Shown: piece after piece, positions 1 through 41,779 of the stretch | How the letters are laid out: every line of letters starts with the position of its first letter | Numbering within the stretch: the stretch's first letter is position 1 | From: Aquificota bacterium | Lineage (GTDB): Bacteria; Thermosulfidibacterota; Thermosulfidibacteria; Thermosulfidibacterales; B14-G1 | NCBI GenBank assembly: GCA_015486015.1 | Contig: WFSL01000024.1 | Location: 1 to 41,779, forward strand | Direction: 5' to 3' | Length of the DNA: 41,779 nt | Position numbers and translations under genes: made by a program | Notes under the pieces: model-generated | Seen by the model: the letters and a program-made list of their open reading frames with translations, nothing else | Told to the model about the DNA's origin: nothing | Databases searched by the model: none

Positions 1-1878
1 GCCCATGAGGTGGCCAGTCTGCTCAGGGGGGGTGTAAGGCCTGAGGAGATTGGTGTCTTGGTGAGGGATATAGGTGAGTATAGGGCGGTGTTGGAGGAGG
101 CTTTTGATGTATGGGGCATTCCTTATAGGGTGAGTCAACACCCCGCCCTTGCCGAACATCCATTGGTGAACCTTGGGGTAATGCTTAGCCGGACTCGCTT
201 GGAGGACCTACCTGTGAGCAGGCTTGTTTCCTTGACCCTCTCTTCTTTTATACCGCTAGACCCACTCACTAAGAGTGAGGTGCTGAGATTGGTGGAGAGG
301 GTTCAGTATCTTGTGGGGATTGAGAGGTGGAGGGAGAGACTGAAGGGCTTAGGGGAGCTCCCAAGGGCAAGGGGATGGATACTCTCTACCCTAATCCCTG
401 CCTTAGAGGCCATTCCTCTAAGGGGGGAAGGTCGAGAGATCATAAAAGGACTCGACAATGCCTTGAGGTTGTTGGGGGTGGGTGTGGAGGGGGAAGAGGT
501 GCTTTCCCATTTATGGGAGGCCTTGCTCTCCATGGTGAGGGGTAAGGAGCTGGCTGGTGTCTCTCAGTTTACGCTGGAAGAATTCCTCATCAGCGCCTCG
601 GGGGTGTTGAGGGAATCCCACTACTCTCCGCCCCAGTTGAAGGGTGGTGTAACTATTATGGGGCTATTGGACGGGCGTCAGTCTGTCTTTCCCCATCTCT
701 TCTTTATGGGGCTTAGCCAAGAGGCCTTTCCATCCCAGGTCTATTCCGATCCCCTTTTGAGGGATGCGGACAGGGAGAGGATCAACAGGGCCTATGGTAG
801 GGTGATGCTCCCTCTTCAAGGTGAGCGGAGCTTATCCGAAGACCGGCTCCTATTCTATATAGGTTTCACCAGGGCAAGGGAGACCCTTCATTTGTCTTAC
901 AGTTGCAGGGATGACCAAGGGAGGCCCCTTCTGCCTTCCCCTTATCTACAAGAGCTTCTAAGGGGACTCACCCTAACCCCTGTTCAGGGCTCCCCTCCTC
1001 TACCAATGCCATTGGGTCCTGGCACCCATTTCGAGGCATCACCCGTGAGTGATGTCCCGTTGCCTCAAGCATTTACACCTACTCAATTGGAGACCTATGC
1101 CCACTGCCCCTGCGCCTTCTTCTTTCGGTATGTGTTGAAGGTGGAGCCCTTCCAAGTGCCCATGGAGGAGGCGCTGGCCACTCGCATTGGTGATCTGTAT
1201 CACGAGGTGCTCCAGCGGTATGGAGAGGCGAGGAGGCGTGGGGAAGGAGGGGGATTGAGGGAAAATCTGAGTCTTTTGGAAGGGTTGGCACGGGAGATCT
1301 TTCTCGAGTACCTGGAAGAGGGGAAAGTGGGTCATCAGGAGCTATTTAGGGCGGAGAGTGAACGGCACTTGGAGAATCTGAGGAATTTTGTACGCTGGGA
1401 GACAGAGCAAGAGGTTTCTCCTCCTTTAGCGGTGGAGAAACCATTGGAAGGGGAATTTGGGGGTCTTCATCTGAGGGGGAAACTGGACAGGGTCCAGATG
1501 ATGGATGGGGAGACGGGTATATGGGACTATAAGGTAAGCCAGGGGTACGATTACAGGGAGAGGGAAAGGAAAGGGCTCCTGTTTCAACCCCATATTTATG
1601 CCTATCTGTGGAGGCAAAAGGGTGGCTCCTGCTCCCAGTTCTGGTACCTCTTCCTTCCCCGCATTTTAGATCGTGGAGGGGGCATTTATAGGGCAAACGT
1701 TTCGGATGAGGCGATAAAGGGGCAGCTGAAGCGGGCGATTGAGCTGGTGAAGCACATGAAAGCTGGGTGTTTCTCTCCTTATTCCAAGGACATAGGGTTA
1801 GAGGAGGCAGGGGGAAAATGCCGTCACTGTCTGTATCGCCTCATTTGTAGGAGGGAGGATAAGGTTCTTGGGTGGTGA
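1..1878 (+). CDS. AddB-like helicase/nuclease subunit, 5' end cut off
   Basis: The open frame runs in from the window edge, so the N-terminus is missing; about 625 codons remain. It looks like the C-terminal half of an AddB-type subunit of a two-component double-strand-break repair helicase-nuclease. The middle holds a degenerate superfamily 1 helicase C-terminal region, with FYIGFTRARETLHL near residue 290. A PD-(D/E)XK nuclease follows, with GKLDR near 494 and WDYK near 507. Cysteines in YAHCPC near 365 and a C-x2-C-x5-C set near 607-616 match the split [4Fe-4S] cluster ligands known around AddB nuclease domains. It overlaps the next gene by 11 bases, as expected for an addBA pair. The family is clear; the AddB label rather than a generic PD-(D/E)XK nuclease is inferred from the cysteines and the partner gene. 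Confidence 0.85.
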   Translation, partial: AHEVASLLRGGVRPEEIGVLVRDIGEYRAVLEEAFDVWGIPYRVSQHPALAEHPLVNLGVMLSRTRLEDLPVSRLVSLTLSSFIPLDPLTKSEVLRLVERVQYLVGIERWRERLKGLGELPRARGWILSTLIPALEAIPLRGEGREIIKGLDNALRLLGVGVEGEEVLSHLWEALLSMVRGKELAGVSQFTLEEFLISASGVLRESHYSPPQLKGGVTIMGLLDGRQSVFPHLFFMGLSQEAFPSQVYSDPLLRDADRERINRAYGRVMLPLQGERSLSEDRLLFYIGFTRARETLHLSYSCRDDQGRPLLPSPYLQELLRGLTLTPVQGSPPLPMPLGPGTHFEASPVSDVPLPQAFTPTQLETYAHCPCAFFFRYVLKVEPFQVPMEEALATRIGDLYHEVLQRYGEARRRGEGGGLRENLSLLEGLAREIFLEYLEEGKVGHQELFRAESERHLENLRNFVRWETEQEVSPPLAVEKPLEGEFGGLHLRGKLDRVQMMDGETGIWDYKVSQGYDYRERERKGLLFQPHIYAYLWRQKGGSCSQFWYLFLPRILDRGGGIYRANVSDEAIKGQLKRAIELVKHMKAGCFSPYSKDIGLEEAGGKCRHCLYRLICRREDKVLGW

Positions 1879-4800
1879 TGAAGTTGTCTTCCTCAATTAC
1901 CTGAAAGAGTCAGGATTCACCATTCAGCAAAGGGAAGCTATCCTTTCTTCCGAAAACCTCATTGTGGAGGCAGGGGCAGGCACTGGCAAGACAAAGACTT
2001 TGGTAGCCCGTTACCTGCGTCATATCTTGGTGGATGGGCTTTCACCCCGAGAGGTGGTAGCCCTTACCTTCACAGAGAAGGCAGCCCAGGAGATGCGGGA
2101 AAGGGTGCAGGATCAGCTTCTCTGCTTTCGGGGCACCCGGCTATGGACGAGGGCCTCTGAGGCCCTCGAGATGATGGCTCAGGCTCCTATCAAGACCTTC
2201 CATGGATTTTCGTCATTTCTGCTTAGAGAATATCCCGTTGAAACGGGCGTTGATCCTTTGTTTTCTCTGATTGACGAGATGGGTGAGGCTATCCTCTTGG
2301 AGGAGGCTATAAATGGCTACCTTTCTAATCATCTTGGTGGGAAGGAGGTCACCACCCTGCTGGAGTATTTGAGCGTATTCCAGCTTAAGAGGGCTTTGAG
2401 GATCTTTTTTGACTCTGTGCTCCCGGTCCTGGACGAGGAGGCCTTAGAAGGTGATGCATTAATAGACCTCAGCGGTTCCTCTATCCCTCTCACCGAGGTG
2501 ATAGGGGAGATAAGGAAGGCGGTGGAAATGATTCCAGATGTGAGGGATCACCTCTCTCAAGGGCACTGTCTTAGTGTGTTCCCAAAGCTTCTATCCTCCT
2601 TAGAGACCTTGGACTATCTTCTAAGCCTCTTCGATGATGGGGAGGAGACCCTGAAGGTGCTTGTAAGGATGGCTAAGGAACTGGGTCGGTTCCCCAAGTG
2701 GGGCAGATGCAGGTATTTGGAAGAGCTGAAACGTTTGGGGGCACTCTCTCATCACTTGTGTCTTTGGCTGGAAAAGACCGTGGGGGAAGGATTTTATGGC
2801 TCTTTTTTAGCTGTTGTGAGGGGGGTACGGCGGGAGATAGAGGGATTGAAGGTAAGAGAAGGGGTACTTACCTTCTCAGATCTTCAGCAAAGGATGGTGG
2901 GGGCCTTAAGGAGAGACGGGACGCTGAGGGAAGAGATCAAGCGCCGGTTTCGTCGTGTGTTGGTGGATGAGTACCAAGACACCAACGAGCTTCAGAGGGA
3001 GATTGTTACCTATCTGTGTGAAGAAAAGGGGAGGTTTGCCAGGGATTATCGCCAGGCCTCGCTGGAGGAGGGAAAGCTCTTTATCGTGGGGGACCCCAAA
3101 CAGTCCATTTACGCCTTCAGGGGGGCAGATGTAGGGGTATACGCCAGGACCAAAAGGCAATTGGGAGAAGGAAGGGGCATGTATCTCACCCACTGTTTTC
3201 GCAGTGGAGAGGGGCTGGTCTCAAAGGCCAATGCTTTATTCAAGAGGATCTTCGAGGATGCATCCCCCCTGCTTGGTCCAGACTACATTGTTCCTTTTAC
3301 CCCCTTAAAGTCGGAGGCGCCTGGGGGGGAGCTGTGGGCGTGGTGGGTGGATGCAGGAATGGTCGTGGAGGAGGCATTGGCACGTATAGTGCTTAAACAA
3401 CGTGAGAAGGGATATAGGTGGGGCGACATAGGGGTGTTGGTGAGAAGGAACGCTACGGTGGTGCGCCTCTATCATAAATTTTTATCTCTTGGGATCCCTG
3501 TAGTCTCTTCCACTTCGGGAGGGCTCCTGGAGAGGAGGGAAATTCAGGATATCCTCCTCTATCTCAAGGCGCTGGATAATCCCGCCGATGACTACTCCAT
3601 TTTGGGTCTCCTCATTGCCCCATTTGTGGGTTTAGACCAGGGTACGGTCCTTGCCCTCTCCTCGAGCAGAGGGGAAGGCCAGGGGCTCTATGAGGCCTGG
3701 AGGAAGGCAGTGGAGGATGGGGCGTTTCCTGAGGAGAAGGTAAGGGCCCTTTCTCGGGCCTTTGAGGCCTTTGAGAGATTGAGGGTCCGCAAGGACCGGC
3801 TAAGCATTAATGGGCTTATTCAGGCAGTGGTGAGGGAGACGGGCTATGGATACTGGCTCTCCCAGCAACCTTATGGGGAGCAGGCCTTGGCCAATATTGA
3901 CGCCCTCTCCCGGCTGGCCTGGAGGTTTCAGAAAGGGCGGCTTTTTACCCTATCAGAATTTCTCATTTCTGTGGAGAATAGGGGGCTGCCCTCTAAGGAG
4001 GCCCCGGAGGAGGTAGAGGTGCAGGACGCCGTATCTATTCTCACTGTTCATGCTGCGAAGGGGTTGGAGTTTCCCGTGGTGATTTTGGGGGAAAGCTGGC
4101 TTTACCCACGGAAGGATCTGGCTCCTGTGCTCTATGATCACCAAGGGGGCTTCAGCCTTAAGATACCTATCCTGGATTTTAACCCTAAGTACCGATGTGT
4201 GCAGGCCCTAAAGGAGAATAAAAAGAGGGAAGAGGAGAAGAGGCTCCTCTACGTGGCATTTACCAGGGCTAAGCAAGAGCTTCACATACTCTTCAGGGAG
4301 GAGGGCAAAGGGGGAAGCTGGCAAGCCTGGCTTCTCAATGCTGGCATAGAAGGCATGGCGAGGAAAGGCTCGTGGGACCAGACACCTCAACTTGAGCCAA
4401 AGAAGGTGGAGCCAAGGGAGGTGGGACATTCAATTCCATCCCCTTTGGTGGGAGTTGCCCAGTCGGCATTGAGGGTGGAGGTGGTTAGGTTGCTTCCTGG
4501 AGAGATCTGCGATGGTAATCCCATCCTTGGATCCTTCTTCCACAAGGCCATGAAGGAGATAGGTCATCCTGGCGAGGCCTCTCGCTGGTATGACTTGCAC
4601 TCTGCCCTTCTGGCTGTCAGGGGGGTATCCCTCACCAAGAGAAGGTTTACCGCCAGGATGAGGGCCTACTTTAAAGGTGCCTTTTATAGGGATGTGATAG
4701 CACCAGCTGAAAAGGTTCTTAGGGAAGTGCCTTTGGAAGCCCCCTTTGGAAGACTGCTGGTGACGGGTAGGCCGGATGTGGTGGTGATCGGCCAAGATGG

Positions 4801-5062
4801 GGAGGTGATGGTGGGGGAGTACAAGTTGGAGGGGAGCCCCCTCCATAGGGAGAGGTTTGTGGATCAGTTGGCACTCTATTCATGGCTTGTGGAACAGTAC
4901 ATGGGTAAGTGGCCCCATGCTGCCTTTTTGTATTACATCCTTCCTGGCAAGTGGGAAAGGCTATCCGGAGAGGGACTCAGGGAAAGGGCCCTTGCCCTTT
5001 TGAATCAGGGGATTATAAATCTTACCCAAGAAGGGGATGACTCGGTGGGAGGAGAGGGATAA
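1868..5062 (+). CDS. AddA-like UvrD/Rep helicase-nuclease
   Basis: A 1064-residue superfamily 1A helicase with a C-terminal nuclease, likely the motor subunit that resects double-strand breaks with its upstream partner. Visible motifs in order: Walker A AGAGTGKT (residues 35-42) after the Q-motif glutamines, TFTEKAAQEMRERV (motif Ia), VDEYQDTNE (Walker B, near 366), VGDPKQSIYAFRGAD (motif III), HCFRSGEGL (motif IV), TVHAAKGLEFPVV (motif V) and YVAFTRAKQELHI (motif VI). HKAMKEIG near 893 fits the histidine of the HxxAM nuclease motif. GRPDVV near 968 and GEYKL near 983 are the PD-(D/E)XK core. The start is TTG at 1868, preceded by a purine-rich GGAGGATAAGG stretch; I see no better in-frame start. 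AddA or RecB are both possible names; the two-gene layout favours AddA. Confidence 0.88.
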   Translation: MGGDEVVFLNYLKESGFTIQQREAILSSENLIVEAGAGTGKTKTLVARYLRHILVDGLSPREVVALTFTEKAAQEMRERVQDQLLCFRGTRLWTRASEALEMMAQAPIKTFHGFSSFLLREYPVETGVDPLFSLIDEMGEAILLEEAINGYLSNHLGGKEVTTLLEYLSVFQLKRALRIFFDSVLPVLDEEALEGDALIDLSGSSIPLTEVIGEIRKAVEMIPDVRDHLSQGHCLSVFPKLLSSLETLDYLLSLFDDGEETLKVLVRMAKELGRFPKWGRCRYLEELKRLGALSHHLCLWLEKTVGEGFYGSFLAVVRGVRREIEGLKVREGVLTFSDLQQRMVGALRRDGTLREEIKRRFRRVLVDEYQDTNELQREIVTYLCEEKGRFARDYRQASLEEGKLFIVGDPKQSIYAFRGADVGVYARTKRQLGEGRGMYLTHCFRSGEGLVSKANALFKRIFEDASPLLGPDYIVPFTPLKSEAPGGELWAWWVDAGMVVEEALARIVLKQREKGYRWGDIGVLVRRNATVVRLYHKFLSLGIPVVSSTSGGLLERREIQDILLYLKALDNPADDYSILGLLIAPFVGLDQGTVLALSSSRGEGQGLYEAWRKAVEDGAFPEEKVRALSRAFEAFERLRVRKDRLSINGLIQAVVRETGYGYWLSQQPYGEQALANIDALSRLAWRFQKGRLFTLSEFLISVENRGLPSKEAPEEVEVQDAVSILTVHAAKGLEFPVVILGESWLYPRKDLAPVLYDHQGGFSLKIPILDFNPKYRCVQALKENKKREEEKRLLYVAFTRAKQELHILFREEGKGGSWQAWLLNAGIEGMARKGSWDQTPQLEPKKVEPREVGHSIPSPLVGVAQSALRVEVVRLLPGEICDGNPILGSFFHKAMKEIGHPGEASRWYDLHSALLAVRGVSLTKRRFTARMRAYFKGAFYRDVIAPAEKVLREVPLEAPFGRLLVTGRPDVVVIGQDGEVMVGEYKLEGSPLHRERFVDQLALYSWLVEQYMGKWPHAAFLYYILPGKWERLSGEGLRERALALLNQGIINLTQEGDDSVGGEG

Positions 5063-5133
5063 GGGTTTACGGAGATCTAAGGGGGCTTTCACCAAGTGAA
5101 AAGAGGGCATTAGAACGTCTCTATAGGAGGAGG

Positions 5134-6681
5134 ATGCCTCCTCAGGCCCTCATTACTCCTGAGGTAGCCAAGGCCTTGGCCCGTATTTCATGGGATCTCA
5201 ATCGCCAGTTGGCCATTCTGGTGGATCGCAAGGGGCATGTGCATCATGTGATCCTGGGGGATTATGCCTCCATTTTTATCCCCGATCTTTCCCAGTATAG
5301 GGTGGGACCTGGCAGCCTGAGGGGGCTAAGGTGCATTCATACGCACCTTAGCCAGGAGGGTGTTACCCAAGAGGACCTTTCTGACTTGGCGCTGTTGCGC
5401 CTTGATGCCATGGTGGTGCTGCAAGTGAGGGAGGGGCTCCCCAAAGGGGTGATTATGGCCTATCTCATGCCCCCAAATGGTGATGGGAAGCGCTATGGGG
5501 TAGAAGAGTGGAAACACCCCGCCCATGTAGGCCTCTCTTTCAGTGATTTCGTGAGGGAGCTGGAGGATGCTATTCATAGGTCCTTTACTGCGAGGGAGCT
5601 AAGGGGAGGGGAGGAGAGGGCTATCCTGATCAGCGTGACAAAGGAGGGAAAGTGGGAGGCCCAGCGTTCCATGAGGGAGCTGGAGGCCTTGGCCGCTTCT
5701 GCCAATGTAAGGGTTTTGGAGAGTGTGATACAACGGGTGAGTAAATACAACCCTGCCTCCCTCATAGGTAAGGGTAAGCTCAGGGAGATCATGGTCAAGG
5801 CCCTCCATTTGGGTGCGACGATGCTCATCTTTGACCAAGAGCTAAGTCCAGTTCAGGTGAACAGCATTGCTCGGATGGTGGATCTCAAGGTGATAGACCG
5901 GACCCAGCTTATCTTGGATATCTTTGCGAGCCGCGCTATGAGCAGGGTGGGCAAGATACAGGTGGAGCTAGCTCAGCTCCGATATCTCCTTCCACGTCTT
6001 GTGGGCAGAGGAACAGCAATGTCCAGGCTGATGGGAGGGATTGGTGGAAGGGGGCCAGGGGAGACTAAGTTGGAGGTGGATCGCAGGAGGGTGAAGGAGA
6101 GGATTTCTGCCTTAGAACGGCAGCTGAGGGAGCTGGAGAGGGGGCGTTGGGAGAGGAGGAAGGGGAGATTAAGAAGTGGGGTACCCGTGGTGTCCTTGGT
6201 GGGTTACACCAATGCGGGTAAGTCAACCCTCTTGAATCGCATCACCAAGGCCAGTGTCCTGGCCGGGGATCGTCTCTTTGCTACCCTGGATCCCACCAAC
6301 AGGAAAGCGATTCTTCCCGGTGGCACCCCCTGTGTCTTCTCTGACACTGTAGGCTTCATCAGACGGATGCCCGCTGATCTTAAGGCGGCTTTTAGGGCCA
6401 CCTTGGAGGAACTACAAGACGCTCATCTCATCCTTCATTTAGTGGACGCTGCGAGCCCTTATGCGTATGAGGAAGCGGCGGCAGTGGATGAGATGCTCCA
6501 GGAGCTGGGTTTGGATGATAAGCCAAGGATCGTGGTCTATAACAAGATTGACTTGCTTGAGGATGAGGACGCTTTACCCCCTCATGTCATAGCTGTGTCT
6601 GCCAAGAGAGGGGACTATATAGACCAGCTCCTTTCCATTATAGAGGAGAGGCTATTGCAAACTGCCTGCTGCAGTGCATGA
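5134..6681 (+). CDS. hflX: GTPase HflX
   Basis: A ribosome-associated GTPase that in other bacteria splits stalled or heat-stressed 70S ribosomes. The HflX domain contains the glycine-rich MGGIGGRGPGETKLEVDRRR segment near residue 300 and a coiled coil ending in RQLRELERGR. The G domain follows: G1 GYTNAGKST near 356, G3 DTVGFI, G4 NKID and G5 SAK. The ATG at 5134 is the first conventional start and follows AGGAGGAGG at a rather short spacing. However, the same frame stays open upstream to a stop ending at 5040 and encodes residues such as GDLRGLSP and ALERLYRRR that match the usual N-terminus of long HflX proteins. The only codon there resembling a start is ATA at 5059, directly after GGGAGGAGAGGG. 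The true protein may therefore be about 25 residues longer (see findings). Confidence 0.95.
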   Translation: MPPQALITPEVAKALARISWDLNRQLAILVDRKGHVHHVILGDYASIFIPDLSQYRVGPGSLRGLRCIHTHLSQEGVTQEDLSDLALLRLDAMVVLQVREGLPKGVIMAYLMPPNGDGKRYGVEEWKHPAHVGLSFSDFVRELEDAIHRSFTARELRGGEERAILISVTKEGKWEAQRSMRELEALAASANVRVLESVIQRVSKYNPASLIGKGKLREIMVKALHLGATMLIFDQELSPVQVNSIARMVDLKVIDRTQLILDIFASRAMSRVGKIQVELAQLRYLLPRLVGRGTAMSRLMGGIGGRGPGETKLEVDRRRVKERISALERQLRELERGRWERRKGRLRSGVPVVSLVGYTNAGKSTLLNRITKASVLAGDRLFATLDPTNRKAILPGGTPCVFSDTVGFIRRMPADLKAAFRATLEELQDAHLILHLVDAASPYAYEEAAAVDEMLQELGLDDKPRIVVYNKIDLLEDEDALPPHVIAVSAKRGDYIDQLLSIIEERLLQTACCSA

Positions 6682-6716
6682 GGTGTGGCAGGTATAACCT
6701 TCTTTATTTTAAGGGT

Positions 6717-7424
6717 TTATGTTAGAAGCTGCGGCAGCATGTTATCTATGATGAACACTGCTAAAATGTGAGATGCCCTTTCTACTTCCCATTTATCCCT
6801 TTCTCGTTTTCCTGCCATATTGCTTATTGCCCTCACTTCTATTAATGGTGTGCCATAGAAGGCTGCTACATGGGCGATAGCGGCACCCTCCATGTTTTCA
6901 CATAGCGCTTCAGGGTATAGCCTTTCCAGTTCAGCCGCTCGCTCTTGCATCCCAGTGATGGCTGAGAGGGTGATGAAAGGGCCTTTAGGTAAGCCAAGGT
7001 TTTGGGGAACGATGAGGGGGAACCGGTGGTAGATGGTGTTCCCTTTTTTGATCAGATAGGGTGTGCCCATGTCTAAAGGGGTTAGCCAGCCCTCCTCTGT
7101 CATGCAGCCCTCGTCTCCGTAGATCTCTTCTGTGGCCAAGGCCAGATCCAAGGGTTTGAGCCCCGAGGAGGGCATGGCTCCGGCCACGCCTGTGAGTAGT
7201 AATTGGGAGGGGCTCCACTTCTCTATGACCAGGGCCGTAGCAACAGCAGCATTCACCTTGCCTACGCCCATTTCCACCAGGAGAATCCTTTGGTCTTCCC
7301 ATTCCCCCAGCCAAACCCTTCGCCATGGCTCAGCCAGAAGCTCGGCCTCCAAGGACCTGGCCAGGGGCTCCAGCTCTTCCCATGTGGCGGCCAGTATAGC
7401 AAGGCTTCTCTCTTTGCTGTTCAA
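6717..7424 (-). CDS. mqnB: Futalosine hydrolase MqnB
   Basis: A 235-residue nucleoside phosphorylase-fold hydrolase. MqnB cleaves futalosine into hypoxanthine and dehypoxanthine futalosine in the alternative menaquinone pathway. Family marks seen are GVGKVNAAVATAL near residue 55, GVAGA near 79, EEIYGDEG near 99, TLSAITGMQERA near 155 and the ribose-binding CENMEGAAIAHVA near 175, followed by EVRAISN. These fit MqnB better than general MTA/SAH nucleosidases, which lack the CENMEGAA form. The start is TTG at 7424, with AGAGG six bases upstream; no ATG is available nearby. It is the last gene of a minus-strand run with the transporter and thioesterase, 93 bases after the transporter, and ends convergently 35 bases from hflX. 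Confidence 0.88.
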   Translation of the reverse strand: MNSKERSLAILAATWEELEPLARSLEAELLAEPWRRVWLGEWEDQRILLVEMGVGKVNAAVATALVIEKWSPSQLLLTGVAGAMPSSGLKPLDLALATEEIYGDEGCMTEEGWLTPLDMGTPYLIKKGNTIYHRFPLIVPQNLGLPKGPFITLSAITGMQERAAELERLYPEALCENMEGAAIAHVAAFYGTPLIEVRAISNMAGKRERDKWEVERASHILAVFIIDNMLPQLLT

Positions 7425-7517
7425 GATGCGCCTCTTCGTGGTCCGTGTTCCTCCAAGATAATTCTTGGTAAGCTTCAGAAGCAGTGTAACCGATCATTGA
7501 ACCAAGTTCCAGTATGA

Positions 7518-8453
7518 TTAAACCAGTTGTTCTTTGTGCTTATAGCGCCAATACCTATCTATGACACTGGCTATGGGCTGCTGACAGGCGATGGCTAAGG
7601 CTACAGGGAGGGTGGCCTGGGGGGGAAAGCCTGCCAGGGCCATGACCAGGGCGGCGCCGTTGTTCTTCATGCCCAGGTAGTAGGTGAGGGTGATCCTGCT
7701 CTTCGGTGGCAGCCTGAGGATCCGGCCCGTCATGCTGCCTGTGGCGTAAAAGAGTGAGACCTGGATAGCCATGACTCCCATGACCAGTGGGACCTGGAAG
7801 TTCAATGGTGTGCTCATGGCTGCTACAGAGGTATTGAGGACAATCATATAGAGCATACCTATTTTGGCTATTATGCCCATTGCAGGTTTCGCCTTGTCTG
7901 TGGGGTAAAGGTGATAGACCGTGAGGGCCAGGAGTGTGGGGAGAAGGACAGCCACAAAGAGCCTCTCTGCAAGGGGGAGCAGGGGGACATGGACACTTTT
8001 GCCTACGGTGAGCTTGAGGATTAGGGGGGCGGCAATGGGGATGAGGAGGACATGGGCCCCTACAGCTAAGATCCCCAGGGCCACGTCTCCTCCTGATATG
8101 CGGCTCCAGATGATGGTAGAGATGGCTGCCGGAGATGCAGCCACGCATAAGTGTCCCACCCTCCAAAGGGGATGATGAGGGTAGAAGAGGTGAGTAACGA
8201 CTAAGGCGATAAGTGGAAGTACGGTGAGCTGGATGAGGAGGGATAAGAGGAGAGGATAGAGGTGCTCCTGGGGATGGAGAAATGCTTGCCATGTGAGACC
8301 GAAGGTGGAGCAAAACATGATGGCGAAAAGCACCGGGGTGGCAGTCCACCCATAGTGGGGCATGAAGTAGCGGGTCAGATAGCCGATGGGGAAGGAGAGG
8401 GGGATGAGATAGATGAGGGCAGAGGCTAAGGCTTCATCTGCCTGCTGTATCAT
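7518..8453 (-). CDS. BASS-family (bile acid:Na+ symporter-like) transporter
   Basis: A 311-residue integral membrane protein with about nine to ten hydrophobic segments spread over its whole length. This is the usual size and topology of the bile acid:sodium symporter superfamily. Helpful stretches are FCSTFGLTWQAFL near residue 47, LCVAASPAAISTIIW near 102, where the AASPAA motif typifies a crossover helix, and YYLGMKNNGAALVMA near 259, where the conserved G-x-NN-x-ALV pattern is seen. Substrates in this superfamily range from pyruvate to pantoate and bile acids, so the cargo cannot be read from sequence. The ATG start overlaps the TGA of the upstream thioesterase gene in an ATGA arrangement, which implies translational coupling. 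Confidence 0.83.
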   Translation of the reverse strand: MIQQADEALASALIYLIPLSFPIGYLTRYFMPHYGWTATPVLFAIMFCSTFGLTWQAFLHPQEHLYPLLLSLLIQLTVLPLIALVVTHLFYPHHPLWRVGHLCVAASPAAISTIIWSRISGGDVALGILAVGAHVLLIPIAAPLILKLTVGKSVHVPLLPLAERLFVAVLLPTLLALTVYHLYPTDKAKPAMGIIAKIGMLYMIVLNTSVAAMSTPLNFQVPLVMGVMAIQVSLFYATGSMTGRILRLPPKSRITLTYYLGMKNNGAALVMALAGFPPQATLPVALAIACQQPIASVIDRYWRYKHKEQLV

Positions 8454-8914
8454 TCCTTAAGGAAGAAGGAGGGATTATCAAGCCCCTTAAGAAGCCGGTC
8501 CCATTCTGAATCTGGTAACGCTATGAACCTGGCCTCGGACTGAGCGCAAAGCCTGCCTTTGGAGTCCATCACTCGGGCAATAGCCACAAAGACGCGGTGC
8601 CTGGGTCTCTCCTTTACCCACCCTTCTACAGTGTAGGTGTCTCGGAGGGTGACAGGCCTATGGAACTTGACTTGCATGTCTGCGGTTACAGCGCACTTCT
8701 TGCCCTCTACAGCAATGGCCCACCACATAGCCTCATCCAAGAGCGTACAGACGATGCCCCCGTGAATAACGCCCTCAAAACCTGCGTACTCCACCCTGGG
8801 GAAGAAGGAAGCCCTTACCTTTTCTCCATCCCACTCCAAGGGAAGCGCCAACCCGAAAGGATTGTCTCTGCCGCACCCAAAGCATCCATGGTAAGAAGGT
8901 AGGGGTTCTGCCAT
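8450..8914 (-). CDS. PaaI-family hotdog thioesterase
   Basis: A 154-residue hotdog-fold protein of the PaaI/YigI-like group, which hydrolyses acyl-CoA thioesters in the cytoplasm. The family signature HGGIVCTLLDEAMWWA (near residue 51) carries the active-site glycines and the acidic residue of the long helix. The strand FHRPVTLRDTY and later ARVMDSKGRLCAQSEARFIAL complete the fold. An N-terminal CFGCGRDNPFGL segment contains a C-x2-C pair that is common in this subgroup. The ATG is well supported by GGGAGGTGA five bases upstream. It heads a three-gene minus-strand unit with a BASS transporter and mqnB. The physiological substrate is unknown. Confidence 0.85.
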   Translation of the reverse strand: MAEPLPSYHGCFGCGRDNPFGLALPLEWDGEKVRASFFPRVEYAGFEGVIHGGIVCTLLDEAMWWAIAVEGKKCAVTADMQVKFHRPVTLRDTYTVEGWVKERPRHRVFVAIARVMDSKGRLCAQSEARFIALPDSEWDRLLKGLDNPSFFLKE

Positions 8915-8980
8915 GGTTCACCTCCCAGTGATGTGGCCCTTTTGTTAGCACAGGGTATCATGGATGGGCAACGGTGGGAC

Positions 8981-9114
8981 TTACAAATGTGCTTCGATGG
9001 AGTAGAGGCCTGATGGTTTCTTGTTTCTCTTGTATACGCCTTTCACAGAGAAGGCCTTCCCAATAGCTTCTTCCCCTTGTTTTGATTGCCCTTACTCGTT
9101 ATAGATTTTTTCAT
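8981..9114 (-). other. Possible small or frameshifted reading frame
   Basis: On the minus strand, an ATG at 9114 opens a 23-codon frame (MKKSITSKGNQNKG then KKLLGRPSL) ending at 9043. The frame one base back is open from about 9095 to a TAA at 8981 and reads like coding sequence (KAFSVKGVYKRNKK, then SGLYSIEAHL). A -1 shift near the GGGG run at 9073-9076 would give about 44 residues. I see no Shine-Dalgarno sequence and recognise no family. It could be a small gene, a remnant, or chance purine-rich sequence in a divergent promoter region. Confidence 0.2.
9077..9105 (+). promoter_or_regulatory. Candidate promoter of rsmI
   Basis: TTGTTT (9077-9082) and TATAGA (9100-9105) are separated by 17 bases. 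The start codon at 9113 lies at the expected transcription start, so a leaderless message is possible; no Shine-Dalgarno sequence precedes the ATG. The -35 box is poor, so confidence is modest. Confidence 0.35.
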
Positions 9115-9943
9115 GGAAAAGGGATTGGGTGTTCTTTACGTGGTTTCTACTCCCATTGGAAATCTGGAGGATATCACCCTCAGGGCTCTTAAGGTCTTGA
9201 AGGAAGTGGATCTTATCGCCTGCGAAGATACACGCCGCAGCAGGAAGCTCCTTTCTCACTATAACATCAGCAAGCCGTTGGTGAGTTATTATGCCCCCAA
9301 GGAGGCTCAGAAAGCGGGACTAATTCTTAATCGGCTGAAGAAAGGGGAGAAAGTGGCCCTTATCACCGATGCCGGTACCCCTCTCCTTTCTGATCCCGGC
9401 TGGAGGTTGGTGAAGGGGGCTGTTGAGATGGGTATTTCTGTGGTTCCAGTTCCCGGTCCCTCATCCCTGTTGGCTGCCCTGGTGGCCTCTGGTCTCAGCA
9501 CCTGCCCCTTCATCTTCTGGGGCTTTCCACCAAAGAAGAAGGGGGAACTTGTCTCTTTTCTTGGGGATCTTAGGGGGATGAAGGCAACCCATGTCTTCTT
9601 TGAGTCCCCAAGAAGGATAAAAGGGCTCCTTGAGGTTATGGAGGGTGTATTGGGGGATAGGAGGGCGGTGGTGGCCCGGGAGATCACAAAGATGCATGAG
9701 GAGTTCCTTAGGGGTACTCTGAGGGAGGTAAGGGAGCTGATAGAGGAGAGGGGAGAGGTAAAGGGGGAGTTGGTGCTCTTAGTGGAGGGTGGAGAGGAGC
9801 AGGAGGTGTGGTGGGAAGGGGCCCAACGTTTAGCGGGTGCGGGATTTACTGTCAAGGAGGTAGCCAAGGCCCTTAGGGTCTTATACGGTGTTCCTAAGAG
9901 GGAGGTGTACGCCCTATTGAGTGGAGGGGAGGCACGCGGATGA
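9113..9943 (+). CDS. rsmI: 16S rRNA 2'-O-methyltransferase RsmI
   Basis: A 276-residue SAM-dependent methyltransferase of the tetrapyrrole methylase fold. RsmI methylates the ribose of C1402 in 16S rRNA, in the decoding centre. Signature stretches are LYVVSTPIGNLEDITLRA at the N-terminus, ACEDTRRSRKLLSHY near 38, LITDAGTPLLSDPG near 82, VPGPSSLLAALVASG near 112, and FFESPRRI near 160. The frame is open from a TTG at 9086, but the family N-terminus begins close to the ATG at 9113, which I prefer. Neither start has a clear ribosome binding site. The stop overlaps the next gene in an ATGA arrangement. Confidence 0.95.
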   Translation: MEKGLGVLYVVSTPIGNLEDITLRALKVLKEVDLIACEDTRRSRKLLSHYNISKPLVSYYAPKEAQKAGLILNRLKKGEKVALITDAGTPLLSDPGWRLVKGAVEMGISVVPVPGPSSLLAALVASGLSTCPFIFWGFPPKKKGELVSFLGDLRGMKATHVFFESPRRIKGLLEVMEGVLGDRRAVVAREITKMHEEFLRGTLREVRELIEERGEVKGELVLLVEGGEEQEVWWEGAQRLAGAGFTVKEVAKALRVLYGVPKREVYALLSGGEARG

Positions 9944-10434
9944 GTCCCCCTTTGAGGGATGAGGCGCCCGCTTTCGTGGCAGATGTGATGCTGGGGCGTC
10001 TGACAAGATGGCTGAGGATATTGGGATTTGATGTGCTCTATTTCCACAGAGCACCTGACGATTTCCTCATTTATGTGGTTTTGGAGAGTGGTAGAACCCT
10101 GATAACCAGGGACAGGGCACTGGCGCAGGAATCTTTGTTGGCAGGGAGGATCCTTTTGATTGATGAGACCCATCTGCCTCACCAGCTTAGGGCGTTTATG
10201 GAGAGGTATCCCATGGGTGGAGGGCCCAGGTGTGCAGAGTGCAATGGACTGTTAATGGAGGTCACGAGGAAGGAGGTGGAGGATTTGGTTCCCCTTTACG
10301 TATATCTTACCTCCCCTAAGTTCTGGAGGTGCCCTTCCTGTGGCAAGGTGCTTTGGGAGGGTACCCACAAGAGGAACATGCTTAAATACTTAGGCTTTGA
10401 TCCTTGGAGGGGCTGTGAGGGACGTTCAGAGTGA
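9940..10434 (+). CDS. Mut7-C RNase-domain protein
   Basis: A 164-residue protein of the Mut7-C (DUF82) family, a PIN-like fold predicted to act as an RNase. The N-terminal part shows FVADVMLGRLTRWLRILGFD, with the conserved aspartate and LGRLARWLR-type motif. ESGRTLITRDRAL carries further acidic and basic core residues. The C-terminal third is a zinc ribbon, with C-x2-C at CAEC near residue 96 and C-x2-C at CPSC near 129. The gene overlaps rsmI by four bases and runs 20 bases into folE2, so it is probably cotranscribed. The biochemical role in bacteria is not well established, so the RNase activity is a family prediction. Confidence 0.85.
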   Translation: MSPPLRDEAPAFVADVMLGRLTRWLRILGFDVLYFHRAPDDFLIYVVLESGRTLITRDRALAQESLLAGRILLIDETHLPHQLRAFMERYPMGGGPRCAECNGLLMEVTRKEVEDLVPLYVYLTSPKFWRCPSCGKVLWEGTHKRNMLKYLGFDPWRGCEGRSE

Positions 10435-11215
10435 GAGAGATTATCGGCATATAGAAATTGATAAGGTGGGAGTAAAGGGACTCCGCTTCCCTATCACGGT
10501 GCTAGACAGAGCCCACAAGGAGCAACCCACCGTGGCGTCTATTAATTTGTTCATATCCCTACCCCATCACTTCAGGGGCACCCATATGAGTCGCTTTGTA
10601 GATATTCTCAATGAATATCGATGGAGGGTGCATGTGGCAAAAGTGGGGGATATACTTAAAAAAACCAAGGAGAGGATCCCTGCCTTAGCCGCCCATATAG
10701 AGATCTCTTTTCCCTATTTCGTAGAGAAGGAGGCGCCAATCTCGGGTGAGAGGAGTATCATGGGATATGACTGCCACATCCTTGCCACCTTGGATGCCAA
10801 TGATGAATGTGACCTCAGGATAGGGGTAGATGTGCCTGTCACCAGTGTCTGCCCTTGCTCCAGGGAGATTAGTGAGAGGGGTGCCCATAGTCAGAGGGGT
10901 ATTGTGAGGCTATCAGTGAGGTTTCAGGGGATGGTGTGGTTGGAGGAGCTCATTGAGGTAGCAGAGTCCTGCGGTAGTTCTCGTATCTATCCCCTCCTCA
11001 AGAGGGAGGATGAGAAGTTTGTGACTGAGTGGGCGTATGACCATCCTGTCTTTGTAGAGGATATAGTGAGGGAAGTGGCCCTCAGGCTCCAGAGGGATGA
11101 GAGGATCACGTGGTTCCTGGTTGAGGTGGAGAATCAGGAGTCCATTCACCAACACAATGCTTACGCTTCTGTGGCCAGGGAGAAGAGGGGCAAGAGGTGG
11201 GTAGCCTCCGGATAA
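10415..11215 (+). CDS. folE2: GTP cyclohydrolase FolE2 (type IB)
   Basis: A 266-residue GTP cyclohydrolase IB, which converts GTP to dihydroneopterin triphosphate for folate and queuosine-type products and is known to work with non-zinc metals. The conserved N-terminus [20 protein letters not shown] fits a GTG start at 10415, after GGAGG. The frame is open from a TTG six codons earlier, but the family alignment supports [23 protein letters not shown] near 148 holds the catalytic or metal cysteine. SPxx-type turns give way to [13 protein letters not shown], and [14 protein letters not shown] near 245 is the usual C-terminal motif. It overlaps both neighbours, placing it in the rsmI to bioA run. 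Confidence 0.95.
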
Positions 11216-11850
11216 AGGTGGCGCTGATGGGCCTGCTCTTTCTCGTGGGATGTGGTGGTGGGCGCCACTGGGTCCCCTGTACCATGTATCCTCCACCCAA
11301 GCCAGGTTGGAGTGAGGTGGGGATGGCCTCCTGGTATGGTTCTGACTTCCATGGAAAGAGGACGGCTAGTGGTGAGATTTACAACATGTATGGCTACACT
11401 GCTGCCCACAGGTGTCTCCCCTTCGGTACATATGTGAGGGTGCTGAACTTGGAGAATGGGAGGTCTGTAGTGGTTCGAATAAACGACAGAGGCCCTTTTA
11501 TCCGTGGGAGGATTGTGGATCTCTCCTATGCGGCGGCCCGTGCCATAGGCATGATAGGTTCTGGTACTGCCATGGTAAAACTCACCGTGCTCCCCGCACG
11601 TCCCAGGCCCTTAACCCACGTGGGTTTTTACTATGTTCAGGTGGGCTCCTTTGTTGAACCTTACAGGGCCTATAGACTTCAGGGTGCGCTTCTCACCAAG
11701 CTGGATTCGGTCACAGTGGTTAGGGTGGTGGTGAGGGGTGTTACATACTATAGGGTGAGGGTGGGGCCTTATCTTTCCTATGCCTCTGCCGAATGGAGAA
11801 GGAGGTGGCTCAGGAGGCACGGGTACCCTGCGGTGTTGGTGAGGGAATGA
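11197..11850 (+). CDS. rlpA: RlpA-like lipoprotein with SPOR domain
   Basis: A 217-residue septal-ring-type lipoprotein related to RlpA, a lytic transglycosylase or peptidoglycan-binding protein acting on glycan strands lacking stem peptides. A short signal peptide ends in the lipobox LVGC, placing the lipidated cysteine at residue 19. The double-psi beta-barrel domain follows, with [19 protein letters not shown] near 42 and [16 protein letters not shown] near 95 containing the catalytic aspartate. The C-terminal 75 residues (FYYVQVGSF, then YYRVRVGPY) form a SPOR domain that targets denuded peptidoglycan at division sites. The GTG start lies inside the end of folE2, with GAGGGG a few bases before it. 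Confidence 0.9.
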
Positions 11851-12812
11851 GCACTCCAATCCTTGAAGGGAAGGGGTTAAAGAAGGGATACCCTATCAAG
11901 ACGCCTATGGGAAGGCTAAAGGGGATTGTCAAGGCAGTGGATGGGGTAAGTTTTTCCCTTTCAGAGTCTGAGATTTTGGGGGTGGTAGGTGAGTCGGGGT
12001 GTGGGAAGTCTACTCTTGCGAGGCTCATCCTTCGCCTTGAGAGGCCTGACGGGGGCTGCATCCTTTTTAAGGGGAGGGACATTACCATGTGCAAAGAGAG
12101 GGAAATGAGGGAGTTCAGAAGGAGGGTCCAGATTGTGTTTCAAGACCCCTTTTCTTCCCTGAATCCGCGAATGAAGGTGGGCACCATGCTCATGGAACCC
12201 CTGCTGGTTCACCGCTTGGTACCTTCTAAAAGGGTTGCAAGGGATAGGGTGGCATCCTTACTGGAAAGGGTGGGCCTCTCTACTCAGGATATGGAGAGAT
12301 ACCCCCACCAGTTCAGTGGAGGGGAACGCCAGAGGATCGGCATCGCCAGGGCCTTGGTATTGGACCCCCAAGTGGTGGTGGCCGATGAGCCTACATCGAG
12401 TCTGGACGTCTTTGTCCAAGCCCAGGTGGTGAATCTCATGCTGGGGCTTATGGAAGAGCGGAGATTATCCTATGTTTTTATCTCCCACAATCTCAGTTTG
12501 GTTGGGCAGATAGCTCATAGAATCATGGTGCTCTATCTGGGGAGGGTGATGGAGGCTGGCCCCGCCCATCAACTGATGGAAGAGCCTCTGCATCCATATA
12601 CGCAGGTCTTACTGGATTCTATCCCTGCTCCCGATCCTAAGGAGGCACACTTGCACAGACTTCCTCCCCTTGGTGATGTTCCCAGTCCCATTAATCCGCC
12701 CCCTGGCTGCCCTTTTCATCCCAGGTGCCCCCAGGCCCAGGAGGTGTGTAGGAGGGAGGCGCCTTCTCTCTGTAGCCTGGGAGACAGGGAGGTCGCCTGC
12801 CACCTGGTCTAA
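11847..12812 (+). CDS. OppF/DppF-type peptide ABC transporter ATPase
   Basis: A 321-residue ATP-binding subunit of the oligopeptide/dipeptide/nickel importer class. Walker [10 protein letters not shown] is near residue 51, the Q-loop is in [14 protein letters not shown], the signature is [15 protein letters not shown] near 153, Walker B is [11 protein letters not shown], and the switch histidine is in FISHNL. The C-terminal extension typical of OppD/OppF is present, with [12 protein letters not shown] and the cysteine region [14 protein letters not shown] near 287-300; in some relatives this region binds a [4Fe-4S] cluster. The ATG overlaps the RlpA stop (ATGA). No permease, OppD-like or binding-protein gene lies nearby, so the partners must be elsewhere. 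Confidence 0.9.
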
Positions 12813-12881
12813 GGGGATCCCAACTTGACCACTGAACCTATGCCGCCCTATTTAAGGTACAGCAGCCCTTGGAGGAGAGTG

Positions 12882-14228
12882 ATGGATTATAATGTTTTGG
12901 TAGAAAAGGATTTAAGGTATCTATGGCACCCCTTCACTCAGATGTCAGACTATGCTTCGCGTCCTCCCCTCATCATAGAGAGGGGTGAGGGGATCTACCT
13001 CATTGATGTACACGGGAGGCGGTACATCGATGGGGTCTCTTCACTCTGGGTCAATATCCATGGTCATAGAAGGCCTGAGATAGACAGGGCTATCAAGTCT
13101 CAATTGGATAGGATTGCCCATTCCACCATGCTGGGGATAGCCAATGTGCCTGCCATTCTCTTGGCAGAGAAGCTGGTGGAAAAGACGCCCGAACCCCTGA
13201 CTCGGGTCTTTTTCTCTGACAACGGCTCCACCGCCATGGAGATCGCCTTGAAGATGGCCTACCAGTACTGGGTGAATAGGGGTGTGAAGGGGAAGAGCCG
13301 GTTTGTCTCTCTGGTGAACGCTTACCATGGAGACACCATAGGGGCGGTGAGTGTGGGAGGTATAGACCTGTTTCATGCCGTCTATCGGCCCCTATTGTTC
13401 CCTGCCTATCATGCCCCCTCTCCTTACTGCTATCGCTGCCCCCTGGGTAAGGCCTATCCTTCATGTGCCCTGGCCTGTTTGAGGGAGCTGGAAAGGATCG
13501 TAGACGAGCATCAGGATGAGGTGATTGGTATCGTCTCCGAGTCTGCGGTTCAAGGGGCTGCAGGCATGATCGTCATGCCTGATGGGTACATGAGAGGCTT
13601 AAGGGAAATTGCTGACAAGTACGGGGTACTCCTTATCCTGGACGAAGTGGCCATGGGTTTTGGGAGAACAGGGAGGATGTGGGCCTGCGAGCATGAAGGT
13701 GCATGGCCTGACATCATGGCTATCTCCAAGGGGATCACAAATGGCTATTTACCCCTTGCAGCCACCCTTACCACCGAAGAGGTTTACTCCTCGTTTCTGG
13801 GGGATTATACGAAAACCTTCTATCATGGCCACTCTTATACAGGGAACCCATTAGGGTGTGTGGCCGCGCTGGCCAATTTGGAGATATTTGAAAAGGATCG
13901 GACCCTTGAGGCCCTGGTACCCAAGATTAGGCGCCTCTCTCAGTGGCTGGAGGAGTTCAGGAGGCTGGATTTCGTGGGGGATGTGAGGCAGAAGGGCTTG
14001 GTGGCAGGGATCGAGCTTGTCAGTGACAGGGAGACCAAAAGTCCCTTTCCTCGGGAGGAGGCGGTGGGATTCCAGGTGGTCTACAAGGCCCGGGAGATGG
14101 GAGTAGTCATAAGACCCTTGGGAGACGTTATGGTGGTCATGCCTCCATTGGTTATCTCTGTGAAGGAACTGGACAGGCTCATGGAAGTCATATATGTGTG
14201 CGTTAAAGAGGTTACAGAAAGGCAATAG
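12882..14228 (+). CDS. bioA: Adenosylmethionine-8-amino-7-oxononanoate aminotransferase
   Basis: A 448-residue class III PLP aminotransferase. BioA makes 7,8-diaminopelargonate in biotin synthesis, classically with SAM as amino donor. The N-terminal WHPFTQM motif marks BioA within the class. FFSDNGSTAMEIALKMAYQY near 109, NAYHGDTIGAVSVGG near 146, LILDEVAMGFGRTG near 249 and the PLP lysine in ISKGITNGYLP near 282 complete the active site. The ATG at 12882 has GGAGGA five bases upstream and matches the family start; an upstream TTG at 12825 would add 19 residues and is less likely. No other biotin gene is in the window. Confidence 0.93.
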   Translation: MDYNVLVEKDLRYLWHPFTQMSDYASRPPLIIERGEGIYLIDVHGRRYIDGVSSLWVNIHGHRRPEIDRAIKSQLDRIAHSTMLGIANVPAILLAEKLVEKTPEPLTRVFFSDNGSTAMEIALKMAYQYWVNRGVKGKSRFVSLVNAYHGDTIGAVSVGGIDLFHAVYRPLLFPAYHAPSPYCYRCPLGKAYPSCALACLRELERIVDEHQDEVIGIVSESAVQGAAGMIVMPDGYMRGLREIADKYGVLLILDEVAMGFGRTGRMWACEHEGAWPDIMAISKGITNGYLPLAATLTTEEVYSSFLGDYTKTFYHGHSYTGNPLGCVAALANLEIFEKDRTLEALVPKIRRLSQWLEEFRRLDFVGDVRQKGLVAGIELVSDRETKSPFPREEAVGFQVVYKAREMGVVIRPLGDVMVVMPPLVISVKELDRLMEVIYVCVKEVTERQ

Positions 14229-14333
14229 TTTCTTGCACGTGTACCCAGAGGAGGAAGTTTTTTGGGTTAAGGCGTATAGTTTAGTGTATTGATTTTTCTT
14301 CTGTCGCTGTCATGTGGTGGAAGAATCCATTTC

Positions 14334-14360
14334 TTGACATGGTGGAGGCATTTTTATAAG
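14334..14360 (+). promoter_or_regulatory. Candidate promoter of the glutamate synthase cluster
   Basis: A consensus TTGACA (14334-14339) is followed after 15 bases by TATAAG (14355-14360), leaving a leader of about 60 bases before the ATG at 14430. The spacer is short for a sigma-70 promoter; a weaker TAAGAA two bases on would give 17. The 200-base gap from bioA shows nothing else that I can name. Confidence 0.5.
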
Positions 14361-14429
14361 AAGAGCCGTTGCTTTTTAGTAGGCTGAGGTTGTGTTGTAT
14401 GCGGGTTCTTCGAAGGGATGGGAGGTGCG

Positions 14430-15953
14430 ATGCTGTACGAGTCTATTTTTGTTTTTCCCACCTTCGAGGTGGAGAGGGATTATGAGAAGTGCATTGTATG
14501 TAAGACCTGTGTCCAGCAGTGTACCTTTAACGCTACCTATTACCTTCCACATCGTCACAAGGTGGTCACCAGGGACACCGAATGTGTTGGCTGTCGTCGT
14601 TGTGAGGCCATGTGTCCTACGGGGGCCATTAAAGTTAGGCGTTACCAAGGAGAATTCAAGGAAAACGCATATTGGAGCCCCAGGGATCTGAAGGACCTCT
14701 ATAAACAGGCAGAGCAGGGGGGGGTGATCCTCACTGGTGGAGGGAACGACCGGGAGTATCCTATTTACTGGGACCATATCCTCCTTGATGCATGCCAAGT
14801 GACCAACCCATCCATCGATCCTCTGAGGGAGCCCATGGAGCTGCGCACTTATCTGGGCAGGAAACCCGATAAGTTGGATATTGGGTACAACGAAAAGGGG
14901 GAACCTGAGCTCAGGACCAAGATTCCTCCCAATCTCGTGGCTGACATTCCTGTGATATTTGCCCCTATGTCTTATGGGGCCCTAAACCTCAATATGCACA
15001 GGGCCGAGGCCGCAGCTGCAAAGGCTATGGGAACGTATTGGAATACAGGTGAGGGGGGACTTCACAGGGAGCTTTACCCATATGGTGATCATACTATAGT
15101 GCAGGTGGCCTCTGGACGGTTCGGTGTACATGCTGAGTATCTGCAAGTCTCGGCGGCCATGGAGATCAAGATTGGGCAAGGTGCCAAGCCTGGGATTGGG
15201 GGTCACCTTCCAGGGGGGAAGGTGGACGAAGAGATCTCCAAGACCAGGATGATACCGGTGGGGACGGATGCCCTTTCTCCCGCACCGCACCATGATATCT
15301 ATTCCATAGAGGACCTGCGGCAGCTCATCTATGCATTGAAGGAGGCGACCAACTACGAAAAGCCTGTTAGTGTCAAGATCGCTGCCGTCCACAATGTGGC
15401 TGCCATTGCCAGTGGTATAGCCAGGGCAGGGGCGGATATTATTGTTTTAGATGGTTTTAGGGGTGGCACAGGGGCATCCCCTGCTATTGTGAGGGACTAT
15501 GTGGGGATCCCCATCGAGTTGGCCTTGGCAGCTGTGGATCAGAGGCTCAGGGACGAGGGGATCAGGAACTGGGTCTCCCTCATTGCAGCGGGGGGCATCA
15601 GGAACAGTGGAGATGTGATCAAGGCAGTGGCCTTGGGGGCGGATGCGGTCTATATTGGCACGGCTGCCCTATTGGCCGTTGGATGTACCCTCTGCCATAA
15701 GTGCTATACGGGGAGATGTGCCTGGGGGATCACCACCAATGATCCTTTCATTGCCAAGAGGCTAAATCCAGAGATTGCTGCAGAACGACTCACCAACCTC
15801 CTGAGGGCATGGGCCCAGGAGATGAAGGAGATGTTGGGTTTGATGGGTATCAATGCCATAGAGAGCCTAAGGGGGAATCGCCTGAGGCTCAGGGCTGTGG
15901 GTTTGAGCAAGGAAGAGATGGACATCCTGGGTATCCTACCTGCGGGGGCGTGA
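14430..15953 (+). CDS. Glutamate synthase central FMN/Fe-S subunit (stand-alone)
   Basis: A 507-residue protein equal to the FMN-binding central domain of the glutamate synthase large subunit, with an added N-terminal ferredoxin. It would convert 2-oxoglutarate plus ammonia (from the glutaminase subunit) to glutamate. The two [4Fe-4S] motifs are CIVCKTCVQQC near 22 and CVGCRRCEAMC near 50. The synthase domain shows YGALNLNMHRAEAAAAKAMG, GQGAKPGIGGHLPGGKV near 250, LDGFRGGTGASP near 335 and AAGGIRNSGDV. CTLCHKCYTGRCAWGITT near 420 should hold the [3Fe-4S] cluster. The ATG at 14430 follows GGGAGGTG; an ATG four codons earlier is less well placed. Stand-alone forms are known in archaea and some anaerobic bacteria. 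Confidence 0.92.
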   Translation: MLYESIFVFPTFEVERDYEKCIVCKTCVQQCTFNATYYLPHRHKVVTRDTECVGCRRCEAMCPTGAIKVRRYQGEFKENAYWSPRDLKDLYKQAEQGGVILTGGGNDREYPIYWDHILLDACQVTNPSIDPLREPMELRTYLGRKPDKLDIGYNEKGEPELRTKIPPNLVADIPVIFAPMSYGALNLNMHRAEAAAAKAMGTYWNTGEGGLHRELYPYGDHTIVQVASGRFGVHAEYLQVSAAMEIKIGQGAKPGIGGHLPGGKVDEEISKTRMIPVGTDALSPAPHHDIYSIEDLRQLIYALKEATNYEKPVSVKIAAVHNVAAIASGIARAGADIIVLDGFRGGTGASPAIVRDYVGIPIELALAAVDQRLRDEGIRNWVSLIAAGGIRNSGDVIKAVALGADAVYIGTAALLAVGCTLCHKCYTGRCAWGITTNDPFIAKRLNPEIAAERLTNLLRAWAQEMKEMLGLMGINAIESLRGNRLRLRAVGLSKEEMDILGILPAGA

Positions 15954-15957
15954 TTTG

Positions 15958-16455
15958 GTGAAGCAGATCAGGAGGAGGGTTTATCCTATAGAGGAGAACT
16001 GCATGGGTTGCAGACTTTGCGAGGTTGCCTGTGCAGTGGAGCATTCCAAAACCAAGGACCCTATATCGGCCTTTTTGGAGGAGGGGAATCCCTTTTCCCT
16101 TACAGTGGTGGAGATGGCGGGCCCTGTCTCGTTTTCCTTGGCATGCCGCCACTGCGATGAGCCGTACTGTGTAGAGGCTTGCATTTCTGGGGCCCTCAGG
16201 GTGGAAGATGATGGCCGGGTGTTGGTGTACGAGGAGGTGTGTGTGGCCTGTGGGATGTGTGTGGTCTCTTGCCCTTGGGGTGCTATAAGGTTTCGTGAGG
16301 TGGACGGTGTCAAAAAGGCTGCCAAATGTGATTTGTGCCCTGGCAGAGAGGTACCTGCATGTGTGGCTGCTTGTCCTAACAGGGCCCTTATATTCGATAC
16401 GGCTCTGGGACCCGGATTGGAATTGGTAGAGGAAGAGGAGATTATAGAGGGATGA
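15958..16455 (+). CDS. Polyferredoxin, 4x[4Fe-4S] electron-transfer protein
   Basis: A 165-residue ferredoxin-like protein of the HycB/CooF-type electron-transfer family. Four cysteine clusters are visible: CMGCRLCEVAC near 14, CRHCDEPYCVEAC near 61, CVACGMCVVSC near 93, and CDLCPGREVPACVAAC near 122. This is enough for four [4Fe-4S] centres, so it probably wires electrons between the FAD oxidoreductase downstream and the synthase subunit upstream. The start may be GTG at 15958 or TTG one codon earlier. Only a few bases separate it from its neighbours. Function in glutamate synthesis is inferred from position. Confidence 0.88.
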   Translation: MKQIRRRVYPIEENCMGCRLCEVACAVEHSKTKDPISAFLEEGNPFSLTVVEMAGPVSFSLACRHCDEPYCVEACISGALRVEDDGRVLVYEEVCVACGMCVVSCPWGAIRFREVDGVKKAAKCDLCPGREVPACVAACPNRALIFDTALGPGLELVEEEEIIEG

Positions 16456-16456
16456 G

Positions 16457-17854
16457 ATGAGGTACGTGATAGCGGGAAACTCTGTGGCGGCAGTCTCTGC
16501 TATTGATGCAATACGGAGGAGGGATCAGGATGGGGAGATATATGTGATCTCCCCGGAGCCCAGAACTGCTTATTGTCGGCCCCTTATCACGTACAAGTTG
16601 GCAGGTCAGGTGCCCCCTGAGCGCCTACCGTACCGTCAAGAGGGATATTACAGGGCTAAGGGGGTCAATCTGATTTACGGGAAATCCCTGGAGGGACTTG
16701 AGCCAGAGAAGGGAAGGGTGGCGCTAACGGGGGGGGAGAGACTGGAATATGATAGGCTCCTCCTTGCTATGGGTGCTGTGCCTTTTATGCCCCCAATTGA
16801 GGGGTTGGACGGACCAGGTGTCTATCCTTTTACCACCATGGAGCACCTGGAGCTTGTTGAAGCTGCCCTTAGAGACTGGAGAGAGGTAGTAGTGGTGGGG
16901 GCTGGAATGATAGGGATAAAGGCCGCAGAGGCCCTTCACTTAAGGGGTTTGAGGGTGACAGTGGTGGAGCTGTTGGACCGGATCCTTCCCATAGTACTGG
17001 ACGGGACTTCCAGTGTGTGGGCCCAGCGGGAGATGGAGAAGCATGGAATGGGGTATATCTTGGGTGATTCTGTAGTGGCTATTGAGCGGGATAGAAAGGG
17101 TAACGTTCAAGGGGTGTCTTTGAAGAGTGGCACCCGGGTCCCTGCCCAAGGGGTGATCGTGGCGGTGGGCGTGAGGCCCAATGTGGGGCCCTTGTCTTCC
17201 TCTCCCCTGCAAATAAACAAGGGGGTGGTGGTGGATGATTGCATGGAGACCAATATAGAGGGGGTCTATGCCGCTGGGGACATAGTGGAGGCTTATGATC
17301 TTATCCTGGGTGCGAAGCGGCCTATTCAGGTATGGCCCTTGGCATTTCGTCAGGGTCTCATTGCCGGCGCCAATATGGCCGGTGGTAGGAGGCGCTACGT
17401 GGGTGGTTTTCCTATTAATGCAGTAGGTTTCTTTGGGTTCAAGGTAGCCTCAGCAGGGCTCTCCACGGTGGAACCTGACATGGAGGAGTCTATAGAGGTG
17501 CTGCGCTTTGTGGACGAGGAGCGGGGCATATTCAGGAAGGTGGTGCTGGGCAATAATAAAGTGATGGGTTTTTTGATACTAAACGATATTAGCAGGGCAG
17601 GAATCTACACAGGGCTCATATGGTCGAGAATGGATGTAGCAGGGTTCAAAGAGTATCTGGTGGATGAGGTATCTGTGCCAGAGTCGTGTAGGCCTATCGT
17701 ATCTGGTACAGAACCATGGAGTTTTGACACCATGAAGACGCACAGAAGATTTGGATGGGCCCTGTTCCCCCTGAGCTATAGAAAGCAATTTACAGCCATG
17801 CCCAGCCGGATAGAGGAGATATGTGCGTTTGACTCGGAGGTATATACCCTATGA
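16457..17854 (+). CDS. FAD/NAD(P)-dependent oxidoreductase of the glutamate synthase cluster
   Basis: A 465-residue flavoprotein of the pyridine nucleotide-disulfide oxidoreductase fold, close in layout to NADH oxidases and the NirB N-terminal region. The FAD-binding start is [15 protein letters not shown], an altered GxGxx[14 protein letters not shown] near 100 and the NAD(P) Rossmann motif [17 protein letters not shown] near 140 follow. [15 protein letters not shown] near 265 is the second FAD contact. It lacks the cysteine-rich N-terminal domain of classical GltD. The position inside the cluster suggests it feeds electrons from NAD(P)H to the polyferredoxin and synthase, taking the role of GltD; that is inference. 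The ATG lies one base after the upstream stop codon. Confidence 0.87.
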
Positions 17855-18960
17855 GCGGGTATCGAGAGACTTCGGGCTGTGGGCTTTCAGGCATTATCAG
17901 CAGGAAAAGAGAGCTCATCCCTGGGGAAGAGATCATCAGGAGCATTGTTCACCTGGAGGAGAGGGGAAACCAGTTGGGGGCAGGGTTTGCAGGGTATGGG
18001 ATATACCCTCAGTTTCCTGACTGTTATGCCCTTCATATTATGTACGATGGTCCTTACGTCAGGGAGGATACAGAAGAGTATCTCAAGAGCCGCTTTATTG
18101 TGGAACACTTCGAGGGCATACCCACCCGTAAGGTCCCTTCCATTGTGGATAGACCCATATTCTACAGATACTTTGTAGTACCCATGGAGCTCCCCGGAGA
18201 GGAGGTGAGCCCAGACGACTATGTGATGGCTACCGTAATGAGGATCAACGAGGGGATAGATGGTGCCTTTGTGGTCTCGTCTGGCAAGAATATGGGGGCC
18301 TTTAAAGGTGTGGGTGGATCTGCAGAGATCGCTGAGTTCTTCAGGATAGATGAGTATGCAGCCCATCAGTGGATTGCCCATACCCGTTTCCCTACTAATA
18401 CGCCTGGGTGGTGGGGAGGTGCCCATCCTTTCACGTTGTTGGACTGGGCAGTGGTGCACAATGGGGAGATCTCCAGCTATGGTACGAATAAGCGATACTT
18501 AGAGATGTTTGGCTACAAGTGCACCCTTATGACAGATACGGAGGTGGTAGCGTATCTCGTTGATCTCATAGTACGGCGTCACAGGCTCCCGCTTAAGCTG
18601 GCTGCAGACGTGTTAGCGACACCCTTTTGGAAGGACATAGATCGGATGGAAGATGGGAAGAGGGACCTATTTACTGCCCTTCGTATGGTCTATGGCAGTG
18701 CCCTCCTTAATGGCCCCTTTGCCATCCTGGTGGCCTGGAACGGGGGTATGATGGGTCTCAATGATAGGATAAAGCTAAGGCCTTTGGTGGCTGCTGTTCA
18801 TGGGGATAGGGTTTACATGGCCAGTGAGGAGTCGGCTATCAGAAGTGTCTGTCCTCAGCCTGATAGGGTGTGGGCCCCGAAGGCAGGGGATCCTGTGATA
18901 GTCCCCTTTGATGATGCAAAGGATGCCTGGGAGGTGAGGGGGTGTCAGGCCCTTTTGTGA
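17851..18960 (+). CDS. Glutamate synthase glutaminase subunit (class II amidotransferase)
   Basis: A 369-residue Ntn-type class II glutamine amidotransferase, equal to the N-terminal domain of glutamate synthase. It releases ammonia from glutamine. The catalytic cysteine is in SGCGLSGI at residue 10, so a nine-residue leader must be removed if the usual N-terminal cysteine nucleophile is used. [20 protein letters not shown] near 172 and [18 protein letters not shown] near 201 are substrate-binding motifs, and [11 protein letters not shown] near 229 is also typical. [13 protein letters not shown] and [12 protein letters not shown] follow. The ATG overlaps the previous stop (ATGA), and the 3' end overlaps the GXGXG gene by 19 bases. 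Confidence 0.92.
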
Positions 18961-19697
18961 TAGATGCCAAGGAGATGTACTACAGGGAACTGAATCAGAT
19001 CGTCCGGGACAAGGTGAAGGAGGGTGTGACCCACTTTCGGTTGTTGAATGTAAACGGCCAGCGTTACATTGGTGCAGGGATTACCCGGGATGTGAAGATA
19101 GAGGTGTATGGTGTTGCTGGGCAAGATCTTGGGGTATTCATGAACGGTCCTACTATAGAGGTCTTTGGGAATGCCCAGGACTGCGTGGGCAATACTATGG
19201 AAGGGAAGAAGATAGTGGTGCATGGATTGGCAGGGGACGTGTGTGGATATGGTATGAGGGGTGGGAAACTCCACATCTTGGGAGACGTGGGATACCGGGT
19301 GGGCATTCATATGAAGACTTATAAGGATATGGTGCCGGTCATTGTCGTGGGCGGTAAGGCGGGGGATTTCTTTGGGGAATACATGGCGGGGGGCATTCTC
19401 ATCCTCCTTAACCTGTGGGACAACGGCTCCCGGCCTGCAGTAGGGGATTACGTGGCTACAGGCATGCATGGGGGTACCATCTACATCCGTGGTGAGGTTA
19501 ATCCTTATCTCATGGGTAAAGAGGTGGGGCAAGTGGAGATCACATCGGAGGATGAGCTCCTACTCAAGGGTCTTGTAGAGGATTACTGCCGCGACTTTGC
19601 ACAGCACGGCCTGGACCCCGAGGTTATTCTCCGGTCGCAATTCACGAAGTTGGTGCCCGTCTCTCTTAGGCCTTACGGCAAGGTCTACGCTTACTGA
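18942..19697 (+). CDS. Glutamate synthase GXGXG-domain subunit
   Basis: A 251-residue right-handed beta-helix protein equal to the C-terminal structural domain of the glutamate synthase large subunit. Repeated G-x-x-G-x-G-like turns run along it, for example [13 protein letters not shown] near 55, [20 protein letters not shown] near 94, [20 protein letters not shown] near 137 and [13 protein letters not shown] near 171. Similar domains occur in formylmethanofuran dehydrogenase subunit C, but the neighbours identify this one. The GTG start lies within the end of the glutaminase gene, an overlap that suggests coupled synthesis of the two subunits. Confidence 0.9.
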
Positions 19698-19701
19698 AGC
19701 C

Positions 19702-20562
19702 TTGCGGTTTGGTTTTCATTGTTCTATAGCGGGTGGGCTTTTCAAGGCCTTGGAGCGCGCCAAGGCCCTCGAGTGCGATACAGTCCAGTTTTTCACCAGA
19801 AACCCCAGAGGTTGGCGCTATTCGCCCTTGGATCCTAAGGAGGTGAATACCTTCCGCCACCTTGCCAGGGCGCTCGATCTCTCACCTCTTGTGGTACACA
19901 TGCCCTATCTTCCGAACCTATCTACCCCAGATCCGGGCTTGTATGCCAGGAGTGTTGAGTCTTTGAAGGTGGAAGTCACCCGGTGCAGGGAATTGGGGGT
20001 AAATTATTTGGTGACCCATGTGGGGAGGGCTACGGATGGAAAACCAAGATGGGCCAGACGGCGAGTGGCGAGGGCCCTCATGGAGGCCTTGGAGCTCGAG
20101 GGTCCAATGATACTCCTGGAAAATACTGCGGGGCAGGGATTGGAGATTGGGGCGGGGATAGCTGAATTGGGCTCTATAATAGAATTGGCAGGGGGAAGCC
20201 CCCGTTTGGGACTATGTTTAGACACGGCCCATGCCTTTCAGGCGGGTTATCCTATCCACAGGCCTGAGGGTTTGGAGGCCCTGATGGCCGAGGTGAATTG
20301 CCACGTGGGATTGGGTCGCTTGAGGCTCATACACCTCAACGATTCCAAGACACCGCTTGGCTCTCATGTAGATAGGCACTGGCACATTGGGGAAGGAGAG
20401 ATAGGTTTGGATGGCCTCAAGAGAATAGTGAACCATCCACTTTTGAGGGACCTTCCAGCCATTATGGAAACCCCATATTCCCTTGAGTGGGATAAGATAA
20501 ATATGGGTAGGGTGAGGGCCCTAAGTGAGGATTTATCCCTGTCCTCAGAGGAGATGGCGTGA
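19702..20562 (+). CDS. nfo: Deoxyribonuclease IV (AP endonuclease)
   Basis: A 286-residue endonuclease IV, which cuts DNA 5' to abasic sites and some oxidised bases using a trinuclear zinc centre. The metal-ligand segments are all in place: GFHCSIAGG near 4, VVHMPYLPNLS near 65, YLVTHVGRATDG near 103, ILLENTAGQG near 135, LGLCLDTAHAFQAGYP near 170, and LIHLNDSKTPLGSHVDRHWH near 207 with HIGEGEIG, then IMETP near 253. I chose the TTG at 19702, four bases after the GXGXG stop, because family homology starts there; the open frame upstream overlaps the previous gene and is not conserved. It is probably cotranscribed with the glutamate synthase genes, though unrelated in function. Confidence 0.94.
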   Translation: MRFGFHCSIAGGLFKALERAKALECDTVQFFTRNPRGWRYSPLDPKEVNTFRHLARALDLSPLVVHMPYLPNLSTPDPGLYARSVESLKVEVTRCRELGVNYLVTHVGRATDGKPRWARRRVARALMEALELEGPMILLENTAGQGLEIGAGIAELGSIIELAGGSPRLGLCLDTAHAFQAGYPIHRPEGLEALMAEVNCHVGLGRLRLIHLNDSKTPLGSHVDRHWHIGEGEIGLDGLKRIVNHPLLRDLPAIMETPYSLEWDKINMGRVRALSEDLSLSSEEMA

Positions 20563-20572
20563 GGCTCTTTTG

Positions 20573-20601
20573 TTGACACATGGTGGGGCCCGTAATATAA
20601 A
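20573..20601 (+). promoter_or_regulatory. Strong candidate promoter of the por-diaphorase operon
   Basis: A perfect TTGACA (20573-20578), a 17-base spacer and TATAAA (20596-20601) make a near-consensus sigma-70 promoter. Transcription from about 20608 would give a short leader of some 23 bases containing AAGGAGG just before the porC ATG. It starts only 10 bases after the nfo stop. Confidence 0.75.
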
Positions 20602-20630
20602 GCAATTGTTTATTCTGATAAGGAGGGGCC

Positions 20631-21179
20631 ATGGTAGAGATCAGATTCCACGGAAGAGGAGGACAGGGTGCAGTCACTTCGGCCGAACTTCTTGCTCAGG
20701 CTGCTATAGAGGAAGGTAGATATGCCCAAGCCTTCCCTGCCTTTGGTGCAGAGAGGAGGGGGGCACCTGTTCTGGCATTTACGCGCATTTCGGATGAGGC
20801 GATCAAGCTTAGAACAGGTGTGTATGAACCTGATGTGGTTCTTATCCTGGATACCTCCTTGGTCCAGAGTGTCCCTGTTATGGGTGGCCTTAAGGAGGGG
20901 GGGCTGGTGGTTCTCAATTCCAAGAAGGGGCCGGGTGTCTGGAAGAGGGAATTGGGAAGAGAGGACGTGTCGGTGGCCTCAGTGGATGCCACCGGCATTG
21001 CCCTAAAAGAGCTGGGTGTACCCATAACTAATGTGATTATGTTGGGGGCCCTGTTGAAGGCGACGCCTCTGGTGGTTACAGAGACCCTGGAGGGATTCAT
21101 TGCCCAGAGGTTTCCGAGGATTGCGGAGAAGGAGATCAGGGCCTTCCGTAAGGCTTATGAAGAGGCGAGGGTAGAGTGA
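20631..21179 (+). CDS. porC: 2-oxoacid (pyruvate):ferredoxin oxidoreductase gamma subunit
   Basis: A 182-residue gamma subunit of a 2-oxoacid:acceptor oxidoreductase, the enzyme that makes or splits pyruvate with CoA, CO2 and ferredoxin. The family opening IRFHGRGGQGAVTSAELLA, then YAQAFPAFGAERRGAPVLAF near 33, is clear. VVLNSKKG and TNVIMLGALLKATPLV near 128 are also typical. The ATG has AAGGAGGGG just upstream. It is the first gene after a strong promoter and the first of seven tightly spaced genes. Pyruvate is the likely substrate, judged from the alpha subunit. Confidence 0.93.
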   Translation: MVEIRFHGRGGQGAVTSAELLAQAAIEEGRYAQAFPAFGAERRGAPVLAFTRISDEAIKLRTGVYEPDVVLILDTSLVQSVPVMGGLKEGGLVVLNSKKGPGVWKRELGREDVSVASVDATGIALKELGVPITNVIMLGALLKATPLVVTETLEGFIAQRFPRIAEKEIRAFRKAYEEARVE

Positions 21180-21472
21180 TGAAGCTGAAGGAGAAACCTA
21201 CTTGGAGGGAGTTGCCCTTTGCCTGTTGCATTCCAGAGCCAGGCAACAGTGTCTATTACAAGACAGGGGACTGGAAGACTCTTAGGCCTGTTGTGGATAA
21301 GGAAAAGTGTATTAAGTGTGGCACATGTTGGATTTTCTGCCCTGAGTATGCATTTGAAGAAGATGAGTATGGCTACTATAACCCGAATTATGATTACTGT
21401 AAGGGATGCGGTATTTGTGCCACGGAGTGTCCTGCTCAGTGTATTAAGATGGAAGAAGAGGTGGTGGAATAA
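21179..21472 (+). CDS. porD: 2-oxoacid (pyruvate):ferredoxin oxidoreductase delta subunit
   Basis: A 97-residue 2x[4Fe-4S] ferredoxin subunit that links the catalytic subunits to the external electron carrier. Its two motifs are CIKCGTCWIFCPEYA near 41 and CKGCGICATECPAQC near 70. WKTLRPVVDKEKC just before the first cluster is typical of the delta subunit. The ATG at 21179 overlaps the porC stop by one base (TGATG); a GTG one codon earlier is also possible. The stop overlaps the porA start by one base. Confidence 0.93.
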   Translation: MKLKEKPTWRELPFACCIPEPGNSVYYKTGDWKTLRPVVDKEKCIKCGTCWIFCPEYAFEEDEYGYYNPNYDYCKGCGICATECPAQCIKMEEEVVE

Positions 21473-22668
21473 TGGCTAAGAGAAGGGGAATTGAGGTGTC
21501 TATTGCCATTGCCGAGGCTGCCCGTCAGGCCGATGTAGATGTGGTCTCTGCTTATCCCATAACCCCACAGACCCATATAGTAGAGCACTTGGCACAATTA
21601 GTGGCAGATGGGGTTCTGGATGCCAATTATATCACGGTTGAGTCTGAACATACAGCTATGAGTGCCTGTGTGGGGGCTTCAGCAGCTGGGGCCAGGGTCT
21701 TTACCTCTACCAGTTCCCAGGGTTTGGCCCTCATGAACGAGATCGTCTATCTGGCTTCCAGTCTTCGGACCCCGGTGGTCATGGCTTTGGCTAACAGGTC
21801 CTTGTCGGGGCCTATATCTATCTGGAACGATCATTCCGATGTCATGAACGAGAGGGACACGGGATGGATTTCCATTTTCGCCAATAATGGTCAAGAGGCC
21901 TATGATCTTACCCTTATGGCTTTCAGGATTGGTGAAGATAGACGGGTGATGCTTCCGGTGATGATCAACTTTGATGGTTTCATCCTTACCCATGTGATTG
22001 AGCCCATCTACATATTTGACGACGAGGAAATTGCAGGCTTCATCCCTCCCTTCGAGCCTATTTATCGCCTCGATCCTGATAACCCCGTCACCATGGGTCC
22101 TGTGGGGGTGCCTGATGTATACACCGAGGCCAAGAAGCAGCAGGAGGTGGCCATTCGGGAGTCTCGCCCTGTCATAGACGAGGTCTTCGAGGAGTTCGCC
22201 CAGCGCTATGGGAGGCGTTACAGGGCTGTGGAAACGTACAGGACCGAGGATGCAGAGGTGGTGTTGTTGGCCCAGGGTTCCGTGATAGAGGCAGCTGAGG
22301 TGGCAGTGGATCACTTGAGGGAACAAGGTAAGAAGGTAGGGGCTGTAGAGTTGAGGCTCTGGAGGCCTTTTCCTTTTAAGGACCTGAAAGAGGCTCTTTG
22401 CGGCAATACCATTAAGCAGGTGGTGGTCTTGGATAGGTGCATCTCATTTGGGGGTCAGGCGGGTCCTGTGATGTCTGAGGTGAGGTCTGCCCTGTACCAT
22501 GAACCCAAAAGGCCTATGGTTGTGGGAGTTGTGGCTGGTCTCGGGGGGAGAGATATACCCTTGAGTGATTATGTAAAGATGTTCGAGATTGGGGAGGAGT
22601 GCCTTAGGACGGGTAAGGAACCTGGCGAGGAGCCGGAATTAGTGAAGATAGTGGGGTTGAGAGAATGA
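21472..22668 (+). CDS. porA: Pyruvate:ferredoxin oxidoreductase alpha subunit
   Basis: A 398-residue alpha subunit carrying the pyrimidine-binding and CoA-contacting domains of the thiamine diphosphate enzyme. Diagnostic stretches are SAYPITPQTHIVEHLAQL near 24, VESEHTAMSACVGASAAGAR near 54, RVFTSTSSQGLALM near 74 and WNDHSDVMNERDTGWI near 122. VVLDRCISFGGQAGP near 322 is conserved in the transketolase C-terminal domain. These features fit pyruvate-type alpha subunits (PorA) better than 2-oxoglutarate or indolepyruvate types, though a branched-chain keto acid substrate cannot be excluded. Its start and stop overlap its neighbours by one and four bases. Confidence 0.92.
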   Translation: MAKRRGIEVSIAIAEAARQADVDVVSAYPITPQTHIVEHLAQLVADGVLDANYITVESEHTAMSACVGASAAGARVFTSTSSQGLALMNEIVYLASSLRTPVVMALANRSLSGPISIWNDHSDVMNERDTGWISIFANNGQEAYDLTLMAFRIGEDRRVMLPVMINFDGFILTHVIEPIYIFDDEEIAGFIPPFEPIYRLDPDNPVTMGPVGVPDVYTEAKKQQEVAIRESRPVIDEVFEEFAQRYGRRYRAVETYRTEDAEVVLLAQGSVIEAAEVAVDHLREQGKKVGAVELRLWRPFPFKDLKEALCGNTIKQVVVLDRCISFGGQAGPVMSEVRSALYHEPKRPMVVGVVAGLGGRDIPLSDYVKMFEIGEECLRTGKEPGEEPELVKIVGLRE

Positions 22669-23627
22669 GTGTGGTGGCGAAAAGACCAAAAGAGGCGTAT
22701 TTAAGTGTATTTGCCTATCGGATGGCCCCAAGAGAGGAGTACTTTGTTAGGGGGCACAGGGCCTGTCAGGGATGTGGGCCAGCCTTGGGATTACGCCATA
22801 TCATGAAAGCAGCGGGCAGGGACACCATTGTGGTGAATGCTACTGGGTGTATGGAGATCATCTGCTCCCCTTATCCTTACACTTCTTGGGCGGTACCCTG
22901 GTTGCATGTGGCCTTTGAAAATGCTGCTGCTGTGGCCTCTGGTGTTGATGCGGCCATCAAGGCCTTACAGAGAAAGGGGCGTATTCCCAAAAAGAAGATC
23001 AACATCCTTGCCATTGCGGGGGATGGTGGAACAGCGGACATAGGGATCCAGGCCCTCTCCGGCATGCTGGCCAGATGGCACAATGTGACCTACATCTGTT
23101 ATGACAACGAGGCATACATGAATACCGGGGTCCAGGGTTCCTCTTCTACACCCTTCGGGGCCAGCACTACTACCACCCCTGCGGGGAAGGTGAGTTTCGG
23201 TGCGGGTTACTGGAAGAAGAATGTGGCCGCCATTGCCGCTGCCCACGATGTGCCTTATGTGGCTACGGCCTGTCCCAGCTATCCCTTGGATCTTATTCGT
23301 AAGGTCAGGAGGTCCTTCGAACTGGAGGGGCCCGCTTATATTCACCTCTTCGCTGTATGTCCTACAGGGTGGGGAATTCCTCCTGAACTCACGGTGAGGA
23401 TGGGGAGACTGGCCGTAGAAACAGGGATTTTCCCCCTTTATGAAGTGGAGTATGGCCGTTATAAACTCACTATAGACTTTCCCCAGGGGCTTAGGCCCGT
23501 GGAGGATTACCTGAGGCAGCAGAGGAGGTTTAGGCACCTACCTCCAGAGGTGATCGAGCAGATTCAGGAGAGGGTGACCGCAGAGTATGAGCGGCTCAAG
23601 AAGATGGAAAAAGTGACACAGGAGTGA
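22665..23627 (+). CDS. porB: Pyruvate:ferredoxin oxidoreductase beta subunit
   Basis: A 320-residue beta subunit that binds thiamine diphosphate and a proximal [4Fe-4S] cluster. Cysteines in HRACQGCGPALGLRH near 32-35, NATGCMEI near 65 and LFAVCPTGWG near 228 are the expected cluster ligands. IAGDGGTADIGIQALSGML near 117, followed by YDNEAYMNTGVQGS near 146, is the TPP-Mg binding motif. Its C-terminus is charged and helical. The ATG overlaps the porA stop (ATGA). The next gene, a NuoE/HoxE-like protein, starts within ten bases, so por and the diaphorase genes belong to one transcript. Confidence 0.93.
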   Translation: MSVVAKRPKEAYLSVFAYRMAPREEYFVRGHRACQGCGPALGLRHIMKAAGRDTIVVNATGCMEIICSPYPYTSWAVPWLHVAFENAAAVASGVDAAIKALQRKGRIPKKKINILAIAGDGGTADIGIQALSGMLARWHNVTYICYDNEAYMNTGVQGSSSTPFGASTTTTPAGKVSFGAGYWKKNVAAIAAAHDVPYVATACPSYPLDLIRKVRRSFELEGPAYIHLFAVCPTGWGIPPELTVRMGRLAVETGIFPLYEVEYGRYKLTIDFPQGLRPVEDYLRQQRRFRHLPPEVIEQIQERVTAEYERLKKMEKVTQE

Positions 23628-23632
23628 AGGTC

Positions 23633-24112
23633 ATGGCTCAGGTAGTGATAGAGGGTGTTGAGGAAAATGTTAGAGAGGTAATGGCCCGTTATGGGAACAA
23701 TCCTGCCAGGATGATCGAGATCCTTCAAGACCTGCAGGACCTTTACGGCTACCTCCCTAAGGAGGTACTGGAGGAAGTGAGTCGCCAAACAGAGGTACCC
23801 CTGACGAGGGTGTATCATGTAGCCACATTTTTTAAGGCTTTTACCCTCAAGCCGAGGGGTAAGTATACTATTCAAGTCTGTACGGGTACTGCCTGTCATG
23901 TGAAGGGTTCCTACAGGGTGTTGGAGAGGTTTGAGGATCTTTTGGGCGTAAGGCCTGGGGACACCACCGATGACCTTATGTTCACCTTAGAAACGGTAAA
24001 CTGTGTTGGCTGTTGTGCCCTGGGTCCTGTGGTGATTATCAATGGGAAGTACCATGGCCATGTTGCCCCAGTGCAGGTGGAATCTTTGATAAAGGAGTAT
24101 AGAGAGCGATGA
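23633..24112 (+). CDS. NuoE/HoxE-like [2Fe-2S] subunit
   Basis: A 159-residue thioredoxin-fold [2Fe-2S] protein related to NuoE, HoxE and the HydC subunit of bifurcating hydrogenases. It carries an N-terminal helical region with YGNNPARMIEILQDLQDLYG and YLPKEVLEEVSRQTEVP. Cluster ligands are in VCTGTACHVKG near 84-89 and VNCVGCCALGPVV near 124-128, all four present. I chose the ATG at 23633 because GGAGTGAAGG lies just ahead; a GTG three codons earlier is possible. It overlaps the NuoF-like gene by four bases (ATGA). It likely pairs with that protein in NADH oxidation. Confidence 0.88.
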   Translation: MAQVVIEGVEENVREVMARYGNNPARMIEILQDLQDLYGYLPKEVLEEVSRQTEVPLTRVYHVATFFKAFTLKPRGKYTIQVCTGTACHVKGSYRVLERFEDLLGVRPGDTTDDLMFTLETVNCVGCCALGPVVIINGKYHGHVAPVQVESLIKEYRER

Positions 24113-25947
24113 GGCGCTTAGGGAGTCGAGAGGATCTGGAAAGACTGAGGGAAGAGGCCCTTTCTAAGAGTCCGAAAAGGTTTATTTCCCTGGGCATGGG
24201 CACGGCCTCCAGGGCGCATGGCGCCGAGGCCGTTTATGAGGCGTTGAAGGAGGAATTGGCCAAAAGGCACTTGGGAATTCCCGTCAAGGCTACAGGGGAT
24301 CATGGACTCTGTGGATACGCCCCTGTTATGGTGGTATTTCCCGAGGGCATTTTGTACCATAGTGTGAAGCCAGCAGATGTGCCAGATGTCCTGGAGGCCA
24401 TTGATAAGGGAGAGGTGCTGGAGAAGCTGCTCTATACCGATCCTATCACAAGCGAGACCTACATTTACGAGAAGGACATTCCATTTTATAAAAAGCAGAT
24501 GAGGCTGGTAATGGGCCTTATGGAATCAGTAGAACCCCTTTCCATTGACGATTACCTCTGTAACGGTGGATTCTCGGCCTTGGCCAAGGCCATGTTTGAC
24601 ATGGGCCCTCAGGCCATCATTCAGGAAGTGATCACCTCGGGTCTAAGGGGGAGGGGAGGGGCCGGTTTCATGACGGGTTGGAAGTGGGAAGACGCAGCCT
24701 CCAGGTCTTCTCCTGTTAAGTACATCGTTTGCAATGGGGATGAAGGTGACCCAGGGGCTTACATGGACAGGTGTCTCTTGGAAGGTCTCCCTTTCGAGGT
24801 GCTGGAAGGGATGATCATTGGGGCATTTGCCGTGGGGGCCCATCAGGGTTTTGTTTATGTACGGAAGGAGTATCCCCTGGCCACCCAGAACGTTCAAGCA
24901 GCCATAGAGGTCTTAAGGGAGTTGGGGCTGTTGGGTGAAGACATCCTGGGCAGTGGCTTTGACTTTGATATTCAGGTGGTGAGGGGAGGAGGGGCCTTTG
25001 TATGCGGTGAGTCTTCTGCCCTCATTGCCTCAATTGAGGGTAGAGTAGGGGAGCCCAGATCCAAGCATGTCCATGCCACCGAAAGTGGCCTGTGGGGAAG
25101 GCCCACGGTTTTGAACAATGTAGAGACCCTTGCCAATGTGCCTCACATAGTGAACAAGGGGGGGGAGTGGTTCGCCTCCATAGGGACAAAAGAGAGCAAG
25201 GGCACGAAGGTCTTTTCTTTGGCAGGGGATATATACAACACAGGCCTGGTAGAGGTGCCTATGGGTATCACCCTTAGGGAGGTGGTGTACGACATAGGTG
25301 GTGGCATTCAGGGGGGGAAGGCCTTTAAGGCCGTCCAGACCGGAGGTCCCTCTGGGGGTTGCCTTCCTGAATCTCAGCTGGACCTGCCTGTGGATTTTGA
25401 TACCCTCACAGAGGCTGGTTCTATGATGGGTTCTGGGGGCATGATTGTGATGGATGAGCACACCTGCATGGTGGATGTGGCCAGGTATTTCGTCAAATTC
25501 CTGACAGAGGAGTCTTGTGGAAAGTGCGTCCCTTGCAGGGAAGGGCTCAAGCATATGCTGGAGATCCTCGATCGCATAACCCAGGGGGAGGGTACCATGG
25601 AGGATTTAGAGCTCCTTGAGGATCTCGGGTATGTGATCTCCAATGCCTCCCTTTGTGGGCTGGGCAAGTCTGCTCCCAACCCTGTACTTTCTACCTTACG
25701 CTATTTCAGGGAAGAGTATGTAGAACATGTGCGGGACAAGAAGTGTAGGGCTGGTGTGTGTAAAGCCTTGGTGAAGTATGAGATTGTTCCAGAGAACTGT
25801 AATGGGTGTCATGTGTGCTTTAAGGAGTGTCCTGAGGGTGCCATCTCAGGTGAGCCTAAGGGTGTCCATGTGATAGACCAGCAGAAGTGTATAAAATGCG
25901 GCATCTGCAGGGATGTCTGCAAGTTTGACGCGGTGAGGGTGGTGTAA
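24109..25947 (+). CDS. NuoF/HydB-like NADH-binding flavoprotein with extra ferredoxin domain
   Basis: A 612-residue NADH-oxidising FMN subunit. GLRGRGGAGFMTGWKWE near 180 and VCNGDEGDPGAYMDR near 207 bind NADH and FMN, with GGGAFVCGESSALIASIEG near 297. ESCGKCVPCREG near 470 plus a later SLCGLGKSAPNP cysteine give the [4Fe-4S] N3-type cluster. A C-terminal domain holds two more [4Fe-4S] motifs, CNGCHVCFKEC near 564 and CIKCGICRDVC near 593. That extension is typical of HydB-type subunits of electron-bifurcating complexes. The N-terminal thioredoxin-like domain is recognisable, but three of the four usual [2Fe-2S] cysteines appear replaced (see findings). Bifurcation is a plausible role, not a demonstrated one. 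Confidence 0.9.
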   Translation: MRRLGSREDLERLREEALSKSPKRFISLGMGTASRAHGAEAVYEALKEELAKRHLGIPVKATGDHGLCGYAPVMVVFPEGILYHSVKPADVPDVLEAIDKGEVLEKLLYTDPITSETYIYEKDIPFYKKQMRLVMGLMESVEPLSIDDYLCNGGFSALAKAMFDMGPQAIIQEVITSGLRGRGGAGFMTGWKWEDAASRSSPVKYIVCNGDEGDPGAYMDRCLLEGLPFEVLEGMIIGAFAVGAHQGFVYVRKEYPLATQNVQAAIEVLRELGLLGEDILGSGFDFDIQVVRGGGAFVCGESSALIASIEGRVGEPRSKHVHATESGLWGRPTVLNNVETLANVPHIVNKGGEWFASIGTKESKGTKVFSLAGDIYNTGLVEVPMGITLREVVYDIGGGIQGGKAFKAVQTGGPSGGCLPESQLDLPVDFDTLTEAGSMMGSGGMIVMDEHTCMVDVARYFVKFLTEESCGKCVPCREGLKHMLEILDRITQGEGTMEDLELLEDLGYVISNASLCGLGKSAPNPVLSTLRYFREEYVEHVRDKKCRAGVCKALVKYEIVPENCNGCHVCFKECPEGAISGEPKGVHVIDQQKCIKCGICRDVCKFDAVRVV

Positions 25948-25948
25948 C

Positions 25949-26659
25949 ATGGTAAAACTGATCATAGACGGAAAAGAGGTTATTGCTGAGGAGGGGCAGA
26001 CTGTCCTTCAAGCTGCCCAAGAGGCGGGTATTTACATTCCAACCCTTTGCTATCATCATGAGGTAAAGCCTTACACGGCATGCCGGCTATGTATGGTAGA
26101 GGTGACTAAGGGCAAGAGGACCCGCTTCGTTACGGCCTGTGACTATCCCGTGGCCGAGGGAATGGTAGTGAGGACGAATACTGATAAGATTCAACGATGT
26201 AGAAAGTTGATTATAGAACTCTTGTTGGCCCAGTGCCCAGGGCTCCCAAGGCTACAGGAGCTTGCCGAGAGGTTCGGCGTGGAGAAGGTTCGCTTCTCTA
26301 AGGGTGAGAGTGATTGTATCCTCTGTGGGCTCTGCGTTCGGACTTGCCAGGAGGTGGTGGGTCTCAGTGCCATAGGTTTTGAAGGGAGGGGGTTTACCCG
26401 TCGTGTTTGTACCCCTTTTGACGAAGCCAGTGATCCCTGTATCTTATGTGGTGCATGTGCCTATGTATGCCCCGTGGACGCTATCCCAGTGGAGGAAGTG
26501 GATGGGTATAGGGTGATGGAGCGCTGGCATAAGAGGTCCAAATTGGTAGCTTGTAGCAAGTGTGGTAGATACTTTATGACCGAAGACGAGCTTCGCCTCC
26601 TCAAGGAGAAAACGGGCCTCCCAGAAGAGTCTTTGAGGCTCTGCATGGATTGCAGGTAG
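25949..26659 (+). CDS. HoxU/NuoG N-terminal-like Fe-S subunit
   Basis: A 236-residue Fe-S protein of HoxU size, matching the N-terminal electron-wire domains of NuoG and HydA. A plant-type [2Fe-2S] motif is formed by LCYHHEVKPYTACRLCMVEV near 34-49 plus a cysteine in FVTACDYP near 62. Two [4Fe-4S] motifs are CILCGLCVRTC near 127 and CILCGACAYVC near 168. The usual histidine-plus-three-cysteine cluster segment between them is not visible; LLLAQCPGLPRLQELAERFG stands in its place. After the ferredoxin domain a tail carries C-x2-C near 201 and ends in CMDCR, like a small zinc-binding element. No hydrogenase or molybdopterin domain is attached. Confidence 0.86.
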   Translation: MVKLIIDGKEVIAEEGQTVLQAAQEAGIYIPTLCYHHEVKPYTACRLCMVEVTKGKRTRFVTACDYPVAEGMVVRTNTDKIQRCRKLIIELLLAQCPGLPRLQELAERFGVEKVRFSKGESDCILCGLCVRTCQEVVGLSAIGFEGRGFTRRVCTPFDEASDPCILCGACAYVCPVDAIPVEEVDGYRVMERWHKRSKLVACSKCGRYFMTEDELRLLKEKTGLPEESLRLCMDCR

Positions 26660-26714
26660 GGGAAACGATATGCCAGGTTGGGGGCTGGAGGGGTAAGGCG
26701 CAAATGCGAAAGGG

Positions 26715-27734
26715 CTAACGCACTTTCCTTATCCAGCCTCCGCCTATCACTTCGTTGTCCATATAGAATACTGCCAGTTGGCCTGGAGTGGGTGCCTTTT
26801 GGGGTGTGTCGAATAGTACAGTGAGGCATCCTCCTTCCTCTTTGATCCATGCGGGGCTTTCCTTGTGTCTATACCGGATCTTTACAGCAACCCTCCAAGG
26901 GCCTTTACCCCTGGGCCTGTGGATCCAGTGGGGAGCGTTGACAGTTAATCTCTTCGAGAGGAGTGCCTCCCTTGGTCCTACTATGATAGTGTTCTCTTCA
27001 GGCAAAATGCGCGTTACGTATAAGGGGCGCCTTGAGCTGATGCCCAGTCCCCTCCTCTGGCCTACGGTGTAATGGATGTAGCCCTTGTGCATCCCCTTGG
27101 TTTCTCCCTTTTCATCCTTTATGGGGCCTGGGCCGGGGGATATCCCCAAGGTTTTCAGCAGTTGCGTATAATGCCCATCTACGAAGCATATCTCCTGGCT
27201 CCCGCGGTCACCTTTCTTCAATATTCCGAGGTGGTGGGCAAGTTCTTTCACCTTCTTGCGTGTCAGGTCTCCCAGGGGGAGTATGAGGTGGCAGAGTTGG
27301 TCCTCGTTTAATAGGGCGAGCAAGTAGGACTGGTCCTCTTCTGTGCCCTTCATCAAGTGGTAGCTGTTTTCTTTTTCCATCACCTTGGCGTAGTGCCCAG
27401 TAGCCATCTTTTCTGCCCCTTCCCTCAGCGCCTTTTCCATTAGGAGTCCCAGCTTCATCCGCTGATTGCACAGGGGGCAAGGGTTGGGCGTTTCGCCCCT
27501 CGCATACCCTTCTGCAAATGGGATGATCACCTCCCTGTAAAAGGCCTCCTTCATATTTATGGTGATCAGGGGGATGTGAAGCCTGCCTGCTATCTCCTTG
27601 ACTCGATGCATAGAGGCCTCCATAGTGGGGCAGTGTACCATGGTGATGCCCCATACCTGGTGTCCCTCCTCCTTGAGGAGGTATGCCGCTATGGCGGAGT
27701 CTATTCCCCCGGAAAGTGCTACGGCTATTCTCAT
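26715..27734 (-). CDS. mnmA: tRNA-specific 2-thiouridylase MnmA
   Basis: A 339-residue PP-loop enzyme that adds sulfur to the wobble uridine (U34) of tRNAs for Lys, Glu and Gln. The ATP-binding PP-loop ALSGGIDSAIAAYLL opens the protein. NPCPLCNQRMKLG near 84 holds the first catalytic cysteine, ATGHYAKV near 108 is conserved, and GSQEICFVDGHYTQLL near 171 holds the second catalytic cysteine. YTVGQRRGLGISS near 212 begins the C-terminal barrel domains. The N-terminus is typical, so the ATG at 27734 is secure; GCGAGGA lies upstream. It faces the por-diaphorase operon and ends 56 bases from it, with no clear terminator between. Confidence 0.95.
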   Translation of the reverse strand: MRIAVALSGGIDSAIAAYLLKEEGHQVWGITMVHCPTMEASMHRVKEIAGRLHIPLITINMKEAFYREVIIPFAEGYARGETPNPCPLCNQRMKLGLLMEKALREGAEKMATGHYAKVMEKENSYHLMKGTEEDQSYLLALLNEDQLCHLILPLGDLTRKKVKELAHHLGILKKGDRGSQEICFVDGHYTQLLKTLGISPGPGPIKDEKGETKGMHKGYIHYTVGQRRGLGISSRRPLYVTRILPEENTIIVGPREALLSKRLTVNAPHWIHRPRGKGPWRVAVKIRYRHKESPAWIKEEGGCLTVLFDTPQKAPTPGQLAVFYMDNEVIGGGWIRKVR

Positions 27735-27932
27735 TTGGTCCTCGCCTTTGCTTTATCAGAACAGTAGGTCTTAAAAATGGGGGCTTCAAGTTAAATTTGG
27801 AGCTTAGATAGGATGGTAGGATCGCACAGGTTAGTGGTAAGGCCATGATAGACACTTGGGTGAAGGTATGGTTGAATAAAGACGGTGACGTTATCTCTCT
27901 TTTGTTTGTCACTATGTTTGGGAGGAGGCTCT

Positions 27933-29225
27933 ATGGCAGGATCCATGCGCATGGATGTGAAGTGCAGGGTGCTGGACAATGGACTCAGAGTGTGTGTCCT
28001 GGAGGATCATTCCACCCCAACTGCCACTTTTCAGGTATGGTATAGGGTAGGTTCCAGGAACGAGGCCAGTGGCAAGACGGGGATTTCACATCTGTTGGAG
28101 CATATGATGTTCAAGGGGACGAAGAAGTATGGTCCTGGAGAGTTTTCCAAGATCGTGGCTAAAAATGGCGGCGTGGAGAATGCCTTTACCAGTAGGGATT
28201 ACACAGCGTATTTTGAAAACTGGGCCAGCGATCGTCTCTCGGTTAGCATGGAGCTGGAGTCGGACAGGATGAGGAATTTGAGGCTTGATCCGCAGGAGTT
28301 TCAACGAGAGAAACAGGTGGTGATGGAAGAGAGGAGATTGAGAACGGAGGATGATCCTGTTTCCCTGCTGGTAGAGGAGGTCTATGCTACTGCCTATAAG
28401 GTTCATCCTTATCACTGGCCAGTTATAGGTTGGATGAGTGACGTGGAGAGTATCACCTTGGAGGATCTAAGGAAGCATTATGAAACTTATTATACCCCGA
28501 ATAATGCCACCCTTGTGGTGGTGGGGGACGTTAGGGAAAAGGAGATATTCTCTATGGCAGAGAGGCATTTTGGTGCTCTCCCTAAGGGCAGGGAACCCGC
28601 TGAGGTGAAAAGCGAGGAACCCCCCCAGTGTGGTGAGAAGAGGGTAGTGGTGGAGAGTCCGGAGGCCCGTCTCCCCTTTGTGATGCTGGCGTATCACACC
28701 CCTTCCATTGGCTCTGGTAAAGAGTATGCCCTCGAGGTCCTTACCCATATTATAGGAGAGGGTAAGAGTTCTCGGCTCTATCGGCGTCTGGTTTATGAGG
28801 AGAAGGTCGCCGTCTTTACCAGCGCCCGGTACCAGAGGATGTCCAAGGACCCTGGCCTCCTCTACCTCTATGCAGGAGCTGTCCCAGGGAGGTTGCCTAA
28901 GGATGTGGAGGTGATGATGAGAGAAGAGGTCTCCTCTATAAAGGCGGGGGAGCTTACCGAGGAGGAGCTGAGGAAAGCCAAGAATCAAGTGAAGGCAGGT
29001 TTTGTTTATGGTCTGGACTCTAACTTTTATAGGGCCATGGTCATAGGCCGCTTAGAGACCTTGGGCGTAGGATATGAGTATCTTAACACTTACCTCGATA
29101 GGGTGGCATCGGTTGTCAAGGCTGATGTGGTAGAAGTGGCGAGAGAGTACCTCTTGGACAAGAACCTCACTGTGGGGGTGCTTATACCTGAAGGAGAGGG
29201 TGGAAAGGGTGGAGGGCCTTCATGA
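27933..29225 (+). CDS. M16 zinc peptidase, catalytic subunit
   Basis: A 430-residue pitrilysin-family (M16B) metallopeptidase, similar to the beta subunit of mitochondrial processing peptidase. The zinc and catalytic motif HLLEHMMFKGT is near residue 49, with the distal glutamate expected in the VENAFTSRDYTAYFE region and ERRLRTEDDP near 130. The family domain GEGKSSRLYRRLVYEE near 273 follows. The ATG at 27933 has GGGAGGAGG five bases ahead; starting there leaves no signal peptide, although an in-frame GTG 16 codons earlier would add a hydrophobic stretch. It overlaps the next gene by four bases. The two probably act as a heterodimer. The substrate is unknown. Confidence 0.9.
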   Translation: MAGSMRMDVKCRVLDNGLRVCVLEDHSTPTATFQVWYRVGSRNEASGKTGISHLLEHMMFKGTKKYGPGEFSKIVAKNGGVENAFTSRDYTAYFENWASDRLSVSMELESDRMRNLRLDPQEFQREKQVVMEERRLRTEDDPVSLLVEEVYATAYKVHPYHWPVIGWMSDVESITLEDLRKHYETYYTPNNATLVVVGDVREKEIFSMAERHFGALPKGREPAEVKSEEPPQCGEKRVVVESPEARLPFVMLAYHTPSIGSGKEYALEVLTHIIGEGKSSRLYRRLVYEEKVAVFTSARYQRMSKDPGLLYLYAGAVPGRLPKDVEVMMREEVSSIKAGELTEEELRKAKNQVKAGFVYGLDSNFYRAMVIGRLETLGVGYEYLNTYLDRVASVVKADVVEVAREYLLDKNLTVGVLIPEGEGGKGGGPS

Positions 29226-30499
29226 TATTGGGGGTTCGGCAAATTAAGGGTGAGGCGATTCCTACAAGTTGGACAACGCGGGAGGGGATAACAGTATGGC
29301 TAATCTCCAGGCATTCCCTCCCCTTTGTGGTGTTGAAGGTCTTGGTGAGGGGCGGCTCGGTATACGATCCGGAGGAGAAAGCGGGTGTGGCCTATCTCCT
29401 GTCGCAGCTTCTTCCAGAGGGGGCAGGAGGGATGACGGGGCTTCAGATATCCCAAGCCTTAGATTATATGGGCTCCGATCTGGAGACCAGTTGCTGTAAG
29501 GATTACGCCGCCGCTACCTTGACCACCTTAAAGGAGCACTTAGAAGAGGGGTTTAAGATCCTCTCATGGATACTCACCAAGCCATCCCTTTCTAAGGGGG
29601 AATTTGAGAGGGTGAAGAGGGAGGTGATGGGTGAGCTTCTCAAAGAAGAGGAGGACCCTGGGCTTGTGGCCTCTAAGGCCTTTAATGAAGCCCTATTCAG
29701 AGGGCATCCCTATCACAGGCCAGAAAAGGGGTATATGAAGACAGTTGAATCCATCTCTCTAATGGATGTGAAGGCATTCTATAAGCGTTTCTACCGACCC
29801 AACTTCACCATCTTCTCTGTGGCAGGGGATATAACCAAAGAGGAACTCCAGGGGCTCATGGATAGGTACCTCAAAGGGTGGGAGGCCTCAAGGCAGTCCC
29901 TTCCCCCAGTGGCAGATCCATTGCCATTGGAAGGGCCTAAAACGCAGGTGCTGGAGAAGGTGGTGACCCAGGCCAACATCATCCTGGGCCACTTAGGCGT
30001 GAAGAGAAGTAATCCTGATTTTGCAAAGGTGTATGTAATGAATCAAATAGTAGGTGGAGGAGGACTCACTTCTCGCCTCTTTCGGAGGATCCGTGAGGAG
30101 AGGGGGTTCTCTTACAGTGTCTACTCTTATTTCCAGTCTTCCTATTGGGGTGGGGCGTTCCGCGTGGTTTTGCAGACCAAGAACGAGAGGGCCCAAGAGG
30201 CCATAGGCGAGGTAAGAAAGGTGTTGATGGATTATAAGGACGAGGGCCCCTCCGAGGCAGAATTGGAGGATGCCAAGAGATATTTGACTGGTAGCTTTCC
30301 ACTGAGGATAGAGACAAATCGGGAGATCGCCGACTACATGGCCTTTGCTGCCTTTCATGGTTTGGGGACCGACTACTTTGAGGCGTTTCCGGAGGAGATA
30401 GAAGGGGTCACCTTGGAGGATGTAAAGATGGCAGCCAGGAGGTATCTTCATCCTGATAGGTTGTTGGTTGTGGTGGTCAAAGCACCTTCCGCCCCTTGA
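29222..30499 (+). CDS. M16-family peptidase-like partner, zinc site lost
   Basis: A 425-residue M16 protein in which the HxxEH zinc motif is not preserved: the matching segment reads GVAYLLSQLLPEGAGG near residue 60. It keeps the substrate-binding arginine and tyrosine in GGGLTSRLFRRIREERGFSY near 280-300. That split, with HxxEH in one protein and the R/Y pair in the other, is known for bacterial M16B heterodimers and MPP alpha/beta. It begins in an ATGA overlap with the catalytic partner. Its 3' end overlaps the convergent amidohydrolase gene by 23 bases. I read it as a non-catalytic subunit. Confidence 0.88.
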   Translation: MILGVRQIKGEAIPTSWTTREGITVWLISRHSLPFVVLKVLVRGGSVYDPEEKAGVAYLLSQLLPEGAGGMTGLQISQALDYMGSDLETSCCKDYAAATLTTLKEHLEEGFKILSWILTKPSLSKGEFERVKREVMGELLKEEEDPGLVASKAFNEALFRGHPYHRPEKGYMKTVESISLMDVKAFYKRFYRPNFTIFSVAGDITKEELQGLMDRYLKGWEASRQSLPPVADPLPLEGPKTQVLEKVVTQANIILGHLGVKRSNPDFAKVYVMNQIVGGGGLTSRLFRRIREERGFSYSVYSYFQSSYWGGAFRVVLQTKNERAQEAIGEVRKVLMDYKDEGPSEAELEDAKRYLTGSFPLRIETNREIADYMAFAAFHGLGTDYFEAFPEEIEGVTLEDVKMAARRYLHPDRLLVVVVKAPSAP

Positions 30500-31619
30500 T
30501 GTACACGCTTTTCAAGTGGGTATCCCCTTGAAGGAGCACAAACCCAGCCAGCTCCTCTGGGGATAAGGGGGCGGGCATTTCTATCACCAAGAATGAGGCC
30601 TCTTTTCCTATTTCAATTGAGGATAGCTCCCTTATCCTGAGTATGGAACCTCCCCCTCCAGTGGCCATGCTGAGGATCTTTTGGGGAGGCAGACTCCACC
30701 CTTGGGCCTTGGCATAAAACCAGAGGGTTCTCATCTCTTCCCAGAGATTCAGGTTTGGGGAGCTTCCCAGCCCATCTGTTCCCAATGCTACGGATATGTG
30801 GGCCTCTACAAGGAGCGGGAGGGGGGCTATCTCACCGGATAAGTAAAGGTTACTCCTGGGGCACACCACCACTGAGGCACCCCTCTTCTCCAAGATTTCT
30901 GCGTCCCTCTGAGTCATAAAGACGGCATGTATAGCTATGGTATTTGAATCCAGGCAACCTATCTCTTCCATGTATTGGATAGGGGTGCTTGCCTTGGGGC
31001 GGTGGAAGGACCTCCTCCCCGCTAATGGAAGGACCTCCTCTTCTATAGCATTGGGTTTCCCTTGGACAAAAGCAGTCTCCTCATAGGATTCAGAGAGATG
31101 AATGGCTTTAAGCTCCTTGGGTCTTTCCCTCCATATCCTTCGGAGGAGGGCTGGCGAGGTGGAGTAGGGGGCATGTGGGGATAATGGTAGGCCCTTGGGG
31201 GGGAGCGGGGCGTCTTCATCACCCAGGACCTCCAGGAAGGGGACTACGGTGTTGGCTATGTATGAGGTTTTTCCTTTCTCCCATGGGTATGGAACTATGT
31301 TCCCCCACGCCACTGTGCCCGTCTTTACCATGGCCTCCTCCTGGGGCAGGGAGGAGCTGGGGCGATGCTGTCTCCTGAGTTTAATAACTTTTTTGATCCA
31401 CGGAATGAAGGAAGGAGGGGAGATCAGGTGAGAAAAGTCGGCATGGACGTGGGCGTTTATGAGGCCAGGGACTATGATTACCGGGGGAGGGTGGTGACAA
31501 GGTTCCAGAGACACAATCTCTTCCCCCTCCCATACGAGGGTGACACCCTCTCGGGGGGGTGAATTCCACTGGCTTATCAGCCATTTACAGGCCACGCTTT
31601 TCCCATTGAAATGGGCCAT
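30477..31619 (-). CDS. Amidohydrolase, probable aminofutalosine deaminase (MqnX-like)
   Basis: A 380-residue metal-dependent amidohydrolase of the TrzN/chlorohydrolase/MqnX class. The metal-binding HxH is in PGLINAHVHADFSHL near 50, further histidines in LPLSPHAPYSTSP near 145 and AIHLSESYEET near 173, and a conserved aspartate in SVALGTDGLGSSPN near 281. VVVCPRSNLYLSGE near 255 is the usual substrate loop. MqnX deaminates aminodeoxyfutalosine to futalosine, the substrate of MqnB, which is also in this window; that makes MqnX the best guess, but an adenosine-type or guanine deaminase is possible. The ATG at 31619, with GAGGGTG upstream, matches the family N-terminus better than the longer open frame. 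It is divergent from clpC. Confidence 0.8.
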   Translation of the reverse strand: MAHFNGKSVACKWLISQWNSPPREGVTLVWEGEEIVSLEPCHHPPPVIIVPGLINAHVHADFSHLISPPSFIPWIKKVIKLRRQHRPSSSLPQEEAMVKTGTVAWGNIVPYPWEKGKTSYIANTVVPFLEVLGDEDAPLPPKGLPLSPHAPYSTSPALLRRIWRERPKELKAIHLSESYEETAFVQGKPNAIEEEVLPLAGRRSFHRPKASTPIQYMEEIGCLDSNTIAIHAVFMTQRDAEILEKRGASVVVCPRSNLYLSGEIAPLPLLVEAHISVALGTDGLGSSPNLNLWEEMRTLWFYAKAQGWSLPPQKILSMATGGGGSILRIRELSSIEIGKEASFLVIEMPAPLSPEELAGFVLLQGDTHLKSVYIKGRKVL

Positions 31620-31638
31620 AGGACACCCTCTAAAGGAT

Positions 31639-31667
31639 TTGACAAGGTTCAGGCCTGGATGTAAGTT
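31639..31667 (+). promoter_or_regulatory. Candidate clpC promoter
   Basis: TTGACA (31639-31644) and TAAGTT (31662-31667) lie 17 bases apart, 29 bases ahead of the clpC start. The -35 box is perfect; the -10 box is weak and sits inside a palindrome, consistent with a repressed or stress-controlled promoter. Confidence 0.5.
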
Positions 31668-31674
31668 ACATCCA
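31656..31674. promoter_or_regulatory. 19-base perfect palindrome, candidate operator for clpC
   Basis: TGGATGTAAGTTACATCCA is a perfect odd-centred inverted repeat with nine-base arms around G31665. It covers the putative clpC -10 box and lies between two divergent genes, where a repressor dimer would block clpC transcription. It does not look like the long-spaced CIRCE element, and I cannot assign it to a known regulator. Confidence 0.55.
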
Positions 31675-31695
31675 AAAGGGAAACGAGGTAAAGGG

Positions 31696-34131
31696 ATGTT
31701 CGATAGATACACTGAAAGGGCAAGGCGTTCCCTCCTCCTGGCCCGAGGTGAAGCAGAGCGACATCAGCATGATCATCTTACCACAGCTCATATCCTCTTA
31801 GGGCTCATAAAAGAAGGTTCCGGACTGGGGCTCCTTCTGTTGGAGAGATTGGGGGTAAATATAGAACAGCTCAAACAAGAGTTGGAGAGGCGTATCCCTT
31901 ATGGGAGAAGGGGTTTTGTTATGGGAGCTATCCCCTTTGCCCCCGATGCAAAGAAGGTGTTAGAGTACGCCATGGAGGAGGCCAAGTATCTCCATCAAGA
32001 CTACATAGGTACCGAGCATCTGGTGTTGGGTATCCTTCGGGAGAAGACTGGCCTTGGCGGGAAACTCTTGAGGCGCCTTGGGGTTGAGGGGAACGAGGCG
32101 AGGGAGATCCTGAAGGATATGGTGGGTGAGGAGGGGCTGGGTCGAAAGAAGAGGCATAAGAAAACCCCTGCCTTGGACGAGTTTGGTATGGATCTTACTG
32201 AGATGGCCAGGGAGGGGAAGTTGGATCCTGTTATAGGTAGGACCAAGGAGATAGAGCGTGTGATCCAGATACTGGTGAGAAAGACAAAGAACAATCCGGT
32301 CCTCATTGGGGAGCCAGGAGTAGGTAAAACAGCTATTGTTGAGGGATTAGCCCAAAGGATTGTGGAGAAAGAGGTCCCAGAGCCCCTTATGAATAGGCGC
32401 CTCATCTCTTTAGATCTGGGGGCCATTGTGGCAGGTACTAAGTATAGAGGCCAATTTGAGTCCCGGATGAAGGCCATTATAAAGGAGGCATCTGAGGATG
32501 AGGACGTGATGCTTTTTATAGATGAGATTCATACTTTGGTAGGGGCAGGGGCTGCTGAGGGTTCAATAGATGCAGCCAACATGTTGAAGCCTGCCTTGGC
32601 CCGAGGGGATATCCACTGCATAGGGGCCACTACCCTTTCTGAGTACAGGAAATATATAGAAAAGGATGGGGCCTTGGAAAGGAGATTTCAGGTTGTGATG
32701 GTAGAACCTCCTACGGTGGAGGAGACCTTGGAAATCCTTAGGGGACTGCGTTCAAGATATGAGGAGTTCCACCATGTAGAGATCACAGATGAGGCCTTGG
32801 TAGCTGCCGCCCGCTTGGCGGACAGATACATGACGGACAAGTTCCTACCAGACAAGGCTATAGACCTATTAGATGAGGCCTGTTCTATGGTACACATCCG
32901 TTGTTCCCATATCCCCGCCCATATTAGAGAGGTGGAGCTGGAGTTGGACAGGCTGGAACAGAGAAAGCGTCAAGCTATTAACAATCAGGAGTTTGAGAAG
33001 GCTGCTGGTGTAAGGGATGAAGAGCTTCAAGTGCTTCATCGCCTGCGGGATCTAAGGAGGGAGTGGCTCAGGGAGAGGGATAAGGAAAAACCCAAGGTGA
33101 CAGAGACCGATGTGGCACTGGTTATATCCAATGCTACGGGTATACCCCTCAATAGGCTAAGTGCGGAGGAGGAGAAGCGTCTCCTGGATTTGGAATCTGA
33201 ATTGAAGGCTATGGTGGTGGGTCAGGATGAGGCAGTGGAGAGGGTGGCCAAGGCCATAAGAAAGGCAAGGGTAGGGCTGAGGAGTCATACTCGTCCTGTA
33301 GGCGCCTTCTTCTTCTTAGGTCCCACAGGGGTAGGGAAGACCAGGTTGGCAGAGGCCTTGGCAGAGGTGCTCTTCGGAGGAGTGGATGCCCTTCTGCGTT
33401 TCGACATGTCGGAGTATATGGAGAAGTTTAATGTATCCAGGTTAATAGGTGCTCCACCTGGGTACGTGGGCTACGACGAAGGGGGGCAACTCACAGAGGC
33501 GGTGAGGAGGAGGCCTTACTCTGTGATCCTTTTTGATGAGATGGAGAAGGCGCATCCCGAGGTTTTCAACATCCTATTGCAGATCTTTGACTCTGGAAGG
33601 CTAACAGATGCCTTTGGCCGCACGGTGGACTTTAAGAACACCCTCATAATAATGACCTCTAATATTGGTGCCAAGCTCTTTTTCAAAGGGGTCTCCTTTG
33701 GTTTTGGCGAAAGCGAAACAGACTTCCGTAACATTAAGAATAAGGTGCTTTCCCAGTTTAAGAGGCGCTTTGCCCCCGAATTTATCAACAGGCTTGACGA
33801 TGTTATCGTTTTCAATCCCCTCGGTCAGGAGGAGGTGCTCCTTATACTGGATCTGGTGTTGGACGAGCTGCGGGGGAGGTTGGAGGAGAGGGGGATGCGT
33901 TTAAGGGTGACACCAAGGGCCAGAAGATTTCTGGTTTCTCAGGGGTTCGATGCCCAGATGGGTGCCAGGCCTTTGAGGAGGGCAGTGGAAAGGCTTGTGT
34001 CTGAGCCCTTGTCTGAAGAGATACTGCGGGGAGCTTTTTCGGAGGGTGACACCATTGTGGTGGATGTGGTAAAGCAAAAGGTAAGGTTTAAGAAGGGGGG
34101 GAAACGCAGGGCGGAAACAACTGTTTTGTAG
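31696..34131 (+). CDS. clpC: ATP-dependent Clp protease ATPase subunit ClpC
   Basis: An 811-residue AAA+ unfoldase that feeds proteins to ClpP. The N-terminus has two Clp-N repeats, starting [19 protein letters not shown] and [20 protein letters not shown]. The first ATPase module has Walker [10 protein letters not shown] near 205 and Walker B LFIDEIH. A UVR-like middle segment, [15 protein letters not shown] near 430, marks ClpC rather than ClpB, whose long coiled coil is absent. The second module has GPTGVGKT near 541 and [13 protein letters not shown]. The ATG at 31696 follows CGAGGTAAAGGG and gives the family N-terminus. A palindrome over its promoter suggests dedicated control. No mcsA, mcsB or clpP gene is nearby. 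Confidence 0.95.
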
Positions 34132-34165
34132 TCGCCAGGGGCATTGGCCGATAAAGGAGGAGGCG

Positions 34166-36481
34166 GTGGAGAGAAAGAAAGGGGTGTTATCTTCAATTTT
34201 TCTGATATTCGCTTTGTTTGTGTTTCTCCTGCTTCTTCCAGGGGGGGGGAATGCTGGTCAATCCTCACAGTTGATTGTGAAGGCCATCGAGATTCAGGGT
34301 AATAAGCGTGTTGACCGCAATTCCATTCTTATCAAGTTAAAGACCAGAGAGGGTGAGCCTTTCTCTGTAGAGAAGACCCGGCAGGATGTCAAGGCGCTGT
34401 ACCAGACAGGCTTCTTTGAGGATGTGGAGGTGGATGCCAGGCCTTTTGAGGGTGGCGTAAAGCTGGTCTACATCGTTAAGGAGAGGCCTCTGGTGGGCCG
34501 CATTCTCATTAAGGGAAACAAGAAGATCAAAGAGAAGGATTTGCGTAAAGAGCTGAAGCCTTTTCCTTTCTCTATCTATAATGAAAACATTGTACATGAA
34601 AACGTAAGTAAGATTACCCGGATGTATCAGGCCAAGGGGTATTACAATGCCCAGGTTGAGGTGATCAAGAAAAAGGAGAGGGGCGGGCTTGAGCTGATTT
34701 ATCACATAAGAGAGGGTCGGAAGGCCCATGTAGCCAAGATAGATTTCGTGGGTAATAAGCACTTCAGTGATAGGGAATTAAAGGCTCAGATGCTTACCAA
34801 GGAGAAGAACATTTGGACCATGGTCACTACCCTCATAGGCCAGTTTTTGGGGAAGCCCAGCACTTACTATTACATACCGGATCTCCTTAGGGTGGATCTT
34901 ATGAAGGTTAGGGAATTCTATAGAGACCACGGCTTCATTAGGGTGGCCGTGGGTGCCCCTGAGGTGAAGGTGAAGAAGAAGGGGGAGATTCTAATCAGGG
35001 TGCCCATAGAGGAGGGGCCCAGATACAAGGTGGCAAAGGTGGAGATGAAACTTGGGGAGAATGACCCTTTTAAGCCAGATGATTTGGAAAAGATCCTCAG
35101 GCTGAAGCCTAATGGGTGGTATGACGCTGCCGCCATGCGTAAGGATGTAGATAACCTTACAGATTTGTATGGTTCCAAGGGCTATGTTAATGCCGATGTG
35201 AGACCTCTAACGGATGTGGATGACAAACATCACACGGTCTCTGTGGCCTACAGGGTGGAGAAGGGGGAGAAGTATTATGTGGGTAGGATAGAGATTCAGG
35301 GGAATGTGAAGACCAGGGACAAGGTGATCAGAAGAGAGGTAGGGCTGGCTGAGGGTGATGTGATGAACACCTTGGCCCTGAAGTCTGCGAAGGATAGGCT
35401 CAGTAAGTTGGGTTATTTCTCTCAGGTGGATATTGAGACCAAGCCCGCTGGGAATCACTTGGAGAACGTGGTAGTGAATGTAGAGGAACAGCCTACAGGT
35501 TCCCTCATGCTTGGTGGTGGTTTCAGTACCAAGGAGGCATTTGGGGCAATGGCCCAGCTTCAGGAGAAAAACCTGTTTGGCAGAGGGCAGTCTGTGAGCC
35601 TCAGTGGGGACTTCAGTGGTAAGAGGACCGAATATGAACTCTCCTTCTATGACCCCTATGTCTTTGACAGACCCCTCTCACTCGGTATAAGGAGCCATCG
35701 TCTGTTATACGAATACGACACCTTCGATGAGGACACCTTGGGCGTCACCTTCACACTTAGCAGGAGGATATGGAATTGGTACACTACTGCCTCTTTGGCT
35801 TATGAATTTAATAGCGTGGATATTTCCAGTGTGGATCATCGTGCACCAGGGTTTATCCATGATCAAAGGGGCAGGTCTACGTCCAGCGCTATGATACTGA
35901 CCCTGAGTCAAGATACTAGAAACAGTAGGGTATTACCCACCAGAGGATTTCAGCGCAGGCTCACTGTAAAACTGGCTGGCCTGGGAGGGGATGAGTACTA
36001 CTATAGGGTGGTAGCGGATGCAGGTTGGTATCTCTCGGCTGGCAAGTTTATCAAAAACTCTGTCTTCCACGTGAGGGGGCGCTTGGGGTTCTTGAACCCC
36101 TTGCCCTTGGGACACAAGGAACGCCCCGTCTATGAGAGGTTCTTTGTTGGTGGCAACGACACGGTTAGGGGGTTCAGTGAAGATGAGGCTAGCCCTGAGG
36201 AAGACGGTCAGGCTTACGGGGGAACCAAGGAGTTGATCTTGAACTTTGAGTATCTCTTCCCATTGGTAGGGGGGTTGAGGGGTCTATTCTTTTACGATAC
36301 GGGAGCTGCTTTCGATAATGGGGAGCAGATTGGGCTTGCCGGTCTGAGGCATGGGGCAGGGATGGGGATCAGATTTGTTACTCCTTTTGGCCCCTTGAGC
36401 ATTGATTTGGCCTTTAAGCTGGACAGGAAGAGAGACGAGAGTCTCACAAAATTACACTTTTCTGTGGGCTCAGCCTTTTGA
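34166..36481 (+). CDS. bamA: Outer membrane assembly factor BamA
   Basis: A 771-residue Omp85 protein that inserts beta-barrel proteins into the outer membrane. A signal peptide (SSIFLIFALFVFLLLLPGG, cleaved near residue 30) is followed by five POTRA repeats from about 33 to 435, the first beginning VKAIEIQGNKRVDRNSI and the fifth VGRIEIQGNVKTRDKVI. The barrel starts near 441 with GSLMLGGGFSTKEAFG. The conserved VRGF loop motif is near 665 in GGNDTVRGFSEDE. The last residue is phenylalanine, the usual barrel end signal. The GTG start has AAAGGAGGAGG just ahead. It leads the ompH-lpxD-fabZ block. Confidence 0.95.
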   Translation: MERKKGVLSSIFLIFALFVFLLLLPGGGNAGQSSQLIVKAIEIQGNKRVDRNSILIKLKTREGEPFSVEKTRQDVKALYQTGFFEDVEVDARPFEGGVKLVYIVKERPLVGRILIKGNKKIKEKDLRKELKPFPFSIYNENIVHENVSKITRMYQAKGYYNAQVEVIKKKERGGLELIYHIREGRKAHVAKIDFVGNKHFSDRELKAQMLTKEKNIWTMVTTLIGQFLGKPSTYYYIPDLLRVDLMKVREFYRDHGFIRVAVGAPEVKVKKKGEILIRVPIEEGPRYKVAKVEMKLGENDPFKPDDLEKILRLKPNGWYDAAAMRKDVDNLTDLYGSKGYVNADVRPLTDVDDKHHTVSVAYRVEKGEKYYVGRIEIQGNVKTRDKVIRREVGLAEGDVMNTLALKSAKDRLSKLGYFSQVDIETKPAGNHLENVVVNVEEQPTGSLMLGGGFSTKEAFGAMAQLQEKNLFGRGQSVSLSGDFSGKRTEYELSFYDPYVFDRPLSLGIRSHRLLYEYDTFDEDTLGVTFTLSRRIWNWYTTASLAYEFNSVDISSVDHRAPGFIHDQRGRSTSSAMILTLSQDTRNSRVLPTRGFQRRLTVKLAGLGGDEYYYRVVADAGWYLSAGKFIKNSVFHVRGRLGFLNPLPLGHKERPVYERFFVGGNDTVRGFSEDEASPEEDGQAYGGTKELILNFEYLFPLVGGLRGLFFYDTGAAFDNGEQIGLAGLRHGAGMGIRFVTPFGPLSIDLAFKLDRKRDESLTKLHFSVGSAF

Positions 36482-36495
36482 AGGAGGAAGGGTTG

Positions 36496-37059
36496 ATGGG
36501 GAGAAAGAGATTGTTGTGTCTGGGGGCCTTCTTGGCCCTGGTAATGGTGTTGATTCCCTTGCCTGCGGGTGCCGAGATGAAGATAGGAGTGGTAGATCTT
36601 CAGAAGGCCCTCAATCAGTCTGAGCGGGGGAAGCGGGCCAAGGAGGAGTTGAAGGCTGAATTTGACGCTAAAACCAAGGAGATAGAGGCCAAGAAGGCAG
36701 AAATTGAGGCCCTGAGGCGGGAGTTGCAAAAGAAGGGTGTCCTCTTGTCCCCAAAGGCCAGGACTGAGAAGGAAGAGGAGTACAGGACAAAGCTCAGGGA
36801 CCTTAAGTATGCCATAGATGATGCGAAGGCGGAGCTTGCCACTAAGGAGAACGAACTCAGTTCCCAGATACTCAAAGAGTTGGTTGACATGATCCGTAAA
36901 AAGGGAAGGAAGGAAGGTTATGCTCTCATCCTTGAGGCAAATGGGGGTGTTATCTATGTTGCCCCTTCTTTGGATATTACCTCTAAGGTGATCAAGGCCT
37001 ACGATGCCATGTATGGCCTGAGGCCTTCTGGTGCTGTCAAAAGGAAGAAGAAGAGATAG
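36496..37059 (+). CDS. OmpH/Skp family periplasmic chaperone
   Basis: A 187-residue periplasmic chaperone that holds unfolded outer membrane proteins on the way to BamA. A signal peptide ([21 protein letters not shown]) is cleaved near residue 26. [20 protein letters not shown] opens the mature protein, then long charged helices rich in Lys, Glu and Ala (about 45-130) form the coiled-coil tentacles. [18 protein letters not shown] closes the body, and the tail is very basic. I chose the ATG at 36496, which has GGAGGAAGG upstream; a TTG at 36478 overlapping the bamA stop is the alternative. Position between bamA and lpxD is the classical one. Confidence 0.9.
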
Positions 37060-38114
37060 TGTCCATCGGCGTAGAGAATTTAACAGCTTTGGATATCAGG
37101 GAGATCCTAAGGACAGGCGAGATAATAGGCGATCCTTATAGGCCTGTTACGGGTGTTGCCCCCCCTGATGAGGCAAAGGAAGGGGATTTAACATTTGTCT
37201 TTTCGGCGGAGTGGCTGAGGTCTCTCAGTAATGTGAGGGCCTCTGTTGTGGTGTTACCCCAGATGGAGGTTTCTCCATCCACTGATGTAACATATATCCT
37301 TGTGGATAGGATAGAGGAGGCCCTCATCAGGATCCTTTCCCTTTTTCTTCGGCCGGTGGTGGACAGGAATGTGGGAGTCTCTCCCCTTGCCTTTGTATCC
37401 CCTAAGGCCACTGTGGAGGACAGGGTCGTGGTCTATCCGTTTTCCTTTGTAGATGAAGGTGTATGCCTTGGGGAAGGTACCGTCATTATGTCTCATGTGT
37501 TCGTGGGAAAGGGGGCCACAATTGGGAGGGGGTGTACGCTCTACCCAGGGGTAGTTGTTTACCCTGGAGTGGTGGTGGAGGAGGGGTGCATCATTCATGC
37601 AGGTGCAGTGTTGGGGTCCGATGGATTCGGGTATGTTGAGCACCAGGGTAAGAGGGTGAAGATTCCCCAAGTAGGCAGTGTGAAGGTTGAGCGGGGGGTG
37701 GAGATAGGGGCCAATTCGTGTGTGGATAGGGCCACTATGGGCACCACGGTGGTAGGTGAGGGAACCAAGATAGACAACTTGGTCCAGATAGGCCACAATG
37801 TCAAAATAGGGAAGCACTGTGCTTTTGCAGGTCAGGTAGGCATATCTGGGAGTGTTAAAGTAGGGGATAGGGTGCTCATGGGGGGACAGGCTGGGGTTGC
37901 TGACCATGCAAGTATAGGTAGTGGCGTGATGATAGGGGCGAAGTCTGGGCTTGCAGGGAAGGTGGAGGATGGATCCGTGGTGATGGGGATTCCTGCCCTT
38001 CCTCACATGTTTTTCAAGAGGGTCCAGGCCTCTTTGCTGAGGTTACCAGAAATGGTGAAGAGACTGAGGAGACTGGAGAAGGCTGTGGAGGAGATGAGGC
38101 ATGGAGGATATTGA
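37059..38114 (+). CDS. lpxD: UDP-3-O-acylglucosamine N-acyltransferase LpxD
   Basis: A 351-residue left-handed beta-helix acyltransferase that adds the N-linked hydroxyacyl chain in lipid A synthesis. The N-terminal uridine-binding domain includes [20 protein letters not shown] near 31. From about 105 on, isoleucine-patch hexapeptides dominate. [19 protein letters not shown] near 186 is the LpxD-specific loop, and [10 protein letters not shown] near 243 contains the catalytic histidine. A C-terminal helical segment ends the protein. The GTG start overlaps the ompH stop (TAGTG) and the 3' end overlaps fabZ by 14 bases. Its presence shows a lipid A-bearing outer membrane. Confidence 0.94.
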
Positions 38115-38544
38115 TATCAAGGCGATCCTTGGCTTGCTTCCTCATCGTTATCCTTTTCTCATGGTGGATAGGGTATTGGAATTGGAGAAGGGTAAGAGGA
38201 TAAGGGCTCTTAAGAACGTGACCTTCGACGAGCCCCACTTCATGGGTCACTTCCCGGGAGAACCCCTTATGCCTGGGGTCTTGATGATAGAGGCCCTGGC
38301 CCAGATGGGTGGCATCCTCATAAGGCTGTCATCCGATTTAGAGGGGGAGTTTGAGGTCTTCTTCACTGGTGTGGATAAGGCCCGCTTCAGGAGACCTGTT
38401 AGGCCAGGAGATAGGCTCCTCTTGGAGGGCGAGATCATAGCGAGAAAGGGTGTCTTCTGGAAGATGAGGTGCAGGGGGTCGGTGGACGGGGAGGTGGTGG
38501 TGGAGGCCGATCTCATGGGTGTTCTCAGATTGAAGGATGCATAG
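38101..38544 (+). CDS. fabZ: 3-hydroxyacyl-ACP dehydratase FabZ
   Basis: A 147-residue hotdog-fold dehydratase of type II fatty acid synthesis. [18 protein letters not shown] near 10 holds the catalytic histidine, and [19 protein letters not shown] near 48 holds the catalytic glutamate. [20 protein letters not shown] near 94 and [11 protein letters not shown] at the end complete the fold. It overlaps lpxD by 14 bases, a common pairing. In many Gram-negatives lpxA follows fabZ; here an exported FG-GAP protein does instead. Confidence 0.95.
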
Positions 38545-40348
38545 ATGCATGGGTGTTAGGAAGGCCATTTTTGTTGTATGCGCCATTCTTCTTGTTTTTT
38601 CCGTTGAAGCGTTCGGCAGTTTCGATACAGCCCTAAGAGACCTGGCGCAGGGTATAGCCCAGGATTTTCCTCCCTTAGAAGGGCACCTATTGGCTGTGCG
38701 GGGCAACTGGGGGATGGTGGATTTGGGGAGGAATAAGGGTGTCTTCCCCGGAATGGTCTTCACGGTCTTTCGTCAGGGTAAACCTTTCTATCACCCTATT
38801 ACTGGGGCCCTTTTGGGTTACACGGAGGACGATTTAGGCGTCTTTCAGGTGGTGAAGGCTTATCCTGAGGCGTCCATGGGCATCTTAAAGGTGAAAGAGG
38901 AGGCCCGACCTGGTGATGGGGTGAGGATCACGGCAGCCAGGGTAAACCTGTATCTGTTTCCACTCATAGATGAGACGGGAGAGGGCTTTAATCTGATGGC
39001 CTTTACCAGGAGGCTTAGGACTTACTTAGGGGAGACAAACAGATTTAACGTGTACGGCGAGGAGAGGGTAATCCTTGCTATCTCTTCTGCATCCGAGAAG
39101 GGCTATCTGGACGCCTTGGAGAAGCTAAGGGAAGACCCAAAGGTTCACGGGGCAGTTCTTATGGGTTCTATCTTGAAGGTGAAGGGAGACTACTATTTTC
39201 GGGGAGACCTTATCTCCTTGGATACGGGAAAAAGGATTGACGCCTTCTACGTTATGCTGGGTAAAGGGGGATGGAGGCCCATGATAGAGAGGGGTCTTGT
39301 GTTTGCTTCCCCCAACTGGTTGGACGAGGGTGTGGGATTGGGTGTGGGGGACGTGGATGGAGATGGAAGGCCTGAGATCCTCGTAGCGTTTAAGGATCGC
39401 TTGGATATGTACCGGTTGGATGTAAGGGCCTCAACGATGAAGCTCATCTCTTCATTTCCCCTGAAAGCCAGGACGCGTCTCCTTTCTCTCGATGTGGTGG
39501 ATATAAATGGTGACAAGAAGGCAGAGGTGATACTCTCTTTGGCAGATGAGACCCTCTTTGCCCTTCGATCGGCTATCCTCTCTTTCGACCCCCAGAAGAG
39601 GCAGTGGCACTATGTGGTGAGGGGGAAGGAGATGCTTATCAGGGGATATGATGTGGCAGGGGAGGGGGTCCTTTTAACTCAAAGTATCTCTAAGGAGAAC
39701 CCCTTGGCCTATGCCCCTCGTTTGGCGAGGTTTGTGAAGGGGAAGCTCAAGAGTGGCAGGAAACTCACAGGGCTCAAGGGGGACATTATCTGTGGGGCAC
39801 AGTTGATTGACCTGAATAACAACGGGGCCTTGGGGGTATTGGTGAACGAACAGGGAAGGGTAGTACTAAAGAATCCGCTCAAGGGCGATATATTGTGGGA
39901 TACCGGTGGGATGTACGGAAACTGGGGGAGGGCGTTCTTTTTCAGGGAACCTGTGGCCAAGAGCTTTTATATGGGCCATGAGTTCATAGAGGAAAAGGAC
40001 TATATCCAGTATGCCGATGATGTCCTTTCGGTGCCTGGGAGATCCCTTGTCTTTAAAGACAGTGGGCGCGTCAAGCTGGCCCTTTTCACCAACAAGCCCA
40101 ATACATGGGGGGTCCACTTCTCCCCTTATAAGAGTACCGTTATCCGCCTATATCAGTGGAGGGGCTCCTACTTTGAGGATACTGGGTGGGTAAAGAGGCT
40201 TCGGGGTGGTGTAGTGGATCTTCAGGCAGCGGATGTGAATGGGGACGGGCATAAGGAGATGCTGGTACTCATCAAGCATGGGCATAAGACCCGTGAGGGT
40301 GGAGAGAGATGCTACACCAGGTTGTTGGTATATAGGATTGGTCGATGA
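38537..40348 (+). CDS. Exported FG-GAP/VCBS repeat protein with FlgT-like N-terminal region
   Basis: A 603-residue protein of unknown function. A signal peptide (AIFVVCAILLVFSVEAFG) ends near residue 27. The first domain (about 45-135) has NWGMVDLGRNKGVFPGMVFT, resembling a FlgT C-terminal-type beta domain. Residues 137-240 resemble a CsgG/TolB-N-like alpha/beta domain that senses or assembles at the envelope. The rest carries FG-GAP-like blades with calcium-binding-type loops: GDVDGDGRPEILV near 270, DINGDKKAEVIL near 321, DLNNNGALGVLV near 423 and DVNGDGHKEMLV near 566. I expect a periplasmic beta-propeller. It overlaps fabZ by eight bases and acpS by four (ATGA). The ATG at 38537 has AAGG ahead. 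Confidence 0.8.
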   Translation: MHRCMGVRKAIFVVCAILLVFSVEAFGSFDTALRDLAQGIAQDFPPLEGHLLAVRGNWGMVDLGRNKGVFPGMVFTVFRQGKPFYHPITGALLGYTEDDLGVFQVVKAYPEASMGILKVKEEARPGDGVRITAARVNLYLFPLIDETGEGFNLMAFTRRLRTYLGETNRFNVYGEERVILAISSASEKGYLDALEKLREDPKVHGAVLMGSILKVKGDYYFRGDLISLDTGKRIDAFYVMLGKGGWRPMIERGLVFASPNWLDEGVGLGVGDVDGDGRPEILVAFKDRLDMYRLDVRASTMKLISSFPLKARTRLLSLDVVDINGDKKAEVILSLADETLFALRSAILSFDPQKRQWHYVVRGKEMLIRGYDVAGEGVLLTQSISKENPLAYAPRLARFVKGKLKSGRKLTGLKGDIICGAQLIDLNNNGALGVLVNEQGRVVLKNPLKGDILWDTGGMYGNWGRAFFFREPVAKSFYMGHEFIEEKDYIQYADDVLSVPGRSLVFKDSGRVKLALFTNKPNTWGVHFSPYKSTVIRLYQWRGSYFEDTGWVKRLRGGVVDLQAADVNGDGHKEMLVLIKHGHKTREGGERCYTRLLVYRIGR

Positions 40349-40776
40349 TTGGAGGGATTGGCATAGACACTGTAGAGATACAGAGGATGAAACGGGCCAT
40401 GGCCCGCTGGCCCAGATTAGTAGAGAGGATTTTGACTGAGGGAGAGGTGAGAGAGACGGCGGGAGCGCCCCATAGGGTAGCGGCCCGCTGGGCTGCTAAG
40501 GAGGCCTTGTTTAAGGCGGTGGACATGCCGGCTCGAGGTCTGGCACTGGCGTGGCGCGAGATAGAGGTAAGGAATACAGCAAGTGGCAGGCCGTTTTTTG
40601 TCCTTTCAGGTAGAACAGCGGCCCTGATGAGGAGGCTGGGTTGGAGATTGCACCTCTCCATTTCCCATGATAGAGGGTGGGCTATAGCGGTTGTGGTTGC
40701 CGAGAAGGGACCTCGCTCCAGAGGAAGGCGCCTTTGGGGCTATAAATCCGGGAGGAGGAAGAGTTCATGGAACTGA
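40345..40776 (+). CDS. acpS: Holo-[acyl-carrier-protein] synthase
   Basis: A 143-residue phosphopantetheinyl transferase that activates acyl carrier protein with CoA. GIGIDTVEIQRMKRA at the N-terminus holds the metal-binding aspartate, and RWAAKEALFKAV near 48 holds the conserved glutamate and lysine. LSISHDRGWAIAVVVAEKG near 100 is the third family motif. The C-terminal 20 residues are arginine-rich and extend past the usual end of AcpS; they overlap the rpsF ribosome binding site and start. The ATG overlaps the stop of the FG-GAP gene (ATGA). Confidence 0.92.
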   Translation: MIGGIGIDTVEIQRMKRAMARWPRLVERILTEGEVRETAGAPHRVAARWAAKEALFKAVDMPARGLALAWREIEVRNTASGRPFFVLSGRTAALMRRLGWRLHLSISHDRGWAIAVVVAEKGPRSRGRRLWGYKSGRRKSSWN

Positions 40777-41135
40777 GGTGTTATGAGTCGGTAGTGGTAT
40801 TTGTACCAGAGCTGGAAGACCCCCAGTTGGAGGAGGAGGTCAACTGGGTGAAAGGCCTTCTCGAGGGAGGAGGGGCGCAGCTCGTTACTCTGGAATCCTG
40901 GGGGAAGAGACGTCTTGCATATGAGATTGAGGAGAGGAGGGAAGGGCACTATTTCCTCTTTCGTTTCAGGGCCTCGGGGGCCATGGTGGATGAGTTGGAA
41001 AGGAACTATAGGTTGAGGGGGAGCATTATTAGGTATCTCACGGTAAGGCTTAAGGAGAGGGAGTGTAAAAGGCCCCAGGAGACCCCAAGACCTGGTAGTG
41101 AGGTAGAGGAGGAGAGTGTTGGCCATCAATATTAA
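40767..41135 (+). CDS. rpsF: 30S ribosomal protein S6
   Basis: A 122-residue S6 protein, which binds 16S rRNA with S18 in the platform of the small subunit. LRCYESVVVFVPELEDPQLE opens the protein, and the middle WGKRRLAYEIEERREGHYFL near 47 is the family signature. RLRGSIIRYLTVRL near 82 closes the fold. A charged tail of about 25 residues follows. The ATG has GGAGGAGG close upstream and lies ten bases inside the acpS end. The rpsF-ssb-rpsR order is standard in bacteria. Confidence 0.95.
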   Translation: MELRCYESVVVFVPELEDPQLEEEVNWVKGLLEGGGAQLVTLESWGKRRLAYEIEERREGHYFLFRFRASGAMVDELERNYRLRGSIIRYLTVRLKERECKRPQETPRPGSEVEEESVGHQY

Positions 41136-41535
41136 CAGGGTGATATTGGCGGGGAATCTCACGAAGGATCCCGATGTGAGGTATCTCCCCAGCGGTACCC
41201 CTGTCACTGCCTTCAGGATGGCAGTGAATAGGCGTTTCAAGGGCAAGTCTGGGGATGTGGATGAAACGTGTTTCATTGATGTGAAGGTCTATGGGAGGCA
41301 AGCCGAAAATTGTGGGGAGTATCTCTCTAAGGGGAGAAATGTTCTGGTAGAGGGTTATCTCCGTTTGGAGGAATGGGACTCAGAGGGGGGAAAGCGTTCC
41401 AAGCATGTGGTGGTGGCAGATAGGGTGCAGTTCCTGGGCTTTGGCAAGGAGAGGGAGGATGAAAAGGTAGTGGCCCCCGATGTGAGTGATGTGCCCATTG
41501 GTGATGAAGGAGAGGACGACGATTTTCCCTTTTGA
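41119..41535 (+). CDS. ssb: Single-stranded DNA-binding protein
   Basis: A 138-residue OB-fold protein that coats single-stranded DNA in replication and repair. INRVILAGNLTKDPDVRYLP at the N-terminus, VDETCFIDVKVYGRQAENC near 52 and GRNVLVEGYLRLEEW near 76 are family motifs. The acidic tail ends in DDDFPF, the peptide that recruits SSB partners. I prefer the TTG at 41119, which lies six bases after GGAGG and gives the usual short N-terminus; a GTG one codon earlier is closer to that site. The start lies inside the rpsF end. Confidence 0.93.
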   Translation: MAININRVILAGNLTKDPDVRYLPSGTPVTAFRMAVNRRFKGKSGDVDETCFIDVKVYGRQAENCGEYLSKGRNVLVEGYLRLEEWDSEGGKRSKHVVVADRVQFLGFGKEREDEKVVAPDVSDVPIGDEGEDDDFPF

Positions 41536-41553
41536 CAGGGAGGAGGCTCGATT

Positions 41554-41779
41554 ATGGCGAGGGACGAGAGGAAGAAGAGGTTTTACAGGAAGAAGGTGTG
41601 CCGTTTCTGTGTCGATGGGATTAAAGAGATTGACTATAAGGATGTGAAGAGGCTTAGGAACTATATCACAGAGAGGGGTAAGATTGTGCCCAGGAGAATA
41701 TCTGGGACATGTGCCCGCCATCAGCGGCAGTTGGCGAGGGCCATTAAGAGGGCAAGGATACTGGCCCTTTTGCCATTTA
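41554..41779 (+). CDS. rpsR: 30S ribosomal protein S18, 3' end cut off
   Basis: The first 75 codons of S18 before the window ends. The protein begins [19 protein letters not shown], then [18 protein letters not shown] and [19 protein letters not shown], and reaches [11 protein letters not shown]18 usually ends within a few residues of this point, so only the last codons are missing. Cysteines near 16, 19 and 53 leave a possible zinc-binding set. The ATG has GGAGGAGG nine bases ahead and is 18 bases after the ssb stop. Confidence 0.95.

Follow-up and report, generated by a model that had tools for sequence, protein, structure and literature searches.

A 19-base palindrome over the clpC promoter of a Thermosulfidibacterales bacterium as a candidate bidirectional promoter

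In Firmicutes, clpC is controlled by CtsR, a regulator that acts at the clpC promoter and whose box is a direct heptad repeat, and the CIRCE element of the HrcA/CIRCE system has the consensus TTAGCACTC-N9-GAGTGCTAA. A class of bidirectional promoters has also been described, reportedly by Warman, Grainger and colleagues, with a founding paper in 2021. These promoters use one near-symmetric -10 element in both orientations, with start sites 7-25 bp apart and usually separated by 18 bp (PMC10268837, PMC12825309). In them, -11A and -7T are reciprocally paired and +1 is a purine, usually A, hence a T at -18 of the other strand, an arrangement that is usual and not obligatory; on the Salmonella chromosome, bidirectional promoters are biased towards gaps between divergent genes (PMC10268837, PMC12825309). 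We compared these systems with a palindrome in the window analysed here, that is, the whole stretch of 41,779 nucleotides. Judging from the DNA sequence, we favour, at slightly better than even confidence, the reading that the palindrome forms the body of a housekeeping, sigma70-type promoter that works in both directions and is common to clpC and a divergent MqnX-like gene. Bidirectional promoters being an already known class, the clpC element is most likely a member of it.

The clpC gene (31696..34131, plus strand) encodes a product of 811 aa with Clp_N, AAA, UVR and D2-small domains, as expected of ClpC. The divergent gene (30477..31619, minus strand) encodes an amidohydrolase of 380 aa with the Pfam domain Amidohydro_1, for which the best NCBIfam match was the aminofutalosine deaminase family, at 132 bits where the cut-off is 320; because the score lies below the cut-off, "MqnX-like" denotes resemblance only. 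A gap of 76 bp, tight for two independent promoters, separates the ATG of clpC at 31696 (+) from that of the MqnX-like gene at 31619 (-). On the plus strand, the -35 hexamer TTGACA (31639..31644) stands exactly 17 bases from the forward -10 hexamer TAAGTT (31662..31667), and the predicted clpC transcription start, an A at 31674 placed from the position of the -10, would give a 22-base leader. The clpC ribosome-binding site is GAGG (31685..31688, plus strand). This promoter was not among the matches of a simple consensus scan with a 9-of-12 threshold, a point against the two-way reading. The perfect 19-base palindrome TGGATGTAAGTTACATCCA occupies 31656..31674, belongs to neither strand in particular and has the predicted +1 positions of the reverse and forward transcripts as its two ends, its 9-base arms TGGATGTAA and TTACATCCA (9+1+9) being fully complementary about a central G. 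The initial annotation was therefore right that a real palindrome covers the clpC -10 with TTGACA 17 bases upstream, and that it lies between divergent clpC and MqnX-like genes.

Palindromes with arms of at least 9 bases and a gap of at most 1 occurred 18 times in 40 dinucleotide shuffles of the window, or about 0.45 per window, and four of this size (gap 0-1) were present in 181,779 bases of the same contig that contain the window. As a bare palindrome, the stretch 31656-31674 is not rare; its placement over the clpC promoter is unusual. A longer perfect palindrome, CGAGGGCCTCTGAGGCCCTCG, was seen at 2148-2168 of the window, within an ORF (1868-5062). To place the clpC site among promoters of similar build, we collected the 30 TTGACA-N17-TANNNT sites of its own genome, compared to 5 for the reversed-pattern control. 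The clpC site was symmetric about position -9 in 8/8 non-trivial pairs, while the other 29 sites reached at most 4/8, with a mean of 2.3 versus 2.0 expected at equal base frequencies. The A at -6, which the reverse hexamer needs, occurred in only 3 of these 29 promoters. These comparisons bear on the reading, which we consider unlikely, that clpC has a common one-way promoter with a -10 region that is symmetric by accident in this species, with the MqnX-like gene having its own promoter or no dedicated one. The strong -35 on the clpC side only, the two symmetry pairs that TAAGTT yields for free and the expected frequency of palindromes of such length all fit that reading, but the 8/8 non-trivial pairs at clpC speak against it.

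The conservation of the site was followed in nine genomes of the order (own genome and G001-G008), five of which, the own genome and G001-G004, form the family. The DNA upstream of clpC was readable in 8/9; G008 was excluded since only the C-terminal part of its clpC is present, at a contig end. TTGACA is found upstream of clpC in 8/8 readable genomes, and the forward -10 reads TAAGTT in 6/8, TAAAGT in G007 and TATAAA, with 16-base spacing, in G005. Within the family, apart from scattered columns between them, the invariant blocks upstream of clpC are TTTGACAAGG, the 11-base core TGTAAGTTACA (31660..31670, neither strand in particular), CCAAAAGG (31672-31679) and GAGGTAAAGG, the last of these at the ribosome-binding site and identical in 5/5 genomes. 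Only 23 of 214 fourfold-degenerate clpC sites (11%) are invariant in the family, and the pairwise identity of such sites to the own species is 40% for both G001 and G002. Because fourfold sites are invariant at just 11%, the promoter blocks, including the core, are under selection, and we conclude from this comparison that the clpC promoter element is real and selected. The invariance of the core extends to bases beyond the forward hexamer, which argues against an accidentally symmetric one-way promoter.

The perfect symmetry is more restricted. Counted about the palindrome centre, the symmetric pairs number 9/9 in the own species, 6/9 in G001 and 7/9 in G002-G004, and all broken pairs are among the outer four, which are partly broken in 4/4 family relatives; this lack of conservation of the outer pairs is in line with a one-way promoter. 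The own species has T at 31656 and at 31671, where the four relatives have C, and one of these two changes turns the reverse +1 into A and gives the forward -18T. Completion to the perfect 19-mer was probably in part a matter of chance. Outside the family, G006 retains TAAGTTA only (3/9 pairs), G007 has TAAAGTTA, with fewer symmetric pairs than G006, and G005, with its TATAAA, is without such a dyad. In G007 (C27, L182, an f3 relative) we noted by eye a different dyad, TAAGTA-N6-TACTTA, over the clpC -10, in the same place and with other letters. In phylogenetic footprinting, which had been proposed in the initial annotation, the 11-base core was kept at clpC in 5/5 family genomes, and the 19-mer was perfect in 1/5 and not kept outside the family.

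The sequence geometry, the conservation of the core and the conserved divergent arrangement are seen directly, and they suggest how the two-way promoter could work. Whichever way it is oriented, RNA polymerase would bind the same symmetric -10 (TAAGTTA). In the clpC direction, the perfect -35 would assist, with a start at 31674. In the MqnX-like direction, the polymerase would use TAACTT on the other strand, along with the -18T and a -35 that is weak at best, with a predicted start at an A at 31656 (minus strand, placed by symmetry) and a 37-base leader. Selection for two-way use, which we infer as we do the start sites and the reverse activity, would maintain the symmetry. The forward TAAGTT and the reverse TAACTT (31663..31668, minus strand, putative function) share the same base pairs, so that one -10 is readable both ways; this is partly trivial, and the reciprocal -11A/-7T is weak evidence for two-way use, since it is present in any TANNNT hexamer. 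The predicted starts at 31674 and 31656, the last and first bases of the palindrome, are 18 bp apart. In the own species, both strands carry A at the predicted +1 and T at -18. The four family relatives have G at the reverse +1, and the reverse -18T is kept in 5/5 family genomes.

The divergent arrangement itself provides a further comparison. The reverse TAACTT is present in 7/7 loci where an MqnX-like gene diverges from clpC, and these belong to two families, a retention that argues against a one-way promoter. The reverse -10 of G006 is of the extended type, TGATAACTT. In G007, the reverse hexamer is one base off relative to the 17-spaced forward hexamer, which counts against the two-way reading. 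G005, the sole readable locus that is not divergent, has no reverse TAACTT, the gene upstream of its clpC lies on the same strand, and its clpC contig gave no MqnX-like match. The contrast between divergent and non-divergent loci comes from this one genome only, and the genomes are related, which limits the two-way reading. The reverse -35 also counts against a two-way promoter: the -35-like hexamer TTTACC (31687..31692, minus strand) is a weak match (4/6) at 18 bases from the reverse -10, and it overlaps the clpC ribosome-binding site, which could explain why the hexamer is kept in the family. Elsewhere in the own genome, at C24:46614-46627, another divergent gap holds a palindromic AT-rich stretch, TTTTATATATAAAA, a second candidate two-way promoter.

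Like the published bidirectional promoters, the clpC site has a shared -10, reciprocal -11A/-7T and a location between divergent protein genes, and its predicted starts have the 18-bp separation, each strand showing A at +1 and T at -18. It departs from those descriptions in that its starts are predicted only and its symmetry extends to a perfect 19-mer, and in that the family-conserved TG/CA flanks exceed what the class needs. A two-way promoter does not require the TG (31660-31661), the CA (31669-31670) or the G31658-C31672 pair, all of which the family conserves.

These extra bases raise the question of a regulator. Like the HrcA/CIRCE system, the clpC palindrome is an inverted repeat near a chaperone promoter, but it differs from CIRCE in sequence and spacing. 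HrcA was found in 4/9 genomes of the order and CIRCE-like sites in 7/9. In the own genome, the only CIRCE-like site within 3 mismatches is a perfect one, at C24:146589-146615 (L167), before groES-groEL, and there is none at clpC. HrcA was not found in the own assembly (96.75% complete), though four relatives have it; this absence is probably an assembly gap. Unlike in the CtsR system, the palindrome is not a direct heptad repeat, and CtsR (PF05848) was detected in 0/9 genomes of the order, while the positive control, Lactococcus, matched. The initial annotation held that the site matches neither element, and the site is indeed neither CIRCE nor located in a genome with a detected CtsR.

Because the family keeps TG, CA and one G-C pair beyond the needs of a two-way promoter, a local repressor site is conceivable. 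A dimeric repressor would bind G-N-TGTAAGTTACA-N-C over the clpC -10 and start and block clpC, possibly together with the MqnX-like gene, until relieved by stress. We hold this family-specific operator to be rather unlikely, and it may coexist with a bidirectional promoter. In its favour, the pairs T31660/A31670, G31661/C31669 and G31658/C31672, all outside the shared -10, are invariant in 5/5 family genomes while fourfold sites are near saturation, the candidate overlaps the -10 to +1 region, the classic position of a repressor, and, as noted above, CtsR is missing throughout the order and the CIRCE-like site is not at clpC. The dyad is, however, not retained outside the family, the conservation is asymmetric, as it also takes in AAAAGG and the ribosome-binding site, and no regulator gene was noticed beside clpC among the neighbours read from translations. 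The more specific proposal, of a family-specific single-target repressor on G-N-TGTAAGTTACA-N-C within a bidirectional promoter that would jointly switch clpC and the amidohydrolase gene in a lineage lacking CtsR, appears improbable to us.

The search for further copies also speaks against an operator, at least one with a regulon. In the own 1.62 Mb genome, no second copy of the whole 19-mer was found with up to 3 mismatches, and the core with 1 mismatch occurred at 19 sites versus 16 for a reversed-pattern control, which is background. With no second 19-mer copy and the 1-mismatch core at background, the distribution of sites is unlike that of a regulon. The initial annotation had suggested that the site may mark an undescribed stress regulator and had proposed a genome-wide scan for the palindrome; the scan gave no support for a regulator with further targets, and the reading as a new regulator is supported by nothing beyond the conserved core itself. 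Allowing 2 mismatches, the 19-mer matched in 6/60 genomes, including the own, and in 0/8 others of the same order. The exact core TGTAANTTACA occurred at 13 sites in the nine genomes of the order (own 1, G001 3, G002 1, G003 1, G004 1, G005 0, G006 2, G007 0, G008 4), 5 of them at clpC; it is single-copy and at clpC in 4/5 family genomes, and one of the three copies in G001 is at clpC. For the 8 sites away from clpC, the flanks were inspected in all and the surrounding genes in 2 (L124, L126). Neither the exact core nor an MqnX-like match was seen among the ClpC relatives listed (80 loci, all distant, best 52% identity). Open-licence literature searched with the exact strings TGTAANTTACA and TGTAAGTTACA and by terms gave nothing on this element, the results for TGTAAGTTACA being judged by title.

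Three candidate associations were set aside. The second exact core of G001, a genome of the same genus, is TTGTAAGTTACAA; it (L124:1501-1511 = C62:16738-16748, minus strand), lies near a TTGACA and about 45 bases upstream of a cluster of desulfoferrodoxin-like, ferritin-like and flavodiiron-like genes, named from their translations. A link to oxidative stress was dropped, as the core is absent upstream of the desulfoferrodoxin gene in all 6 other genomes that have this gene. A PerR/Fur connection was likewise abandoned: Fur-family genes are present in 6/9 genomes, but nothing connects them to clpC. In G006, a core before a dynamin-like GTPase gene is contained in the last part of the preceding ORF and was dismissed as chance.

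Together, these results suggest that most of the observations at clpC can be accounted for by two-way promoter symmetry. If this is true, the lineage would possess a conserved, near-perfectly symmetric natural two-way promoter, and a striking palindrome over a -10 element need not be a repressor site. The relatives with and without a divergent neighbour would then offer a natural contrast for whether selection maintains promoter symmetry.
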